From Gemmatimonadaceae bacterium (GTDB lineage Bacteria > Gemmatimonadota > Gemmatimonadetes > Gemmatimonadales > Gemmatimonadaceae), in NCBI GenBank assembly GCA_036496605.1, contig DASXKV010000006.1, forward strand, positions 1-64,000: DNA of 64,000 nt, given 5' to 3'. Position numbers and translations under genes: made by a program. A model generated the notes under the pieces. The model did no database searches. It saw only the letters and a list, made by a program, of their open reading frames with translations, and had not been told where the DNA came from. Below are positions 1 through 64,000 of the stretch, in pieces (positions within the stretch are counted from its first letter, which is position 1; each line of letters begins with the position of its first letter).

Positions 1-60
1 CAGGGAATCGGGCGCGCGCCAATGGCGCGGCGCCCGTTTCATTTTTTGTAACGCTCCTTT

Positions 61-144
61 CGACGCGCCGTAATCGACGCGCCCCTCTCGACGCGCTGTA
101 ATCGACGCGCCGTAATCGACGCGCCCTTCTCGACGCGCCCCTCT
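61..144. repeat. Six tandem 14-bp repeats upstream of a kinase gene
   Basis: Six head-to-tail units of exactly 14 bp fill 61-144. Each begins CGACGCGC and ends either GTAAT or CCTCT/CTTCT, so two unit subtypes are interspersed. The block ends 74 bp before the kinase start at 219. Open frames reading through it on the minus strand are by-products of the repeat and of the kinase antisense strand. It could be a slipped-strand-prone tract or a cluster of regulator sites; the sequence alone does not decide. Confidence 0.85.
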
Positions 145-218
145 ACCGCCCGATCCGCGTCGCACATCCCACGGCCCGCAATTCGCGAATCACTGTCCAT
201 TCTTGCACATTCCCGTTC

Positions 219-2519
219 ATGTCGGTCGACCTCCGCGACCACCTCCAACAGGCGTTGACCAACGCCTACTCCGTCGAGCGCGAGCTCGCCGGCGGCGGCA
301 TGAGCCGCGTCTTCGTCGCCGAGGAGCGCGCGCTTGGCCGACGCGTCGTCGTGAAGGTGCTCTCCCCCGACCTCGCCGCCGGCGTCAACGTCGAGCGCTT
401 CCGCCGCGAGATCCAGCTCACCGCGCGGCTCCAGCACCCGCACATCGTGCCCATTCTCAGCGCCGGCGAGATGGACGGTCTTCCCTTCTATACGATGCCC
501 TTCGTCGAGGGCGAATCGCTGCGCATCCGGCTCGTCCGCACCGGCGCGATGGGTGTTTCGCAAGCTGTGAACATCGTCCGCGACGTCGCCCGCGCACTGG
601 AGTTCGCCCACGAGAAGGGCATCGTCCATCGCGACATCAAGCCCGACAACGTTCTTCTTGCGGGCGAGAGCGCGACCGTCACCGATTTTGGGATCGGCAA
701 GGCGATCGCCGAATCGCGGGTCGGCGAGGCGGATGAAGCGCTCACCCTCCTTGGCGTCGCGCTCGGCACGCCGCAATACATGGCGCCGGAGCAGATCGCT
801 GCCGATCCGGCCATCGATCACCGCGCCGACCTCTATTCGTTAGGCTGCGTCGCCTACGAGCTACTCGCCGGGGAGACGCCGTTTGCCGGCCGCTCCGGCG
901 CTGCCGTCTTCCGCGCGCACCTCCTCGAGGAGCCGGCGCCGATCACCGCGAAGCGCAGCGACGTTCACGATTCGCTGTGCCAGCTCATCGCGCACTGTCT
1001 CGCGAAGGACCCCGCGCTCCGCCCCACCTCGGCCCGCGAGGTGCTCGCGCTGCTCGAGCGGGTCTCGACCGTGGCCGGCTCATCCGCGACGGGCGCCGCG
1101 ATCGCGCGCGAGGCCCTGACAATCGCCGTGCTGCCCTTCGCGAACGTCAACGCCGACCCCGAGAGCGAGCACTTCGCCGATGGCCTGACCGATGAGGTCA
1201 TCACCGACCTCTCCATGCTCAAGATGCTGCGCGTGACCTCGCGCCAGTCGGCGATGCGACTCAAGGGAAGTGACAAGGACGTGCGAACGATCGCGCGAGA
1301 ACTGGGGACGCGTTTCGTGCTCACTGGCAGTGTTCGCCGCGCTGGCGCCAACCTGCGAGTCACCGCACAACTCGTAGACGCGACGAGCGACGCACAGGTC
1401 TGGGCGGAGAAATACAGTGGTACCCTCGACGACGTCTTCGACATCCAGGAGAAATTATCGCGCCACATCGTCGAAGCACTGCGCCTTCGTCTAACGCCTG
1501 ACGAGGACCAACGGATGGCGGAGCGCCCGATCCGCGACGTCCGCGCCTACGAGTATTATCTCCTCGCGCGGCAGCAGATCTGGAGCTTCACCCGCCCATC
1601 GCTCGAGCGCGGCCTGCAGCTCATTCGCCAGGCGCAAGCCATCGTCGGCGAGAGTGAGCTGCTCCTCGCCGCCGAGGGACTGATCTACTGGCAGTACGTG
1701 AACGTCGGGCTCGTCCCGGTCGAGCGCTACGATGTGTATCTGCAAAAGGCCGATGCGTGCGCGGCACGAATGCTGGAGCTGAATCCGCGATCGGCGAAGG
1801 CGCACAGTTTGCGCGGTGCCGTGCGGATGCATCGCGCCGATCCGCGCGGTGCGATGGAGGACTTCAAGCGCGCGCTCGTCTTCGATCGCAACGACCCAGA
1901 GGCCCTTCTCTGGCTCGGCTACGGATACGCGGTCGCGGGACGGGTGGCGCTCGGGCGTGCGCTCATGGAGCGACTGCAGCAGGTCGATCCGTTGACGTCG
2001 ATCAATCAGACCATGTTCGGCATCATCGCGATGCTCGACGGCAAATACGACGAGGCACTCTGCTGGACCCAGCGTTCGGTGGACGTCGATCCCGGAAATC
2101 CGACGACGCGCATGATGCACGCGCACGCGCTTGCCGCGAATGGCCGGGTCGACGACGCGCGTGGATTGTTACATACCGTCGCGAGCGAGAAGCCAACGAT
2201 GGCTTGGGCTCGGCTTGCCTGCGCGATGGCATTCGCCTTGACCGGCGACCGTGAGCAAGTGCTCACGTCGATCACGCCCGATCTGCGCGACGCCGCGGCA
2301 ACCGACGACATCTTCTCGTGGTGGATGGCGGATTGTTACGCGCTCGTCGGCGAACGCGACGCCGCGCTCGAGTGTGTCGCGCGCATGATCGATCTCGGCC
2401 TGTTCAATTATCCCTTCCTTGCGCAGTACGAGCCCTTCATTGCGTCCATCCGCGCCGAGCCACGCTTCGCCTCGCTGCTCGAACAGGCGAGGAAGCAATG
2501 GGATGCGTTCGAGCCATAG
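219..2519 (+). CDS. Serine/threonine protein kinase with TolB-like and TPR regions
   Basis: This 766-residue protein starts with a Hanks-type kinase domain (about residues 15-275). It has a glycine-rich loop (LAGGGMSRVF), the ATP-binding Lys46, the catalytic loop HRDIKPDN (Asp139), DFG (Asp156) and an APE-like MAPEQ. Residues about 295-430 resemble the TolB-like domain often attached to adenylate cyclases and kinases (IAVLPF, FADGLTDEVITDLS, LTGSVRR). The rest, to about 740, looks like TPR-type helical repeats. I see no transmembrane segment between kinase and TolB-like part, so it is probably cytoplasmic, unlike many PASTA-type kinases. It likely phosphorylates protein substrates and uses the TPRs for partner binding; substrates are unknown. 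The ATG at 219 fits the family N-terminus. Confidence 0.93.
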   Translation: MSVDLRDHLQQALTNAYSVERELAGGGMSRVFVAEERALGRRVVVKVLSPDLAAGVNVERFRREIQLTARLQHPHIVPILSAGEMDGLPFYTMPFVEGESLRIRLVRTGAMGVSQAVNIVRDVARALEFAHEKGIVHRDIKPDNVLLAGESATVTDFGIGKAIAESRVGEADEALTLLGVALGTPQYMAPEQIAADPAIDHRADLYSLGCVAYELLAGETPFAGRSGAAVFRAHLLEEPAPITAKRSDVHDSLCQLIAHCLAKDPALRPTSAREVLALLERVSTVAGSSATGAAIAREALTIAVLPFANVNADPESEHFADGLTDEVITDLSMLKMLRVTSRQSAMRLKGSDKDVRTIARELGTRFVLTGSVRRAGANLRVTAQLVDATSDAQVWAEKYSGTLDDVFDIQEKLSRHIVEALRLRLTPDEDQRMAERPIRDVRAYEYYLLARQQIWSFTRPSLERGLQLIRQAQAIVGESELLLAAEGLIYWQYVNVGLVPVERYDVYLQKADACAARMLELNPRSAKAHSLRGAVRMHRADPRGAMEDFKRALVFDRNDPEALLWLGYGYAVAGRVALGRALMERLQQVDPLTSINQTMFGIIAMLDGKYDEALCWTQRSVDVDPGNPTTRMMHAHALAANGRVDDARGLLHTVASEKPTMAWARLACAMAFALTGDREQVLTSITPDLRDAAATDDIFSWWMADCYALVGERDAALECVARMIDLGLFNYPFLAQYEPFIASIRAEPRFASLLEQARKQWDAFEP

Positions 2520-2525
2520 CCGATC

Positions 2526-2552
2526 GTCGTCCTGAGTGAAGCGAAGGATGAC
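2526..2552. repeat. Dispersed hairpin repeat (AGCGAAGCGA core), copy 1
   Basis: A 27-bp near-palindrome lies just after the kinase stop. Its arms GTCGTCCT and AGGATGAC pair with one mismatch around a GAGTGAAGCGA core. Related copies lie at 23725-23755 (opposite orientation) and 59614-59640. All three are at gene boundaries. It looks like a REP-type intergenic element. Confidence 0.6.
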
Positions 2553-2583
2553 AGGGGAGCGGGAAACGATATCTTTCCCGACC

Positions 2584-3774
2584 ATGCCAAACTCCAAGGG
2601 GACAATCGCGATTCTCACCGGTGGCGGAGACGTCCCCGGACTGAATCCCGCCATTCGGGCGATCACCATTCGTGCGCTTCGTGAAGGCTACCGCGTCGTC
2701 GGCATCCGCCGCGGATGGGCGGGGCTCGTCGACTACAGCCCGGACAAGGACGCGGACAACTCCGAGAACATCCAGGATCTCTCGGAAGCAGAGGTCAACC
2801 GCGCCGGCCGCACCGGCGGTACCTTCCTCCACACCTCGCGCACGCGCCCGAGCACGTTGCCAAAGGCGCGCGTGCCCGCGCACCTCTCCGGTTACAACGA
2901 GAAAATCAACGACATCACGAAGGACGTGCTCAAGAACCTGGAGCACATCGGCGTCGACGTGCTGATCCCGATCGGCGGCGACGATACTCTCAGCTACGGC
3001 AAGAGACTTCATGACGAGGGCGTGCACGTCGTCGCGATTCCGAAGACGATGGACAACGACGTTTTTGGGACCGACTACTGCATAGGGTTTAGTACTTGCG
3101 TGACACGCACGATCGAGCTCACGCATAGCTTGCGAACCTCTGCGGGTTCGCATGAACGTTTCCTCGTCATCGAGGTCTTCGGCCGGTATGCGGGCTTCAC
3201 CGCGCTGCTGCCGACGATGGCTGGCGCCGCGGACCGGTGCGTCATCCCGGAACATCCCGTCGACGTCGAGCAGCTTACGGAGCTCCTGACCTACGACCAC
3301 AATCGGAACCCGAGCAAGTACTCCGTCGTGCTCGTGTCCGAAGGCGCCAAGCTCAGGTCGCAGGAGGGCATGAGCTTCGAGGGCGAGGACACCGACATGT
3401 TCGGCCACCGCAAGCTCGGTGGCATTGGTGACAAGGTTGCGTCGGCGCTGAAGGAGTATTCACCGCGCTACAACAACGGGCGACGCATCGACGTCGTCAA
3501 CCAGCGCCTCGGCTACCTCGTGAGGTCTGGCGATCCCGACGCGCTCGATTCGATCGTACCGATGGCGTTCGGCAACCTCGCGCTGGACCTGATTCTCAAG
3601 AAGGAGTATGGCCGGCTGGTGAGCATCCACCACGGCTTCTATGACAGCGTATCGATCAAGAGCGTGACGTCGGACAAGAAAGTCGTGGACGTGTCCAAAT
3701 ACTACAATACGGAGCGGCTGCGGCCGATTTATGATTTTGACGGCGCGCCGCTGTTCATCATGACGAATGACTGA
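2584..3774 (+). CDS. pfp: 6-phosphofructokinase, probably pyrophosphate-dependent
   Basis: The 396-residue enzyme is recognised by the phosphofructokinase N-terminus (ILTGGGDVPGLN), the GGDDTL motif and PKTMDND. In ATP-dependent PFKs these positions are usually GGDGS and PGTIDND. An Asp after GGD and a Lys in PKT are the established marks of the PPi-dependent type, so I infer PPi as phosphoryl donor and a possibly reversible glycolytic/gluconeogenic step between fructose 6-phosphate and fructose 1,6-bisphosphate. The frame is open to 2536, but that extension runs through the dispersed repeat and is not conserved-looking. The ATG at 2584 (MPNSKGTIAILTGGGD) places the nucleotide-binding motif at the usual distance from the N-terminus. 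It follows the kinase by 64 bp. Confidence 0.9.
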   Translation: MPNSKGTIAILTGGGDVPGLNPAIRAITIRALREGYRVVGIRRGWAGLVDYSPDKDADNSENIQDLSEAEVNRAGRTGGTFLHTSRTRPSTLPKARVPAHLSGYNEKINDITKDVLKNLEHIGVDVLIPIGGDDTLSYGKRLHDEGVHVVAIPKTMDNDVFGTDYCIGFSTCVTRTIELTHSLRTSAGSHERFLVIEVFGRYAGFTALLPTMAGAADRCVIPEHPVDVEQLTELLTYDHNRNPSKYSVVLVSEGAKLRSQEGMSFEGEDTDMFGHRKLGGIGDKVASALKEYSPRYNNGRRIDVVNQRLGYLVRSGDPDALDSIVPMAFGNLALDLILKKEYGRLVSIHHGFYDSVSIKSVTSDKKVVDVSKYYNTERLRPIYDFDGAPLFIMTND

Positions 3775-3800
3775 TTTTTCCCTAGCGGAGCTGACATGCG

Positions 3801-3986
3801 ATGAAAGCCTATCTTCTCACGACAGCCGTCGTCTTTGCCGCGCTCACGGTTCTCCACCTCTGGCGGATGGTCGCCGAGGGCGGGGGTCCAGGAAGGGAGC
3901 CGTTTTTCCTGCTCATAACCGTGGTCGCGGCAGGCTTCACGGCCTGGTCGGTAACACTGCTGCTGCGACAGAAGCCGCAATCGTGA
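3801..3986 (+). CDS. Small two-helix membrane protein
   Basis: A 61-residue protein with two hydrophobic stretches (about residues 4-20 and 35-56) separated by a short polar loop (MVAEGGGPGREP) and ending RQKPQS. A GGAG sequence at 3788 precedes the ATG at 3801. Its stop overlaps the GTG start of the next gene, so the two are probably translationally coupled. Family not recognised beyond a small hypothetical inner-membrane protein. Confidence 0.75.
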   Translation: MKAYLLTTAVVFAALTVLHLWRMVAEGGGPGREPFFLLITVVAAGFTAWSVTLLLRQKPQS

Positions 3987-4510
3987 TCGTCGTCGTTCTC
4001 GTCGTGATCGTCGTCGTCGCGGGGATCCTGCTCTTCGCGGCGACGCGACCCGATGCATACGGCATTCAGCGTGTCACCACCATCGGCGCGCCGCCTGAGC
4101 GTATTCTCCCCCTGCTGATTGACAAGCAGTGGCCGAACTGGTCCCCATTCGAGGCGCTCGACCCGACGATGGAGCGCACCTACAGCGGAGCGCCGACCGG
4201 TAAGGGGGCGGTCTACGAATGGGAGGGCAATCGCCAGGCGGGAAAGGGGCGCATGGAGATCGTGGATGTCTCGCCCCCAAAGAGCGTCACGATTCACGTC
4301 GACTTCGTCAAGCCATTCGACGCGCACAACATCAACCAGTTCACGCTCGAACCGCGGGGGAATGCAACCGTGGTGACCTGGTCGATGCGCGGCACCCAGC
4401 CCTTTGCCTTGAAGGCAATGAGCATCTTTGTAAGTCCCGATCGCCTCCTCGGTAAGCACTTCGAGACTGGGCTCGCCAATCTCAAGGCGACGGCCGAACG
4501 CAACGCATGA
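3983..4510 (+). CDS. Membrane-anchored SRPBCC (START-like) family protein
   Basis: The 175-residue product has an N-terminal membrane helix rich in Ile/Val followed by a Polyketide_cyc2/SRPBCC-like domain: a small alpha/beta hydrophobic-pocket fold with segments such as WPNWSPFEALDP, TYSG and VTWSMRG. The ligand is unknown. I place the start at the GTG of 3983, which overlaps the previous stop as GTGA; the frame is open upstream to 3767, but that part runs antiparallel to nothing conserved and would overlap the whole preceding gene. The stop overlaps the next start as ATGA (4507-4510), so 3801-5106 reads as a coupled operon. Confidence 0.82.
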   Translation: MIVVVLVVIVVVAGILLFAATRPDAYGIQRVTTIGAPPERILPLLIDKQWPNWSPFEALDPTMERTYSGAPTGKGAVYEWEGNRQAGKGRMEIVDVSPPKSVTIHVDFVKPFDAHNINQFTLEPRGNATVVTWSMRGTQPFALKAMSIFVSPDRLLGKHFETGLANLKATAERNA

Positions 4511-5106
4511 TCACCACCGCCCCGGTAACGCTCGAGGCACACGGCGTCCGTCTCGAGCCGCTCGCGCCGGAGCATCGGGATGCGCTCGTCGCCGTCGCGA
4601 CCGACGGCCGACTCTGGGAGCTCTGGTTCACCTCTGTTCCGACTCCTCAGGAAGCCGCCGGCTACATCAACGACGCGCTCACCGGCCAGCGCAACGGCCA
4701 CATGCTCCCCTGGATCGTGCGCGAGCTCCACTCGGGCGAGATCATCGGGACAACGCGATTCCATGACATCGTGCCCGCCATCGATCGCGTCGAGATCGGG
4801 TATACCTGGTACGCCGCCCGGTGGCAGCGCACGCATGTCAACACCGCCTGCAAGCTGCTGCTGCTGGCGCACGCTTTCGACTCGTTAGGGTGCAAGGTCG
4901 TGGGTCTGCGGACGGACCGCTTCAACGTTGCTTCGCAGCGGGCGATCGCCGCACTCGGCGCGCGTCAGGATGGAATCCTCCGCCATCACCAGGCGCGCCG
5001 CGACGGAACCGCACGCGATTCGGTGATATTCAGCATCCTTGCGGCCGAATGGCCCGATGTGAAGCGACACCTCACGTTGCGACTCGCACGCCACGGCGGA
5101 GATTGA
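4507..5106 (+). CDS. GNAT-family N-acetyltransferase (RimJ/RimL-like)
   Basis: A 199-residue GNAT protein of the RimJ/RimL-like ribosomal-protein acetyltransferase group. Features are VTLEAHGVRLEPLAPEH at the start, GEIIGTTRFHDI, RVEIGYTWYAARWQRT and N-V-A-S-Q-R-A-I-A-A-L-G-A near the acetyl-CoA site. The substrate cannot be inferred; such proteins acetylate protein N-termini or small molecules. It is coupled to the SRPBCC gene by a 4-bp ATGA overlap and followed one base later by the DinB gene. Confidence 0.88.
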   Translation: MITTAPVTLEAHGVRLEPLAPEHRDALVAVATDGRLWELWFTSVPTPQEAAGYINDALTGQRNGHMLPWIVRELHSGEIIGTTRFHDIVPAIDRVEIGYTWYAARWQRTHVNTACKLLLLAHAFDSLGCKVVGLRTDRFNVASQRAIAALGARQDGILRHHQARRDGTARDSVIFSILAAEWPDVKRHLTLRLARHGGD

Positions 5107-5107
5107 G

Positions 5108-5596
5108 ATGCGCGTGTCGGACCTCGAGCGACTCTACGACTTCTCCTACTGGGCCAACCGCAAGCTCTTCGACGTGATCGCGAAACTTCCCGAGGAGCAG
5201 TTCACGCAGAAGGTGAGTGGCGCCTACGGTTCGATCCGGAACGCGCTCGTTCACGTGATGAGCGCCGAATGGGGATGGCTGGATCGATGCGGCGGACAAC
5301 AACGCGGACCGCGCCTCGATCCCGATGATTATCCGACAGCGCAATCCGTCATCGAGACATGGAAACGTGTCGAAGGCTACGTGCGCTCCTTCCTTCCGAC
5401 CTTGAACGATGAAGATCTCGAGCGGAAGGTGGAATTCTCGATCGGCGGTGGTCCGATGCGCCTCGTTGCCCTCGGCGACTTGCTGCACCACTCGGTGATC
5501 CACGCGGTGCATCATCGCGGTCAGGTGGCGCTGATTCTCCGGGAGCTCGGGCTTACGCCCGGCAATTTCGATTTGCTCATCTACTGCATGGAGTAA
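5108..5596 (+). CDS. DinB-family putative metal-dependent hydrolase/transferase
   Basis: A 162-residue DinB/YfiT-like four-helix protein. The likely metal-binding His residues are in NALVHVMSAEWGW (helix 2) and in the C-terminal VIHAVHHRGQVA segment. The family includes metal-dependent thiol S-transferases and many uncharacterised members. The ATG at 5108 lies one base after the preceding stop. It is the last gene of the 3801-5596 cluster. Confidence 0.9.
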   Translation: MRVSDLERLYDFSYWANRKLFDVIAKLPEEQFTQKVSGAYGSIRNALVHVMSAEWGWLDRCGGQQRGPRLDPDDYPTAQSVIETWKRVEGYVRSFLPTLNDEDLERKVEFSIGGGPMRLVALGDLLHHSVIHAVHHRGQVALILRELGLTPGNFDLLIYCME

Positions 5597-5993
5597 GAGG
5601 CATCGCGCGGATGTGCGCCTTTCGCGGCGGCTCGGGCATTTCGCCCTGCCGCTTCGGTTCTACCTCAGCGGCTCGCGGAAGGACGGCGACAGGGAGCTCC
5701 GGGAGGCAGAGGTAGGTACTGGACAATGTTCGGTCTCGCCGGGCCGCCGCGCCGAGTGACGCAGTGCAGACCTAACGCTGCCTAACGAGCACCACGGGGC
5801 GCTGAAGCGGACAAAAGCGCCGCGCGAGGGAGGCCGACAGGACGACCGAGTCCTTCGGCCCAACTGACTGTGCGGACTCTGGTCGGGCGAACGCGTTGTG
5901 ATCTGGGTTATGGTTGACACGACCGCTTGCGCCTAACGTTCACGTCGTAGTCCCCACCTCGTTTCACTTCCGACACAAACAGGAGATGCAACC
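5597..5993. other. Intergenic region without a supported gene
   Basis: About 400 bp between the DinB gene and the secreted-protein gene. Short open frames here lack recognisable composition. It contains three CCTAACG heptamers (5771, 5781 and 5932), two of them only 10 bp apart. A TTGACA hexamer at 5914-5919 could be a -35 element for the gene at 5994, but I see no convincing -10 at normal spacing. Confidence 0.6.
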
Positions 5994-6701
5994 ATGCGCG
6001 GCTCAATGGTCGTGCTAGCATTGGCCGTCACGCCGTTCATCGCGCGCACGTCGCTCGCGCAACGCCAACACGGGGTTCCTACCCACGTCGTGCGGCGCGA
6101 GATGCCCGCGGCGTCGCGGCGTGACGATGACGACAGCGACAACGATCGTCGCGGTGACGACAAGAAATGCGAGGAGCGGCAGCGTGGGAACCCCTCCCAG
6201 AACGGGTGGGATCACCGCGCGGATCCGCGCACGAAGGCCAACAAGGACTGCCAGACTGCGCCGCCTCCGGCTCCGCAGCCTCCTCCGCCTCCGGCTCCGC
6301 AGCCTCCTCCGCCGGCACCCGCTCCGGCTCCGGATACCACTCCGACCACGCCTCCGCCACCTGCTGGTCACACGATCGTGCAGGGCAGCGTGTTCTTCGA
6401 TCTCAACCAGAATGGCAGTTTCGACGCGCCCGATGAAGTTTCGCTTTCGGGTTGGACCGTCGCGATCACGGGTCCTATGAATCTGACCGCAGTGACCGAT
6501 GGTAACGGCGCGTACTCGTTCACCGGGCTCGTAGAAGGCAATTACCTGGTGTGCGTGATCCCGCCGATGGGCTGGATCCAGACGGCCCTTCAGGGTGCGC
6601 CGTCGTGCGGCGCGAACCTATACGGCTACGCAATTCCGGCCGTGCAGCTCGCGGGAGACGTCGTGTACTCTGGCGTCGACTTCGGCTTCATTAGCCAGTA
6701 A
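5994..6701 (+). CDS. Secreted proline-rich protein with one SdrD/Cna-B-like domain
   Basis: The 235-residue protein has an N-terminal signal peptide (hydrophobic VLALAVTPFIA, cleavage probably after SLAQ). A charged Asp/Arg-rich segment (about 40-75) follows, then a low-complexity Pro/Ala linker (about 83-122). The C-terminal domain (about 125-235) has the pattern of SdrD-B/Cna-B beta-sandwich repeats: VQGSVFFDLNQNGSFD, then GNGAYSFTGLVEGNYLVCV. The DLNQNGSFD loop is a plausible calcium site. No LPXTG, membrane anchor or sorting domain is visible, so it is probably exported and free. AGGAGA about 8 bp upstream supports the start; a second ATG lies at 6006. Confidence 0.82.
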   Translation: MRGSMVVLALAVTPFIARTSLAQRQHGVPTHVVRREMPAASRRDDDDSDNDRRGDDKKCEERQRGNPSQNGWDHRADPRTKANKDCQTAPPPAPQPPPPPAPQPPPPAPAPAPDTTPTTPPPPAGHTIVQGSVFFDLNQNGSFDAPDEVSLSGWTVAITGPMNLTAVTDGNGAYSFTGLVEGNYLVCVIPPMGWIQTALQGAPSCGANLYGYAIPAVQLAGDVVYSGVDFGFISQ

Positions 6702-6723
6702 CATCGAGTGGTACTTGCAGCAG

Positions 6724-6762
6724 GAACGGGCTCGGCATCGCGCCGAGCCCGTTCTTTTTTCC
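6724..6762 (+). terminator. Intrinsic terminator after the SdrD-like gene
   Basis: A perfect 13-bp stem (GAACGGGCTCGGC with its complement 6742-6754), a 5-base loop and a run of six T (6755-6760). It lies 22 bp after the stop at 6701. It is the clearest intrinsic terminator in the window. Confidence 0.95.
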
Positions 6763-6850
6763 TCTGAGCGGCGAACGTCCAGGTTGTCACCTCGGCGAAC
6801 GACGCGTATCGTTTGGGCGTGGACAGGCAGCACGTCATGATCGTTAGGCT

Positions 6851-7282
6851 ATGCCGAGGCGCAGGCTCATGTCCGTCTTCCAGCGATCGGTCGCCGGTAC
6901 CGTCCGCAATCGCCTGCGCGAGGCGGCGCGAACGTTCTCCGGCGAGCCGCCGACCCCTGAAGCAATCCAGCTCCAGCTCGAGCTCGTGCTCAAGGCGCGG
7001 AAGGAGCTTGCTGGCGGCCAGGCTGACCTCCTGCGTCTCCTCGGGCCTGGCGCGGTGGCGGACGCACTCGGCGACCCCGAGCGCATCGCCGCCTATGCGG
7101 AAAGTCTCGCCGTCGAGGCGCTGGTCAACGACGTCGCCGGTCACCAAGAGCGCGCCGCGGCGATGAGAAAACAGGCCGTGGCGATTGCGCGCGAGCTACG
7201 GCGGCATGCCACGACGCCAGACCCCGCAATCGAACAGCTGATCGCGCGCGATGGCCATCCCGAGATCGATGGCGCGCAATAG
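6851..7282 (+). CDS. Hypothetical helical protein
   Basis: A 143-residue, Ala/Arg/Glu-rich protein predicted to be almost entirely helical, without signal peptide or membrane segment. Recognisable stretches are AIQLQLELVLKARKELAGG and GHQERAAAMRKQAVAIARELRRHA. The start may be the ATG at 6851 or 6869 (MSVFQRS). A CCTAACG heptamer (6842, minus orientation) lies directly before the first start. No family recognised. Confidence 0.6.
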   Translation: MPRRRLMSVFQRSVAGTVRNRLREAARTFSGEPPTPEAIQLQLELVLKARKELAGGQADLLRLLGPGAVADALGDPERIAAYAESLAVEALVNDVAGHQERAAAMRKQAVAIARELRRHATTPDPAIEQLIARDGHPEIDGAQ

Positions 7283-7340
7283 TGATGATCATGGCAGCCC
7301 TGCCGTTAGGCATCAACCTCGCCCGCATGGAGGCGTTCAC

Positions 7341-7904
7341 GTGCAAGACACTGTCGCGCCGGTCCTCACCGAGTGGGAAAGCTTCTACGTCATCATCGGC
7401 TCATCGGCGGCGGCGCTCACGGGCTTGATGTTCGTTGTGATCACCCTCGTCAACGATTCTCGGCGGCGTCGTTCGGAGCAGGCCGTCTCCGCCTATTCGA
7501 CGCCGACGATCGTGCATTTCGGCGCGGCGCTCCTCATCTCCGCCATCGCCAGCGCGCCCTGGCACGGGCTCGGCGCTGCAGGCCTGACGATGGGCGTCGT
7601 CGGCGCGGCCGGCATCGTGTATATCGCGCTCGTGCTCAAGATGATGAGCAACGTTCCCGACACATCATACTCCGCCGTGCTCGAGGACTGGCTATTTCAC
7701 GTGATCTTGCCGCTGATTGTGTATCTCGCGTTCCTCGTTATGGCGTTCCTCCTCCCGCGACATCCCGAGCCGGCTCTCTTCGGGATCGGAGGCGCGACCC
7801 TGCTGCTCCTTTTCATCGGCATCCACAACGCCTGGGATATCGTGACATTCCTCGTGCTGGGACCCGACCAGCCCGGCGCCGATAAGCCAACGCCAGGAGC
7901 CTAA
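7341..7904 (+). CDS. Hypothetical integral membrane protein
   Basis: The 187-residue product has about five hydrophobic helices, starting near FYVIIGSSAAALTGLMFVVITLV and ending near GIHNAWDIVTFLVLG. Family not recognised. The frame is open from 7251 but would overlap the previous gene and begins with non-conserved-looking sequence. A GTG at 7341 preceded by GGAGGCG (7329-7335) gives a sensible membrane-protein N-terminus. Its TAA stop sits inside a CCTAACG heptamer (7900-7906). Confidence 0.72.
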   Translation: MQDTVAPVLTEWESFYVIIGSSAAALTGLMFVVITLVNDSRRRRSEQAVSAYSTPTIVHFGAALLISAIASAPWHGLGAAGLTMGVVGAAGIVYIALVLKMMSNVPDTSYSAVLEDWLFHVILPLIVYLAFLVMAFLLPRHPEPALFGIGGATLLLLFIGIHNAWDIVTFLVLGPDQPGADKPTPGA

Positions 7905-7910
7905 CGGTAC

Positions 7911-8312
7911 CTAGTGGAGGTCCAGATCCGCGGATTGGATGTCGGTCGCCTCGTAATTCCCTGAGGAGCTCCTTTGTAGCCGCCATTGCGTAACGCGCAC
8001 GGCGGTCTGGCCGACGTGATAGCCGGCGATTTCCGAGTACGGGACACGCACGCTGGACTTCGCGGCCACGCGCGGACAGCTCGACGGATCGTCGCAGAGC
8101 GCGAAGTCGGCAACAGTCCCACTGGCAGTCGTCGCGAGGAAGTTGGGATCGACCGCCATGTAGAACACCGGCCACGAATTGGTATTCGTGAGGGTGAGCG
8201 CGGTACCGTCGCTTGTGACAACGAGTCGTTGCGACACCGGACTGGTCGACGTCTCACAAGCAAGGAGCGTCAGAGCGGCCAGTGCCAGAGCGAGTGCTCG
8301 CGATGTTCTCAT
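7911..8312 (-). CDS. Secreted lipoprotein of unknown function
   Basis: A 133-residue protein starting MRTSRALALALAALTLLACE. The LLAC lipobox (Cys19) predicts a lipoprotein. The mature part contains two Cys (in LCDDPSSCPR) and looks like a small beta-rich domain. The reading frame continues upstream to 8492, but the signal peptide fixes the start at 8312. It converges with the membrane-protein gene ending at 7904. No family recognised. Confidence 0.75.
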   Translation of the reverse strand: MRTSRALALALAALTLLACETSTSPVSQRLVVTSDGTALTLTNTNSWPVFYMAVDPNFLATTASGTVADFALCDDPSSCPRVAAKSSVRVPYSEIAGYHVGQTAVRVTQWRLQRSSSGNYEATDIQSADLDLH

Positions 8313-8481
8313 TGCGCCTCGACCGGGAGGACTGTGATTGCTAAACCTTAAGCGAGGCGGTTGAGTCACAGTTGCGCCGGCCTGTTGTTGATCGCGTGGC
8401 CGTGATTCATTATTGGACCGCTGAACGATAGGTGATTCTTCCCGGATCTGATCGATCACGTTGAACTGGGACTCGCGTCGC

Positions 8482-8949
8482 ATGACCGACACCGCAAGCG
8501 CTGCCAGTCTCCTGCTGAAGCTCTACGAGCTCCGCACCGAGCCGACCCTGCGCCAGGCACGTGCCTGGTTTGCTTTCGAGTTTCATCCGTCGAGCACGCG
8601 CGAGGTATTGAGCACCTGGCTCGGGCCTGGCCACGAGAGCGCGCCCTATCGCATGGTGACGAGCTACTGGGACATGGCGGCGTCGCTCGTCAGCCTGGGG
8701 GCAATTCCCGCCGAGATGTTCAATGCGGCGAACACCGAGCACGTCGCACTCTACGCGAAGCTGCGTCCCTTCCTCGGTGAAGTCCGCGCGGCCACGCGGT
8801 ACCCGGATTATCTCTCGCACGTGGAGCGCCTCGTGACCGGTCCCGCCGACGCCCCGGAACGAATCGAAATTGTCGACCGTTATCTGCAGCGGCAGCGCGC
8901 GCTCGCCACCGAAGGAAAGCAACGGCCCAACCTAACGACGACCAGCTGA
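8482..8949 (+). CDS. Hypothetical protein (possible DUF4760-like)
   Basis: A 155-residue soluble protein without signal peptide. Segments such as ARAWFAFEFHPSS, MVTSYWDMAASLVSLGAIP and NTEHVALYAKLRPFLGEVR resemble conserved hypothetical helical proteins annotated DUF4760-like in soil bacteria, but I cannot confirm that. I use the ATG at 8482 rather than the TTG at 8461. The following aminoglycoside-acetyltransferase-like gene starts 20 bp downstream. Confidence 0.65.
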   Translation: MTDTASAASLLLKLYELRTEPTLRQARAWFAFEFHPSSTREVLSTWLGPGHESAPYRMVTSYWDMAASLVSLGAIPAEMFNAANTEHVALYAKLRPFLGEVRAATRYPDYLSHVERLVTGPADAPERIEIVDRYLQRQRALATEGKQRPNLTTTS

Positions 8950-8969
8950 ACCGTTCTCCGAGACACGCG

Positions 8970-9786
8970 ATGTACAGTCGGGAGGAGCTCTCCACGGACC
9001 TCCGCGCACTCGGTCTCGCGCGCGGCGACGTCGTGATGGTGCACGCCTCGGTGCGCGCTGTCGGCGACGTCGCCGGCGGCCCCGACGAGATTCATCTCGC
9101 GATCAAGGATGTATTGGGGAGCGAGGGTACGCTCATGATGTACGCGAGCGCTCCACGCTATGTCGACGAAGTCGGCCGGGGGAACCTAACGCCACGCGAG
9201 GAAGCAGAAGTTCTGGACAAGTTGCCGGCGTTCGACCCGCTCACCGCGCGATCCGCGCGTGACAACGGCGCGCTTGTCGAGATGCTGCGGACCTATCCCG
9301 GCTCGCGTGTCAACAATCATCCGGCGCGATTCGTCGTGTGGGGAAAGCAGACCGACTACCTGCTTTCGCGCCAGCCATGGGACTACGCATCGCGACTCGG
9401 CGCTCGAGCGACTCGTCGCACTGGACGGCAAGATTCTACTTCTGGGCTCCGATCATGACGCCGTGACGTTTCTGCATTACGCGGAGCACATCGTCGAGAT
9501 TCCCGACAAGCGCGTCGCGCGATTCGAGGTGCCGGTGCTCGAGCAAGGCAAGCGAGTTTGGCGCGAAATGGCCGAGTTCAACACCGGGGGCGACGGCGTT
9601 CACGCCAACTGGCCCGATCGGTTCTTCGCGCACATCGTCGACGCGCACCTCGCCGCCTCGGGCAACCATGGAGGAATTGTCGGGAATGCGCCGTCCCATC
9701 TACTGCGCGCTCGCGCCCTGCTCGACGCCGCGCTGGAGGCGATGCGAGCGACGGCAGCGGCGCCGGCCGTGCACAGTGATACCTAA
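8970..9786 (+). pseudogene. Frameshifted aminoglycoside N(3)-acetyltransferase-like gene
   Basis: The N-terminal half (8970 to about 9400) matches the AAC(3)/YokD family: GLARGDVVMVHASVRAVGDV, GTLMMYA, ARSARDNGALVEMLRTYPGS, N-N-H-P and QPWDYAS. From about 9403 the conserved continuation (ALERLVALDGKILLLGSDHDAVTFLHYAEH ... HGGIVGNAPSHLLRARALLD) is in the next forward frame. The shift falls near the WDYAS/ALERL junction, where the family normally has a short Gly/Pro loop. The first frame runs out at 9458. Family members acetylate the 3-amino group of aminoglycosides or related substrates using acetyl-CoA. Either a real inactivating indel or a sequence error; both halves are otherwise intact. 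Confidence 0.85.
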
Positions 9787-9799
9787 CGGCCCAGGAAAC

Positions 9800-10168
9800 T
9801 CAGTCGCTTGACGGCTTGTCTTTCTCTTTGGACTCGGGCCGTGGTGATCGGCGCGCCTGCTCGGAGATCTGTGCCATTTGGGCACGCAGATCGGCGGCGT
9901 TTGCGGCCACCTCGCGCGTGATCTCCCCGGTGCGCTCGAGCTCACGTTCGCGTTTGCGTAACTCGGCGCGCGTGTGTTTCAATCTTGCGCCGCCGTCCTC
10001 GAGCGTCCGGTCTGCTTCGCGCAGGCCGGCCTCGGTCTGTTCCTGGCGTTCGCGCGTTTCGGCGTCATCTTCTGCCCTCACGCGAGTCGCTTCGGCGGGC
10101 TCCGCCGTGTCCGGAGTTGCTGCCTCCTCCGCACTCTGTTGATCGCTCGGATCCCCTGCCTTTTCCAT
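9800..10168 (-). CDS. Charged coiled-coil hypothetical protein
   Basis: A 122-residue, highly charged protein with an acidic N-terminal half (AEEAATPDTAEPAEATRVRAEDDAE) and a long coiled-coil-like C-terminal half (about 45-110). It has no signal peptide or membrane helix. I use the ATG at 10168, preceded by a GAGGAAAGG ribosome-binding site, rather than the start at 10228. It converges with the AAC(3)-like gene. Function unknown. Confidence 0.65.
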   Translation of the reverse strand: MEKAGDPSDQQSAEEAATPDTAEPAEATRVRAEDDAETRERQEQTEAGLREADRTLEDGGARLKHTRAELRKRERELERTGEITREVAANAADLRAQMAQISEQARRSPRPESKEKDKPSSD

Positions 10169-10446
10169 CCTTTCCTCGCGGAAAACCGTTGCCTTGGTCC
10201 CGATTTGCAAGGCAAGAGCCATGAGCAATTAGCGTGGCTGAGCCGCAATGGCGACAGACGTTTGTTTCCAGGCCTTATTCGTGCAGCAAGTTGCCCGACC
10301 AGGTTGAGCCGTGGGCCCGCTTCTCGAGTCCACGGTAGTTGGTCTTCAATTCAGGCAATGACACTTCAGGCGACCACGACGCGGTCGAGAACGCGCTCGC
10401 GCCCGCCACTGGCCCGTTGTCACTCCGCGCATCAGTTTCGTAGACA

Positions 10447-11712
10447 ATGACCACGAGAAGACCCCCGTCACCCACTTCGACTCCGGCCAACGAGTCCGAA
10501 GCTCGAGACAGGGCAGGCGCTAAACGAGACGCAGCCGAGTTTGTTGTTGCGAACGACTCCCAGGCCGCGACCATCGTGGGTGCGGATCTTTACGGTCTGC
10601 TCGTGGAGAGCGTACAGGATTACGCCATCTTCGCGCTCGATCCCAAGGGCTACATCCTGACCTGGAACATCGGTGCGGCACGCCTCAAGGGATATACCGC
10701 CGACGAGATCATCGGCCGGCACTTTTCGATCTTCTATCCTCCGGAGGACATCGCACGCGGCAAAACGGAGTGGGAGCTCGAAGTGGCCGCACGTGAAGGT
10801 CGGTTCGAAGATGAAGGGTGGCGCGTCCGCAAGGATGGAACGCTCTTCTGGGCGAACGTGATCATCACGGCCCTCCGCCGCGGCGAGGGACAGCTCGTCG
10901 GCTTCGCGAAAGTCACGCGCGACCTCACCGAGCGGAAGGCATCCGAAGAACGCGCGGTTCGCGACGCGAGCCGTCTCGCCGCGGCGGAAGCAGCGGGTCG
11001 CACGAAGTCCGAGTTCCTTGCGACGATGAGTCACGAGCTCCGCACTCCTCTGAACGCGATCGGCGGCTACGCGGAGTTGATCGAGATGGGGGTTGCGGGG
11101 CCGATCTCCGAAGAGCAGCGCTCTTACGTCACGCGCATTCGCAGCAGCCAGCAACACCTGCTCGCGATCATCAACGATTTGCTCAATTACAGCCGCAGCG
11201 AGGCAGGGCAGCTCGCCTACGACATCGGCAACGTGTCGTTGCACGACGTCGTCGAGCACGCGCTGCCGATGATGCTCCCGCAAGCCACCACCAAGGGCGT
11301 CTCGATCACACACGGACCGTGCACGCCCGTCGTCAACGCTCTGGCCGACGAGCAGAAGGTGGAGCAGATCGTTCTGAATCTGCTCTCGAACGCGGTGAAG
11401 TTCACGCCGCGTGGTGGCAGCGTCATCGTGTCCTGCCAGATCGACGACGACCAGAGCGCGATCACGGTCAGCGACACCGGGCCTGGAATTCCGCCCGACA
11501 AGAAGGAGGCGATCTTCGAGCCATTCGTTCAGCTCGGTCGGTCGCTGACGACTCAGCTTCAGGGAACGGGGCTCGGTCTCGCGATCAGTCGCGATCTCGC
11601 CCGGGCGATGCACGGTGATCTGTCCGTCGGCGACACGCCCGGCGGAGGAGCGACGTTCACCCTCACGCTTCCCCGCGCCGAAACGACCGCCGAGCACGAA
11701 GCTAACGAGTGA
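10447..11712 (+). CDS. PAS-domain sensor histidine kinase
   Basis: The 421-residue protein has no membrane segment. A PAS domain with PAC-like tail covers about 47-165 (SVQDYAIFALDPKGYILTWN, GYTADEIIGRHFSIFYP). A HisKA domain follows with phospho-acceptor His196 in MSHELRTPLNAIGGY. The HATPase_c domain has an N box (NLLSNAVKF), G1 (VSDTGPGIP) and G2 (GTGLGLAIS). It is a cytoplasmic sensor, perhaps of light, redox or a small ligand. No response regulator is adjacent; its stop overlaps the start of the ATP-pyrophosphatase gene. Confidence 0.92.
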   Translation: MTTRRPPSPTSTPANESEARDRAGAKRDAAEFVVANDSQAATIVGADLYGLLVESVQDYAIFALDPKGYILTWNIGAARLKGYTADEIIGRHFSIFYPPEDIARGKTEWELEVAAREGRFEDEGWRVRKDGTLFWANVIITALRRGEGQLVGFAKVTRDLTERKASEERAVRDASRLAAAEAAGRTKSEFLATMSHELRTPLNAIGGYAELIEMGVAGPISEEQRSYVTRIRSSQQHLLAIINDLLNYSRSEAGQLAYDIGNVSLHDVVEHALPMMLPQATTKGVSITHGPCTPVVNALADEQKVEQIVLNLLSNAVKFTPRGGSVIVSCQIDDDQSAITVSDTGPGIPPDKKEAIFEPFVQLGRSLTTQLQGTGLGLAISRDLARAMHGDLSVGDTPGGGATFTLTLPRAETTAEHEANE

Positions 11713-12404
11713 GCCGGCGCGTCCTGCTCAGCTGGAGCGGCGGAAAGGACAGCGCGCTCGCCCTCGCGGCGCTCTCTGACGATCCGACGATCGAAGTCGT
11801 GGGACTGCTCACGAGCGTTACGCGTGACTACGATCGTGTGAGTATTCACGGCGTGCAGCGCGCGCTGCTCGACGCGCAGTCGGCGGCATTGGGACTCCCC
11901 CTCACCGAGATCGCGCTCGAGCCCCAGTGCACGAACGCCGCGTACGAGGCGGCTTTCCTCACCGCTCTCGAAACGGCGAGGGCGCGTCATCCCGGAGTCG
12001 ATGCAATTGCTTTCGGCGACCTCTTCCTCGAGGACGTCCGTGCGTATCGCGAGCGGCTGCTCGCCGGGACGGCTATCGAGCCCCTCTTCCCACTCTGGGG
12101 CGAACCGACCGCCACACTGGCCGAGCATTGCTGCAACCTCGGCATCGAAGCGCGGCTTGTCTGCGTCGACACGACACAGCTCTCGAGCGCATTCGCCGGT
12201 CGTCTCTTCGATCGCGAGCTGCTCGCCGAGCTGCCGACCGGAGTCGACCCCTGCGGCGAGCGTGGCGAATTCCACACTTTCGTCGCCAACGCTCCTGGCT
12301 TCGGCGCACCCGTGCGATATACCGTTGGTGAGATCGTTAGGCGCGACGACCGCTTCGTGTACTGTGACCTTCTTCCGGGTATTGCGGCTACGGTTGCTAC
12401 TTAG
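11709..12404 (+). CDS. Dph6-related ATP pyrophosphatase
   Basis: A 231-residue adenine-nucleotide alpha hydrolase related to diphthine-ammonia ligase (Dph6). The PP-loop SGGKDS is at 10-15; IAFGDLFLEDVRAYRE, PLWGEPT and the C-terminal DPCGERGEFHTFV are typical of the family. In eukaryotes and archaea the enzyme amidates diphthine; bacteria lack diphthamide, so the substrate here is unknown. The GTG start overlaps the kinase stop (11709-11712). Confidence 0.88.
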   Translation: MSRRVLLSWSGGKDSALALAALSDDPTIEVVGLLTSVTRDYDRVSIHGVQRALLDAQSAALGLPLTEIALEPQCTNAAYEAAFLTALETARARHPGVDAIAFGDLFLEDVRAYRERLLAGTAIEPLFPLWGEPTATLAEHCCNLGIEARLVCVDTTQLSSAFAGRLFDRELLAELPTGVDPCGERGEFHTFVANAPGFGAPVRYTVGEIVRRDDRFVYCDLLPGIAATVAT

Positions 12405-12412
12405 AAACGGGC

Positions 12413-12826
12413 CTAACGAGCGTCGATCGCATGATGGAGCTCGGGCGGTAGCGGCAAGAACGCTTCGACGGCGCTCACCAGGTCGGCGACGCTTACCGGG
12501 CGACGTAGCACGCGAGTCCACGGCCCTGCGGGTGGCGGGATCGTCGTGCGCGCGAGAAGGATGACGCCGGGATCGGCATGGCGTTTTCGGAGCGCCTCGA
12601 GATCGGCGAGGTTCGCGCCGATGAGCGTATCCTGATCGACGACGAGCAAGCGTACCGGTCCGCGGTCCGCGAGCGCTGGTTGGACGACGCGCGCCTCGCG
12701 CATTCCGCGCGCGCCGACCGCGTCGTAGCCAGCTTCACGCAATGCGCCGCGGAGCAGCGCCCGCCGCCATTGATCACCCATGACGACCAGAACGCGCGGT
12801 GCGGTTCGGTCGTCATTCGTCGTCAT
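12413..12826 (-). CDS. Degenerate response-regulator receiver domain protein
   Basis: A 137-residue single-domain protein with the fold pattern of CheY: RVLVVMGDQWRRALLRGALREAGYDAV, LLVVDQDTL (putative phospho-Asp region), GVILLART and VLRRPVSVADLVSAVEAFL. The usual acidic pair is reduced to MGD and the conserved Lys before Pro is Arg, so phosphorylation may be weak or absent. It starts in a 4-bp overlap with the stop of the upstream membrane-anchored gene and so is probably co-translated with it. Confidence 0.72.
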   Translation of the reverse strand: MTTNDDRTAPRVLVVMGDQWRRALLRGALREAGYDAVGARGMREARVVQPALADRGPVRLLVVDQDTLIGANLADLEALRKRHADPGVILLARTTIPPPAGPWTRVLRRPVSVADLVSAVEAFLPLPPELHHAIDAR

Positions 12827-13317
12827 GGTTTCTCCCTTGCGGCCGCGCGATCGGCGCGCTGTCCTTTACGCAGTAGAGCCCGCACGTAGTCGTCGAAGTC
12901 GTCGTGCATGATCTTCATCGCGGGGTTCGCGAGCATGTCGCGGAACGCGTCTTCCTCGCCCAGCTGTGACATGCGCTTTTCCCAGGACCTGAAGTAATCG
13001 TCCGGCAGCTGACCTTCCTTGTGCGCGTACCATGCGATCTCGAAGAGCGAGAGTTGCATGAGACTCAGGAAGTATTCCTGAATCTCACGATCGGAATGCA
13101 GGTGTTCGACATCGTTCTTGTGCACTGCGGCGAGCGATGGATGATCCACTCGAATCTTTCGCAATTGATACTGCAGCTCGACGAGCTTTGCGAAGTTGGC
13201 GACCGCCTGCGCCTTGCGTGCCGCGCGAAACTGGAACGCGGTGTACAGGAGTCCGCCAGCGATGGCAAACGATGACACGGCCTGGAGTGTTATCTGTACG
13301 ATCTGTATCGAGGGCAT
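12823..13317 (-). CDS. Membrane-anchored hypothetical protein
   Basis: The 164-residue protein has one N-terminal transmembrane helix (about 8-28) and a helical, polar remainder with QYQLRKIRVDHPSLAAVH, SLMQLSLFEIAWYAHKEGQLPDDYFRSWE and DFDDYVRALL. The pattern (anchor plus Tyr/Trp-rich helices) resembles DUF6082-type proteins of unknown role. It is coupled to the downstream receiver-like gene by ATGA. Confidence 0.7.
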   Translation of the reverse strand: MPSIQIVQITLQAVSSFAIAGGLLYTAFQFRAARKAQAVANFAKLVELQYQLRKIRVDHPSLAAVHKNDVEHLHSDREIQEYFLSLMQLSLFEIAWYAHKEGQLPDDYFRSWEKRMSQLGEEDAFRDMLANPAMKIMHDDFDDYVRALLRKGQRADRAAAREKP

Positions 13318-13383
13318 TCTCTGAAGCTAGACTACGCTCTCTGCTTTTTGACAACCGCTCACTGGGCCAGGAGCCACCGCCGA

Positions 13384-13794
13384 ATGTGGTACACCGTGCT
13401 GCACGAGGAAGCGCCCATCGGCATCGTCGAGTTGCCGCTGGCCGGTCTCGCTGCTGGAACGATGCAACGATTCCCCACCTATCGCGCGATTCGTCCCACC
13501 GTGCGCGCGGCCACGGGTGCCCTGCTCCAGCTCGGGCTCTTCGGCGCAGCTTATCCGCCGATCCCGCCGCGCCAGCGCGAGATCGCGCGCTTGAGGCGCG
13601 CGATTGCACGCGCCGCGCGGCTTCCCCTAAGTCTCGTCGATGAGCGCGGCGCCGCGGCGCATGCGGCCTTCGTGAATCTCCTGGAGGCGCCGGCAGACGA
13701 GCGGGTCGTTGTCGTAGCGGGCTTCGAAGACACCCTGGCGGGAGTCGGCGCCCGAGTGCCGGCGCCCATCGAAACGCTACCGCTATCGCGGTAG
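13384..13794 (+). CDS. Conserved hypothetical protein
   Basis: A 136-residue protein starting MWYTVLHEEAPIGIVELPL. The N-terminal segment and the VDERGAAAHAAFVNLLEAPADERVVVVAGF part look like a compact alpha/beta protein. I do not recognise a named family. The ATG at 13384 is preferred to the in-frame start at 13348. Its last 12 bp overlap the 3' end of the convergent amidohydrolase gene. Confidence 0.65.
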   Translation: MWYTVLHEEAPIGIVELPLAGLAAGTMQRFPTYRAIRPTVRAATGALLQLGLFGAAYPPIPPRQREIARLRRAIARAARLPLSLVDERGAAAHAAFVNLLEAPADERVVVVAGFEDTLAGVGARVPAPIETLPLSR

Positions 13795-14982
13795 CCCGCG
13801 CGTGATCTTCTCCGCATTCGCGTAGTACACCTTCTTGAGCACCGAGTCTGGAAGATCGATCCCGTAGAGTTTCCAGAAGGCGTGGTAGTTCCGGTAGTAA
13901 TCGAAGTACTCATCGTGCGTCTCGAAGACGCGCCAATAGTACGGATACTCCGCCGGCTGGAACGAATCCTTCCCGAAGAGGATGCGATCCTGGTACTTCA
14001 CGAAGAAATCGTGCGCGCCGCGTGGCTGGCGGCCGATGTCGTACAGGACGGCGCCAACCTCGGTGTAGACGTTAGGCATCTCGTCCAGCATCTTGCCCAG
14101 GCGACCGAGGTCGTTCGCGTGCCAGCCCATGTGTGCGGCGACGAAGGTCGTGCGCGGATGTTTGTGGAACAAGTTGTCCCGCTCCGTCATCAGCTCCTCG
14201 AAGCGCGGGAAGCGATCGGGCGGATAGCGACGACCCGGAAAGAGGGCCAGCTCGAGCCACCGTTCGTTCTTCATGTCGATCGGCTCGAAGAATTGCTCGG
14301 GATCCGCAGTGTGGATGAAGACGGGAATGCCGAGTCTCGCACACGCGTCCCAGATCGGATCCAGCTCGGGGTCGTCGAGCTTGAGGCGCGTGCCGTCGGC
14401 CTTCTTGATCGTTAGGCCGAAGCTCTTCGGGATTTCGCCGACGCCAACGGCACCGGCGGCGAGGTCCGCTTGCAATTGGGCGATGGCCTTCTCCGCCCAT
14501 CCCGGTCCAACGTTGCGGAAATCGATCCCCGCGAGCACGCGCACGCGATCTTTCATCTGCGCCGAGGCGCGAATCGCGGTGACGGCGCGCTTCAGGCGAT
14601 CCCCGCTCAGGTTGTCGGCAGCGAGCATGACGCGCACGTTCAAACTGTCCATCGCGGCACCGAGCGTCGCGAGCCCTTCGGCCGACTCGAGGAGGCCTTC
14701 CGGATGACCATGGAAGTCGATGGCCGGATACTTGGCACGCCTAACGAGATGTGCCGGTGTGACGAGCGTCGATCGCGGGCGATAGTCGAGGATGCTCGGC
14801 GCGGCGAGATCGGGGGCCATGCAGCTGCCCGGCCGCACTTCCGTCGTACCTTCGGGGCAGCTTTCGCCCTGTTGAATCGTGGTGACGGGCCGGCCGCCGC
14901 GGCCACCAGGCCGGCCGGTCTGTGCGACAGCGTCGGTAGCGATGAGCGAGCACACGCCGATGAGCGTGAAGACAAGACGCAT
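13783..14982 (-). CDS. Secreted amidohydrolase-family protein (TIM-barrel hydrolase)
   Basis: The 399-residue precursor has a signal peptide (LVFTLIGVCSLIATDAVAQ) and then a short Gly/Arg-rich stretch (GRPGGRGGRP). The catalytic part resembles Amidohydro_2 enzymes: the first metal motif is AIDFHGHPEG, then HTADPEQFFEP, FVAAHMGWHAND and a late Asp in ILFGKDSFQP. The C-terminal YYRNYHAFWKLYGIDLPDSVLKKVYYANAEKI is typical of this periplasmic group. The substrate is not known. I use the ATG at 14982 because it begins the signal peptide; the frame is open to 15384. It is divergent from the methyltransferase at 15073. Confidence 0.88.
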   Translation of the reverse strand: MRLVFTLIGVCSLIATDAVAQTGRPGGRGGRPVTTIQQGESCPEGTTEVRPGSCMAPDLAAPSILDYRPRSTLVTPAHLVRRAKYPAIDFHGHPEGLLESAEGLATLGAAMDSLNVRVMLAADNLSGDRLKRAVTAIRASAQMKDRVRVLAGIDFRNVGPGWAEKAIAQLQADLAAGAVGVGEIPKSFGLTIKKADGTRLKLDDPELDPIWDACARLGIPVFIHTADPEQFFEPIDMKNERWLELALFPGRRYPPDRFPRFEELMTERDNLFHKHPRTTFVAAHMGWHANDLGRLGKMLDEMPNVYTEVGAVLYDIGRQPRGAHDFFVKYQDRILFGKDSFQPAEYPYYWRVFETHDEYFDYYRNYHAFWKLYGIDLPDSVLKKVYYANAEKITRGLPR

Positions 14983-15072
14983 TAGGACTCCGAGCCGATT
15001 TGCCTGCGCAATCTGACACCGGTGGAGCAAGCTTCGAAAGAGGTGCGCCTCCTGCTTCGTCTCGTGGTGTAA

Positions 15073-15633
15073 ATGGACTCGCGTGACGCCGGGCAACTGA
15101 TCGCCCCCGCAGTGCACGTTGGCGAGCGTTGGGCCGACCTCGGAGCAGGCACGGGCACATTTACAAGAGCGCTCGCGCGTCTCGTCGGAGCGGCCGGCAC
15201 CGTGTACGCCATCGAGCGCGATCGTTCGGCCATCGTTTCGCTCGAGGCACTCGCGCGAGATCGCGAGTCCGGAAAGGCCTCCGTCGTCGCCATGCGAGCG
15301 GATTTCACGCAACCGCTGGAGCTCCCACCGCTGGATGGCGCGCTCTTCGCCAATGCGCTCCATTTCATCGATGCCTACGAGCAAGCAAACGTGCTGCGAC
15401 GCATCGCCGAGCGTCTCGAGAACGATGGCGCAATCGTCGTCGTCGAATACGACAACCGACCGCCGAGTCGTTGGGTGCCGTTCCCGCTTTCACTGACGCG
15501 TCTCGCCGAGCTGTCACGTATCGCGCACCTCGGCGCGCCCGAACTGATCGGCCAGCGCCGGTCGATGTTTGGCGGAAGCATGTACGCGGCGCGCGTGCCG
15601 CGGCGATCACCTATGCCGCTGACGCCAACCTAA
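15073..15633 (+). CDS. Class I SAM-dependent methyltransferase
   Basis: A 186-residue Rossmann-fold methyltransferase with the SAM motif WADLGAGTGTFT (about 20-31) and the acidic loop VYAIERD. Further marks are DGALFANALHFID and AIVVVEYDNR (post-IV region). The substrate is unknown. Its TAA stop lies within a CCTAACG heptamer, and the GNAT gene starts two bases later, so both are probably one operon. Confidence 0.87.
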   Translation: MDSRDAGQLIAPAVHVGERWADLGAGTGTFTRALARLVGAAGTVYAIERDRSAIVSLEALARDRESGKASVVAMRADFTQPLELPPLDGALFANALHFIDAYEQANVLRRIAERLENDGAIVVVEYDNRPPSRWVPFPLSLTRLAELSRIAHLGAPELIGQRRSMFGGSMYAARVPRRSPMPLTPT

Positions 15634-15635
15634 CG

Positions 15636-16133
15636 ATGCGCCTCACCTTCGCCCTCGCCAGCCCCAAAGATGCGCCTGCCCTTGCGGCATTACGCACCGC
15701 GGCCGCGCGCGAGCTGACGAAGCAGTTCGGCGCGGGCCATTGGTCCAGCGAACCGTCGGAGCGAGGCGTCCTGGCGGATCTCAAGAATGCGCAGGTCTGG
15801 ATCGCGCGGCGGGGCGCCGCCGTCGTCGCGACGTTTCGTCTCGCGACGAAGAAGCCGTGGGCGATCGATCGGTCGTACTTCAGCGAGTGCAAGCGCCCGA
15901 TCTATCTCACGAACATGGCAGTGCGGCCGGACTACCAGCGGCGCGGCGTCGGACGTGCGTGTCTCGAGCACGCGGTTCGACGCGTCTGCGAATGGCCCGG
16001 GGATGCGATACGGCTCGACGCATATCAGGGCGACGGCGGCGCGGGCCAGTTCTACGCCAGGTGTGGCTTTCGTGAGGTCGGACGCGTGGTCTATCGATCC
16101 ACGCCACTCATCTATTACGAGTTGCTCATCTGA
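15636..16133 (+). CDS. GNAT-family N-acetyltransferase
   Basis: A 165-residue GNAT protein. The acetyl-CoA-binding motif A is in MAVRPDYQRRGVGRACLEHA, followed by IRLDAYQGDGGAGQFYARCGFREVGRVVY (motif B). The substrate is unknown. The true start is the ATG at 15636, directly after the methyltransferase stop; the same frame is open far upstream only as a shadow of that gene. Confidence 0.88.
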   Translation: MRLTFALASPKDAPALAALRTAAARELTKQFGAGHWSSEPSERGVLADLKNAQVWIARRGAAVVATFRLATKKPWAIDRSYFSECKRPIYLTNMAVRPDYQRRGVGRACLEHAVRRVCEWPGDAIRLDAYQGDGGAGQFYARCGFREVGRVVYRSTPLIYYELLI

Positions 16134-16294
16134 CGGCTGCGCGCCGCGAGATCGGAGACTCGAGGCCCTTTCAGGACAGTGCCACGGGACCCAGCCTGTT
16201 CGAGGATGGCCTGCGTCAGGTGCGTGCCGGCGTGACGACGATGGAGGAAGTCGTGCGCGCGACGGGCGGTGACCGCGGCAACGTGCCGACTTGA
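16134..16294 (+). pseudogene. Remnant of a GspE/PilB-type ATPase C-terminus
   Basis: Reading from 16134 to the TGA at 16292 gives a peptide containing PSLFEDGLRQVRAGVTTMEE and then VVRATGG. This is the diagnostic C-terminal signature of type II secretion/type IV pilus assembly ATPases (LFEDGLRKVRAGVTTLEEVLRVT in family members). No start codon, Walker motifs or upstream ATPase sequence is present; the frame runs straight out of the GNAT stop. It looks like the vestige of a deleted gspE/pilB-like gene. Confidence 0.75.
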
Positions 16295-16309
16295 GCGCGG
16301 CGCAAGGAC

Positions 16310-17173
16310 TTACAGCTTCTTATAAACGCGCACGTAGTCCACGACCATCGTCTGTGGGAAAGTCGTCGTCGCATCCGGATCGCCGGGCCAGCCTCCGCCG
16401 ACGGCAACATTCATGAGCAGAAAGAACGGGTGATCGAACACCCATGTCGTGCCGGATGGAATGCTGCCTAACGTCGTCTGGAAGTACTGTGCGCTGTCGA
16501 CGAACCACTGGACGCTATTCGGGTTCCACTCGACGGCATAGACGTGAAAATCATCGGCGAACACGCCGCTGCCGAGCTGGTATGGTCCTCCGATGCCGCC
16601 GGCGCCGGAATATCCAGGACCGTGCATCGTCCCGTGAACGACGGCTGGCTCCTTTCCAATGTTCTCCATGATGTCGATCTCGCCGCTCTTCGGCCAACCG
16701 ACGAGATCGATGTTGTTGCCCAGCATCCAGAAGGCGGGCCAGAGCCCCTGTCCGCGAGGAATGCGAATGCGCGCCTCGAAGCGCCCATAGGACTGCGAGA
16801 AAAGACCCGCGGTTTTGATTCGCGCCGAGGTGTATCGACAGCTCCCATACCAGCAGCTGTCGACAGTGTTCGCCGGTTCAGCGAGTGCCGTGATAACCAG
16901 ATGCCCGTTACCGTCGAGCGAAATATTGTCGAGGCGCGTCGTGTAGAACTCGCGCTCCTGATTGCCCCAGCCGCCTCCGCCGGTGTCCGCGACCCACTTC
17001 GTGCGATCGAAGGAGATGCCCGCCGCACCATCGAACTCGTCGCTCCAGACGAGCGTCCAGGATGGCGGCGTCACGGGAGGCGTCGTCACGCCCGACGTAT
17101 TCGACGTCGCCGCGGACGCACACGCGGCAAGGAAGAGCACGACCACCGCTCGAGCATCCGCACGAGTTTTCAT
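16310..17173 (-). CDS. Glycoside hydrolase family 16 lipoprotein (beta-glucanase-like)
   Basis: The 287-residue protein has a lipoprotein signal (VVVLFLAAC, Cys18). A short Thr/Pro linker leads into a GH16 domain: LVWSDEFDG, WGNQEREFYT, GRFEARIRIPRGQGLWPAFWMLG. The catalytic motif is GEIDIMENIG (about 164-173), with the first Glu as nucleophile and the second as acid/base. The extra Met between them matches the ExDxxE layout of laminarinase-type members. It probably cleaves beta-1,3- or mixed-linkage glucans at the cell surface. Start at 17173; an ATG at 17194 would only add seven residues. Confidence 0.92.
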   Translation of the reverse strand: MKTRADARAVVVLFLAACASAATSNTSGVTTPPVTPPSWTLVWSDEFDGAAGISFDRTKWVADTGGGGWGNQEREFYTTRLDNISLDGNGHLVITALAEPANTVDSCWYGSCRYTSARIKTAGLFSQSYGRFEARIRIPRGQGLWPAFWMLGNNIDLVGWPKSGEIDIMENIGKEPAVVHGTMHGPGYSGAGGIGGPYQLGSGVFADDFHVYAVEWNPNSVQWFVDSAQYFQTTLGSIPSGTTWVFDHPFFLLMNVAVGGGWPGDPDATTTFPQTMVVDYVRVYKKL

Positions 17174-17276
17174 GCCCTTGAATGTGCGGCGCACACTGCC
17201 GCGTCGGAAGCGCGCCCGACGAATTTTGTGAACGATCTGGCGAACTACCGGCGCCCCGCCTCGACGGGTGTGCTGT

Positions 17277-19229
17277 TCACGGAATCGTCGTCTGGTTCGT
17301 AGTGCGCGGAACGTTCGGATGCCTTCGATTCTGTCCTCTGTCGCTCAGCGCTCGCGACACCACCGAATTGCCTAACGAAACGCCCGTACGTCCGTTCGGG
17401 GTCGTGGTCGAAACGGGAAGTGTCACGGTGAAGAGCGCACCACCTTCGGCCACGTTCACCGCACTTACACGGCCGTGATGCCGCTCGACGATCGACCGGA
17501 CAATCGTGAGGCCCATGCCGAGTCCTTGTGTCTTCGTCGTGAAGAAGGGCTCGAAGAGATGCGCTTCCACGTCGGAAGGGATGCCAGGTCCGCTGTCGCG
17601 AATTGCGATCTCCGCCACGCCACGGACGAGCGTTGTGCTGACACTCACCGCGCGCCGGATGCTGGACGAGGACGCCGCATCCAGTGCATTGATCGTGAGA
17701 TTGAGGATTACCTGTTGCAGCTGCACGGGATCCCCCATGAGCGTGAGCGAGTGCGGTGTGAGGGAGAGCTCCAGACCGGTGCTCCGGAGCACCGCGTCAT
17801 GCTGGAGAAGATGCACGGCCTGCCGGCAAATCTCGTTGATGTCGAGCGTCGTCGTCGCGGATGACTCCTTGCGCAAGAGCAGCCGAATCTGGTTGATGAC
17901 CTCCGCCGCGCGATCGCAGTCGCTGACGATGTTTCTGAAGCTTTCTGCCGCCTCGTCGAGATCGCGCGTCCCACGCGCGAGGAGAATCGATCCGGCCTCG
18001 GCGTTCGCACGAATCGCGGTCAGCGGCTGACGCAACTCGTGCGAAAAGGAGGCAGCGAGCTCGGCGACCGCTGCCACTCGGCCCATGTGCGCGATCTCGC
18101 GCCTTGTCTCTTCGGCGGCAGCCACTTCATTCGCCATGTGATTGAAGCTGTCTGCGAGACGCGCGATCTCGGCCACGTCGGCCCCTGGCACACGAACGTC
18201 GTATCGTCCGCGAGCAATCGACTCCGCGGCATCGGCGATCGCGACAATCGGCTTGGCGACTCGTCGACCGATGAACAGCGCCGCACCGGTTCCGGCAAAG
18301 ATCAGGACGATGCCGACGACAACCAATTGCCGGAGGGTGGCCCGGGGCGCGGCGAGGATATAGTCGAGTCGCGACTGCATCATGATCTGGAGCGGCGTCT
18401 CCGGAATCGGCGCGCTCGCGGTGACAACTCTCACGTCGGTGCCATCATGGTCAGACTGGTTGATGACGCTGCCCGGTGGAGTAGCCGGCACGCCGCCGAC
18501 GGTCGCCCAGGTGCTTCCATCGGCATTGCCGTAGTACGTCGTCACGCCGTCGCCCGCGAGCGCGCGCACGCTGCGATCCGCCTGCGTATTGTCCGCGATG
18601 CGACGCTCGTGCGCGATGTATCCGATCACTCCACGCCGCCTAACGACTGGCTGCACCAGCCAGAAATAGACGCTCCCGTCGGACACGTAGAGTGGGCTCA
18701 GCCCCAACGACTCGGGCGCTCTGGCCGCGCGGACCGCCAGGCGCAACATCGCTCGAGCGCCTAACGCCAAATTGCTCACGGGTATCGCTGCCGTCACCGA
18801 CCTCCCTCGACCGACATGGGTGGCGCGCTGCCCCTTCGCATCCCACAGCTCGATCACCAGCCCGGAGTCCGTCGGGAGCACGAGGCCGGCGAGTACCAGG
18901 CGTGCGTCGGCGAGGAGCTTCTTCGAAGAAGCTGATACGCTTCGCTCGTTCTCGCGGGCGTCGGCGTCGCCCAACGCGAGGGTGAGCGCGGCATTACGCG
19001 CCGCCGTCAGGTAACGAAGCCGGTTTTGCCTGAGTCCCGTTTCAGCGACGGCGGCGAGTTCGCGAGTCGATCGGACGAGTCGCTCCTCCGCTCCCGCAAT
19101 CGCCGAGCGCGTCAGCATCTTGTACGCCGCGGCGACGACCACTATCAGGCAAAGGGCGATCACTCCACCGGTGAGAAGCGCCAGCCTTCGCGCCAGCGAC
19201 ATGCGGTGTCGAGCTTCGGCGATTGGCAT
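17277..19229 (-). CDS. Membrane sensor histidine kinase
   Basis: A 650-residue sensor with an N-terminal helix (about 16-38) and a periplasmic domain (about 40-300) that may be a double-Cache-type sensor. A second helix (about 301-322), a HAMP domain (RRVAKPIVAIADAAESIARGRYDVRV) and a HisKA domain with His397 in FSHELRQPLTAIRANAEA follow. HATPase_c motifs are NLTINALDA, RDSGPGIP and GLGMGLTI. The HELRQPLTAI pattern is typical of FixL/DctB-like kinases. Its start directly follows the stop of the receiver gene (19230), so they form a two-component pair. Confidence 0.92.
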   Translation of the reverse strand: MPIAEARHRMSLARRLALLTGGVIALCLIVVVAAAYKMLTRSAIAGAEERLVRSTRELAAVAETGLRQNRLRYLTAARNAALTLALGDADARENERSVSASSKKLLADARLVLAGLVLPTDSGLVIELWDAKGQRATHVGRGRSVTAAIPVSNLALGARAMLRLAVRAARAPESLGLSPLYVSDGSVYFWLVQPVVRRRGVIGYIAHERRIADNTQADRSVRALAGDGVTTYYGNADGSTWATVGGVPATPPGSVINQSDHDGTDVRVVTASAPIPETPLQIMMQSRLDYILAAPRATLRQLVVVGIVLIFAGTGAALFIGRRVAKPIVAIADAAESIARGRYDVRVPGADVAEIARLADSFNHMANEVAAAEETRREIAHMGRVAAVAELAASFSHELRQPLTAIRANAEAGSILLARGTRDLDEAAESFRNIVSDCDRAAEVINQIRLLLRKESSATTTLDINEICRQAVHLLQHDAVLRSTGLELSLTPHSLTLMGDPVQLQQVILNLTINALDAASSSSIRRAVSVSTTLVRGVAEIAIRDSGPGIPSDVEAHLFEPFFTTKTQGLGMGLTIVRSIVERHHGRVSAVNVAEGGALFTVTLPVSTTTPNGRTGVSLGNSVVSRALSDRGQNRRHPNVPRTTNQTTIP

Positions 19230-19688
19230 TCAGAAACTCTGGTGTGCCACGGCAGAGTCCGTGCGAACCGACCAGCAGGCGCTATCGTCCGAGCTGTCGC
19301 TCGCGCGACTCGCGAGGCACGGGCGCAGAAGCTCGAGCAGCGCAGCCGCGGTGAATGGTTTGCGGAGCCAGCCGCGCGCGCCAACGGCTCGAGCGTGCTG
19401 CAGCGTGGCCGGATCATCGTACGCACTGATGAAGATGACCGGCGGAAGCGAGTCCGCACGCGCCAGGAGACGGTCGTAGAACTCGAAACCTGTCGACGTT
19501 CCGAGCTGAACGTCGATTACGAGACAGCATGGCGACGAGAGGTCCCGCTCGAAATACTCCTCCGCGTCACCGAACGTCTCAGCGCGGACGCCAAGCACAC
19601 GCAGCAAACGGACTAGCGATCGCCTGATCGACTCATCGTCGTCGACGATACCGACCCACTCTTCGAAAGTGATCGGCAATGGAGACAT
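19230..19688 (-). CDS. Single-domain response regulator
   Basis: A 152-residue receiver: acidic pair in VGIVDDDES (residues 16-18), phospho-acceptor Asp59 in LVIDVQLGTSTG, Ser/Thr position in VIFISAYDD, and Lys110 in WLRKPF. It resembles FixJ-type receivers (the IDVQLG...GF pattern) but ends without a DNA-binding domain, so output must be by protein contact or phosphotransfer. It is the upstream gene of a tight pair with the sensor kinase. Confidence 0.9.
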   Translation of the reverse strand: MSPLPITFEEWVGIVDDDESIRRSLVRLLRVLGVRAETFGDAEEYFERDLSSPCCLVIDVQLGTSTGFEFYDRLLARADSLPPVIFISAYDDPATLQHARAVGARGWLRKPFTAAALLELLRPCLASRASDSSDDSACWSVRTDSAVAHQSF

Positions 19689-19835
19689 CGCTTCGGTCCG
19701 GCAGGTGGTGGTTGTATCCAGGAGTAATGGGCGCCACAGGTTGACTCAATTCTCACCATAGCGCTGCCGCCGGGCAGCCATATTGGACTTTCGACCAATC
19801 GTTACTTTAGAAGGAACCCTCCATTCGGTCGAACA

Positions 19836-22040
19836 ATGAAGCGCCTCTCTCTGATCATTGCAGCCGCCGTCCCGCTCCTCGCTGCCGCGCCGCAGCAAGA
19901 GTCTCGGAACCCGGAGCTTGCGCGTCTCGAGCGCGAAGCACAAAACGTCTCCATCACGCGTGATGATTGGGGCATTCCCCACGTCTACGGGAAGACCGAC
20001 GCCGACGCGGTGTTTGGTCTCGTCTACGCGCAGGCGGAAGACGACTTCAATCGCGTCGAGACAAACTTCATCAATGCGATCGGGCGGCTCGCCGAGGCAG
20101 AAGGGGAAAAGGAGATCTACCGCGACCTCAGGATGAAGCTGTTCATCGATCCAGACACGCTCAAGGCGGACTACGCCGCGAGCCCGGACTGGCTCAAGAA
20201 GCTGATGGACGCCTGGGCCGATGGGTTGAACTTCTATCTGGCGAAGCATCCCACGGTGAAACCGCGTGTTATCACGCACTTCGAGCCGTGGATGGCGCTG
20301 AGCTTCAGTGAGGGGAGCATCGGCGGCGACATCGAGCGCGTGAACCTCAATCAGCTCGCGGCGTTCTACGGAAACCAACCGCGTGAAGACAAGGGATCAC
20401 AGCGCGAGGACGAAACCACGATGCCTAACGAGCCGAGCGGCTCGAATGGGGTAGCGATCGCGCCGTCGAATACCGTTGGGCATCACGCCTTGCTCCTGAT
20501 CAACCCGCATACGTCGTTCTTCTTCCGTGCCGAGGTGCAGGTGCACAGCGACGAGGGGCTGAACGCGTACGGCGCGGTCACGTGGGGGCAGTTCTTCGTC
20601 TATCAGGGTTTCAACGATCGCATCGGTTGGATGCACACGTCGAGCGGCGTCGACGCGATCGATGAGTATCTCGAGACGATCGTGAAGAAGGGCGATCAGC
20701 TGTTTTACAAATATGGCAACGAGGAGCGACCCATAACGGTGAGTACGATCACCGTGCCTTACAAGACGGCGAGTGGTATGGCGACGAAGCAGTTCACCGT
20801 GTACCGCACACATCACGGACCGATCATTCGTGAGCAGAACGGCAAGTGGGTCGCCATTCGGCTCATGAACGAGCCGGTGAAGGCGCTCACGCAGTCCTAC
20901 ACACGGACGAAGGCGCGCGATTACAAGTCGTTCAAGCAGATCATGGATCTGCACACGAACTCGTCGAACAATACTATTTACGCGGACGCCGACGGGAACA
21001 TCGCCTACTTTCATGGGAACTTCATTCCGCGTCGCAATACTCGCTTTGATTGGTCGAAGCCCGTGGAGGGAAGCGACACCGCCACCGAGTGGCACGGCTT
21101 GCTATCCGTCGACGAGTCGCCGCATCTGCTGAATCCTGCAAGCGGATGGCTGTATAACTCCAATAACTGGCCGTGGTCGGCCGCGGGACCGTCGAGCCCG
21201 AAGCGTGCGGACTATCCCGCCTACGTCGAGACGGGTCGTGAGGAGTCGTGGCGCGGCTACCATGCCTTGCGTGTGCTCTCGAATCGCAAGGATTTCACGG
21301 TCGAGCGGCTCCGCGCTGCGGCCTACGACAGCTATCTCCCCGCTTTCGAGAAATTCATCCCTTCCCTCCTCTCCGCGTACGATCAGTTGCCGGCGAGCGA
21401 CCCGCTCAAGACGAAACTCGCCGAGCAGATCAAATTGCTGCGTGGGTGGGACTATCGTTGGGCAGTTCCGTCGGTGGCGACCTCACTTGCAGTGTTCTGG
21501 GGCGAAGAGATGACTCGGCGCGTCGGCGCCGAGGCGCGCCGCGCCGGCGTCTCGACCGATGACTACATCCTCGGGAAGGCAACGCCGGCGGAGCGCGTGG
21601 AAGCGCTCGCCGCGGCATCGGACAAGCTCGGCGCCGACTTTGGAAACTGGAAGACGCCGTGGGCCGATATCAACCGCTTCCAGCGCCTAACGGGTGACAT
21701 CGTCCAACCCTTCAACGACGCCGGGGCGAGCATTCCCGTCGGGTTCACGTCGTCGCGATGGGGCTCGCTCGCTTCGTTTGGCGCGCGGCCATATCCGGGG
21801 ACAAAGAAGTGGTATGGCACGAGCGGCAACAGCTTCGTTTCGGTCATCGAGTTCGGGGATAGCGTGCGAGCAATTGCGGTGACCGCGGGCGGTGAGAGCG
21901 GGCATCCGGCCTCACCACACTTCAACGACGAGGCGCAGCGATACGCGACTGGTGACCTGCGCCCGGTCTACTTCTATCGGTCTCAACTCGCGGGCCACAC
22001 GGAAAAAACGTACAATCCAGGCGCGGAGGTCGAACCATAG
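19836..22040 (+). CDS. Secreted penicillin acylase-family (Ntn) hydrolase
   Basis: The 734-residue precursor has a signal peptide (SLIIAAAVPLLAAAPQ). The alpha-chain region starts VSITRDDWGIPHVYGKTDADAVFGLVYAQAEDDF, the hallmark of penicillin/acyl-homoserine-lactone acylases. The probable autoprocessing site is PSG|SNGVAIAPS, making Ser203 the N-terminal nucleophile. Later marks include LINPHTSFF, the Asn-containing NSSNNTIYADADGNIAYFHGN and GGESGHPASPHFNDEA. It hydrolyses amide bonds; substrates could be acyl-homoserine lactones or other N-acyl compounds. It is divergent from the two-component pair, with 147 bp between. Confidence 0.92.
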   Translation: MKRLSLIIAAAVPLLAAAPQQESRNPELARLEREAQNVSITRDDWGIPHVYGKTDADAVFGLVYAQAEDDFNRVETNFINAIGRLAEAEGEKEIYRDLRMKLFIDPDTLKADYAASPDWLKKLMDAWADGLNFYLAKHPTVKPRVITHFEPWMALSFSEGSIGGDIERVNLNQLAAFYGNQPREDKGSQREDETTMPNEPSGSNGVAIAPSNTVGHHALLLINPHTSFFFRAEVQVHSDEGLNAYGAVTWGQFFVYQGFNDRIGWMHTSSGVDAIDEYLETIVKKGDQLFYKYGNEERPITVSTITVPYKTASGMATKQFTVYRTHHGPIIREQNGKWVAIRLMNEPVKALTQSYTRTKARDYKSFKQIMDLHTNSSNNTIYADADGNIAYFHGNFIPRRNTRFDWSKPVEGSDTATEWHGLLSVDESPHLLNPASGWLYNSNNWPWSAAGPSSPKRADYPAYVETGREESWRGYHALRVLSNRKDFTVERLRAAAYDSYLPAFEKFIPSLLSAYDQLPASDPLKTKLAEQIKLLRGWDYRWAVPSVATSLAVFWGEEMTRRVGAEARRAGVSTDDYILGKATPAERVEALAAASDKLGADFGNWKTPWADINRFQRLTGDIVQPFNDAGASIPVGFTSSRWGSLASFGARPYPGTKKWYGTSGNSFVSVIEFGDSVRAIAVTAGGESGHPASPHFNDEAQRYATGDLRPVYFYRSQLAGHTEKTYNPGAEVEP

Positions 22041-22080
22041 GCTTGCCGCGTGACGCTCGACGAGGAGTCCAAGGTCTCAT

Positions 22081-22521
22081 ATGCCTAACGATTTTCAGGA
22101 GCAGGAGCAGACGAGACTGCGGGTCGCGCTATCCGTGGCGGCAGGTTTTCTCGCGGAAGTGTTCACGATCGCCGTCGTCGGGATCGTCATTCTCGGCCAC
22201 CGACTGATGGCTCCTGGGCAGTCTCCGGACGTTCAGCGTGAGTTCAATTTCCGCGCGGCGTACATCACGGGCCCGCTCTTTGGTGTGATCTTCACGTACG
22301 TGATGGCAACGTGGGTCGTGCGCAAAGCCAAGGGGCGATACTTCGCGCATGCGCTGCTCGTCGGCGCGGGAGCGATCGTACTCCACGTCGTGACCACGAT
22401 CGGCGCGCCGGGTGGATACGGCTTGATCCATGGCGTCGCCGATTTCCTGAAGCTCGTCGCCGCGGTGACGGCGGCGTACGTGGGCGAACGCAAGAGGGCT
22501 GGCCGCGTCGTCACCGCCTAA
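22081..22521 (+). CDS. Small integral membrane protein
   Basis: A 146-residue protein with four likely membrane helices (about 16-40, 60-82, 89-108 and 115-135). The second and fourth codons carry a CCTAACG heptamer, and the TAA stop lies in another. Family not recognised; the four-helix layout and GPLFGVIFTYVMATWVVRKAKGR are seen in small hypothetical proteins. It follows the acylase by 40 bp and could be in the same transcript. Confidence 0.7.
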   Translation: MPNDFQEQEQTRLRVALSVAAGFLAEVFTIAVVGIVILGHRLMAPGQSPDVQREFNFRAAYITGPLFGVIFTYVMATWVVRKAKGRYFAHALLVGAGAIVLHVVTTIGAPGGYGLIHGVADFLKLVAAVTAAYVGERKRAGRVVTA

Positions 22522-22535
22522 CGTGGTGCGCATCC

Positions 22536-23240
22536 GTGGCGACGGCTAACGTCTACACTCGCCGCTGGTTCTCCACCTTCCTCGGCCGGATCGACGCGGC
22601 GATCGTCGACCGCGAGATCGCGTTTCTACGCAGGCACCTGGCCGCGGGCGCGCGCGTGCTCGACCTCTGCTGCGGCACCGGCCGGCACGCGGCTCCGTTG
22701 AGCGACGCTGGATTCCGCATCGTCGGCCTCGATCGAGACGCGTCGGCATTACGCGACGCAAGATCGTGGGCGCCAGCCGCAGACTTCGTGCGCGCCGACA
22801 TGCGGCAGTTGCCGCTCGAGACAGGCAGCGTCGACGCAGCGATCTGCATGTGGCAGAGCTTCGGCCATTTGGATACTGAGGGTAACGAGGCCATCCTCGG
22901 CGGGCTGGCGCGCGTGCTGCTACCTAACGGTTGCCTGGTCATGGATCTCTATCACCTGGATTTTCACGCCGCGCACCAGGGCGAGCGAACGATCGAGCGC
23001 GATGGCGAGCGCGTGTTCGAATCGCGCCGGATGCATGGCGATCGGCTGCGCGCGACGCTGCGCTACGAGTCGAGCGGCGAGTCGGAGGAATTCGAGTGGC
23101 AGTTGTTCACACCCTCGGCCATTGGAGCAATGGCTCGGCGAGCTGGATTGGAGGTGCGGTTGGTTTGCGCCGAGTTCGACGAGCACGTTGCGGCGTCGAG
23201 CGAGCGGGCGAGGATGCAGCTTGTGTTTAGAGGGATGTGA
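22536..23240 (+). CDS. SAM-dependent methyltransferase
   Basis: A 234-residue class I methyltransferase with motif I VLDLCCGTGRHAAPLSDAG (41-59), motif II IVGLDRD, FVRADMRQLPLETGSVDAAICMWQSFGHLD and GCLVMDLYH. The small-molecule type without extra domains gives no substrate. The start is a GTG at 22536, 14 bp after the previous stop; the frame is open to 22311 only as an antisense/shadow extension. Confidence 0.85.
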   Translation: MATANVYTRRWFSTFLGRIDAAIVDREIAFLRRHLAAGARVLDLCCGTGRHAAPLSDAGFRIVGLDRDASALRDARSWAPAADFVRADMRQLPLETGSVDAAICMWQSFGHLDTEGNEAILGGLARVLLPNGCLVMDLYHLDFHAAHQGERTIERDGERVFESRRMHGDRLRATLRYESSGESEEFEWQLFTPSAIGAMARRAGLEVRLVCAEFDEHVAASSERARMQLVFRGM

Positions 23241-23280
23241 ACGGCGGAAACCGCGTGAACGGCGGTGCGAAGAGAAGGAT

Positions 23281-23685
23281 CTAGTGGACTGTAACTGAGA
23301 TAATGAGAGCAGATGCGAGAGCAGGCGCTTTCCACGCCAAAACAACAAAGCGCATTACGGATTCGACGGATGGACGGATGCTCCGGATCGCTCCGGATCG
23401 CTCCGCGAAGAGGACGACTCCGCCTGCCACGAGCCGGGAATATTTGTTAACTGCACACCGATTGAGCGTTGGTGGCGAATCGAGCGCTAGAGGCGTCCCG
23501 AGGCCCTAACAAAAATCGTCCGGGCTCGTTGCGCGCAGCTGGATCAAGCAAGGACCGAATCCGTTTGATCCGTGCTATCCGTCGAATCCGTAATACTTCT
23601 TTGTCATTGTGGCCTTTTCGGCTGGGCCAGTTTTGATATGGAGTCGGCAAGCCGTGCTCTCACAATCTCAATTACAGTCCACTAG
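23281..23685. mobile_element. 405-bp element with 31-bp terminal inverted repeats (MITE-like)
   Basis: The left end (23281-23311) and the reverse complement of the right end (23655-23685) match at 28 of 31 positions, both beginning CTAGTGGACTGTAA. A second perfect 18-bp inverted repeat lies inside (23354-23371 versus 23577-23594). No transposase or sizeable convincing gene lies between. The ends carry CTAG, which could be part of the element or of a target duplication. The element fills most of the 560-bp gap between the methyltransferase and efflux genes and could fold into a long hairpin. A MITE or a palindromic repeat unit are both possible. Confidence 0.72.
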
Positions 23686-23724
23686 TATCCGTGCCTTGTG
23701 GCTCGCCCCTAACAATTGATGCTA

Positions 23725-23755
23725 GATCCTGGGTCGCTTCGCTCCGGAGGATGAC
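23725..23755. repeat. Dispersed hairpin repeat (AGCGAAGCGA core), copy 2
   Basis: Contains TCGCTTCGCT, the reverse complement of the core of the elements at 2526 and 59614, flanked by GATCCT and AGGATGAC. It lies between the 405-bp element and the membrane-fusion gene at 23800. Confidence 0.55.
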
Positions 23756-23799
23756 AAAGCCTCTAGCGGACCCCTTCCCCGTTCCTACATTCGCGCACT

Positions 23800-25065
23800 A
23801 TGGGCAGCCCCACACCGCTGCACGACCTCTCCAAACTCCGTATCGATCGCGACGCGCCAACGGCCGGCGTGAGACGGGCAGTGATACGAAACGCGATCTT
23901 CGCGGTAATCGTGTTCGCTCTTGCCGCGGCCGTGCTTCTCGTTTTGCGCCAGCGATCGGTTGTGCCGGTGCAGACGATCGTCGCCGCCGTGTCGAACGAT
24001 CCTGGAGTGAAGAGCGGTTCCAGCGGCGCAACGAGCGTGACGGCCAACGGGTACATCGTCGCCCGCACGCGCGCGTCCGTGTCGTCCAAGGTTCCCGGAC
24101 GACTCGCGTACCTCGGCGTGAGCGAGGGATCATTCGTGACAGAAGGCGAGATCATCGCGCGACTCGAGAATGGCGATTACGCGGCGCAGGTCGCGGAGGC
24201 AAACGCGAACATCGCCACCAGCCATGCGCAGGTCGTCGAAGCGGAAGCGGATCGCGATCAGCAGCAAAGCGACGCGAAACGCTTGCGCGACATTCGCGTT
24301 CAGAACAAGCAGCTCGTATCGCAGCAGGAAGTGGATGCCGCCGAGACGAAGCTCGCGACCTCCGACGCGCGCGTGAAGGCGGCGCAAGCGCGCGTCATCG
24401 CGGCCGATGCATCGTTGCGTTTCGCGCAGGTGAATCTCGCGAACACCGAGATTCGTGCGCCGTTCACGGGTACGGTTTTGCGCAAGGAGGCCGAAGTTGG
24501 GGAGGTCGTCGCCCCGTCGGTGGGTGGCGGATTGACGCGCGGTGCGGTCGTGACGATGGCCGACCTCAAGAGCCTCGAGGTCGAGGTCGACGTGAACGAG
24601 GCATATATCGCGCGCCTGCACGGCGGACAAGCAGCGCGGATCACGCTCGATGCGTATCCGGACACGTCGTTCGCCGGCCACATTCGGCAGGTCGTGCCGA
24701 CGGCCGATCGGCAACGGGCGACGGTGCAGGTGAAGGTGACGATCGTCGATCGCGATCCCCGCATTCTGCCCGAAATGGGCGCGCGCGTCGATTTCCTCGA
24801 GCCCGAGGCGAAGCTCGCGGGCGCACCTGCGATCGCGTCGGCACCGCGAATTCGGGTTCCGGCCGCGGTCGTTCACGAAGAGAACGGCCAATCGATCGTG
24901 TGGCTCGTGCGCGACGGACGCCTCGAGTCGCGCGCCGTCGAGGCAGCGCCGACGAGCGCCGGGTTCCGAGAGATTCGCAAAGGACTCGCCGGCGGCGAGA
25001 TGTTACTGGCCGGCGGCGTCGATCAGCCGAAGACGGGGATGCGGGTGACGTTTACGAAACCCTAA
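23800..25065 (+). CDS. Membrane fusion (HlyD/MacA-like) subunit of an ABC exporter
   Basis: The 421-residue protein has one N-terminal membrane helix (about 28-48). A biotinyl-lipoyl-like hairpin is split by a helical coiled-coil (VSSKVPGRLAYLGVSEGSFVTEGEIIARLENGDYAAQV, then about 125-205 rich in Ala/Gln/Glu). The second half follows (ANTEIRAPFTGTVLRKEAEVGEVVAP) with a beta-barrel segment (DLKSLEVEVDVNEAYIARLHGGQAARITLDAYP). It would link inner-membrane permeases to an outer-membrane channel or act alone. It is the first gene of the cluster through 28114. No TolC-like gene is nearby. Confidence 0.92.
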   Translation: MGSPTPLHDLSKLRIDRDAPTAGVRRAVIRNAIFAVIVFALAAAVLLVLRQRSVVPVQTIVAAVSNDPGVKSGSSGATSVTANGYIVARTRASVSSKVPGRLAYLGVSEGSFVTEGEIIARLENGDYAAQVAEANANIATSHAQVVEAEADRDQQQSDAKRLRDIRVQNKQLVSQQEVDAAETKLATSDARVKAAQARVIAADASLRFAQVNLANTEIRAPFTGTVLRKEAEVGEVVAPSVGGGLTRGAVVTMADLKSLEVEVDVNEAYIARLHGGQAARITLDAYPDTSFAGHIRQVVPTADRQRATVQVKVTIVDRDPRILPEMGARVDFLEPEAKLAGAPAIASAPRIRVPAAVVHEENGQSIVWLVRDGRLESRAVEAAPTSAGFREIRKGLAGGEMLLAGGVDQPKTGMRVTFTKP

Positions 25066-25083
25066 TTCGTTGGGAGTGGCATT

Positions 25084-25812
25084 ATGGCCCTGGTCGAGAT
25101 TCGCGACGTCTACAAGTCGTTCCAGCGTGACACGCAACACATCGATGTGTTTAACGGCATCACCCTCGACGTGGACGAGGGGAGCTTTCTCGCTCTGATG
25201 GGTCCCTCGGGCTCGGGAAAGTCCACGCTGCTCAACCTGATCGCGGGCCTCGACAAGCCGAATGCCGGCACGATTCGCGTCGCAGGCTCCGAAGTCAGCG
25301 CGATGAAACCGCGCCAGCTCGCGCCGTGGCGCGCGCGGCATGTGGGTTTCGTGTTTCAGCAATTCAACTTGCTGCCGGTGCTGACGGCATATCAGAACGT
25401 CGAGCTGCCGCTGCTGCTCACGCGGCTCTCGAAGAAAGAGCGGGACGAGCGAGTGCGTATCGCGTTAGGCGTCGTGGGACTCGACGATCGGATGGATCAC
25501 TATCCGCGGCAGCTGTCGGGCGGGCAGGAGCAGCGCGTCAGCATCGCGCGCGCGATCGTCGCCGACCCGACGGTGATTCTCCTTGACGAGCCGACCGGTC
25601 AGCTCGACGGCAAGAGCTCGCAGGAGGTGCTCACCCTGCTGAAGCGTCTCAATGCCGAATTCAGGAAAACGATCGTCATCGTGACGCACGACGCTCACGC
25701 CGCCGAGCGAGCGACGACGGTGCTCCATCTCGAGAAGGGCGATCTCATTCGCAGCGACTCCGTGCCGAGCCTTCGGGCTGCCGAGGCCGCAACGGCGCGG
25801 GTGCCACGATGA
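25084..25812 (+). CDS. ABC transporter ATP-binding protein (MacB/LolD type)
   Basis: A 242-residue ATPase with Walker [10 protein letters not shown] (40-48), Q-loop in [22 protein letters not shown], signature LSGGQEQ (144-150), Walker B VILLDEP (164-170) and the switch His in IVTHD. The [15 protein letters not shown] stretch is characteristic of the MacB/LolD/FtsE subfamily, which energises permeases by mechanotransmission rather than by channel gating. It starts 18 bp after the fusion-protein gene, and its stop overlaps the next start (ATGA). Confidence 0.95.
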
Positions 25813-26951
25813 AATACCTACCGTTGGTGCTCGCCAATCTCGGACGCCACAAGCGGCGCACGATCCTGACCATAACGAGTGTCGCGCTGGCGCTCTTTCT
25901 GTTCGCGTCACTCCAAACGGTGGTGACGACGATCGCGAACGCCGCGAATGTCGGGAGCGTGCGTCGTCTCGTCTCGACGAGCGCGACCGGCATCGTCTTC
26001 CCGCTGCCGATCTCGTACGCGAATCGTCTGCAAGCCGTGCCCGGAATCGAGGCGGTGACCTACGCGAACTGGTTCGGCGGCCGCTATGGCGATGGCAGGA
26101 AGTTCTTCGGCCAGTTCGCCATCGATCCGAAGTCGTACCTCGACATGTACCCGGAGATCTCCGTCCAGGAAGATCAGAAGCAAGCCTTCGTTCAGGAGCG
26201 CTCGGCAGCGCTCGTCGGCAAAGGACTCATGAATGCGTTCGGCTGGAAGCTCGGGCAGAACGTCACGCTTCAGGGAACGATCTATCCGGGCGACTGGACG
26301 TTCACGATCCGAGGCACCTACACGCCGACGGCTGCGTCGATCACCGATGACATGATGTTTTTCCACCACGACTATCTCGATGAGCGCACCGGCCGACAGG
26401 GTCTCGTTGGCTGGTACGTCGCGCGCATCGATCATCCCGATCGCGCGGCGACCATCGCGAAGACGATCGACGATCAGTTCAAGAATTCATCATATCCTTC
26501 GAAGACCGGCACGGAACAGGCCTTCAATGCAAGCTTTGCGACGATGTGGGGCAATGTGAGCTTGCTCATGGGCACGATCGGCATGGCGGTCGTGTTCGCG
26601 ATCCTCTTGGTGTCGGCGAACGCGATGATGATGAGCGCACGGGAACGGACGCGCGAAGTCGCGATACTGAAAACGATCGGCTTCGGTGACACGACGTTAT
26701 TCGGCGTCGTGATGCTCGAGGCAGCCGTCATCGCCGTTACCGGTGCCGTGATCGGTCTCGGCGGAGCGAAGGTGCTGTACAAAGCGACACATTTCAGTGG
26801 CGGCGGCTTTCTCCCTGGCTTCGATGTCACGGGCACAACGCTGGCCTTAGGCTCGGCGGTCGCGATCGTTCTGATGATCGCGAGCGGTGCCGTGCCGGCG
26901 ATTCGCGCCGCGCGGCTGCCGGTGATCTCGGCACTGAGGCAGGTCGAATGA
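25809..26951 (+). CDS. ABC transporter permease, FtsX/MacB type (first of a pair)
   Basis: The 380-residue permease has helix 1 near the N-terminus (RTILTITSVALALFLFASLQTVV), a large periplasmic domain (about 45-240) and three C-terminal helices. These begin at SLLMGTIGMAVVFAILLVSANAMMMSARERTREVAILKTIGF, the FtsX-domain signature with the coupling-helix region REVAILK. It presumably pairs with the second permease as a heterodimer. Start and stop both overlap neighbours by 4 bp. Confidence 0.92.
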   Translation: MKYLPLVLANLGRHKRRTILTITSVALALFLFASLQTVVTTIANAANVGSVRRLVSTSATGIVFPLPISYANRLQAVPGIEAVTYANWFGGRYGDGRKFFGQFAIDPKSYLDMYPEISVQEDQKQAFVQERSAALVGKGLMNAFGWKLGQNVTLQGTIYPGDWTFTIRGTYTPTAASITDDMMFFHHDYLDERTGRQGLVGWYVARIDHPDRAATIAKTIDDQFKNSSYPSKTGTEQAFNASFATMWGNVSLLMGTIGMAVVFAILLVSANAMMMSARERTREVAILKTIGFGDTTLFGVVMLEAAVIAVTGAVIGLGGAKVLYKATHFSGGGFLPGFDVTGTTLALGSAVAIVLMIASGAVPAIRAARLPVISALRQVE

Positions 26952-28114
26952 AGATCCCATTCATCTACAACGCGCGGAGTGTCATTCAGCGGCCCGCGTC
27001 GACGGCGTTCACCGCCGTCGGTATCGCCCTCGTCGTCGCGGTGTTCATCGGCATGCTCGCGCTGGCAAACGGCTTCCGCGCCGCACTCGCGCGCACGGGA
27101 TCCGATAACAACGCGCTCGTCCTGCGCCGCGGTGCGGACTCGGAGCTCTCCAGCGGCATCGATCGCGAGACGGCGAACCTGATCGCGACGTCGCCGCATG
27201 TCGCCCTTGCCGCCGACGGTCGCCCGCTGGTCAGTCCCGAGGTCTACGTGCTCGTCCCGCTCGTTAGGGTCGGCGGTGACAGCAATGCGGTCGGGAATGT
27301 GGTGATTCGCGGCATCAGTGAGAAGGCGTGGGATGTGCGCGCCAATATCCATGTCGACAACGGCCACCGCCCAGCCTCGGGCCGCAGTGAGATCTGCGTC
27401 GGGACGAAGATCCTTGGCCGATACAGGAATACCAGTATCGGTGACAGGCTTCGCTTCGCCGGTCGCAACTGGGACGTCGTCTGTAACTTCAGCGCCGGCG
27501 GCTCCGCATTCGAGTCGGAGATCTGGGGCGAGAACGAGCAGTTCATGCCCGTGTTCCGTGGCCAGGTGTTCCAGTCCGTCTCGTTCCGCTTGAAGGATCC
27601 AGCAGCGTTCGAGGAAGCGAAGCGGGCGCTCGAGGGAGACAAACGACTTCAGGTGGACGTCCACCGGGAGTCGACGTTCTACGTCGACCAATCGAAGCTG
27701 CTCGGCGACATTCTCCAGTTCCTCGCGATCGTGATCACGAGCATCATGGCAATTGGCGCGGTATTCGGCGCGGTAAACACGATGTACGCTGCTGTCGCCG
27801 GTCGGACGCCGGAGATCGCGGTCCTGTTGACGTTAGGCTTTCATCCGCGCAGCGTGCTGGCGAGCTTCCTCGTCGAGTCGGCGCTGATCGCCGCGATCGG
27901 TGGCATCATCGGTTGTTTGATTGCGCTCCCCGTCAACGGATTTGTTGCGAGCACAACCAACTGGTCGAACTTCAGCGAGATCGCCTTCAATTTCCGGGTC
28001 ACGCCTGGACTTCTGCTCGCGGGACTGATCTTCGCCGTCGTTATGGGAGTGGCGGGCGGATTCTTTCCCGCCAGACGAGCGGCGAAGCTTCCGGTCGTGC
28101 AAGCGTTGAGGTAA
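26948..28114 (+). CDS. ABC transporter permease, FtsX/MacB type (second of a pair)
   Basis: A 388-residue protein with the same topology as its neighbour: helix at AFTAVGIALVVAVFIGMLALANGF, a periplasmic domain (about 45-260), then the FtsX part SIMAIGAVFGAVNTMYAAVAGRTPEIAVLLTLGFHPRSVLASFLVESALIAAIGGIIG. The coupling sequence GRTPEIAVLLTLGF differs from the RTREVAILKTIGF of the first permease, so the two are not recent duplicates. It ends the ATPase-permease unit; 73 bp and a strong hairpin separate it from the next gene. Confidence 0.92.
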   Translation: MKIPFIYNARSVIQRPASTAFTAVGIALVVAVFIGMLALANGFRAALARTGSDNNALVLRRGADSELSSGIDRETANLIATSPHVALAADGRPLVSPEVYVLVPLVRVGGDSNAVGNVVIRGISEKAWDVRANIHVDNGHRPASGRSEICVGTKILGRYRNTSIGDRLRFAGRNWDVVCNFSAGGSAFESEIWGENEQFMPVFRGQVFQSVSFRLKDPAAFEEAKRALEGDKRLQVDVHRESTFYVDQSKLLGDILQFLAIVITSIMAIGAVFGAVNTMYAAVAGRTPEIAVLLTLGFHPRSVLASFLVESALIAAIGGIIGCLIALPVNGFVASTTNWSNFSEIAFNFRVTPGLLLAGLIFAVVMGVAGGFFPARRAAKLPVVQALR

Positions 28115-28130
28115 GGTGGTTCGTGATCGG

Positions 28131-28171
28131 TGTCTGGTCGTTGGTGGCACCCAACTACCAACGACCAGACA
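28131..28171 (+). terminator. Perfect 15-bp hairpin after the ABC permease genes
   Basis: TGTCTGGTCGTTGGT (28131-28145) pairs perfectly with 28157-28171 across an 11-base loop, 17 bp after the permease stop. No T-run follows, so it could be a factor-assisted terminator, an mRNA-stabilising hairpin or an intergenic repeat of the TGGT/GTTGGT kind also hinted at near 62094-62112. Confidence 0.6.
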
Positions 28172-28187
28172 GCAATAACCAATAGAC

Positions 28188-28706
28188 ATGCTCGCCCTTC
28201 TAAAGCTCCTCCAATCGCTCGTCAAAACATTGCACTCCGACGGAACGCCGACCCAGATCGGGCTCGGCGTCGCACTCGGAGCGGCATTGGGACTGACGCC
28301 GATCGCGAACGCGCACAATCTGATAGTTCTATTGCTGCTCGCGGTGCTGAACGTGTCTTTTGGCGCGGGTATGTTGGCCTGGGCGGTCTTCGTGCCTGTG
28401 GGATTCATGCTCGACCCGCTGTTCGATCGCGTCGGACACTGGCTCCTGATCGACGCAGCATCCCTTCGGCCTCTCTGGACGACGTGGGACAACACGCCAG
28501 TGCTCGCGCTCACGAACTTCAACAACACCGTCGTTCTCGGTAGCGTTGTCGTCTGGCTCGTGCTCTTCGTACCGCTCTGGTTCGTGTCGCGGGTCGCGAT
28601 CATCCGCTATCGCGCGACAATCGGCGAGCGCGTACGCCAGTCGCACTTCTACAAGGTTCTCTCCGCCTCCCAGGTGTACAATGTCTACCGCTGGTTCCGT
28701 CCGTAG
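28188..28706 (+). CDS. TIGR03546-family membrane protein
   Basis: A 172-residue protein with several membrane helices. The N-terminal TPTQIGLGVALGAALGLTPIANAHNLIVLLLLAVLNVSFGAGMLAWAVF and the C-terminal SHFYKVLSASQVYNVYRWFRP resemble TIGR03546, a family normally encoded beside TIGR03545. Function is unknown. Its 3' end overlaps the next gene's start by 26 bp, indicating coupling. The TPTQIGLGVALGAALGLTP motif recalls short DUF2062-like membrane proteins. Confidence 0.8.
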   Translation: MLALLKLLQSLVKTLHSDGTPTQIGLGVALGAALGLTPIANAHNLIVLLLLAVLNVSFGAGMLAWAVFVPVGFMLDPLFDRVGHWLLIDAASLRPLWTTWDNTPVLALTNFNNTVVLGSVVVWLVLFVPLWFVSRVAIIRYRATIGERVRQSHFYKVLSASQVYNVYRWFRP

Positions 28707-30585
28707 CGGCTCGACGCCGGCCTACGGTCCGCCCGCGGCTGGCAGCGGCGCGGCGCCTAACGGGTCGAGCGGCCGCAAGCGCAAGGCGTTCTTCCGCTGG
28801 CAGGGTATCGTGCCGATCGTGCTCGTTGGCGCGCTCGTCGCGTTGGTTTGGTTGCTCTTCGCCGAGCGCCTTCTGCGCAACACCATGGAGGAAGCGGGCA
28901 CCAAGGCGTTAGGCGCCGAAGTCGACGTCGCGGATCTCAAGATCCATCTCACGCAAAGCGCCATCGAGATCGCGGGCATCGCCGTCGCTGATCCATTCGA
29001 TGCCCATAGGAACCTCCTCGAGATCAAGCGCCTCTTCGTCGAGCTCGAGCCTGCACCGCTGGCGGAGAAGAAGCTCGTCGTGAGCCGGCTCACGATCGGG
29101 GATGTCCGCACCGGCACGACACGAGCCACTGTCGCGCGGCCCGTGCCTGCGGGCGGCTTTGCGACGTCGGCGCTCCGCGCCATGCAACAATGGGCAAAGC
29201 AGTTCGACGTACCGCTCCTCTCGTTCACACCTATCGACACGATCAAGTCCATCGTGCTCGATCCGACGCAGCTCACGTCGGTGAAGGCCGCGCTTGCGCT
29301 CGCGGCACGCGGGGACTCGGCGCGCAACAGCGTCGAGAAAGGCTTCGCGAATCTGAAGTTGCAGGCGACGCTCGACTCCTCGCGCGCGCTGCTCACGCGA
29401 CTTCAGGGCACGAACGTTCGTACGCTCGGCATCTCCGGCGCGCGCTCCGCGGTCAATGATATTCGGCGCGTGTCCAGCCAGGTAGATTCAGCGAGGAAGC
29501 GAGTTGAGAGCTTTGCAAATGGCTCGCGTGCTCTTGTGGACAGCATGCAGAGTGGATTGCGAACGCTGGACGACGCCCGCAAAGCCGACTACGCCTTCGC
29601 CCGCCGATTGATCAAGCTGCCGTCCGTCGACGCACCGGACATCGGCTCGGCGCTCTTCGGCAGGGTGACGATCGACAAAGTTCAGGAAGCTCTCTACTGG
29701 AGCCAGCTCGCGCAGCACTATATGCCGCCCGGCCTCTTGCCGAAGGAGTCTGAGGGGCCAAAACGACTTCGCGCATCGGGAACGACTGTGCACTTCGTGA
29801 AGCCCGCAGCCTATCCACGCTTCCTGCTCCGTCGCGCTGATCTCAGCGTCGCGATAAGTGACGGACCTGCGAAAGGGAACTACGTCGCCGCCATCACGAA
29901 TGCGACAACCGAACCGGTGCTCGTCGGCCAGCCGACAACGTTCGCGGTGAGACGTGCCGCAAGCGGCACGGGTATCGATTCGCTGCGCCTAACGGGACTG
30001 CTCGATCACCGTACGGCGAAGCCGCGCGACGTGGTGAATCTGCAAGCGGCGGGCGTCGCGCTACCGGGGTTTCCAATTCCGGGGCTTCCCTATCGCGCCG
30101 AGCTGGGGCGCGGCGCCACCGCGCTCTCGTTGTCGCTCGACGGCGATCAGCTCGCGGCGAAATGGATGGTCGCATCGAACAAGATGGCTTGGGTTGCAGA
30201 CAGCAGCGCCAGCAAGCGGCTGAACACAATCGAGTCACTCGTCGCGCGGGTTCTCACGGGCGTCTCGGCGCTGCAGATGAACGCCGACGTGACCGGCACG
30301 TTGAAGTCGCCCAAGCTCGCGGTGAGCTCGAATCTGGATCGCCTCGTCGCCGATCAGCTGCGCAATGTCGTCGGTGCTCAGGTGGCCGCGGCCGAGGCCA
30401 AGTTGCGCGCCCGCGTTGACAGTCTGGTCGATGAGAAGGCCGCGCCGGTGAAGCAGCGCGTCGCCGATCTCCGCGCGAGCGCAGACAAGCGCGTCGGCGA
30501 TGCGCGCGCGCAGCTCGATGCCGAGAAGCAGAAGCTCGACGCACAACTCAAAGCACTGAGCGGCGGACTAGTCGGCCTGCCCTGA
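28681..30585 (+). CDS. TIGR03545-family envelope protein, AsmA-like N-terminus
   Basis: The 634-residue protein has a cytoplasmic Gly/Ser/Pro-rich lead, one membrane helix (about 40-60) and a long extracytoplasmic part. Residues about 70-140 (LGAEVDVADLKIHLTQSAIEIAGIAVADP, LEIKRLFVELEPAPLAEKKLVVSRLTIGDVRTGTTR) read like AsmA/DUF748-type beta-groove repeats. The C-terminal 100 residues are a likely coiled coil. TIGR03545 proteins are of unknown function; an envelope lipid-transport role is my inference from the AsmA-like pattern. The start at 28681 lies within the previous gene, and 9-bp tandem repeats follow the stop. Confidence 0.78.
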   Translation: MSTAGSVRSGSTPAYGPPAAGSGAAPNGSSGRKRKAFFRWQGIVPIVLVGALVALVWLLFAERLLRNTMEEAGTKALGAEVDVADLKIHLTQSAIEIAGIAVADPFDAHRNLLEIKRLFVELEPAPLAEKKLVVSRLTIGDVRTGTTRATVARPVPAGGFATSALRAMQQWAKQFDVPLLSFTPIDTIKSIVLDPTQLTSVKAALALAARGDSARNSVEKGFANLKLQATLDSSRALLTRLQGTNVRTLGISGARSAVNDIRRVSSQVDSARKRVESFANGSRALVDSMQSGLRTLDDARKADYAFARRLIKLPSVDAPDIGSALFGRVTIDKVQEALYWSQLAQHYMPPGLLPKESEGPKRLRASGTTVHFVKPAAYPRFLLRRADLSVAISDGPAKGNYVAAITNATTEPVLVGQPTTFAVRRAASGTGIDSLRLTGLLDHRTAKPRDVVNLQAAGVALPGFPIPGLPYRAELGRGATALSLSLDGDQLAAKWMVASNKMAWVADSSASKRLNTIESLVARVLTGVSALQMNADVTGTLKSPKLAVSSNLDRLVADQLRNVVGAQVAAAEAKLRARVDSLVDEKAAPVKQRVADLRASADKRVGDARAQLDAEKQKLDAQLKALSGGLVGLP

Positions 30586-30619
30586 GGCGTGCGAGGCGTG
30601 CGAGGCGCGCGAGGCGCGG
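30584..30619. repeat. Four 9-bp tandem repeats at a gene end
   Basis: Four units of GAGGCGTGC-like sequence (30584-30592, 30593-30601, 30602-30610, 30611-30619) start on the last two bases of the TGA stop of the TIGR03545-like gene. The last two units have C or G substitutions. They sit between two convergent genes. Confidence 0.8.
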
Positions 30620-30640
30620 GATTAACAGACTGTGAATCGA

Positions 30641-32119
30641 TCAGAGTTCTGGGCGCCGCCTCGGGATTCCCGTCTGGAGACGGCGCCGCTGCTGGACCGG
30701 GCCATCCGCGTGCGCCGCATCATTGAGCAAACGCTCACGGTCGGCAGCATCGATCAACCGGCCGTTCGCGACGACGGCCGCGATGTGCGAGATGTTGCGA
30801 ATATCGGCCAGCGGATCGCCATCGAGGAGGACGAGATCCGCGACCTTCCCGACCGACACCGTACCGAGTGTGTCCGTCGCATGCAGGAAGCGGGCAGGGT
30901 TGAGCGTGGCAGCCTGCAGCGCCGCGAGGGGCGTGAGTCCCGCCGCCACGAGCCGAGCCAGCTCGTCGTGCAGGCTGAATCCCGGCAGGCAATACGGGTT
31001 GAGCTCGTCGGTGCCGGCGAGGATCGGCACGCCGTCTCGCCAGAGCTCACCGACAATGATCGTCTCACGGCGGAACTGCGCCTGCTGCGCCGCCGCGCCG
31101 CGCCCACCTCGCTCGATCGTTTCGGCGCGGTCGAACCAGCGCTGCCTAACGACTCGCGGTACGTAGCGAAGCCGAGGATCGTTCTCGAGTGCTGGGTCGT
31201 CGAGGTGCGTGACGTTGTAGCGGACGGTCAGCGTCGGGACCTGCCAGGTTTGGTTGCGCACGAACGTCGCCGCGAGGGAATCGCAGCGCGCCGCATCGTA
31301 GGTGGAATCGATCAGCCCACCGGCGCCACGCTCGAAGCTCGACGCGGCGGCCCAACCGCGCGACGAGATCGTGCGCGCTGTCCCCTCGACGATCTGCGAC
31401 TCGAGTGCGGAACAGCCCAGTGCCACTCCCGTTAGGTGCTCGATGCTGCGCTGACCCGCATCCGAAGCCTCGGCCGCGGTGATCGCGATCGTCACGTGGC
31501 CCGCGAACGGGATGCCGAGCTTCTTCGACTCCTCGGCAATCGCGAAATACGTGTCGCGTGGGAGATGGCTGTAGACCTTGATAAAGTCGGCGCCGTCGCG
31601 TTGGAGCGAGCGCACGACGTTCCGGGCGTCGTCGGCATTGCGCACCCGAATCGAATTGGGCCACACCGGTTCTGGTCCATCGACGAGGTTTCCGGCGGCG
31701 ACGAGACGCGGGTGCCGGCCATCGCGCTCCGCGACGCGCGATCGCCAGTCGCGAATGACGCCCGGGTCGCCCCACATGTCGCGCACGCCGGTAACTCCGT
31801 TGGCGACGAACAGCTCGGCGACCGCGTCGGCCATGTTCGGCCACGCGGCGTGGACGTGCATGTCCCAGAGCCCGGGGATGAGGAACTTGCCGCGTCCGTC
31901 GACCACGCGCGCGTCCGAGGGCGCCGCTTCGGAATCGATGCTCGCGATGCGGTTGCCTCTCACGACGACCGTCGCGTCGGCGAGCGGCCGGCCACCGGTC
32001 ACGTCGATGACCGTGACGTGCGTGATCGCGATGGCCGCCGATGGAGCAATATCGGGCGATCGGCTGGACGACGAACACGCTGCCACGACGACGACGATCA
32101 GGGCAACGAAATATCTCAC
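30641..32119 (-). CDS. Amidohydrolase-family lipoprotein (imidazolonepropionase-like)
   Basis: The 492-residue protein has a lipoprotein signal (VALIVVVVAACSS, Cys15). A composite metal-dependent hydrolase domain follows: TVVVRGNRIASIDSE, then LIPGLWDMHVHAAWP (first two metal His), FIKVYSHLP (likely Lys bridge), FAGHVTI, SIEHLTG, and the late Asp in ILAGTDELNP. The ending SVGKVADLVLLDGDPLADIRNI is a typical closing module of cytosine-deaminase/prolidase-like amidohydrolases. The substrate is unknown; dipeptides or cyclic amides are likely. Convergent with the TIGR03545-like gene. Confidence 0.9.
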   Translation of the reverse strand: MRYFVALIVVVVAACSSSSRSPDIAPSAAIAITHVTVIDVTGGRPLADATVVVRGNRIASIDSEAAPSDARVVDGRGKFLIPGLWDMHVHAAWPNMADAVAELFVANGVTGVRDMWGDPGVIRDWRSRVAERDGRHPRLVAAGNLVDGPEPVWPNSIRVRNADDARNVVRSLQRDGADFIKVYSHLPRDTYFAIAEESKKLGIPFAGHVTIAITAAEASDAGQRSIEHLTGVALGCSALESQIVEGTARTISSRGWAAASSFERGAGGLIDSTYDAARCDSLAATFVRNQTWQVPTLTVRYNVTHLDDPALENDPRLRYVPRVVRQRWFDRAETIERGGRGAAAQQAQFRRETIIVGELWRDGVPILAGTDELNPYCLPGFSLHDELARLVAAGLTPLAALQAATLNPARFLHATDTLGTVSVGKVADLVLLDGDPLADIRNISHIAAVVANGRLIDAADRERLLNDAAHADGPVQQRRRLQTGIPRRRPEL

Positions 32120-32169
32120 GTACTTCGCGACCCCTTGATACCAACCGAAGTCACGCCCAAGCTGTCCAA

Positions 32170-32212
32170 GCCCTAGACTCTACGCTCTAGCCCCTAGCCC
32201 CCCGGTCCCCCC
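32170..32212. repeat. C-rich (CCCCTAG) array before a permease gene
   Basis: A C-rich tract with CTAGCCCC units ends in runs of six C before the GTG start at 32213. It belongs to the same family as the arrays at 35117, 35551, 38763 and 62148. Here it lies between divergent genes, so it occupies two 5' regions rather than gene ends. Confidence 0.6.
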
Positions 32213-34639
32213 GTGCGCGATATCCGCTATTCCATCCGCCGGCTCCTCAAGAGTCCTGGCTTCACCGCCGTCGTCGTCTTGACGCTCGGTCTCGGCATCG
32301 GTGCCAACACGGCGATTTTCAGCGTCATCAACACCGTGCTTCTCCAGCCGCTCGACTATCGCGAGCCGGACCGCCTCGTCACGATCAACCACTTCTATCG
32401 GTCCGCGGCGCTGAACAACCTCGAGGCGCCCGTCTCGGCCGTTGGATTCCGGGACTACCGCGACAAGACGAAGAGTTTCGAGGCCGTCGCGGTCGAAACC
32501 GGCTGGAGCGCGAACCTAACGGGAACGGGTGACCCCGAGCGCGTGCCGGCGATCCGTGTCTCGGGCGACTATTTCCGTGTGTTTGGCGTCGCGCCGCAGT
32601 TAGGCAGAGTCTTCGGTCGAGACGAGGATGAGCCCGGAAAGAATCAGGTCGTCGTGCTGAGCGACGGATTGTGGAAGCGCATTTACGGCGGCGATCGCGG
32701 CATCGTCGGCAAGACGATCCAACTCAACGCGCAGAGCTATACGATCCTTGGCGTCATGCCCGAGGGATTCAAAGCGTTCTTCAATAGCCAGGCCGACATC
32801 TGGACGCCGCTCGCGCTCGATCCAAAGCAGTTCAGTCCGGAGAATTACACCAACGAGTCGCTGAACCTCACGGCGCGGCTCAAGCCGGGCGTCTCGGCGA
32901 AGCAGGCTGACGCGGAGATGCACGCGTTCGCCGAGCAGGTGCGTCGACTGTATCCGAACTTCGTGGGCAAGGTGTGGACGCTCAAGGTCAGGACGCTGAA
33001 TGAACTGGCGACTGGCGACATTCGGCCCGCGCTGCTCGTGCTGCTCGGCGCAGTGGGATTCGTGCTGCTCATCGCCTGCGCCAACGTTGCCAATCTGCTG
33101 CTCGCGCGCGTGACGTCGCGGCAAAAGGAAGTCGCGATCCGCACCGCCTTGGGTGCCGATCGATGGGTGCTCGTCAGGCAATTACTCACCGAGAGCGTGC
33201 TCCTCGCGCTCGCCGGCGGCCTCCTTGGACTCGGCATCGCCTATTGGAGTGTGCGAACGCTCATCGCGATCGTGCCCAACATTCCGCGCGCGAACGAGCT
33301 CGGTATCGACGGTTCGGTGCTGGCGTTCACGCTCGGGCTGTCGGTGTTCACGGGCCTGCTGTTCGGCGTCGTACCGGCGCTCCAGACCTCGCGAACGAAT
33401 CTTCACGAAACGCTCAAGGAGGGCGGACGCACCGGTTCGGCGGACGTCTCCGGTCGGGTACTGCGCCGTGTGCTGGTCGTCGGCGAGATGGCGCTGGCGA
33501 TGACGCTGCTCATCGGCGCCGGCCTGCTGATCAAGAGCGTGGCAAAGCTGCAGCACGTGAGCCCTGGCTTCGACCCCGATCGACTCCTCACATTCAACCT
33601 GTCGCTGCCTAACGCGAAATACCCTAACGATACCATCCGTCAACAGTTCTTCCAGAGCATGATCGAGCGCGTCAGCCACGTTCCAGGAGTCGCCGCAGTG
33701 GGGGGGACCTCGACGATGCCTTTCGGCGGCAGCTGGTCGACGGGAAGCTTCAACGTCGAGGGCTATCAGCGGGCACCGAATGAACCAGGACCGTGGGGTG
33801 ATATCCGGATCGTGACGCCGGACTTCTTCCGAACGATGCACATCCCGCTCTTGCAGGGCCGGACTTTCGGCACGCAGGACAGCCACGGCGGCCAGTCGGT
33901 CGCGATCGTCGACGAGGAGTTCGTACGCAAGTACTATCCGAGCCAGAATCCGATCGGAAAGCGAGTGTACTTCAGCGATCAGCCGAAGGACTCCGATTAC
34001 ATCAGCATCGTCGGCGTCGTCGGACACGCGATGCACGAAGCGCTCGACGCGAAGCCACGCATTCAGCTCTATCTGCCGTACGCGCAGATTCCCAACCGCC
34101 AATCGATGTCTGTTGCCGTGCGCACGACCGGCGATCCTCTCTTGATGGCGCGTACGGTTCGCGAGGCGATTCATACTGTCGACAAAGACATGCCGCTCTC
34201 GAATGTGAAGAGCATGGACGACCTGCTCGAGAGCTCGCTCGGCCAGCGACGATTGTCGATGATCCTGCTCGGTGCGTTCTCGGCGATTGCGATGCTGCTC
34301 GCATCGATCGGGATCTACGGCGTGCTCGCGTACACGGTGACGCAGCGCTCGCGCGAGCTGGGAATTCGCATGGCCCTCGGCGCCGCGCGAGGCCGCGTGC
34401 TGCGGCTCGTGATCGGTCAGGGGATGGTCCTCGCCGTCATCGGTATCGCGATCGGGCTCGTTGGTGCGCTCGCGCTGACGCGGCTCCTCGCGGCGCAGCT
34501 CTACTCGATAACGCCGACTGATCCGGTGACGTTCATCGGCGTGTCGTTCATGCTCGCCGGGATCGCACTCGTGGCAACGTTACTCCCAGCTTTGCGAGCG
34601 ACGCGCGTGGATCCCGTCGTGGCACTACGAGAAGAGTAG
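32213..34639 (+). CDS. ADOP-type duplicated FtsX/MacB permease (1 of 4)
   Basis: An 808-residue permease with two MacB_PCD/FtsX modules, the layout of the family called acidobacterial duplicated orphan permeases (ADOP). The N-terminus RDIRYSIRRLLKSPGFTAVVVLTLGLGIGANTAIFSVINTVLLQPL is diagnostic. The first FtsX helices are near VLLGAVGFVLLIACANVANLLLARVTSRQKEVAIRTALGA, and the second module ends SRELGIRMALGAARGRVLRLVIGQGMVLAVIG and RVDPVVALREE. It has about eight membrane helices and no ATPase domain; no ATPase gene is adjacent. The start is a GTG. Confidence 0.92.
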   Translation: MRDIRYSIRRLLKSPGFTAVVVLTLGLGIGANTAIFSVINTVLLQPLDYREPDRLVTINHFYRSAALNNLEAPVSAVGFRDYRDKTKSFEAVAVETGWSANLTGTGDPERVPAIRVSGDYFRVFGVAPQLGRVFGRDEDEPGKNQVVVLSDGLWKRIYGGDRGIVGKTIQLNAQSYTILGVMPEGFKAFFNSQADIWTPLALDPKQFSPENYTNESLNLTARLKPGVSAKQADAEMHAFAEQVRRLYPNFVGKVWTLKVRTLNELATGDIRPALLVLLGAVGFVLLIACANVANLLLARVTSRQKEVAIRTALGADRWVLVRQLLTESVLLALAGGLLGLGIAYWSVRTLIAIVPNIPRANELGIDGSVLAFTLGLSVFTGLLFGVVPALQTSRTNLHETLKEGGRTGSADVSGRVLRRVLVVGEMALAMTLLIGAGLLIKSVAKLQHVSPGFDPDRLLTFNLSLPNAKYPNDTIRQQFFQSMIERVSHVPGVAAVGGTSTMPFGGSWSTGSFNVEGYQRAPNEPGPWGDIRIVTPDFFRTMHIPLLQGRTFGTQDSHGGQSVAIVDEEFVRKYYPSQNPIGKRVYFSDQPKDSDYISIVGVVGHAMHEALDAKPRIQLYLPYAQIPNRQSMSVAVRTTGDPLLMARTVREAIHTVDKDMPLSNVKSMDDLLESSLGQRRLSMILLGAFSAIAMLLASIGIYGVLAYTVTQRSRELGIRMALGAARGRVLRLVIGQGMVLAVIGIAIGLVGALALTRLLAAQLYSITPTDPVTFIGVSFMLAGIALVATLLPALRATRVDPVVALREE

Positions 34640-34744
34640 CCGTGAAAGCAAGCGCGAGCGTGGCCGCGACGAGCAAAGAGGAAACGACACGATTCATGCA
34701 GCGGCTTCCTGACGGCGGTTCACAATGTGATCAGGGAGCAACCA

Positions 34745-35116
34745 ATGGAACCAAATCGACCGGAAAAGGACGCCGCAAGCGCTAACGAATCCGATCCTCT
34801 CTTTCGATCGCAGTCGGACTATGCCTATCGATTCGGCTACGATGCGGCCGGCGATCCTCGGAACTCGGGCAAGCAATTCGAGGAGGTCGAGAAGGACCTC
34901 GAGGGCGGCTGGCTGAACGTTCGCGTACCCGGTGGCGAATGGCAGGCGGTCCGTGATGACGCGCGTCTGGGTTACCAGCGCGGACAACACATCGGTATCG
35001 AGCCAGCCAGCGGCGCGATAGGCCAGACGTCGGACGACCGCCCGAGCTTCGCGGATCCGGTCGCCGATGGAATCGACCCAACATCACCGGAAAGCCCGGA
35101 GCAAGGCGAAGCGTGA
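34745..35116 (+). CDS. Conserved hypothetical soluble protein
   Basis: A 123-residue acidic protein with no signal or membrane helix. The central part YAYRFGYDAAGDPRNSGKQFEEVEKDLEGGWLNVRVPGGEWQAVRDDARLGYQRG looks well folded and conserved; the ends are low-complexity. The ATG at 34745 follows a GGGAG site at 34734. A GCTAACG variant of the heptamer lies at 34782. Function unknown. A G-rich array begins on the base after its stop. Confidence 0.65.
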   Translation: MEPNRPEKDAASANESDPLFRSQSDYAYRFGYDAAGDPRNSGKQFEEVEKDLEGGWLNVRVPGGEWQAVRDDARLGYQRGQHIGIEPASGAIGQTSDDRPSFADPVADGIDPTSPESPEQGEA

Positions 35117-35162
35117 GGGGCTGGGGGGGGGTAGGGGTTAGAGATTAGGGGTTAGGGGTTGG
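35117..35162 (+). repeat. G-rich telomere-like array (GGGGTTA) after a gene end
   Basis: Begins directly after the TGA of the preceding gene and contains a run of nine G plus several GGGGTTA units. At least four G-tracts of three or more are on the coding strand, so the mRNA 3' end could form a G-quadruplex. It is the left end of a region whose right end (35551-35578) carries the same sequence inverted. Confidence 0.75.
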
Positions 35163-35550
35163 ACAGTGTCGTAGCCCTGACACCTAGCACCTAGCACCGG
35201 CTTTGGCGCATAAATCAAAATTCAGAGCGTAAGCCGAGGTCGTAGACATTCCGTGCCGCCGTGCGGCGAAAAGAGATCAAGATCTTTGGACGCGAATGAC
35301 GCCAATCTGAAGCGAATCCAATCGGCTGGCCTTGCAGCGCTGTCGAGCGGGCACCCCGTCTCGAGATCCTTGTTGGTGAAGGCGACGAACCGGGCGCGAG
35401 CTTCTCGATCGTCCACGCATTCACAATCATGGGCTTGCGCGATCATCGCTTTCGTGCGCACGGTTGGATTCGCCCCCGTCGCACAATTCGCGTCCCAGCA
35501 GTTCTCCAATCTGTGCGGCTCTCGCGGGGAGCACCCATTTCTGCACCAAA
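35163..35550. other. Region between inverted G-rich arrays, no firm gene
   Basis: About 390 bp with a lower-GC start near 35203-35225. Between 35222 and 35509 on the minus strand there is a 95-residue open frame, beginning at a TTG read as MENCWDANCATG and containing ECVDDREARARFVAFTNKDLE. I recognise no family; composition gives no clear sign that it is translated. The start of that frame (35486-35509) is a 24-bp sequence that recurs with two mismatches at 56157-56180. I therefore do not call a gene. Confidence 0.4.
35486..35509 (-). repeat. 24-bp dispersed motif, copy 1
   Basis: On the minus strand this reads TTGGAGAACTG, C, TGGGACGCG, A, AT; the plus-strand copy at 56157-56180 differs only at the two isolated bases. 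The surrounding sequences are unrelated. One copy lies in a gene-poor region and one touches the stop of the BNR-repeat gene. Confidence 0.7.
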
Positions 35551-35578
35551 GCCCCTAGCACCTAGCCCCTAGCCCCTT
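35551..35578 (-). repeat. CCCCTAG array (G-rich on the minus strand)
   Basis: Units of CCCCTAG and CACCTAG end seven bases before the ATG at 35585. It is in inverted orientation to 35117-35162. A ribosome-binding site for the next gene is not obvious within it. Confidence 0.7.
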
Positions 35579-35584
35579 CGGCGG

Positions 35585-36934
35585 ATGCCAAACAGCTTCA
35601 CACCGCTCGCCGGCGTCGCCACGTATAATGATGCGGCGCGCATCGGGTTTTCCGTCGACGAGAATGTACGGCGGCTGCTACGCTTTCACTGGGTGGAGCG
35701 CCGCCTGATGCGGATTCTCGTCGCGCACCTAACGAGTGAGCCGGTGTGGGAGGCGAAGTGCGCATTCGCGCTCCACCAGTGGCAGTGCGCCGAGCACGTG
35801 GACGCGTTGCGTCGGCGCATTGGGGAGATGCGGAGTCCGGTGCCACCGTTGGACGCGGTGCCCGAGAACGATCCGACCGCGAAGGAGCTCGACGCATTTC
35901 TCGAGCAGGTCGATGCCGCGCGGAGCACGAACGAGCTTCTCGTGGGCGTGTACGGCGTGCTTCTTCCCGCGCTCGCCGATGCTTATCGGGATCACATCGA
36001 GCGCACCAATCCGCTCGTGGACTATCCAACGCGGCGTCTGCTGCGGTTTGCGCTGATAGAGATCGATGAAGCCGTAGCGTGGGGCGCGACTAAGCAGAGT
36101 GCAGAGGGCGGCGGGTGGAACGAACACCTGCGGGCGTATCTCGCTGCCGCTGCGGGCATCGCGGGCGATGTGGACGTCGAGCTCGTCGACAGCACGCTCC
36201 ACCCTCCACGCACAACTCTCCACGCTTTCCACCCTCGGCGCGACGAGCGCTTTCACGGCCAGTACAACTTCGAGTTCGCGCCGCATCTGGTCTACAGCAT
36301 GCCTAACGTGGCAGCAGAGGAACGCAATCTCGCGCTGCTCTGCAAGCGAGCACTCGAGATGGACGTACCGGAGATGATGGCGTCGTTCATGACCGAGCGG
36401 CGCGATCAACCATGGGAGTTCTATCGTGACTACTCGCGCCAGCTCTGGGACGAAGCACGCCACGCGATGATGGGGACCGTCGCGCTGGAGGCCCGCGGTA
36501 TCGACTGGAAGTCCGACATACCGCTGAACGTGAGCTTCGCGCTGCGACTCAACCTTCACGCGACGCCCATCGAGCGGCAGATGCTGCTCTACGCGATTGA
36601 GCAATCACTCATGCCTGGCGAGACGGGCAAGCGATACGAGTACGAGACGGCCGTCGCCGCGGGGGACGCGCTCTCGGCGCACTTTCACGATTATGACTGG
36701 GCGGACGAAGTGCTCCACGCGCAGATCGGCCGACGGATGCTGAAGCGCGAAGGGATCTCGAGCGATGAAGCGCGAGAGCGCGCGGCGGAGATTCACGAGA
36801 AGACCTGGGCCGCGCTCGACCAGTATCGCGCGCTCGATGTCCAACATGATTGGTGGCCTGAGTTTGTGCGCAGAGTCCTCGGCAAGGAAAGCGCTGCACA
36901 GACACGTCCCGCATTGAATATCTTTTCGGAGTAG
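35585..36934 (+). CDS. Ferritin-like domain protein (putative di-iron)
   Basis: A 449-residue soluble protein. Repeated Glu-xx-His-type helices suggest a ferritin-like four-helix di-metal fold: WEAKCAFALHQWQCAEHVDALRRRI near the N-terminus, FALIEIDEAVAWG, LWDEARHAMMGTVALEARG and FHDYDWADEVLHAQIGRRMLKREG. The ExxH pairs in AEH/DEARH and DEVLH are the likely metal ligands. DUF455-like ferritin relatives are the nearest fit; the reaction is unknown (oxidase or oxygenase are possible). The ATG (MPNSFTPLAG) lies just after a CCCCTAG array. Confidence 0.7.
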   Translation: MPNSFTPLAGVATYNDAARIGFSVDENVRRLLRFHWVERRLMRILVAHLTSEPVWEAKCAFALHQWQCAEHVDALRRRIGEMRSPVPPLDAVPENDPTAKELDAFLEQVDAARSTNELLVGVYGVLLPALADAYRDHIERTNPLVDYPTRRLLRFALIEIDEAVAWGATKQSAEGGGWNEHLRAYLAAAAGIAGDVDVELVDSTLHPPRTTLHAFHPRRDERFHGQYNFEFAPHLVYSMPNVAAEERNLALLCKRALEMDVPEMMASFMTERRDQPWEFYRDYSRQLWDEARHAMMGTVALEARGIDWKSDIPLNVSFALRLNLHATPIERQMLLYAIEQSLMPGETGKRYEYETAVAAGDALSAHFHDYDWADEVLHAQIGRRMLKREGISSDEARERAAEIHEKTWAALDQYRALDVQHDWWPEFVRRVLGKESAAQTRPALNIFSE

Positions 36935-36984
36935 CAACTGTCGGCGCGGGATCTGCACTGATCGCAAGAAAACAATTCCCCTCT

Positions 36985-38772
36985 ATGTCCATCTCTCGAC
37001 GCTCTTTCGTTCTGAGTGCTGGGACCACACTCGCTGCGCTCGCAGGCTCGCCGCGGTTGATGTTGCCCTGGCGTCGACGCTACGCACTCGTCATTCGCGG
37101 CGGCACCGTCTACGACGGCCTCGGTGATCACGGCGTCGAGGCCGACGTTGCGATCGAGGACGGACGCATCGTCGCGATCGGGCCGAATCTCAAGGATGAA
37201 GGCGCAGTCGAGATCGACGCGCGCGGCATGGCGGTGGCGCCAGGCTTCATCGACATTCACTCTCATGGCGACGGCTCGCTCTGGGAGGATCCACGCGCCG
37301 AGTCGATCGTTAGGCAGGGCGTCACCACGATCGTCGTTGGCCAGGACGGTTCGTCGCGAGCACCAATGGGCGGCACCCCGGACGAAGAGAATGGGCGACA
37401 CTCGTTCCAGCGCTTCTCCGCCTTCTGGGATTCTCTGAAGACGCTCCAGCCCAGCGTCAATGTCGCGTCGATGGTGGGACTTGGGACCATCCGCGGCATC
37501 GTCATCGGAAACGTCAACCGGCCGGCGACAGCTGACGAGATCGTGCGCATGACGCAGCTCGTCGAGCAAGCGCTCGGCGACGGCGCGTGCGGCGCGTCGT
37601 CGGGACTCGAGTACACGCCCGGCGCTTTCGCGACGCGCGATGAGCTGATCGCGCTGTGCAGACCGCTCGCGTCGCGACACTTGCCTTACGCGACGCACAT
37701 GCGCAACGAAGACGATCACGTCGTCGAGGCGATCGACGAATCGATCGCGGTTGCCGCGGGCGCGAACTGCCCACTCCAGATCTCGCATCTCAAGACCGAG
37801 GGCCCTCGCAACTGGCACAAGCTCGACGAGATTTTCCTGCACATTCATCGAGCGCGCGGAGGGCTGGACGTCGCGGCGATTCCTGCTGGTGAATCCAAGG
37901 GAGCAGCAACCACGAGAAAACGCGGGACGACGTCGTCGGCTCGCAGTCACCGAGCGCCGGCGCGAGCGCCGGCCGCGTCGAAGTCGCCCGACGCGCCGGG
38001 AATCGACGTCGCCTTCGATCGCTATCCGTACATCGCGTATCAGACGGGATTGAGCAATCTCTTCCCGGTCTGGAGCCGCGACGGCAGCACGGACGACTTT
38101 CTCCGCCGGCTCGATGATCCGGCCACGTCCGAGAGGATCCGCCGCGAAACGGTGGCCAAGGTCGAGCTCATCGGTGGCTGGGACAACGTCGAGATCAGCG
38201 GCATCAGTAACTACGCCGACATGGCGGCCGACGGCAAGCACATCGGCAGTTTCGCAAAGACTCAACAGCTCGAGCCGTACGCCCTGGCCGTCGCGCTGCT
38301 CCAGCGCGGCAAGGGCAACGTCGGCATGGTGGGCTTCGCGATGAGCGAGGACAATCTCGAACGGATCCTCGCGCATCCCCAGGGCATGGTCTGCTCCGAC
38401 GGCGGCGCCTACGCGTTCGACGGTCCCACGCACAATGGTCATCCGCATCCACGCGGCCTCGGGACATTCCCGCGTGTGTTAGGCAGATACGTGCGCGACA
38501 AGAAGGCGCTGAGCCTGGCGAGCGCCATCCACAAGATGAGCGGGTTCCCTGCCTCGCGGATCGGGCTCACGGATCGCGGCCGCCTCGCAAGGGGTATGGC
38601 GGCCGACGTGGTCGTCTTCGACCCGTCGACGGTCGAGGACAAGGCGACTTACGAACAGCCGTTCCAGTACCCAGTCGGAATCAAAGCCGTGATCGTCAAT
38701 GGAGTCGTTGCGCTGCGCGACGGACAGCGTAGCAAAGACCGATCCGGTCAGGGGATTGCGACAAGGGGCTAG
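36985..38772 (+). CDS. N-acyl-D-amino-acid deacylase-family protein, Tat-exported
   Basis: The 595-residue protein begins with a twin-arginine signal (SRRSFVLSAGTTLAALAG). The deacylase domain has the metal motif GFIDIHSHGDGS (His92, His94), GACGASSGLEYTPGAFA, CPLQISHLKTEG, a late VCSDGGAYAFDGPTHNGHPHPRGLGTFPRVLGRYV and KMSGFPASRIGLTDRGRL. These match D-aminoacylases, which hydrolyse N-acyl-D-amino acids. An Arg/Ala/Ser-rich stretch of about 46 residues (about 297-342) interrupts the domain before DRYPY and looks inserted. The TAG stop is supplied by a GGGGCTAGGGG repeat. It converges with the PLP decarboxylase. Confidence 0.88.
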   Translation: MSISRRSFVLSAGTTLAALAGSPRLMLPWRRRYALVIRGGTVYDGLGDHGVEADVAIEDGRIVAIGPNLKDEGAVEIDARGMAVAPGFIDIHSHGDGSLWEDPRAESIVRQGVTTIVVGQDGSSRAPMGGTPDEENGRHSFQRFSAFWDSLKTLQPSVNVASMVGLGTIRGIVIGNVNRPATADEIVRMTQLVEQALGDGACGASSGLEYTPGAFATRDELIALCRPLASRHLPYATHMRNEDDHVVEAIDESIAVAAGANCPLQISHLKTEGPRNWHKLDEIFLHIHRARGGLDVAAIPAGESKGAATTRKRGTTSSARSHRAPARAPAASKSPDAPGIDVAFDRYPYIAYQTGLSNLFPVWSRDGSTDDFLRRLDDPATSERIRRETVAKVELIGGWDNVEISGISNYADMAADGKHIGSFAKTQQLEPYALAVALLQRGKGNVGMVGFAMSEDNLERILAHPQGMVCSDGGAYAFDGPTHNGHPHPRGLGTFPRVLGRYVRDKKALSLASAIHKMSGFPASRIGLTDRGRLARGMAADVVVFDPSTVEDKATYEQPFQYPVGIKAVIVNGVVALRDGQRSKDRSGQGIATRG

Positions 38773-38880
38773 GGGTTAGGGGCATAGGGTTACGGGCATA
38801 GGGGCTAGGGTCAGGCAAACGGACCTCTGTGCGCAGGCCCTAGTCCCTGACCCCTAACCCCTACCTAACCCCTAACCCCT
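38763..38880. repeat. Paired telomere-like arrays between convergent genes
   Basis: Plus-strand G-rich units (GGGGCTA, GGGGTTA, GGGCATA) occupy 38763-38814. Their C-rich counterparts, G-rich on the minus strand, occupy 38838-38880, with about 23 bp between. The plus-strand deacylase stop (38770-38772) and the minus-strand decarboxylase stop (38865-38867) both fall inside the arrays. Each gene thus has multiple G-tracts on its own coding strand at its 3' end. It may be a bidirectional transcription or mRNA-end element. Confidence 0.8.
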
Positions 38881-40310
38881 TCGCACACGACGGCCATGAG
38901 CTGGTCAATGTCCGCCTCGGTCGTCCGCCAGTTGTGCGTGCAGACGCGCAGCGAGAACACGCCGTTGATCTTCGTCGAGGAAATCAGGAATCGGCCATGC
39001 TCGTTGACGCGTGCGTTCACGCGCTCGTTGAGCGCATCGAGCTCGGCGCGGTCGTCGACGCCGGAGGGATGAGCCCGAAAGCAGAGGATCCCGAGCTGCG
39101 CCGGTGCCAGCACCTCCAGCGACGCCGCGCGCCTAACGATTGATTCGGCGTACTCGGCCAGCTGCATGCCCCGCTCGATCATTGCGCGGATCGGCGCGAG
39201 GCCGAACGTGCGAACGGAAAGCCAGATCTTGAGCGCTCGTGAGTAGCGAGTGAGCTGCTCGCCGTAGTCGGCGAAGTTCACCTCCTCTTCTCCCGGCGCA
39301 ACGTCCTTCAGGTATTCCGGGAAGATGTGAAAGGCCGACTTCAACGTCCCCGGATCACGCGCCAGAAGACCCGCACACTCGAATGGAACGAAGAGCCATT
39401 TGTGCGGATCGAGGACGACCGAGTCGGCGCGCTCGATCCCGCGCAGCATGTCAGCGCCGCGCGACGTCAACGCGGCGAAGGCGCCGTACGCCGCGTCCAC
39501 GTGCAGCCAGAGCGACTCGCGCTCGCAGAGTGCCGCGATGCCCGGTAAATCGTCGACGGCACCGGTATTCGTCGTCCCCGCGCTGGCGACGACGCAGAAG
39601 GGAACAAGGCCAGCTTCCTGATCGCCGGCGACCGCGTCGCGCACCGTGTCCGCGCGGAGCCGCCAGCAGTCGTCAGTTGGCAGCACGCGCACGTTGTGTC
39701 GCGAGATACCGGCGATCCACGCCGCCCGCGCAACCGCCGAATGCGCCTGTGAGGAAGTGTAGAGAGTGAGTCGAGGGAGGAGTGAAGCGTCCTCGCCCGC
39801 GCGCGCATGCCGCGCCGCCACAACGGCCATGAGCGTCGCGGTCGAGCCGCCCGAGGTCAGCAGTCCGCTCGTCCCGTTAGGCATCGCAAGCCATTGTCGG
39901 AACCAGTCGAGCACGACGAGCTCGATCTCGTTCGGGCCAGACGCGATCGGCCACACCCCGGCGAAGAAGTTGTAGCCCGTCGCAAGCCAATCGCCCAGCA
40001 CCGAGGGAAATGTCGGAATGCTCGGGACGTAGCCAAGAAAGTGCGGATGCGGCTCGCGTGCGTGATAGGGGAGCACGCGCTCCGCCAACTCGTCGAGTGC
40101 GCGATCGAAGCCGATTCCCTGCTCCGGCGCCGTCGGTGCGATCGCGCCAACGATCTGCTTCGCCTCACCGCGTGAGAGTGTTGTTCGCGCCGGTTGGTCG
40201 CGCAGCGACGCCAGATGACTGGTAACGAGGTCGGAGACGCGCGTCGCCATCGCGCGCATCGTGTCGCGGTCGACTTCGAGAGGGGAAACCCAGGTCTCTG
40301 TCTCTGCCAT
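38865..40310 (-). CDS. PLP-dependent decarboxylase (aromatic amino acid decarboxylase-like)
   Basis: A 481-residue group II decarboxylase. HFLGYVPSIPTFPSVLGDWLATGYNFFAGVW is the substrate-entry segment, LLTSGGSTATLMAVVAAR binds phosphate, SSQAHSAVARAAWIAG carries the stacking His, LHVDAAYGAFA the Asp (272) and VLDPHKWLFVPFECAG the Schiff-base Lys304. It probably decarboxylates an aromatic or other L-amino acid; the exact substrate cannot be read. I use the start at 40310 (MAETETWVSPLEVD); an upstream start at 40358 adds a non-conserved lead. The last residues GVRG and the TAG stop are encoded by the GGGGTTA repeat. Confidence 0.9.
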   Translation of the reverse strand: MAETETWVSPLEVDRDTMRAMATRVSDLVTSHLASLRDQPARTTLSRGEAKQIVGAIAPTAPEQGIGFDRALDELAERVLPYHAREPHPHFLGYVPSIPTFPSVLGDWLATGYNFFAGVWPIASGPNEIELVVLDWFRQWLAMPNGTSGLLTSGGSTATLMAVVAARHARAGEDASLLPRLTLYTSSQAHSAVARAAWIAGISRHNVRVLPTDDCWRLRADTVRDAVAGDQEAGLVPFCVVASAGTTNTGAVDDLPGIAALCERESLWLHVDAAYGAFAALTSRGADMLRGIERADSVVLDPHKWLFVPFECAGLLARDPGTLKSAFHIFPEYLKDVAPGEEEVNFADYGEQLTRYSRALKIWLSVRTFGLAPIRAMIERGMQLAEYAESIVRRAASLEVLAPAQLGILCFRAHPSGVDDRAELDALNERVNARVNEHGRFLISSTKINGVFSLRVCTHNWRTTEADIDQLMAVVCEGVRG

Positions 40311-40387
40311 AGTTGTCGGTTGAACGATTGCAGCGGGCGCGCTGAGGCCGTTGCCCAACGCCGCGCCGCTCCCAGTTGTAATTCATC

Positions 40388-40978
40388 ATGACAATCCGCT
40401 GCAAGCTTAATCTTATCTGGAGTCGAACCGTGCGACGCCGCTATTCACTGTTATTCATCCTCTCATCCGCCGCCGCCTCGGCGAAGCTACCCGCGCAGGC
40501 GCCGATGGCGGGCGTACCCGGCCCGGGCATGGCGGGCGCGCTGGGCGCTCAGATGCTTCTCGCGCAGACCGGTCCGTTACAGCTCACCGACGTGCAGGTC
40601 GTGAAGCTGGCGGCAATCGCTCGCCGTGCCGAGGACCGGCATCGCGCGATGCGCACGCGCCTCGACTCGCTGCGCCTGCGACGCGTTCCGGGCGAGCGTG
40701 ATTCCACAGCACGTCCTCCGCGCGAAGGGTTCTCGACAGATCTGTTCGAACATGAGCGTGAGGCATCGCACAACGACTTGCGGGATGCGCTCGCCGTTCT
40801 CTCGCCCGATCAGCAGGCGCGCGCATGGGAGATGTTTGCGGCGCGACGTGTCACGCCGTTCGCGCGCGTCCCGATGCGCGACGATGGTGCTCGCGGCGAG
40901 CGTCGCGCTCGTCCGCCCGCCGGACGCATGATGCCAGCTCCAACGCCGCGACGTCCGGGTGAGAGCGAGTCGCAGTGA
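40388..40978 (+). CDS. Secreted LTxxQ (Spy/CpxP-like) protein
   Basis: A 196-residue protein with a signal-peptide-like segment (LLFILSSAAASAKLPAQ). A helical core with LQLTDVQVVKLAAIARRAEDRHRAMRTRLDSL and LRDALAVLSPDQQARAWEMF matches the LTxxQ pattern of periplasmic Spy/CpxP-like chaperones and metal-stress proteins. The C-terminus is Arg/Pro-rich. The ATG at 40388 leaves a longer-than-usual lead before the signal; a later GTG at 40430 is a possible start. It is divergent from the decarboxylase. Confidence 0.72.
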   Translation: MTIRCKLNLIWSRTVRRRYSLLFILSSAAASAKLPAQAPMAGVPGPGMAGALGAQMLLAQTGPLQLTDVQVVKLAAIARRAEDRHRAMRTRLDSLRLRRVPGERDSTARPPREGFSTDLFEHEREASHNDLRDALAVLSPDQQARAWEMFAARRVTPFARVPMRDDGARGERRARPPAGRMMPAPTPRRPGESESQ

Positions 40979-40986
40979 CTATGGCT

Positions 40987-41009
40987 CGCCTGAGCGGGGC
41001 GCTCAGGCG
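40987..41009. terminator. Hairpin between convergent genes
   Basis: CGCCTGAGCG (40987-40996) pairs perfectly with CGCTCAGGCG (41000-41009) around a GGG loop, 8 bp after the stop of the Spy-like gene. A second copy of the right arm follows at 41013-41022. There is no T-run. Located between convergent genes ending at 40978 and 41055, it may terminate both. Confidence 0.6.
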
Positions 41010-41054
41010 CCACGCTCAGGCGAATCATGAACGCTTCGCAGGAACGCTTCGCCT

Positions 41055-43508
41055 CTAGTCCGCGCGGAGAGCCTGCACCGGATCGATGCGAGTCGCCCGG
41101 CGGGCCGGCAGGTACGCCGCGAGCACGGCCACTGCGATCAGTAGTACAGTCGCCGCAAGGAACGCGAAGGGATCGATCGGGCTCACCTCGAATAACAAAC
41201 TTTGAAAGAGCCGCGACGTCGCGACGGCGCCGAGGAGACCGACAATCGCTCCCGCGATTGTGAGCTTCAGGGCTCGGCCAAGCACTGCGCCGCGCAAGTC
41301 GGATGGCATGGCCCCAAGTGCGATCCGTATTCCGAACTCTCGCGTTTGCTCACCGACGATCGAGGACATCACGCCGAACAATCCGATCGCCGCGAGGACA
41401 AGCGCGGACAGCCCGAAGCTGGACATCAGTAACGTGCCGAACCGGGGTTGCGCCAGCGGCTCGGCGAGCAGCTGGTCCATCGTCTGCCCGAGCCAGAGAT
41501 CGACTTGCGGATCGACGTCGCGCGCGAGCCGTCGCGCGAGTGGAACGAGCGCGCCGAAATCACCCGTCGAACGCACCGCGAAATAGGTCTGCCACTCGAA
41601 TTGATGCCAGGGCAGATACACCGTCGGCGTGGTCTCTCGGAGCGACCGCAGATGCGTGTCACGCGTGACACCGACGACAGTGCGCCATGCATTTTCGCTG
41701 TTCGCAGCGCCGGCGGGCGGAGGCCAGCGAATTTGCTTGCCAATCGGATCCCGCCCCGGCCAGAATCGGCGCGCCACTGATTCGCTCACGACGACGACGA
41801 GCGGAACACCCTCTCGATCGGTCTGGAGGAACGGCCGCCCTCGAATCACCGGAATTCCAAATGTTCGAAAGAAGTCCGGTCCGCCGACTTCGATCGGTAC
41901 GGAAGGACCAGCCGCGGCCTCGGCATCGGTTTGTCCCTCGCTCTCGAAATGCAACTGCCAGACGTTGGGCCCAAGCAGTGGCGGTATCAGGATCGGGGTC
42001 ACCGACGTCACGGTCGGCATTGACTGGAGCCGCGTGAGCAACTGATCGCCTAACGCGAGCAGCTTCGGGAACGAGTCCTGACGCTGGGCATTGTACGAGA
42101 ACGACAGAATCGCGAGGTGGTCGGCGTCGTAGCCGAGATTCTGGCGTTGCAACCGCTCGAGGCTTCGCGCGAGGAGCGCGGCGCCGGCAAGCATCACCAT
42201 CGCGAGTGCCACCTGCGAGGCAACAAGCAACTGGCGAAGGCCACGACGACGACGCGATTCGCTACCCGCGCGCGAGTCGAAGCGGAGCGGCGAAGCGAGG
42301 CTCGTACGTGCACCGAGGAGCGCCGGCGCCAGCCCGAACATGATGACCGCCGCCGCGGTCAGGCCGATCGCGCTGAGCACTGGCGCTCCAGTGAGACGCA
42401 CGTCGTCCAGACGCGGCAATTGCGGAGGCGCGAGCCTGACGAGCAGGTTGAGTGCTGCCTCGGCGAGCGCGAATCCGAGCGCGCCGCCCGCCGCCGCGAG
42501 CAAGGCGGCTTCAACGAGCAACTGGCGAACGATGTCGCCGTAGCCCGCGCCGAGCGCGCGGCGCACGGCCATCTCTCGTGCGCGACCCGAAGCTCTCAAC
42601 AGAAGCAGATTGCCGACGTTCAAACAAGCAATGACGAGTAAAAGCACCACGGCGGCCACGAGCACCAGCAGCACCGGCGTGACGTTTCCGAGGACGGTCT
42701 CGGCGAACGTCTTCGCATTGACGCCCTTGTAGCGAAGCTCCGGATTCACCCGGCTGGCGATTTGCAAGTACTCATCACGGGCCGTTTCGACCGTCGCATG
42801 CGGCGCAAGCCGGCCAACAGCGATCGTCGAAACGCCGCCCGACCAGCCGCCCCAGATCGGACCCCAGTATTCCGCGCCGGCAGGGTAATTCAGGCCGGGC
42901 GGCGCGACCCCGACGATCGTGAATTCCCAACGCAAGAAAGGCTCGATCAGGTGACGACCGATGACCGAAGGGTCGCCGCCAAACTTGCTCTGCCACGCGG
43001 CGTAGCTCAGAACGATCACCTTCGAGGAGCCCGTCCCAGAGCGATCGAATGCGCCGGCGTCGTCGTCGCTCGGCTGCAGCAAGCGTCCCAACACCGGCTT
43101 GACGCCGAGGAGCTCGAAGAAATTCCCGGTGACGAGCGAGCGATTGAGCGGAACGGAACGATCGCCGTCGAGCATCGGCGCCGGTGACGCTGGCCAGTGC
43201 GCGACTCCGGCGACGTCGCGCAGCGTCCGCGTATCACGACGGAAATCGGCAAGCGCCTTCGTCCCCGCGGCGTACTCGACGCCCGGCACGCGATACGTCC
43301 ACATCACGACGACGCGATCCTGATCGACTACCGGCAGTCGTCGCACGAGCACCGCGCGAAACACGGTGAACATCGCCACCGACATCCCGATCCCGAGACC
43401 GAGGATGATCACCGCGGTCACGAGAAACGCCGGCGTGCGGCGGAAGCCGCGGAGCGCGCTCTTGAGGTCCTGTGTCAGCCGATCCATTTGATCTGACCTC
43501 ACCTTCAT
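41055..43508 (-). CDS. ADOP-type duplicated FtsX/MacB permease (2 of 4)
   Basis: An 817-residue permease with the ADOP plan: LKSALRGFRRTPAFLVTAVIILGLGIGMSVAMFTVFRAVLVRRL, then a first FtsX part (VLLLVIACLNVGNLLLLRASGRAREMAVRRALGA) and a second ending REFGIRIALGAMPSDLRGAVLGRALKLTIAG and TRIDPVQALRAD. No ATPase is adjacent. It is downstream of the next ADOP gene, the start overlapping its stop as ATGA (43505-43508), so the two permeases are probably produced together and may dimerise. An internal start at 43487 is possible. Confidence 0.9.
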   Translation of the reverse strand: MKVRSDQMDRLTQDLKSALRGFRRTPAFLVTAVIILGLGIGMSVAMFTVFRAVLVRRLPVVDQDRVVVMWTYRVPGVEYAAGTKALADFRRDTRTLRDVAGVAHWPASPAPMLDGDRSVPLNRSLVTGNFFELLGVKPVLGRLLQPSDDDAGAFDRSGTGSSKVIVLSYAAWQSKFGGDPSVIGRHLIEPFLRWEFTIVGVAPPGLNYPAGAEYWGPIWGGWSGGVSTIAVGRLAPHATVETARDEYLQIASRVNPELRYKGVNAKTFAETVLGNVTPVLLVLVAAVVLLLVIACLNVGNLLLLRASGRAREMAVRRALGAGYGDIVRQLLVEAALLAAAGGALGFALAEAALNLLVRLAPPQLPRLDDVRLTGAPVLSAIGLTAAAVIMFGLAPALLGARTSLASPLRFDSRAGSESRRRRGLRQLLVASQVALAMVMLAGAALLARSLERLQRQNLGYDADHLAILSFSYNAQRQDSFPKLLALGDQLLTRLQSMPTVTSVTPILIPPLLGPNVWQLHFESEGQTDAEAAAGPSVPIEVGGPDFFRTFGIPVIRGRPFLQTDREGVPLVVVVSESVARRFWPGRDPIGKQIRWPPPAGAANSENAWRTVVGVTRDTHLRSLRETTPTVYLPWHQFEWQTYFAVRSTGDFGALVPLARRLARDVDPQVDLWLGQTMDQLLAEPLAQPRFGTLLMSSFGLSALVLAAIGLFGVMSSIVGEQTREFGIRIALGAMPSDLRGAVLGRALKLTIAGAIVGLLGAVATSRLFQSLLFEVSPIDPFAFLAATVLLIAVAVLAAYLPARRATRIDPVQALRAD

Positions 43509-46015
43509 TCCGCGCGCAATGCCTCCGCAGGGCTCACGCGCGCCGCGCGGCGCGCCGGGAGAAAGCTCGCCACCGCAACGACGCTGAGTACTATCGCCGT
43601 CGCAATGATCAGAATCCAGGGATCGCTCGGACTGATCCCGACGAGCAGCGAATGTAGAACGCGCGTCGTCGCGAGCGCGACGACGAGGCCGAACACGGCT
43701 CCGATCACGCCGAGCCGGAGTGCCTGAACGACGATGCGTCCGCTCACGCTCGACGGCCGCGCGCCGAGCGCAATGCGCACGCCAATCTCGCGTCGGCGCT
43801 GGCTGACGACGAACGCAATCGCGCCGAACACGCCGATCGCGCTGAGCAGGAGTGCCATCGCCGCCGAGATCCCGAGGAGCAGCGTCGCGAACGAGACGCG
43901 CGCCATCGACCGCGCGACGATGACGCTCATCGGCTCGAGGTTCGCGATCGGAACATGCGGGTCGAGCTCGCTGACCGCGCGACGGATGCCATCGGTGAGC
44001 GCGAGGGGGTTGTCACTGTGCGTGCGGATGACGACCCGCACGTAGTTTGGTGGCGACCAGAGATGCGTGCCCGTCGCTGGGATGAGCGGATAATAAATGA
44101 TCGGCTGCGGCGGCTGGTCAAGCCCTTGGTCCCGCACATCGCCGGCGACGCCGACGACGCGATAGAACGGCGGCTGGGTCGAATTCGAGATCGTCTTGCC
44201 GAGGGCCTCCTCGCCGGGCCAGACGCGGTGCGCCAGCGTTTCACTGATGACAACGCCCGCCGTCCCCTGCTCCGTCTCGGTCCACGTCGGCACTCGGCCG
44301 CGCACCGGAATGCGCATCGCCGCGAAGTAGGTCGGAGCCACGTGCGGCTTCGGGACGCACGGCGCTGACTCGCCGCGGCCGAGCGGTTTGTCTTCCGCAA
44401 AGATCAACGCGCAGGCCGCGCCCGAGAACTGATCGAGTGGAAGCGATTCCGTGATGCCGACCGCGGTCACGCCCGGCATTCCCGCGAGCCGTTCGTTGAG
44501 CCGGCGATAGAAAGTCTCGACGCTCTGATAATCCTGGTACGTGCTGCGCGGCAACGCGATGGTAAAGGTCGCGACGCCGGACGGATCGAAGCCGGGCCGC
44601 GCATTGCGCAGGTTACGAAAGCTCTGAACAAGGAGCGCTGCGTCCGCGAGAAGTACGAGCGCGAGCCCGACCTGGCCGACGAGTAACACGTCACGTGTCG
44701 CGAGCTGTCTTCGCGACGCCGTCGTTCCACGCGCTCCCTCGCGGGCGCCGAGGTCCGCGCGCTCGCGCCGAAAGCTCGGTACGACGCCGAAGACGAGCCC
44801 GATGCACAGCGACAGCCCGGCCGCGAAGACAATGGTTGTGATGTCGAGATGCACCTCGGCCAAACGCGGAATGCTCGAAGGCGCGATCGATAGCAGCAGC
44901 TGAATTCCGTTCCAGGCAAGCGCCAGTCCTATTGCACCGGCGGCGAGCGCGATGAGCAGGCTCTCACCGAGATAGTGAAGCGTCACATATAACCGCGACG
45001 CACCGAGCGCGCGACGAATTGCCACTTCGCGCTGCCGGAACTCGAGGCGCACCAGAAAGAGATTCGCTACATTGGCGCAGGCGATCAACAGCACGAGGCC
45101 GACCGACGCGAGCAGGATCCAGAGTACTCCGCCGATGTTTCCCAGGATCTCATCACGCGCCGAGATCACGTCGGCGGTGAAATGGTAGTTGCGCATGAAG
45201 GCCGGCGAATAGGCGCCGGGGAAGAGCTCGGAAAAGCGCCGCGTGATCGCCTGCAGGTCACGTTGCGCGTCGGCAATCGTTACGCCCGGTCTGAGCCGGC
45301 CAATCGCGCTCAGCCCGTGATCGTTGACTGGAGGCGCGAGCGAGTCGATCGGCAGCGGAAACCATAGATCGACGCGCTCGTCGGGAAGCTCCATGCCGCT
45401 CGCCATCACGCCGATCACCGTCATGCGCGACCCTTCGACCGTAATCGGCTTACCGACGATGTTCGGATCGCCGCCATAGCGGCGTTTCCAGAGGTCGTTG
45501 CCGATCACGACGACGCTGGGCATGCCCGGATGGTCGTCGGCGCTGGTGATCGGACGTCCCATCGCGGTGCGCAAGCCGAGGATCCGCACGAGACTCGCGC
45601 TCGCAAATGCTCCCGGCACACGCTCGGCGTCACCTTGGTCGGTGATCGCCGGCTGCCACGAGCTGAAGGCGCCGATATCCTCGAACGTGTGGTTGTGCCG
45701 CCGATACTCGAAGTATCCCGCCACCGACACGCCCCAGAACCCAGTGGCGGTCTTGCCCGAGACGGAACTCCGGATCTTCACGAGTTGATTGGCATCCGGA
45801 TACGGCAGCGGCCGGAGCACGACGCGGTCGAGCACCGTGAAGATCGCCGTCGTCGCACCGATCCCGAGCGCCAGCGTGAGCACCGCGACGATGCTGAAGA
45901 TCGGGCTCCGCGCGAGGGCACGGGCTGCGTGACGCAGCTCGCGACCCACAGCGTCGATGACGTCCATGCGCCGTTGTTGGCTGAGGATACGCCCGTAGCG
46001 CGACCAGCGTGACAC
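43505..46015 (-). CDS. ADOP-type duplicated FtsX/MacB permease (3 of 4)
   Basis: An 836-residue permease of the same family: ELRHAARALARSPIFSIVAVLTLALGIGATTAIFTVLDRVVLRPLPYP, a first FtsX module with VGLVLLIACANVANLFLVRLEFRQREVAIRRALGA and a final module RREIGVRIALGARPSSVSGRIVVQALRLGVIG. It is upstream of, and coupled to, permease 2. The start may instead be at 45967 (MDVIDAVGREL), which fits the family length better. The second motifs differ enough from permease 2 that this is not a recent tandem duplication. Confidence 0.9.
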   Translation of the reverse strand: MSRWSRYGRILSQQRRMDVIDAVGRELRHAARALARSPIFSIVAVLTLALGIGATTAIFTVLDRVVLRPLPYPDANQLVKIRSSVSGKTATGFWGVSVAGYFEYRRHNHTFEDIGAFSSWQPAITDQGDAERVPGAFASASLVRILGLRTAMGRPITSADDHPGMPSVVVIGNDLWKRRYGGDPNIVGKPITVEGSRMTVIGVMASGMELPDERVDLWFPLPIDSLAPPVNDHGLSAIGRLRPGVTIADAQRDLQAITRRFSELFPGAYSPAFMRNYHFTADVISARDEILGNIGGVLWILLASVGLVLLIACANVANLFLVRLEFRQREVAIRRALGASRLYVTLHYLGESLLIALAAGAIGLALAWNGIQLLLSIAPSSIPRLAEVHLDITTIVFAAGLSLCIGLVFGVVPSFRRERADLGAREGARGTTASRRQLATRDVLLVGQVGLALVLLADAALLVQSFRNLRNARPGFDPSGVATFTIALPRSTYQDYQSVETFYRRLNERLAGMPGVTAVGITESLPLDQFSGAACALIFAEDKPLGRGESAPCVPKPHVAPTYFAAMRIPVRGRVPTWTETEQGTAGVVISETLAHRVWPGEEALGKTISNSTQPPFYRVVGVAGDVRDQGLDQPPQPIIYYPLIPATGTHLWSPPNYVRVVIRTHSDNPLALTDGIRRAVSELDPHVPIANLEPMSVIVARSMARVSFATLLLGISAAMALLLSAIGVFGAIAFVVSQRRREIGVRIALGARPSSVSGRIVVQALRLGVIGAVFGLVVALATTRVLHSLLVGISPSDPWILIIATAIVLSVVAVASFLPARRAARVSPAEALRAE

Positions 46016-46125
46016 CTCGGCGGCGAGCTGACGGCGGCCCGCAGTCGTTAGGCGATTTACTGGAATGGTTCAGGTAAGGTGCGCATGTCCACGCTAGCTG
46101 TCAAGAAGACGGGGTCGTCGTTAGG

Positions 46126-46377
46126 CTAGTGCCCGTATCTGATCGGCTTGCGCACGAGCGCGGCGGTGAGAAGCAGATTGCCCAGCTGCTCGATCGGGAG
46201 CTCTGCCCAGCCGTTCGGCGGCGGCATCAACCGTCGCTTCTCGGTTGAGCTCTCAAAGCAGAGCCAACCCTCTCGGTATCCTTCCGGCAGGGAATCGGCC
46301 GAACGCCACTCACTCGACGCCGGATTCACCTCGTACACCATCCACTCGACACCCGCAGCATCGCGGATCTGACGCAT
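46126..46377 (-). CDS. Small conserved protein, paralogue of the one at 62187
   Basis: An 83-residue protein (RQIRDAAGVEWMVYEVNPASSEWRS, then GWLCFESSTEKRRLMPPPNGWAELPIEQLGNLLLTAA). It shares with the protein at 62187-62429 the order: D-x-x-G-x-x-W-x-V-x-E-V, (L/I)-x-F-E-S, K/R-R-(L/V), P-x-x-W, and a C-terminal L-rich helix. It is soluble, without signal, of unknown function. It lies between the ADOP genes and a helical protein, and the stop is close to a CCTAACG heptamer (46119). Confidence 0.7.
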   Translation of the reverse strand: MRQIRDAAGVEWMVYEVNPASSEWRSADSLPEGYREGWLCFESSTEKRRLMPPPNGWAELPIEQLGNLLLTAALVRKPIRYGH

Positions 46378-46502
46378 CGCGCTCTCCGATCAGAAGGGCC
46401 CAACGCTGCGAAGCGCCCGCAAGATCTGCTCCTTCATGCGCAGCACTGCGCGATTTCGAGTTCGGTCTCGAGCGCGGCAGGCGACTTGCGGGCACGGCCC
46501 GT

Positions 46503-46970
46503 GTGACCGACGCCACCAATCGCCTCAGCAACGACGACGCCATCTCGGCAATTCTTGCCGAGTGGCGGCGACGGCTCCGCGGAGAGTCGGATCTGGAGGC
46601 CCGCGAGGACCTGCGCGGCCGGCGCGAGCGTTCACTCACCCGCGCTCTGCTCGCGGTTGCCGACGCGCCGGAGAACTCGGCACAAGCCTCGGAATCCCTC
46701 AGCAAGTTGGCGATGATCGCCGCACTCTACGGCGTCGACCAGCCGCGCGAACGTCTCGATCCCGGGGCGCTATGCGAGGAGCTCAACCACCTGCGCCAGG
46801 CAGTGCGGCACTACGTGCGTCAGAAACGCCTCGAACCCGACGTCGCCACGAAGCGCATTCTCGCTTTCGACCGCGCACTGTCTGTCGCGATGCACGCAGC
46901 GCGAGCGGGAGAACACCAATGCGACAGCGGCGACAATTCCCTGCCGAGAGAATTAGAGGCCAGGGGCTAA
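46503..46970 (+). CDS. Stand-alone helical domain, RsbRD_N-like
   Basis: A 155-residue helical protein: AISAILAEWRRRLRGE, SLTRALLAVADAP, IAALYGVDQ, then LCEELNHLRQAVRHYV and KRILAFDRALSVAMHAARAGE. The layout (an initial xxILxxW helix, a central helix pair and a final LxxFDRALxxA helix) resembles the N-terminal RsbRD-like helical sensory domain of some kinases and stressosome proteins, here without a partner domain. The start is uncertain; I use the GTG at 46503. It converges with the synthase gene, 7 bp apart. Confidence 0.55.
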   Translation: MTDATNRLSNDDAISAILAEWRRRLRGESDLEAREDLRGRRERSLTRALLAVADAPENSAQASESLSKLAMIAALYGVDQPRERLDPGALCEELNHLRQAVRHYVRQKRLEPDVATKRILAFDRALSVAMHAARAGEHQCDSGDNSLPRELEARG

Positions 46971-46977
46971 GATCAGT

Positions 46978-49413
46978 TCAGCGCATCACCGCGCGGAGAC
47001 GATCCTTCCACGCGTCGTCAGCGACGAAGAGCGAATCCGGAAAGACACGGTACGACGCGAGCTGCGTGTAGATCGCCTCGCTGCGATAGGAATTGAGCCC
47101 GACGGCTGCCAGGTACTGGAGACGCAGGTTCCGATCGCGATTGATCGCCGCGCCCTCGAGCCAGGGTTTCAGTGTCGACCCGTCCCCAGCATACGTGGAG
47201 AAGAGCGCGATCGGCGAATCGAAGCCGACTTCGCCGAGCGATGCCGCGACCCCTGCATAACGAGGATTCCCGAAGCGCGCCGCCAGCGCGGCGATATCGA
47301 TGCGCGTCGTCTGGTTCTGCGCGAGCAGGACCAGATCATAGCCGCCGCCGTTGAAGTTGTTCGCCCAGACCGTGCCGTACGGAAAGACGGCAAGGAAAGT
47401 CGCGATCTCGCTTTTCACGGCGTCCGGCGTGCTCTCGTAGAGCGGAACCCATTGGGTCACGACGCCGCCCGGGTTGAGGTGCCGCTTTACGGCCTCGAAA
47501 TACTCGCGCGTGTAGAGCGACGCCGCGCCCTTGACCCACGGGTGAATCGGATCCGAGGTGATGACGTCGAATTTGTCGTGCGTCGTGAGAATGAAGCTGC
47601 GCGCGTCATCATAGACCATCGTCGTGCGCTTGTCATTAAGCACGTCGTTGTTCTGGTGCGTGAAATAGCCCGAGACGACACGCGGAATGAGCGGCTCGAT
47701 CTCGCAGATCGTTAGGCGCTCGACGTCGGGATACGGCACGAAGGAGCCGGCCGTCACGCCGGCACCGAAGCCGACGACGAGCACCGACGCCGGATGCGGG
47801 TGCACGAGCGCGGGCAGGTGCGCCAGCATCCGTTGCAGTCGCATGTCCTGCGGCAGCGTCGACGCCTCGACCTTGCCGCTGACGTGGAATTGCGTCGCAC
47901 CGCTGGACGTGAGCGTCGTCACCGCGACGCTCGAGTTCATTCCCTCGCCAACATAGCGCACGTCCACCTGACCCAGCCACGTCACCATGTACCGCCCGTA
48001 CGCGACGAGCAGTCCCGGGACGCTCGGCGTGGCGACACTGGCCAGCACGGCCAGCGTCACCGCCGCCGTCACCATCCCGATACGAGCGCGCCCGCCTAAC
48101 GACGTAACGAATACGGCCAGCGCCGCCAACGCCGCCAGCGCGACGAGCCATCGCTGCGCGTCCTGAGTTCCCAGCACCGGTACGAGCACCAGGCTGAACC
48201 CGAGCGCACCGACGATGCCGCCGACCGTATTCGCCGCGTACACGGCGCCGACGAACTGCGCGGCGTCGCCGCCATCGTGTGCCGCCGACGCGAGCGCAAG
48301 CGGGAAGCTCGCCCCCCAGAGACATGCCGCGGGTAGGACAACCCAGATACACCTCGTCAGGTCCAGTTGAAACGTGTACCAGGGACTTGGCGCGAGCGCG
48401 GGATTGATCGGCCAGTACGGAAGTGCGCTCCCGATCATCGCCGCCGCGAAGAGGATCGCAAGCACCTGAAGCAGCTGGCACGCGCCCAAAGCGAGACGCG
48501 GTCGCGCGACCGAACGGCCGATGGCCGCGCCGAACGCGCTGCCGATACCGAGCCCCGACAGGAAGACGCCGAGGATCATCGAGAAGGTGTACGTCGTCGC
48601 GCCAAGCATCAGGGACAGCAGTCGCGTCCACACGACTTCCGCGCCGAGGGCAGCCGCTCCCGAGAGGCCAATGACGAGATAGATCGCAGTATTCCGCGTG
48701 GTGCCTGACGCGCGGCGCCCGGTTGGCTCCAGCGGCGGCACGCCCGTTCGCTTCGCGACGCCGAACCCGACCCCCGCGACGATGAGATTGATCGCGAGCG
48801 CGGCGAGCGTCGTGATCGTGAGATCGTACACGCGCAGGAGATAGAAGCCGGCGAGGATGCTGCCGAATACCGCGCCGACGGTGTTCCCGCCGTACAGAAA
48901 GCCAATCCAGGCGACGCCGTCAGGGGTCGCGGCCACGGCGCGCGACGCCGCCGGCAGCGTCGCGCCCATGAGCACCGTCGGTGGAAGAAGGCATATGGCG
49001 CACACTACGGCCCGAATCAGGATCGCGAACGGCCCATGGCCGGCGATCGCCGAGTACACACCGCTCACCAGCGGCACCACCGCGAGCACGAAGAGTCCAC
49101 ATGCACCGATCCCGAGCTCGAGGAACGCATAGAGACGAAACGGGTGGATGACGCGCAATTTCGTTAGGCGCGGCAGAAGCAGACTGCCGACGCACATCCC
49201 GCCCATGTACGTGGAGAGCAGTACCGCGAGCGAGATCGCCGAGGAGCCGATCACCAGCTCGAGAAGTTGAAACCAGACGATCTCGTAGATGAGCGCCGCG
49301 ATGCCGCTCAGGACGAAGAGCGCGAGCAGAGCGCCGAGTGGTCGCGCGGGAGCGACGCCGGCAACGGGCGGCTCGAATCGGGTGACAGCGTGCTTGGCAA
49401 CTGTCTTCGGCAT
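46978..49413 (-). CDS. Fused membrane transporter-like/spermidine synthase-like protein
   Basis: An 811-residue fusion. The first about 500 residues have many membrane helices (GALLALFVLSGIAALIYEIVWFQLLELVIGSSAISLAVLLSTYMGGMCVGSLLLPRL), the MFS-like part of SpeE fusions. The C-terminal part is a spermidine-synthase-like methyltransferase fold: SVLVVGFGAGVTAGSFVPYPDVERLTICEIEP, FDVITSDPIHPWVKGAASLYTREYFE and LNPGGVVTQWVPLYES. The SDPIHPW segment replaces the usual substrate Asp motif, so aminopropyl transfer is uncertain. Encoded 5 bp after the mpl stop. Confidence 0.9.
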   Translation of the reverse strand: MPKTVAKHAVTRFEPPVAGVAPARPLGALLALFVLSGIAALIYEIVWFQLLELVIGSSAISLAVLLSTYMGGMCVGSLLLPRLTKLRVIHPFRLYAFLELGIGACGLFVLAVVPLVSGVYSAIAGHGPFAILIRAVVCAICLLPPTVLMGATLPAASRAVAATPDGVAWIGFLYGGNTVGAVFGSILAGFYLLRVYDLTITTLAALAINLIVAGVGFGVAKRTGVPPLEPTGRRASGTTRNTAIYLVIGLSGAAALGAEVVWTRLLSLMLGATTYTFSMILGVFLSGLGIGSAFGAAIGRSVARPRLALGACQLLQVLAILFAAAMIGSALPYWPINPALAPSPWYTFQLDLTRCIWVVLPAACLWGASFPLALASAAHDGGDAAQFVGAVYAANTVGGIVGALGFSLVLVPVLGTQDAQRWLVALAALAALAVFVTSLGGRARIGMVTAAVTLAVLASVATPSVPGLLVAYGRYMVTWLGQVDVRYVGEGMNSSVAVTTLTSSGATQFHVSGKVEASTLPQDMRLQRMLAHLPALVHPHPASVLVVGFGAGVTAGSFVPYPDVERLTICEIEPLIPRVVSGYFTHQNNDVLNDKRTTMVYDDARSFILTTHDKFDVITSDPIHPWVKGAASLYTREYFEAVKRHLNPGGVVTQWVPLYESTPDAVKSEIATFLAVFPYGTVWANNFNGGGYDLVLLAQNQTTRIDIAALAARFGNPRYAGVAASLGEVGFDSPIALFSTYAGDGSTLKPWLEGAAINRDRNLRLQYLAAVGLNSYRSEAIYTQLASYRVFPDSLFVADDAWKDRLRAVMR

Positions 49414-49418
49414 GGGTC

Positions 49419-50870
49419 TCAGCCTTGCCGCTTCTCGAGCTCGCCCAGAAGCGACGGAATGAATCCCCCGAATGCGCCATTGCTCATGACGAGCACCACG
49501 TCTCCACGCTTCGCTTCGTGCGCGACCCGGCTCACGATCTCACCCACGTCGGACGAGTAGTCGGCAACCATGCCCCGATGACGCAGCGCGTCGACGATGG
49601 CCGGCACGCTGAGCTGTTCGTTCGCCGGCACCTTGTCGTGTGGCTCCGGCACCTTGAGCGACACACGCTCGGCACCCTCGAATGACTCGGCGTATTCCTT
49701 TTGGTGGATGTTGCGGCGGCTCGTATTCGAACGCGGCTCGAAAACCGCCCAGAGACGGCGATCCGGATAACGCAGACGGATTGCATGAATCGTCTCGCGC
49801 ACCGCGGTTGGGTGATGCGCGAAGTCGTCGATGACGAGAACGCCGTTCGGCTCGCCGCGCGGTTCCTGACGCCGCTTCACGCCGCGGAACGAGGCGAAGC
49901 CCGCGGCGATCTGCGTACTCGTTAGGCCGAGCGATCGCGCGGCGGCGTAGACGCCCGCGGCATTCTCGACATTGTGACGCCCGGCCATCGGCAGGAGAAA
50001 GCGCGGCGCGCTGCCATCGGGCTCTCTGATCACGAAGTGCGCGCCCGACGCGTCGAAGCTCAGATCGTTTGCCGCGTAGTCGCCGGTGAATCCATAGGTG
50101 ACCACGTCCGCCCTTCCCTTCCGGGCGATCTCGATCGCGTTGGGGTAGCTCGAGCACACGGCGAGCGTACCATCGGCGGGGAGAACGTCTGCGAATTTCA
50201 CGAACGCCGACTCGTAATGCGGCATGTCGCGATAGATGTCGGCGTGGTCGAACTCGATGCTCGTGAGAATCGCCGTCTTGGCGCGATAGTGGAGGAACTT
50301 CGGTCCTTTGTCGAAATAGGCGGTGTCGTACTCGTCACCCTCGACGACCACGTACGGACCCGCGCCACAGCGAAAGTTGCCGTTGTAGTTGAGTGTCACG
50401 CCGCCAACGAGAAAGGATGGATCGGTCCCTGCAGCGACGAGCACGTGCGCCACCAACGCCGACGTCGTCGTTTTGCCGTGCGTGCCAACAACGACTACGC
50501 TGTGCTTGCCCGCGAGAATGAGCGATCCAAACGCCGCGGGGAAGCTCATCTGTGGAACGCGCCGCTCGCGGACTGCCGTCGCTTCCGGGTTCTCGCGTCT
50601 AATGACGTTGCCGATGATCACCAGGTCGGGCCGCGCACGATCGAGATTCTCAGCCGCGTAAGGCGTCATCACGTCGATTCCCCAGGCGCTCAACATGTCG
50701 CTCATGGGGGGGTAGACGTTTGCGTCGCTTCCCGTCACTGTATAGCCGGCGGCCTTGAGCATTCCTGCAAATGATCCCATCCCCGTGCCGGCGACGCCGA
50801 CGAGGTGGATGCGCTTGACGGAGTGCGGCGCGATGTCGTCCAGTACGAGCCCGTTGTCATTCATGGCCAT
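49419..50870 (-). CDS. mpl: UDP-MurNAc:L-Ala-gamma-D-Glu-meso-DAP ligase
   Basis: A 483-residue Mur ligase: MurC-like N-terminal nucleotide fold (RIHLVGVAGTGMGSFAGMLKAAGYTVTGSD), ATP P-loop VVVGTHGKTTTSALVAH (129-136), and the Mpl-diagnostic DEYDTAYFDKGPKFLHYRA. Further marks are AGRHNVENAAGVYAAA and the C-terminal DDFAHHPTAVRETI and FEPRSNTSRRNIHQKEYAESFEGA. It joins the recycled tripeptide L-Ala-gamma-D-Glu-meso-DAP to UDP-MurNAc in murein recycling, in the cytoplasm. This implies meso-DAP peptidoglycan in the organism. It is divergent from a signal-peptide protein at 50886. Confidence 0.95.
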   Translation of the reverse strand: MAMNDNGLVLDDIAPHSVKRIHLVGVAGTGMGSFAGMLKAAGYTVTGSDANVYPPMSDMLSAWGIDVMTPYAAENLDRARPDLVIIGNVIRRENPEATAVRERRVPQMSFPAAFGSLILAGKHSVVVVGTHGKTTTSALVAHVLVAAGTDPSFLVGGVTLNYNGNFRCGAGPYVVVEGDEYDTAYFDKGPKFLHYRAKTAILTSIEFDHADIYRDMPHYESAFVKFADVLPADGTLAVCSSYPNAIEIARKGRADVVTYGFTGDYAANDLSFDASGAHFVIREPDGSAPRFLLPMAGRHNVENAAGVYAAARSLGLTSTQIAAGFASFRGVKRRQEPRGEPNGVLVIDDFAHHPTAVRETIHAIRLRYPDRRLWAVFEPRSNTSRRNIHQKEYAESFEGAERVSLKVPEPHDKVPANEQLSVPAIVDALRHRGMVADYSSDVGEIVSRVAHEAKRGDVVLVMSNGAFGGFIPSLLGELEKRQG

Positions 50871-50885
50871 GAAGCATAGCGACTG

Positions 50886-51548
50886 ATGCTGCGCTCCGTT
50901 TCGATCCTCTGCCTGCTCGCGCTACCTACCCTCGCTTCCGCTCAGTCGGATAGCAGCGCGCGACCGCGAAGTCCGCTGTGTTGGCGCGGAAAACCGGAGC
51001 CGCGGTGCGGATCGTTCTGGATCACGGAGATGAGCGGTGAGTACGCGTTTGCCACCACGCAAACTCACTACACGCTGAGCTCCGGACCGTACGTCGACTC
51101 GTTCAGAGTCCCGGATGTAAGCTCGCAGCTTCTCTGGACCGTTGGGCCCATGTTCAACACCGGCCCAACGCGAGCGCTTGGCGGAACGATTTCCGCGGGC
51201 TTGGTGAGCGAGGGTGCGCGCATCGCCGTCGAGGCGCGGCGGCGTTACTGGATGTCTCCGACGAGCGCGGTCGATGTCTCGGGGGGCGCTCTACGCATGG
51301 ACGTACCGATGGTGCCCAACAACATCGATCATAGTCCGTATGGCGTGACGGCCGGTGTCTACGTCGTAGGCGGAGACCTCATTCACCTCAACGGGCACGT
51401 TGACGCGCTATTGACGGGCGGCCGAGTACGCGCCGCGGGAACGGTCGGCGGCGGACTGGGAAGCTATCCGGCGCTGGGAGCAACGCTGCTGTTCGGCGTA
51501 CTGACGCTGGCGGTGATTGCGGCGTTCGCGAGCAACGGGGACTTCTGA
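50886..51548 (+). CDS. Hypothetical secreted protein with a C-terminal membrane segment
   Basis: A 220-residue protein with an N-terminal signal (SVSILCLLALPTLASAQ) and Cys-containing PLCWRGKPEPRCGSFWITEMSGEYAF. It has a beta-rich middle and a hydrophobic C-terminus (ALGATLLFGVLTLAVIAAFASNG). The pattern suggests a small outer-membrane or anchored beta protein. No family recognised. The start lies 15 bp upstream-divergent of mpl. Confidence 0.65.
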   Translation: MLRSVSILCLLALPTLASAQSDSSARPRSPLCWRGKPEPRCGSFWITEMSGEYAFATTQTHYTLSSGPYVDSFRVPDVSSQLLWTVGPMFNTGPTRALGGTISAGLVSEGARIAVEARRRYWMSPTSAVDVSGGALRMDVPMVPNNIDHSPYGVTAGVYVVGGDLIHLNGHVDALLTGGRVRAAGTVGGGLGSYPALGATLLFGVLTLAVIAAFASNGDF

Positions 51549-51557
51549 GCGCGCTGC

Positions 51558-52079
51558 CTAACGAACGAGCTGGAAGGTATTCGAGACCTCCTCGTCCGTG
51601 GGCAGCTGAGCGCGCGTGATCACCGGATGGCTCGGCTCGCCAGCCGCGCCGTGGAAGACTTCCCAGAGAACGCGGTACGTCCCCGGAACCTCGTTCACCG
51701 CGAAGCGCGGCAGGTAATTGGTACCCGGCATGCCCGCGATGACCTGAAAGACGTACTCGTAGGTCGTGTTGTTGGCGATCTTGAGAGGCGTCTCCTCACA
51801 GGCGAGCACATTCGGCTGGAACGCGATGACCCACTTGTCGCCAACCTGCTTCTGCAGTCGCGGTGGCTGCGGCCCCTGGCACATCGGCAAGTAGACTGGC
51901 CCGCCGGTGGAGTTGCGGTACGTCATCCGAATCGTTAGGTGCGCGAGCCCATTCGCCTCGCTCACCGTGTAGATCGGTGAGTCGGTTCGAATGGGCTCGG
52001 TGGTCGGGTATGCCATCCGCGCACCGGCGCAACCAAGGCCTGCTGCCAAAGGGAGCAGAAGTATCGGCGAATAACGCAT
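51558..52079 (-). CDS. Lipoprotein of unknown function
   Basis: A 173-residue lipoprotein: signal SPILLLPLAAGLGCAG with lipobox LGC (Cys17). The mature part has a beta-rich, Ig-like layout (AHLTIRMTYRNSTGGPVYLPMC, WVIAFQPNVLACEETPLKIANNTTYEYVFQV, GTYRVLWEVFH). Two Cys may form a disulfide. I use the start at 52079; the frame is open upstream to 52271, where it overlaps the DUF4349 gene. The C-terminal codons hold a CCTAACG. Confidence 0.72.
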   Translation of the reverse strand: MRYSPILLLPLAAGLGCAGARMAYPTTEPIRTDSPIYTVSEANGLAHLTIRMTYRNSTGGPVYLPMCQGPQPPRLQKQVGDKWVIAFQPNVLACEETPLKIANNTTYEYVFQVIAGMPGTNYLPRFAVNEVPGTYRVLWEVFHGAAGEPSHPVITRAQLPTDEEVSNTFQLVR

Positions 52080-52156
52080 GGAATGCTCTCGACTGATCCT
52101 ACTGTCGCTAAGCGAGCACCGTGCCGGGCCGGGTTGGAATTGCCTAAGGGAGGCTA

Positions 52157-52186
52157 GGAGGGCGAGCCCTTTCAGCTCGCTCCTCC
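52157..52186 (-). terminator. Hairpin after the DUF4349 gene
   Basis: A stem of GGAGG-GCGAGC with GCTCGC-T-CCTCC (one bulged T) around a 7-base loop, 15 bp downstream of the minus-strand gene ending at 52201. There is no T-run, so strength is uncertain. Confidence 0.55.
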
Positions 52187-52200
52187 AAGCAGTTCCGCCG

Positions 52201-52884
52201 TCACTTGACGAACAACCGCCCGATCCCTCGCCCGATCGCGCTGAAAAACACCGATATCGGGCCGGGCTCACGCTTCTTGCTGAACTCCGCGTTCAGCTCC
52301 GCGAGCGCCGATGTGTTCTTCAGATGATCGAGCCGGTGCTCGAGGCTGTCGATGTCCCCCTGCACCCGCGCAAGCTCGCGCTCGAGCGTGAACACGTCGC
52401 TCATATTGACGGCTTTCTCGAGCAATGTCCGGAGCTGATCGCGTTCGGTGGACAGACTCGTGATGCGGGCCTCGACGTCGATCGACTCCTCGGTGACGTC
52501 CTGGGACGACACCTTACGCGACTTCACCGTGCCGAGCTGCGAGAGTGAATCGAGCGCGACATCGAGCTTGGGCTCCGGCACTCGCATCGAGACACTGACC
52601 CGTCGCTCGTCCCGCGACTCGCTGGCGATGTAGCCGCCGAGCGATTCCGTGAGGCTGCGGGTACGAACGACCGGCGGCGTGAGGTCCTCCACTTCCTCGG
52701 AGAGATCACCACGTCTGACGAGCATGCGTTGCGCCGGCTCCAGGCGAATCGAGCCCACCCCTGCCGGGGCGACCGAGGCGCCGGGTCCCAGCACGGGCGC
52801 TCCGGCGCGTTGGGCGATATGACATCCGGCGGCAGCGAGTACCACTACGACAGCGAACGCGGGGCGAAACACGGAACGAGTCAT
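52201..52884 (-). CDS. DUF4349-domain lipoprotein
   Basis: A 227-residue protein with lipobox LAAAGC (Cys21). The DUF4349 domain has MLVRRGDLSEEVEDLTPPVVRTRSLTESLGGYIASES, RVSVSMRVPEPKLDVALDSLSQLGTVKSRKVSSQDVTEESIDVEARI, and a coiled-coil (DQLRTLLEKAVNMSDVFTLERELARVQGDIDSLEHRLDHLKN). The C-terminal hydrophobic PISVFFSAIGRGIGRLFV may be a membrane segment. Function of the family is unknown; it is a common envelope lipoprotein. Confidence 0.88.
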   Translation of the reverse strand: MTRSVFRPAFAVVVVLAAAGCHIAQRAGAPVLGPGASVAPAGVGSIRLEPAQRMLVRRGDLSEEVEDLTPPVVRTRSLTESLGGYIASESRDERRVSVSMRVPEPKLDVALDSLSQLGTVKSRKVSSQDVTEESIDVEARITSLSTERDQLRTLLEKAVNMSDVFTLERELARVQGDIDSLEHRLDHLKNTSALAELNAEFSKKREPGPISVFFSAIGRGIGRLFVK

Positions 52885-52974
52885 AGAGCACCTCCCATAC
52901 GGTTAGGGTGCACGCGACAGCGCCCGTGGTACACGTACGGAGATTGAGGGTTTCACCGAGTCGTTCTGCTTGGC

Positions 52975-55900
52975 CTACTTCGAGTCCAGCTTCCTCCCCA
53001 CGTTCAGATTGTCAAAGTTCATAACCGTATTGAACACGAGGAAATACGACCCGATCGTCTCGCCGCGATAGATCGGGTTGTTTGCGAACAACACCACGTG
53101 TCCCTTCTCGAGCGGCGCGTCGATGACGGCCGGGCGTTGGGCGATGTCGGTCCCGCCGTCGAGGAGACCCGAGACCAGCAGGTCGCGTTGATCGGCGAAG
53201 CGCACCGCGACACGTGGACGCTGGTCGGGTGGGATCACGCCGACCGGGTTGCGCAAGATCTCATCGGTCACCGGCGCGGCTTGCCACGGCTGCACGGGCG
53301 TTGGGCGAGGCGCGTCGAAGCGTTCGTCGAGCGGCCGTCCCTGGACCACGTCCGGATCGTCTGGGGTGCCGCGACCGGTCGCGCGCGCTTCGCCATTGCC
53401 AGCACCAAAGCGACCGCCGCCGCGTCCGCCACGCACGCTGCTGACGCCGAAGCTCTGGCCGTTCGCGCTGTACAGGGCGAGGCTGTCCTTCACGCCATAG
53501 ACGATCGGGCTAGCGTCGTCGACGATCCGTGAACGGAGGAGCGTGCCGACCACTTCGCCTCGGCGCGGCTGATTGACGCTGACTCCGTTCGCGAGGCCGA
53601 ACTGCACCGCGAAGTCGGCCGTGTTTTCGACGCTGACGAGCACGCCACCGCGCCTGACGAAGCTCTCGAGGTTCGCCAACCCCTGCCAGCCGAGTCCTGG
53701 GCGGAGATCCTCGGTCTGTGCCAACACTCCGATGTTCGGCGTCTCCGGCGTCTTCTTCCACGGGAGTGGATTTCGCCACTGTGGAAGTCCCTGGATGATC
53801 GCGTTGGCGTTGCCGCCCGCCGGTGGGAAGAGGATGACGTCGTACTTCGCATTGAGCGTTGCGTTTTTCGCGACGTCCTGCGTCGAGATGTAGTCGTAGG
53901 GGATCTGGAGGAAATCGAGCGCCTGGCGCCACCACCCTTCGGTCTGGGTGTTCTGCCAGGTATGCAGCAGCGCGATGCGCGCGGCGCGCAATGGATGCAG
54001 CTTGACGTTAGGCGCGGCGGCCGACGCGTACGCGGAAATACCGAGCTCCTTCGTTAGGCGATCGAGGTCGCCTTGCGACACGTTGCGGATGACGAACGAG
54101 CCCCGGTTGAAGTGCTTGCCGTCGGCGTCGAACGGCGCTTCGGCCGCTTGAAAGTCCGCATTCCTAAGCTTGTATCGGAGCGTCGCCAGCGCGTTGTCCC
54201 CGTTGTGGTTGACGAGGAACACGCCACCCGAGCCCGTGACGCCGCCCGGCGCTTTGATCTCCCCCGTCACGCGTTCCATGGGAACGTCGAGAACTTTGGT
54301 ATCCGTGGTGCGGACAGCGCGTACGCCGAACCCTTCCGGGAACGTCCAGCCAGTGTCGTCGTAGGGATTCTTCTGCGGATCGTTCGGGCTCCAGTACTGA
54401 TAGTCGAGGAGCGCGTCGGCGATGCGTGAGTACGGCTGGTCCATGCGGATGACGTAGCTGCCCGCGGGGAACTGTCGAGTTTCCGTCACCTCGGTCGGGC
54501 GTGGCGGTGCACTGTCGCCCTGCGTTGCCGCTCCGCGTCCAGCCCGGCCGCCCCGGCCTTCCGCGGGACGCCTAACGACCACCGTGACCGAGAAGGGCCG
54601 CGTCGCCCGCGAGATCTCGACCGCCTGTTTTTGCAGCACGCGAAGCAGATCCGCCTGCGCGCCGCGACGCGGATCGTCCGCCGGCAGCACGTACGCCGCG
54701 GGCCCTTCTGTTTTCGGCTTCAGAATCGAGCGTTTGCTTTTTTCGTAGAAATTCTCGAGGAAGGTACGTCGATTGTTGGCGATATAACTCAGCGAGACGA
54801 GTATCCCCGTCTGCTCGTAGTTGTTGTTGTTGCGGAGGGACCACTTCACGTGCGCGAGCGGCGGATTCTGGCGATACCAGGTCCGCTCCGTCTCGCTCGG
54901 GCTGAGCGTGCGATCGAGTGTCTCCGCGGTGCCGCCATTACCGAAGGTCTCGTACAAGCGGCTGATGCCGTTGTGCGTCGCCGCGATGAACATCAGGTAG
55001 CCGGGCGACCACGTATCGAACTGCCCGTGCGCGAAGACGCCGGGCATCCCGAAGCGCGTCATCTCCTGCACGTTGTTCCAGCCGATCATCTGCCATTCGT
55101 TCGTGAGCAGCGGATCCAGCCACGCATTGAACGGCCCGTCCCCGATCGTATTGTCGTACATGAACGGCACGGACTCGTGGAGGTCGTGCAGTACCTGCGC
55201 CTTCCAGTCCACGAAGGTGTTGAGGACGTTCTGGGTGAGCTTGAGCGTCATCCCCATCGCGTCGCGATTGTTGTCGTGACGCACGTAGTGCCCCCAGTAC
55301 ACGAGGTCCGGGTACGTCGCTCCAGGGTGCTTCATGTGCCAGTTGAAGATGTCGACCATGCGGTCGCGTCCGTCGACCTCGACAATCGGTGTGATGAGCG
55401 TGATGAGATGGTCGCGGATGTTCTTGATATACGGACTCTCATCGACGGCGAGTCGGTAGGCGAGCTCCATGAGGGCCGTCGGCGCGCCCGACTCGGTGGA
55501 GTGGATCGTCCCGGTGATGTAGTACACGGGCGCCGCGTCGGCGGCGATGCGACGGGCCTCGTCGTCGTTCATGCCGATCGTGCGCGGGTCGGCGAGCTTG
55601 GCCAGCTTCGCCTTGTTCTCGTCGAGCTTCGCCATCAGCTCTTCCGATGCCACGGCGACGGCGACCATCTCGCGCCCTTCTTCAGTCCTGCCAATTGAGT
55701 ACACTCTCACCCTCGGCGACGACTTCGCGAGGAGACGCATGTACGCGTACACCTCCTTGGAGTCGGGGAGCTTCGTCGGCGCGCCGGCGATGTCGCCGAG
55801 GACAGCCTTGGGCGTCGGGACGGTCTTGGAGGCGGGCAGGTAGTCGACGAGGGGCGAGAGGAAGAACGGCTCGGTGGTGTACTCGTGGATCTTGCGCGTG

Positions 55901-56055
55901 TACTCCTCGTCGATCGCCTGGCCGGGATCGCGGCCAGGTCGGGCGGCGGAGAGATCGGCCGCGCTCGAACCCTGCTGAGCGGTCGAGTTTTGCGCCGGCA
56001 ACGGCGCAGCCATCAGCAGAGTGAGAAGGACCAACGCGGAACTGAAGCGAGTCAT
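52975..56055 (-). CDS. Secreted M14-family zinc carboxypeptidase-like protein
   Basis: The 1026-residue precursor has a signal peptide (SALVLLTLLMAAPLPAQ). The peptidase M14 domain follows: YSIGRTEEGREMVAVAV, zinc motif TIHSTESG (His185, Glu188), PIVEVDGRDRMVDIFN, GHYVRHDNNRDAMGMTL and VLHDLHESVPF for the third ligand. The long C-terminal part contains an LHTWQNTQTEGWWRQALDFLQIPYDYIS...VILFPPAGG segment resembling a glutamine-amidotransferase/ThuA-like fold. Gly/Arg-rich stretches (about 504-524 and 874-910) interrupt it. It probably degrades extracellular peptides. The start at 56055 begins the signal; it is the downstream neighbour of the BNR protein. Confidence 0.88.
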   Translation of the reverse strand: MTRFSSALVLLTLLMAAPLPAQNSTAQQGSSAADLSAARPGRDPGQAIDEEYTRKIHEYTTEPFFLSPLVDYLPASKTVPTPKAVLGDIAGAPTKLPDSKEVYAYMRLLAKSSPRVRVYSIGRTEEGREMVAVAVASEELMAKLDENKAKLAKLADPRTIGMNDDEARRIAADAAPVYYITGTIHSTESGAPTALMELAYRLAVDESPYIKNIRDHLITLITPIVEVDGRDRMVDIFNWHMKHPGATYPDLVYWGHYVRHDNNRDAMGMTLKLTQNVLNTFVDWKAQVLHDLHESVPFMYDNTIGDGPFNAWLDPLLTNEWQMIGWNNVQEMTRFGMPGVFAHGQFDTWSPGYLMFIAATHNGISRLYETFGNGGTAETLDRTLSPSETERTWYRQNPPLAHVKWSLRNNNNYEQTGILVSLSYIANNRRTFLENFYEKSKRSILKPKTEGPAAYVLPADDPRRGAQADLLRVLQKQAVEISRATRPFSVTVVVRRPAEGRGGRAGRGAATQGDSAPPRPTEVTETRQFPAGSYVIRMDQPYSRIADALLDYQYWSPNDPQKNPYDDTGWTFPEGFGVRAVRTTDTKVLDVPMERVTGEIKAPGGVTGSGGVFLVNHNGDNALATLRYKLRNADFQAAEAPFDADGKHFNRGSFVIRNVSQGDLDRLTKELGISAYASAAAPNVKLHPLRAARIALLHTWQNTQTEGWWRQALDFLQIPYDYISTQDVAKNATLNAKYDVILFPPAGGNANAIIQGLPQWRNPLPWKKTPETPNIGVLAQTEDLRPGLGWQGLANLESFVRRGGVLVSVENTADFAVQFGLANGVSVNQPRRGEVVGTLLRSRIVDDASPIVYGVKDSLALYSANGQSFGVSSVRGGRGGGRFGAGNGEARATGRGTPDDPDVVQGRPLDERFDAPRPTPVQPWQAAPVTDEILRNPVGVIPPDQRPRVAVRFADQRDLLVSGLLDGGTDIAQRPAVIDAPLEKGHVVLFANNPIYRGETIGSYFLVFNTVMNFDNLNVGRKLDSK

Positions 56056-56156
56056 TCCGGACCTCGGAGAAGGTAGAGAGTAGTTGTATGCAGCAGACAA
56101 CTTAACGCGCGCGACTGTGTCGGCGAGCGCCGTGACTTGGCAGCGGCGCCTCAGGC

Positions 56157-56180
56157 TTGGAGAACTGTTGGGACGCGGAT
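56157..56180 (+). repeat. 24-bp dispersed motif, copy 2
   Basis: Matches the motif at 35486-35509 (minus) at 22 of 24 positions. It ends at the first base of the TGA stop (minus strand, 56180) of the BNR-repeat gene, so it lies in that gene's 3' end. Confidence 0.7.
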
Positions 56181-59100
56181 CAGCGACCGGTGATGAGGGT
56201 GTCGGTCAGCGCCGTGACCTTACCCGACATCGCCTTGTTGAACGCCGGCACGTCCTCCGTCATCACCTTGGCGTACTCCGCCTTTGCCGCCGCGAGATCC
56301 GACTCGATCTGTGCGAGCACCTCGAGCGACGTATCCGTCGGCCGAGAATCCGCGCCGCCGGCGACGTCACCCGCCCCCGTGCCGACCTCGCCCGAAAGCC
56401 AGATCAGGTTCAGATACACCTTGTACGCCTCGACGTAATACTTGTCGTCGCTGTTGAGATCGGACTTCGTGAGCAACCGTAGCTCGACGCCGAGGAGCTT
56501 TCCGTCGAGTGCTGCCAACGCCGACGACGCGTCGGCCGACGTCGCGGGCGCCTTGCGCTGATCCTCAATCTGACGCCTAACGATTTCGAGCTTGTTGATC
56601 ATCTCCGCCGCGGCGTTCAGATCGTCGCGAATGCGGATCTGCGTCTGCGTCGAAGCGACGAGGTCGGCGTCGCTCGACGCAATCTCCGGATCGCGGAGAA
56701 CCTCGAGCGGCTGCGAGGGCGTCGTGTCCTTCCCGACGACGACCCGCACCGCGTAGCGGCCCGGCAGGCTTAATGGGCCCGTGCTCTGCGGACCCTGAAT
56801 GCCCCAATGCGTGATCGGCCTAACGGCTTTGCCCTTGAAGCGTGGCTCCTCCCAGATGTGCGGATTTGCCTCGGGCGTCGTGCGCAGCTCGACGCGCTTC
56901 GGCGCGTCGTAGTGCAGATCCCAGATCGCGCGATTCAATCCGACGCGTGTCGGCTGCTGGATCGTGCGAATCACCACGCCGGTCGAGTCGAGCACCTGGA
57001 CCTTTGCCGGCGCGCGCTCGGCCGTGGCGAGTGAGAAGGTGATATCGGCGTGGCCGCTGCGCGCCTGGCGATAACCGGGGTGCGGCGTGTAGAGTCGCGC
57101 ACCGGCGGCAGCGAGCTGTGCGCCTGCTCCCTCCTCGAGGGGCCCAATGTCGCGCAGAATGTAGACGCCGCGTCCATACGTCGAGACGACCACGTCATGC
57201 CACTTCTTCGGGACGACGATCCACGTCACGGGCGCCGCAGGAAGTCCTTCCTTGAATTGCGTCCAGTGCGCGCCGTCGTCGAGCGAATAAAAGAACGCGT
57301 GGCCGGTCCCCGCGAAGATCATTCCCTTCCGATTCGGGTTCTCGGCGACCGACATCATATAGGATAACGGGTGGTCGTTAGGCAGGCCGTCGCTGAGGCG
57401 CGTCCACGTCTGGCCGAAGTCGGTCGTCTTGTATAGATACGGCCGGCGATCGTCCATCATATGAAAGTCGACGGCGACGTACGCTGTGCCGGGATCGAAG
57501 TGAGATGGCTCGATCTTGCGTATCGTTCCCCACGCCGGCAGCCCGGTCACATTCTTCGTGACGTTCGTCCAGGTCGCGCCCGCGTCCTTCGTGAACCAGA
57601 TCTGACCGTCGTTCGTGCCGGTCCAGATCAGCCCGCGCTGGATCTCCGACGGCGCGATCGCGAACACCACCTCGCCGTAGAACTGGCCAAGGTTATCGCC
57701 GACGATGCCGCCCGAGGAAACAATCCGTGAGGGATCTCGAGTCGAGAGATCCGGACTGATCACGCGCCAACTTTGCCCGCCGTTGGACGTACTGAAGATC
57801 ACCTGGCAACCATAATAAACCGTGTTGTGATCGAACGGATCGATCGCGAGCGGCGGCGTCCAGTGGCAGCGGTACTTGAGATCGTTAGGCGGCGAATCCA
57901 GCGTGTGGAACCACGGACTCACGGAGCGCGCCTGTTTCGTCTTCGCGTTCCAGCGCGTGACCTCGTCGCCGTAGCACGAGGCCCACACGATATCGGCGTC
58001 GGTCGGATCAGGAAGTGTAAATCCCGACTCGCAGCCGCCGAGGCCGTGATCCCACGTCGAGAAGCCGCCGCCACGGCCGCCGCCCTGGTCCTCGAAGGCA
58101 TTCGAGTCGGCGGCCATGACGCTGTCGCGCCGCGTCCGTCCGCTGTCTGCGTTAGGCGGCCGGCGCGGTGGGACCGAATCCGGCCGGCCACCGAGAGCGC
58201 CCGCGCCGCGTCCGCCGCGACCACCCGGAGCGAACACGCCGCCGCGTCCGCCGGTGGGCGCCTCCGGCGCCGTGCTCGGCCCACGCATCGTGCCGTTGTC
58301 CTGGCGGTTGCCGTACACCCAGTAAGGAGTCTGGTTGTCGACGGCGACGTGATACATCTGCCCGTTAGGCAGCGACACGTTCGTGAAGCTCTTCCCGTGA
58401 TTCACCGTGATGCGCGCGTCGGCATCGTTCGTGAGCGCGAAATGATCCGCGTTCTTCGGATCGAACCAGATATCGTGGTTGTCGCCACCCCACGGCACGG
58501 TCTGGAACGTGACGCCACCGTCCATCGAGCGGAAAAAGCTGCTGTTCGCGATCAGAATCTCGTTCGCGTTGCTCGGCGAGACCGCGACGCGAATGTAGTA
58601 TCCAGCACGCCCGATGAGCGCGCGCGTCCAGTTCACCGGGCGCCAGTTGGCGCCGCCGTCGTCCGAGCGCCAGAACGAGCCCTGGTCGGGAGTCTGAATC
58701 AGCGCGTACACCCGGCGCGAATCACTCGGCGCCACCGCGACGTCGATCTTGCCTAACGGGGACTTGGGAAGTCCGGGACTCGCGACCTTGCTCCAGCTCG
58801 TGCCGCCGTCGCGCGAGACGTAGAGGCCGCTCCCCGCACCGCCGCTGAACATCGCCCAGGTGTGCATCTCCACCTGCCACATCCCGGCGAACAGCACCGA
58901 CGGATGCTTCGCGTCGATCGTGAGACCGGAGCAACCGGTGTTCGGATCGACGAACAGCACGCGCTGCCAATTCTTGCCGCCATCGGTCGTGCGATACACG
59001 CCGCGCTCCTGCTGCGGGCCAGTGACTCGGCCGAGCGCACAGACATAGACGATGTTCGGATTGGTCGGATGGACGATGATACGTCCGATGCGCCCCGTCT

Positions 59101-59530
59101 CACGGAGTCCGACGTTCTTCCATGTCGCGCCCGAGTCGTTGGACAGATAGACGCCGTCGCCCATGACGTCGGCGTCGCGGATCGCCCACGCCTCACCGGT
59201 CCCCGCCCAAACCATGTTCGGGTTCGACGGAGCGACGGCGAGCGCGCCGATCGCCTGCACCGCCATCGAGTCGAACACAGGGCGGAACGTGGCTCCGCTG
59301 TCGCTCGACTTCCACACGCCGCCGGACGCCGAGCCGACGTACCACACGCGCGGGTCGCCCGGTACACCCGTCACGGCGGCGAACCGGCCGCCACCAGACG
59401 GTCCCATCAATTGGAAGCGAAATGGGTCTTCAGGACGCTGCGGCCGACGGCCGGGCTGCTGCGCCGAGAGAATGGTGGACTGGAGAAGAAAAACCGAGAG
59501 GACGACGCGAAAGTTGCCGGTGATCGACAT
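56180..59530 (-). CDS. Secreted sortilin/VPS10-like BNR-repeat protein
   Basis: An 1116-residue protein with a signal peptide (VVLSVFLLQSTILSAQ). A beta-propeller region follows, built from Asp-box units such as VWKSSDSGATFRPV, VYLSNDSGATWKNV, VYRTTDGGKNWQRV, LYVSRDGGTSWSKV, FWRSDDGGANWRPV and WFTKDAGATWTNV. It contains a Gly/Arg/Pro-rich insert at about 412-483. The last 300 residues (after ILRDIGPLEEG) form a beta-rich domain, then a helical part. The family is a secreted sortilin-like glycosidase-fold protein widespread in Acidobacteriota and Gemmatimonadota; catalysis is not established. Probably one transcript with the M14 gene. Confidence 0.9.
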   Translation of the reverse strand: MSITGNFRVVLSVFLLQSTILSAQQPGRRPQRPEDPFRFQLMGPSGGGRFAAVTGVPGDPRVWYVGSASGGVWKSSDSGATFRPVFDSMAVQAIGALAVAPSNPNMVWAGTGEAWAIRDADVMGDGVYLSNDSGATWKNVGLRETGRIGRIIVHPTNPNIVYVCALGRVTGPQQERGVYRTTDGGKNWQRVLFVDPNTGCSGLTIDAKHPSVLFAGMWQVEMHTWAMFSGGAGSGLYVSRDGGTSWSKVASPGLPKSPLGKIDVAVAPSDSRRVYALIQTPDQGSFWRSDDGGANWRPVNWTRALIGRAGYYIRVAVSPSNANEILIANSSFFRSMDGGVTFQTVPWGGDNHDIWFDPKNADHFALTNDADARITVNHGKSFTNVSLPNGQMYHVAVDNQTPYWVYGNRQDNGTMRGPSTAPEAPTGGRGGVFAPGGRGGRGAGALGGRPDSVPPRRPPNADSGRTRRDSVMAADSNAFEDQGGGRGGGFSTWDHGLGGCESGFTLPDPTDADIVWASCYGDEVTRWNAKTKQARSVSPWFHTLDSPPNDLKYRCHWTPPLAIDPFDHNTVYYGCQVIFSTSNGGQSWRVISPDLSTRDPSRIVSSGGIVGDNLGQFYGEVVFAIAPSEIQRGLIWTGTNDGQIWFTKDAGATWTNVTKNVTGLPAWGTIRKIEPSHFDPGTAYVAVDFHMMDDRRPYLYKTTDFGQTWTRLSDGLPNDHPLSYMMSVAENPNRKGMIFAGTGHAFFYSLDDGAHWTQFKEGLPAAPVTWIVVPKKWHDVVVSTYGRGVYILRDIGPLEEGAGAQLAAAGARLYTPHPGYRQARSGHADITFSLATAERAPAKVQVLDSTGVVIRTIQQPTRVGLNRAIWDLHYDAPKRVELRTTPEANPHIWEEPRFKGKAVRPITHWGIQGPQSTGPLSLPGRYAVRVVVGKDTTPSQPLEVLRDPEIASSDADLVASTQTQIRIRDDLNAAAEMINKLEIVRRQIEDQRKAPATSADASSALAALDGKLLGVELRLLTKSDLNSDDKYYVEAYKVYLNLIWLSGEVGTGAGDVAGGADSRPTDTSLEVLAQIESDLAAAKAEYAKVMTEDVPAFNKAMSGKVTALTDTLITGR

Positions 59531-59613
59531 GCTCTTGCTCCATTAGCGCTCGTTCGACGGATCAACGATACGAGCGGCACGAGCGAGAGCAAGGTCACTC
59601 CACTAACCAGATT

Positions 59614-59640
59614 GTCATCCTTGAGCGAAGCGAAGGATCA
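59614..59640. repeat. Dispersed hairpin repeat (AGCGAAGCGA core), copy 3
   Basis: GTCATCCTTGAGCGAAGCGA followed by AGGATCA. The final TCA is the reversed stop codon of the ADOP gene ending at 59638, so the element overlaps that gene's 3' end by its last three bases. Related to 2526-2552 and 23725-23755. Confidence 0.6.
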
Positions 59641-62076
59641 ATCGCCGAGTCGAAGCGCCTTCACCGGATCCTCACTAGCGGCGCGCCTTCCCGGGACGAC
59701 GCACGCGCCCGCCGCCACGATGAGGACGATGATCGTCACACCAACGAGTGTCAGCGGATCGGCGGGAGAAACCTCGTACAGGAAGCCCGAGAGTGAGCGG
59801 CCAGCGATCACTGCCACCACGACGCCGATCGCACAACCGATCCCGGCGAGGACGAGTCCCTCGCGGACGATCATCCGGAGCATCGTCGCGGGCTCGGCGC
59901 CGAGTGCGACGCGGATGCCAATCTCCTTTCGCCGCTGTGTGACCGCGTAGGTGAGAATTCCATAAATGCCGACGGCGGCGAGCGTCAAGGCCAATGCCGC
60001 GAAGACGCCGAGGAGAAGCATGACGAAGCGCGGTGGGTCGGCCGACGCGGCGAGTGTCCTGCCTAACGGGTCGATCTTCGCCACCGGTAGGCTCGGATCG
60101 AGTCCGCGCAGTGCATCGCGAATCACTGCCGCGAGCGCCGCCGCATCGCCGCGTGAGCGCACGACGAGGTGCATCTTCCGGAATGGGAACTGATGCTCGC
60201 TGAAGTAGAGCGCCGGCTCGGTGGCACTCTGGATCGACGCATTCTTCACGTCGCGAACGACGCCGATCACCTCGTGATCGTCGCCAGCGACGATACGGGC
60301 GCCTAACGGGCCGACGTATCGTACGGTGGTGACGATGCGCTTGCCGATTGGACTTGCTCCCGGCCAGAGCTGGCGCGCGAGCGTCTCGTTTACGATTGCT
60401 ACACCTGGTGCGTGCGCGTCATCGCGGGGCTCGAAAACGCGGCCCGCAACGAGCGGAACGCGAAGTGTATTGAAGTAGCCGTCGTCGACGGTGTGATACT
60501 GCGCTGTCGGCTCGTCTCCCGAAGGGGGCAACGGCATGTCTCGCACGCGGAAGGGAATCCGCCAACCTGTCTCGAGGGGGAGAAAGTTGCTCGCACCGGC
60601 GGCGGAAACCTCGGGTCGGCTGCGGAGGGCCTGCACCAGATTCGTGTAGAACAGATCGACGCGCGCGAAGTCCTTGTACGCGACGTCGGGAAGTTGCACA
60701 TCCGCGGTGAGCACCGAGGTCGCGTCGACGCCGAGGTCCGCGCGCAGCAATCGCGAGACGCTGCGGACGAGCAGCCCCGCTCCGGCCAGCAGCATCACCG
60801 CAAGGGCAACCTCGGCGATCACGAGCGTGGCGCGCGTGTGGCGCGCTCCGGCGGAGCTGCCGCGAGCTCCCGCTTGAAGTACGCGCTGCAGCTCGGTGCG
60901 CGACTGGACGAGCGCCGGCGCGAGACCAAAAGCGACCGCCGTGAGCGCGGCAATGGCCGTCGCGAAGAGAAGAACCGGTGGGTCGACGCCGATCTCCTGC
61001 GCGCGCGGAATGTGGATCGGCGTCCAGGCGAGGAGGCCCTTCACGCTGATGACGCCAATCACCGTACCAAGCAGGCCACCGAGGATGGCGAGGAGGAGAC
61101 TTTCGGTGAGAAAGAGCCTAACGAGACGCGAGCGGCTCGCACCTATCGCGGCGCGTACTGCAACCTCTCGCCGACGCGTCGTTGCCCGAGCGAGGAGGAG
61201 ATTCGCGACGTTGAGGCACGCGATCGCGAGCAACACGCCCGCGGCGCCAAACAGCGCGAACAGCGCGGGACGAAAGACGCCCGCCACCTCGTGGTCGAGG
61301 TCGACGGCACGTGCGCTCCATCCGGCGTTCGTCGCCCGGTTCTCGTCGCCGAGCCTAACGGTGAGGGCGCTCAGCTCACGATTGGCAGCACCGGTGGTCG
61401 CATGAGGCGCGAGGCGCGCCACGGCTTCCATGAAATGCGCGCCGCGGCTGTGCTGCGCCGGATTCCAGATCATGCCCTGCCACAGATCGGTCTCGCCGGG
61501 AAAGGTGAAGCCCGGCGGCATGACGCCGACGATCGTGTACAGGAATCCATTCAGGCGCACGCCTCTCCCAACGGCACCCGGGTCCCGCTGAAACCGGGAC
61601 TCCCACAGTCGATCGCTGATCACCACCTCGAGCGCTTTCCCGTAGAGTCCCTGCTCAGGCGTGAAGGCGTGGCCGATACGGGGGCGCACGCCGAGGACGT
61701 CGAAGAGATTGCGCGTCGTCTCGACGCCACTCACACGAATCGCATTGCCGTTGGCGTCGTCGGAGAGGTTCAGCTCGGGCCTCCACCACGCGGCCGCGTC
61801 GACGAAGGAGCCTGTGAGTCCTCGGTAGTCGAGAAAGTTCACTGGCGAGAGAGGCTCGTGCTCGAGCGCCTTCGCGTGGTTGGTCTCCCAGATTTGGACG
61901 AGGCGGTCGGGGTCCGCATATGGCAGCGGGCGCAATACGACCCCATTCAACATGCTGAAGACCGCAGCGGTGGCGCCGGTCCCCAGGCCTAACGCGAGAA
62001 CCGCGGCGATCGTAAAGGCAGGCGCGCGCAGGAGGCTGCGCAAGGCGAAGCGGAGATCACTGATGAGGTTGTCCAT
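59638..62076 (-). CDS. ADOP-type duplicated FtsX/MacB permease (4 of 4)
   Basis: An 812-residue permease: DLRFALRSLLRAPAFTIAAVLALGLGTGATAAVFSMLNGVVLRPLPYADPDRL at the start, then the first FtsX part (GAAGVLLAIACLNVANLLLARATTRRREVAVRAAIGASRSRLVRLFLTESLLLAILGGLLG) and the second (RRKEIGIRVALGAEPATMLRMIVREGLVLAGIG). No ATPase is nearby. An inverted repeat (GTTGTCC/GGACAAC, 62068-62074 and 62085-62091) overlaps its start codon. Its 3' end abuts the dispersed hairpin repeat. Confidence 0.92.
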   Translation of the reverse strand: MDNLISDLRFALRSLLRAPAFTIAAVLALGLGTGATAAVFSMLNGVVLRPLPYADPDRLVQIWETNHAKALEHEPLSPVNFLDYRGLTGSFVDAAAWWRPELNLSDDANGNAIRVSGVETTRNLFDVLGVRPRIGHAFTPEQGLYGKALEVVISDRLWESRFQRDPGAVGRGVRLNGFLYTIVGVMPPGFTFPGETDLWQGMIWNPAQHSRGAHFMEAVARLAPHATTGAANRELSALTVRLGDENRATNAGWSARAVDLDHEVAGVFRPALFALFGAAGVLLAIACLNVANLLLARATTRRREVAVRAAIGASRSRLVRLFLTESLLLAILGGLLGTVIGVISVKGLLAWTPIHIPRAQEIGVDPPVLLFATAIAALTAVAFGLAPALVQSRTELQRVLQAGARGSSAGARHTRATLVIAEVALAVMLLAGAGLLVRSVSRLLRADLGVDATSVLTADVQLPDVAYKDFARVDLFYTNLVQALRSRPEVSAAGASNFLPLETGWRIPFRVRDMPLPPSGDEPTAQYHTVDDGYFNTLRVPLVAGRVFEPRDDAHAPGVAIVNETLARQLWPGASPIGKRIVTTVRYVGPLGARIVAGDDHEVIGVVRDVKNASIQSATEPALYFSEHQFPFRKMHLVVRSRGDAAALAAVIRDALRGLDPSLPVAKIDPLGRTLAASADPPRFVMLLLGVFAALALTLAAVGIYGILTYAVTQRRKEIGIRVALGAEPATMLRMIVREGLVLAGIGCAIGVVVAVIAGRSLSGFLYEVSPADPLTLVGVTIIVLIVAAGACVVPGRRAASEDPVKALRLGD

Positions 62077-62147
62077 GCGGAATTGGACAACGGCTGGTGG
62101 CTGGTGGTTGCTGACTGGATAGCGGGCGGAGGGCAGAGAGTCGTTGC

Positions 62148-62184
62148 TCTAACCCCTAACCCCTAACCCTAACCCCTAGCCCCT
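62148..62184 (-). repeat. CCCCTAAC array (G-rich on the minus strand)
   Basis: Four or five units of CCCCTAA plus CCCCTAG lie directly 3' of the minus-strand gene ending at 62187. On that gene's coding strand they read GGGGTTAGGG. They are the fifth member of the telomere-like set. Confidence 0.75.
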
Positions 62185-62186
62185 CC

Positions 62187-62429
62187 TCACGTCCTCCAAC
62201 TCAGCTCATACAGCTCCGAGTCGTTCAGCACCTGCCAATCCTTTGGGTAGGCCCGAACCCGGCGGAATCCGGCCTCGGATTCGAAGATCAGCGATGGAGC
62301 GTCGTCGGCGAAGCTGACCTCCCGTACGCGCCAGACACGCCCCTCCTCGTCGGCGACCGCTCGCCACGGTCGATCCGAGCGGCTACGCACGCGCCCATAG
62401 GCGCTGCGGCTGGGATCGACGGAGCTCAT
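62187..62429 (-). CDS. Small conserved protein, paralogue of the one at 46126
   Basis: An 80-residue form (starting MSSVDPSRSAYGRVRS) matches the layout of the 83-residue protein at 46126: DEEGRVWRVREVSFADDAPSLIFESEAGFRRVRAYPKDWQVLNDSELYELSWR. The same frame reaches 62537 (116 residues), with an Arg-rich lead; I prefer the shorter start because of the length match. Unknown function, no signal peptide. It follows a GH9 gene and precedes an ADOP gene. Confidence 0.65.
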   Translation of the reverse strand: MSSVDPSRSAYGRVRSRSDRPWRAVADEEGRVWRVREVSFADDAPSLIFESEAGFRRVRAYPKDWQVLNDSELYELSWRT

Positions 62430-62624
62430 TGGCGAAGCGACTCTGGGGGCGCCGACAACATGTTTGTTGGTGTATCGGAAGCTGGATGCCACAGGTTCGA
62501 AAATCAACCGATTCACCTGTCGAGAGCGCCGTGCCATCTCGACGACCGAGCCGACGGTCGGACCCCTAACGACGTAGCGCCGCTGGGTTGAGACGGCCTA
62601 ACGCGGCCAAGAACGTAGCTACCG

Positions 62625-64000
62625 TCAGTTCCCTCCGCGGCGCAGCTTGAACGCCGTCGATTTCGTCTTGCCGGTCGCTGCTCGATCGTTTTGTACGGTC
62701 GACGCGCTGTCGCCTTCCGCCGCATAGCCAGAGATCAAATACACGAGGCTCGCCGTCCCGTCCATGATCGGCTCGTTCGTCGAGTAGTCACCAATGTCGT
62801 CGTGATACACGATGAAGCCGGTGTTGAACAGCGCGTACTCGTCGGCGTCGTGGAGTGCGATGCCCTTGAGGTTCTGATAGATCGAGCGATAGACGGGTCC
62901 GTCGAGGAGGCCGCCGCGCAACTTGTCGACGCCGAGCGCCTTCGCGACCGCCGAGTGCGGATCGTGCGCCCAGACGCCATCGTTAGGCCAGCCGATCACC
63001 ATCGACGTCCCCCACGGATTCGTCCCGAGCAGCCAGTCGAGCGCTGCCTGCTCGTACTCGCGGTACTGCTCGTCGCCAGTCATCTTGCGGTAGAGCATCG
63101 CCTGCGTCGCAAATGCCGTCATGAGATCGTTGGAGCACCAGATGAACGGGATGCCGACGCGAAAGCCGTTTGTGGCGCGAGCGATCACGGCCTCGATGCC
63201 GCGACGGTAGTAATCCTCCATCTCGCGCTTGATTCCCGCGCCTAACGCGGAACGCCACGTCTCGTAGTGGCCGTTGTTGTACCAGGGGAAGAACTCGTAA
63301 TGGCGCGCGGTATCCGCACCCATCCAAGGCGTCACCGGCTCTTCTTCCGCGAACGACACCGCCTGGCCGAGGAGCATGCGGTCACCCGTGAGAGCGTAGA
63401 GCTCGGCGGCGCCGAGCTCCATGTCGTCCACCCAGTTCGCCTCCTCGTAGAAGTACGGGGCGTGTCCCGGCGCCGTCTGGCACACGCCGTGGTTCTGCGT
63501 GCCTAACACAAACGCGAGCAGCGCATGGCGTTTGAGTGAATCGGCGAATACCGTGTCGCGCTGGGTGTAGAGTATCGAGCCGAGGCTGAAAGCCGAGGCG
63601 TACTTCCCTGCTGTCGAGGCGAGTCCCGTCGATCGATTCTTGTACCCGAATAACCCCTGTGGATGACCGGTACATTGATATACCGGCCGCTCTTTCCCCT
63701 TGCCCCAGCCGTAGTCCGTCGAGTCGTTCCACGGTAGATCGAAGTACGTATGATCTCGATCGTCGCCGACCTGGTTGTACATCTCGCCATAGCTCGGGAA
63801 CATGCGCACGAGCCACTCGAGACCGTGTCGCGCCTCGTCGAGCACGTCGGGAACTCCATTCTTTCCCGCGACACCGCGCCCGTCGAACTCGTCCCCGAAT
63901 GCGTCGCGATGGTCTCGATAGGCAAGCAGCATCATGTACGTCGCGTTTGCGGAGGTCGCGACGTATTGCAGATAATCCGATGCGTCGGCCCAACCGCCGC
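62625..64000 (-). CDS. Glycoside hydrolase family 9 enzyme (partial, N-terminus outside window)
   Basis: The frame enters from the right edge reading GGWADASDYLQYVATSANATY, which matches the GGWYDAGDY entry of GH9 catalytic domains. It continues NGVPDVLDEARHGLEWLVRMF, CTGHPQGLFGYKNRSTGLASTAGKYASAFSLGS, NPWGTSMVIGWPNDGVWAHDPHSAVAKALG and GDYSTNEPIMDGTASLVYLISGYA. The N-E of YSTNEP is the likely catalytic acid/base. At least 458 residues are present to the stop at 62625; the signal and N-terminal domain lie beyond 64000. A beta-1,4-glucanase or related activity is expected. Confidence 0.9.
   Translation of the reverse strand, partial: GGWADASDYLQYVATSANATYMMLLAYRDHRDAFGDEFDGRGVAGKNGVPDVLDEARHGLEWLVRMFPSYGEMYNQVGDDRDHTYFDLPWNDSTDYGWGKGKERPVYQCTGHPQGLFGYKNRSTGLASTAGKYASAFSLGSILYTQRDTVFADSLKRHALLAFVLGTQNHGVCQTAPGHAPYFYEEANWVDDMELGAAELYALTGDRMLLGQAVSFAEEEPVTPWMGADTARHYEFFPWYNNGHYETWRSALGAGIKREMEDYYRRGIEAVIARATNGFRVGIPFIWCSNDLMTAFATQAMLYRKMTGDEQYREYEQAALDWLLGTNPWGTSMVIGWPNDGVWAHDPHSAVAKALGVDKLRGGLLDGPVYRSIYQNLKGIALHDADEYALFNTGFIVYHDDIGDYSTNEPIMDGTASLVYLISGYAAEGDSASTVQNDRAATGKTKSTAFKLRRGGN

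Follow-up and report, generated by a model that had tools for sequence, protein, structure and literature searches.

The 405-bp palindrome at positions 23281 to 23685 of the window (the whole stretch of 64,000 nucleotides that was analysed, located on contig C6 of a 5.97-Mb genome assembled in 70 contigs and 97% complete) is probably a fossil nest, in which an IS630-type MITE lies at a TA within a host palindrome (R), and itself carries an inner hairpin (P1) of a class of word palindromes linked to GxxExxY and S23 genes. Three repeats lie inside one another (Table 1), in place of the single element with nested repeats proposed in a sequence-only reading of this DNA. The TA is duplicated with respect to paralogous copies of R, the outer ends are those of an IS630 element, P1 recurs as a family, and P1 sequence is physically linked to GxxExxY genes.

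Table 1. Features of the composite palindrome, named according to the reading preferred here (window coordinates)
Feature	Position	Strand	Evidence
Left remnant of R, with the target TA as its last bases (intact copies: TGTCATCCTGAGCGAAGCGAAGGATCTA)	23267–23283	+	joined-flank alignment
TA target-site duplication, left copy, inside CTAG	23282–23283	.	removal of the element and one TA restores R
Left TIR of IS630-type MITE	23281–23311	+	28/31 to right TIR
IS630-type MITE body with inner hairpin	23284–23682	.	near-complete composite copy on C37
Inner hairpin P1: ACGGAT words at 9-bp spacing, GGCCACAATGAC at its right end	23335–23614	.	nhmmer arm model
P1 layout: words, non-repetitive core, inverted return	23335–23614	.	
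18-bp perfect inner repeat, left arm	23354–23371	+	18/18 match
18-bp perfect inner repeat, right arm	23577–23594	-	18/18 match
Right TIR of MITE	23655–23685	-	28/31 match to left TIR
TA target-site duplication, right copy	23683–23684	.	joined-flank alignment
Right remnant of R, loop and right arm	23685–23756	+	joined-flank alignment

Recomputation recovers both inverted repeats as first described, the outer arms being complementary at 28 of 31 positions and the inner arms at all 18. When all ungapped 31-bp pairs spanning no more than 700 bp are considered, the outer pair is the only one in the 64-kb window to reach 28 matches, and three dinucleotide shuffles of the window contain none at that level. 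The element proper measures 399 bp between the TA copies on either side. The lack of coding capacity is borne out, with no ORF of at least 80 aa wholly within the 405 bp. The element is located between protein-coding ORFs, a methyltransferase-like gene and an efflux operon, and 114 bp separate it from the efflux adaptor ORF (23800–25065).

The sequence-only reading suggested a MITE or a long-hairpin intergenic element, to be followed by a search for further copies, for a full-length partner with the same ends and for an empty site. Further copies are present in the source genome. The 405-bp sequence gives 13 matches there, several of them at C37:20620–20846, which is a second near-complete composite having both outer arms in common with the window copy. 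The outer arms of the two are 94% and 98% identical (88% and 92% for the longer matches); in the C37 composite the inner hairpin is shortened and the tip of the right TIR is lost. A short MITE-like element at C18:36427–36524 differs in its interior; its right end is exact and its left end degenerate. In addition, degenerate single ends are found at C30:3958, C30:135754 and C45:18077. The end at C30:135754–135983 is followed by the start of an ORF resembling IS110, truncated by the end of the contig. Most TIR matches with two mismatches were dismissed as chance (10, compared with 18 for a reversed control pattern), and several of them fall within coding-looking sequence. A plasmid collection searched with the 405-bp sequence returned no match.

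With at most five candidates scored per genome, the outer arms are matched in 4 of 148 genomes of the family including the source genome; on the same basis the matches in the other 147 are the end of an insertion sequence in G115, a lone end close to a contig end in G134, and 19 bp in G012. The G115 match belongs to a complete IS630 element of 1,125 bp (L048:4923–6047), with a terminal CTAG on either side and the CTAGTGGACTG ends of the window element, encoding a transposase of 355 aa with DDE_3 (88.7 bits) and HTH domains. A full-length counterpart is found, in a relative and with its transposase. Both ends of this element are identical to the left end of the window element over the first 16 and 18 bp. 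The left TIR of the window matches the right end of the G115 element at 28 of 31 positions and its left end at 25 of 31, and the right TIR matches the two ends at 25/31 and 22/31. A transposase match at 1e-20 occurs in 28 of the 148 family genomes. The source genome is not among them, and a DDE_3 search of it (97% complete) found no IS630 transposase. Where the transposase is at least 57% identical, a CTAGTGG-type end is present on one or both sides at 11 of 11 loci (L062–L070, L082 and L083; one 71% fragment, G115:C11, left out). Among more distant transposase loci, several carry CTAGTGT-type ends, and many yielded no pair of ends.

With TIRs that match an IS630 element, a TA duplication, more than one genomic copy and a short body without a transposase gene, the outer layer is, on these features, an IS630/Tc1-type MITE. 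The earlier suggestion of a MITE holds for this layer, through its copies, the same-ended IS630 relative and the paralogous empty site described below. The outer element would have been moved by an IS630/Tc1-mariner-type transposase acting in trans, by cut-and-paste of a mini element with CTAGTGGACTGTAA ends. Without a transposase of its own kind to act on it, the copy in the window can probably no longer move.

R is a family of palindromes of 94–102 bp (around 95 bp) with the form TGTCATCCTGAGCGAAGCGAAGGATC..GATCCTTCG..CTCAGGATGACA and a loop of around 40 bases, with copies at C6:65278–65371, C50:205744–205834, C37:5053 and C14:82959. The copy in the window is degenerate, with a left arm of only around 17 bp. 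When its flanks are joined (the window up to the first TA, resumed after the second, 124 bp), they align across the junction to R at C50:205834–205744 (76% over 92, E = 1.2e-8), at C14:82969–83054 (73% over 86, E = 4.3e-8) and at C6:65360–65278 (73% over 89, E = 1.5e-7). The right flank by itself reaches E = 1.3e-5 to R copies, and the left flank by itself has no R match. The C37 copy (junction GGATC/GAGTGG) and the end at C30:3971 (GGATC/TAGTGG) lie at the same edge of R. The mini element would have landed in a TA at the edge of the loop of an R of around 95 bp, with duplication of the TA. The suggested empty site was thus obtained in part: a site with a single TA exists and is, from these alignments, paralogous and not orthologous, and no orthologous empty site was found among the relatives compared. 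The efflux adaptor has no match at 1e-30 in G001 and G002, which are incomplete drafts, and in G004 and G041 the DNA upstream of the adaptor differs from that of the window.

The inner hairpin P1 is built of ACGGAT words 9 bp apart and spans about 280 bp with GGCC..GGCC ends. An nhmmer search with an arm model made from five copies in the source genome gave 14 strong matches, corresponding to seven places, in 1.62 Mb of whole or nearly whole contigs, or 27% of the genome; these contigs had been picked by earlier matches, hence the density of P1 copies is not representative. Four weak matches to the model (E 0.09–0.8) were set aside as chance. Gene-less P1 hairpins are present in the window, on C37, and at C8:26942, C18:5676 and C50:245259, the last three without MITE ends. 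At C8:36806–37347 and C4:58922–59136 the P1 arms are inside out relative to the gene-less form. No target duplication was seen at P1 copies. A preference of P1 for the tips of palindromes was rejected as a rule: three of the five gene-less copies are not nested in another palindrome, and the two that are, in the window and on C37, share one history. P1 is thus a repeat separate from the MITE, and it is to this layer, found elsewhere without MITE ends, that the description as a long-hairpin intergenic element applies. The mini element would at some point have taken up the unrelated palindrome P1, and the composite would then have moved at least once, since the MITE/P1 junctions in the window are the same as those of the other near-complete copy on C37; the uptake of P1 would thus predate at least one jump of the MITE.

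P1 arms flank a gene at C8:36903 (45.9 and 44.1 bits) that encodes a GxxExxY protein (PF13366, 109 bits; TIGR04256, 105.7 bits). The protein contains the motifs GHFEHVY and D..EVK, the latter of which we take to be a nuclease signature. A palindrome of P1 type abuts another GxxExxY gene, at C39:15468, on one side only; it aligns with the C18 copy of P1 (72% over 204 bp, E = 3.5e-21). P1 sequence therefore flanks or abuts two of the five GxxExxY genes of the source genome, and the arm sequence common to these two loci places the P1 of the window in the GxxExxY-linked class.

Other repeats of the source genome (G000) have some of the same components. A second MITE-like family, with CTAAGTAGGTGGACAAAAGTCTTGCTACAAA ends, is present at C4:15027–15431 and C45:18257–18454, and the C4 copy encloses a CCGCTGAAACCGCTGAC word hairpin. 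A hairpin of that kind also occurs at C30:3654–3883, near a MITE end, and the C4 and C30 hairpins both match the flanks of a GxxExxY gene at C18:520. Heptamer hairpins of GGGGTTA type are found at 38763–38881 of the window and at C4:32733–33082; they have a G-rich 5′ arm and a C-rich 3′ arm, and hence show this order on either strand.

The source genome contains 5 GxxExxY and 11 S23 genes, and genes of both families are often bracketed by inverted word repeats. When each gene is scored by the strongest inverted repeat formed between its 350-bp flanks, 10 of the 16 loci (8/11 S23 and 2/5 GxxExxY) lie above all 297 control ORFs (maximum 29.2 bits; 297 of 300 sampled ORFs had flanks, and such ORFs need not be genes). 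The same ten also exceed all 232 predicted genes of 105–200 aa on the same contigs (232 of 237 having full flanks), where a single value is greater than 30 bits (31.9, the maximum) and is again a word repeat. Of the five GxxExxY loci, three do not reach the highest control value, and two of these rank in the top 3%. Of the remaining four of the 16 loci, L194 lies at the end of a contig and yields no score, and the others are unremarkable.

In relatives the tested genes were high-scoring ones, the loci being taken from the best matches, and 39 of 57 reach at least 30 bits (GxxExxY 18/30, S23 21/27; two of 59 loci, with flanks shorter than 150 bp, were left out). The same level is reached by 43 of 3192 mismatched left–right pairs and by 3 of 77 control ORFs taken at those loci; a single test locus (L255) accounts for two of the three. 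A second sample of GxxExxY genes, from the phylum and likewise made up of high-scoring genes, gave a lower rate, with 5 of 18 at 30 bits or more against 4 of 306 in the comparison set (L288 and L289, which are truncated, being excluded). The association of GxxExxY genes with palindromes is thus far from universal. The arms of S23 loci are mostly clean tandems of 7 or 8 bp (14 of 21, by reading), and those of GxxExxY loci are looser, with words spaced by 8 to 10 bp wherever a period can be made out. Arm sequence is common to gene-less hairpins of the source genome at 11 of 15 of its gene loci (the S23 locus L194 left out, and near-identical long matches dropped as self-matches), compared with 3 of 59 loci from relatives and with 5 of 60 positions drawn at random from the source genome. 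Some of the shared gene-less hairpins adjoin the gene itself.

On plasmids, 12 of 16 matches were examined (H5, H11, H15 and H16 left out), and the scores stand without a control set. Six of seven plasmid S23 genes have 42.8–58.1 bits (Anabaena, two Nostoc, Calothrix, Geminocystis and Gemmatirosa). The S23 gene of the Nostoc HK-01 plasmid has no flanking inverted repeat. The five plasmid GxxExxY genes range from Gemmatirosa (196 bits, a match that partly runs into apparently similar gene ends on both sides) through Sphingomonas (37.4) and Bernardetia (33.7) to Fusobacteria and Persicobacter (below 23 bits). In Gemmatirosa kalamazoonensis plasmid 1 (L265) two complete GGACTGAAGAA-word hairpins with CCACGTACGTGG-like ends lie around the GxxExxY gene. 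On plasmid pANA02 of Anabaena sp. 90 (L258) the S23 gene, flanked by repeats of the word AGGTGAC, lies between cas6 and cas4 and beside cas1d in a type I-D CRISPR locus; this fits the reported presence of 23S_rRNA_IVP genes in cas loci (PMC3936711).

The S23 protein matches XCC0516 (PDB 2gsc, E = 1.7e-12), and a phmmer search of the PDB with the GxxExxY protein gave a chance match only (E = 0.24). In searches of openly available papers, preprints apart, no report of the bracket structure around S23 or GxxExxY genes was found. GxxExxY is mentioned in passing (PMC8934634), and 23S_rRNA_IVP genes are reported in CPR rRNA insertions (PMC11270868).

P1 would then be a gene-less word palindrome, with arms of short tandem words, and the GxxExxY (PD-(D/E)XK-like) or S23 four-helix-bundle genes that other word palindromes bracket or abut are taken as their partners. 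GxxExxY proteins, nuclease-like by family, would most likely work on DNA palindromes and drive the spread of P1-type hairpins, the gene-less copies of P1 being passengers or solo remnants. More broadly, S23 or GxxExxY proteins may act in spreading word palindromes. We extend this only tentatively, leaning slightly against it, to a bacterial class of mobile word palindromes with S23, GxxExxY or gene-less forms, which would include many long intergenic hairpins. The intervening sequences of rRNA would then be those few members that came to lie in rRNA helices, and the GxxExxY protein would cut or join palindromes.

Word palindromes might instead grow in place by slippage and foldback repair, with S23 and GxxExxY genes landing inside or close to them and having no part in their spread. 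Arms made of tandem words, the many loci with a word of their own and the lack of a visible target duplication are as expected for such growth, and inverted pairs of Xanthomonas heptamers are reported to be generally not tied to mobile elements (PMC4692102). It is less readily reconciled with the non-repetitive core common to P1 copies at scattered sites, with the matches between gene-bearing arms and gene-less hairpins of the same genome, or with the recurrence of the same bracket structure in cyanobacteria. We consider growth in place doubtful, if still a serious possibility.

The whole palindrome could also be a single long hairpin kept by selection as a device at the RNA level, as a terminator, an RNase III site or an mRNA stabiliser. 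It has a very stable fold on both strands (z = −9.7 on the plus strand and −10.5 on the minus strand, each beating 100 of 100 of its own shuffles), and its intergenic position before the efflux operon would suit such a function. Against this, copies occur at other genomic sites, and by reading no such palindrome lies upstream in the two best efflux-adaptor relatives. An Rfam scan of 23000–24000 gave nothing up to E = 1. A scan around the palindrome found no sigma-70-like promoter nearby and one terminator-like site, and terminator-like sites are about as many in shuffles. Such a device is thus improbable. That P1 is simply the interior of the MITE is very improbable indeed, as P1 with the same GGCC..GGCC ends stands without MITE ends at three places and the short C18 element has a different interior, the shared junctions of the window and C37 copies notwithstanding.

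On the preferred reading of a nest, an odd palindrome is resolved into ordered layers, the outer one with a named engine. Orphan hairpins become tied to two families of unknown function, S23 (four-helix bundle) and GxxExxY, and it becomes possible to test where such hairpins, and perhaps also rRNA intervening sequences, come from.

Among known systems, the outer layer is closest to the MITEs of the IS630/Tc1-mariner group, with its TA duplication, its TIRs and a same-ended DDE transposase in a relative. For ISY100, an element of IS630 type, insertion takes place at TA, which is thereby duplicated (PMC2170065). The window element differs in having an unrelated palindrome as cargo, in lying inside a third palindrome, and in belonging to a genome without a detected cognate transposase.

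REP/REPIN systems consist of extragenic palindromes with a gene-bearing partner (RAYT transposases), and P1 would resemble them in both respects. REPs are 20–40 bp long (PMC3733652). P1 lies outside that size range at around 280 bp, and differs also in its words spaced by 9 bp and its GGCC ends. The heptamer repeats of cyanobacteria are named STRR. Those of Xanthomonas (GGGAATC) often occur as inverted pairs (PMC4692102). P1 is like both in its short G-rich tandem words, and unlike them in that these are 9 bp apart. The terms S23 and intervening are absent from the main text of two papers on heptamer repeats (PMC4692102 and PMC4679880).

Intervening sequences of 23S rRNA (e.g. in Coxiella) are stem-loops with an S23 ORF in the loop that have replaced the small tetraloop of helices (PMC4990558). 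The S23 word palindromes of this study have the same plan. The window element contains no S23 ORF and lies outside rRNA, and its inner hairpin is linked instead to GxxExxY.
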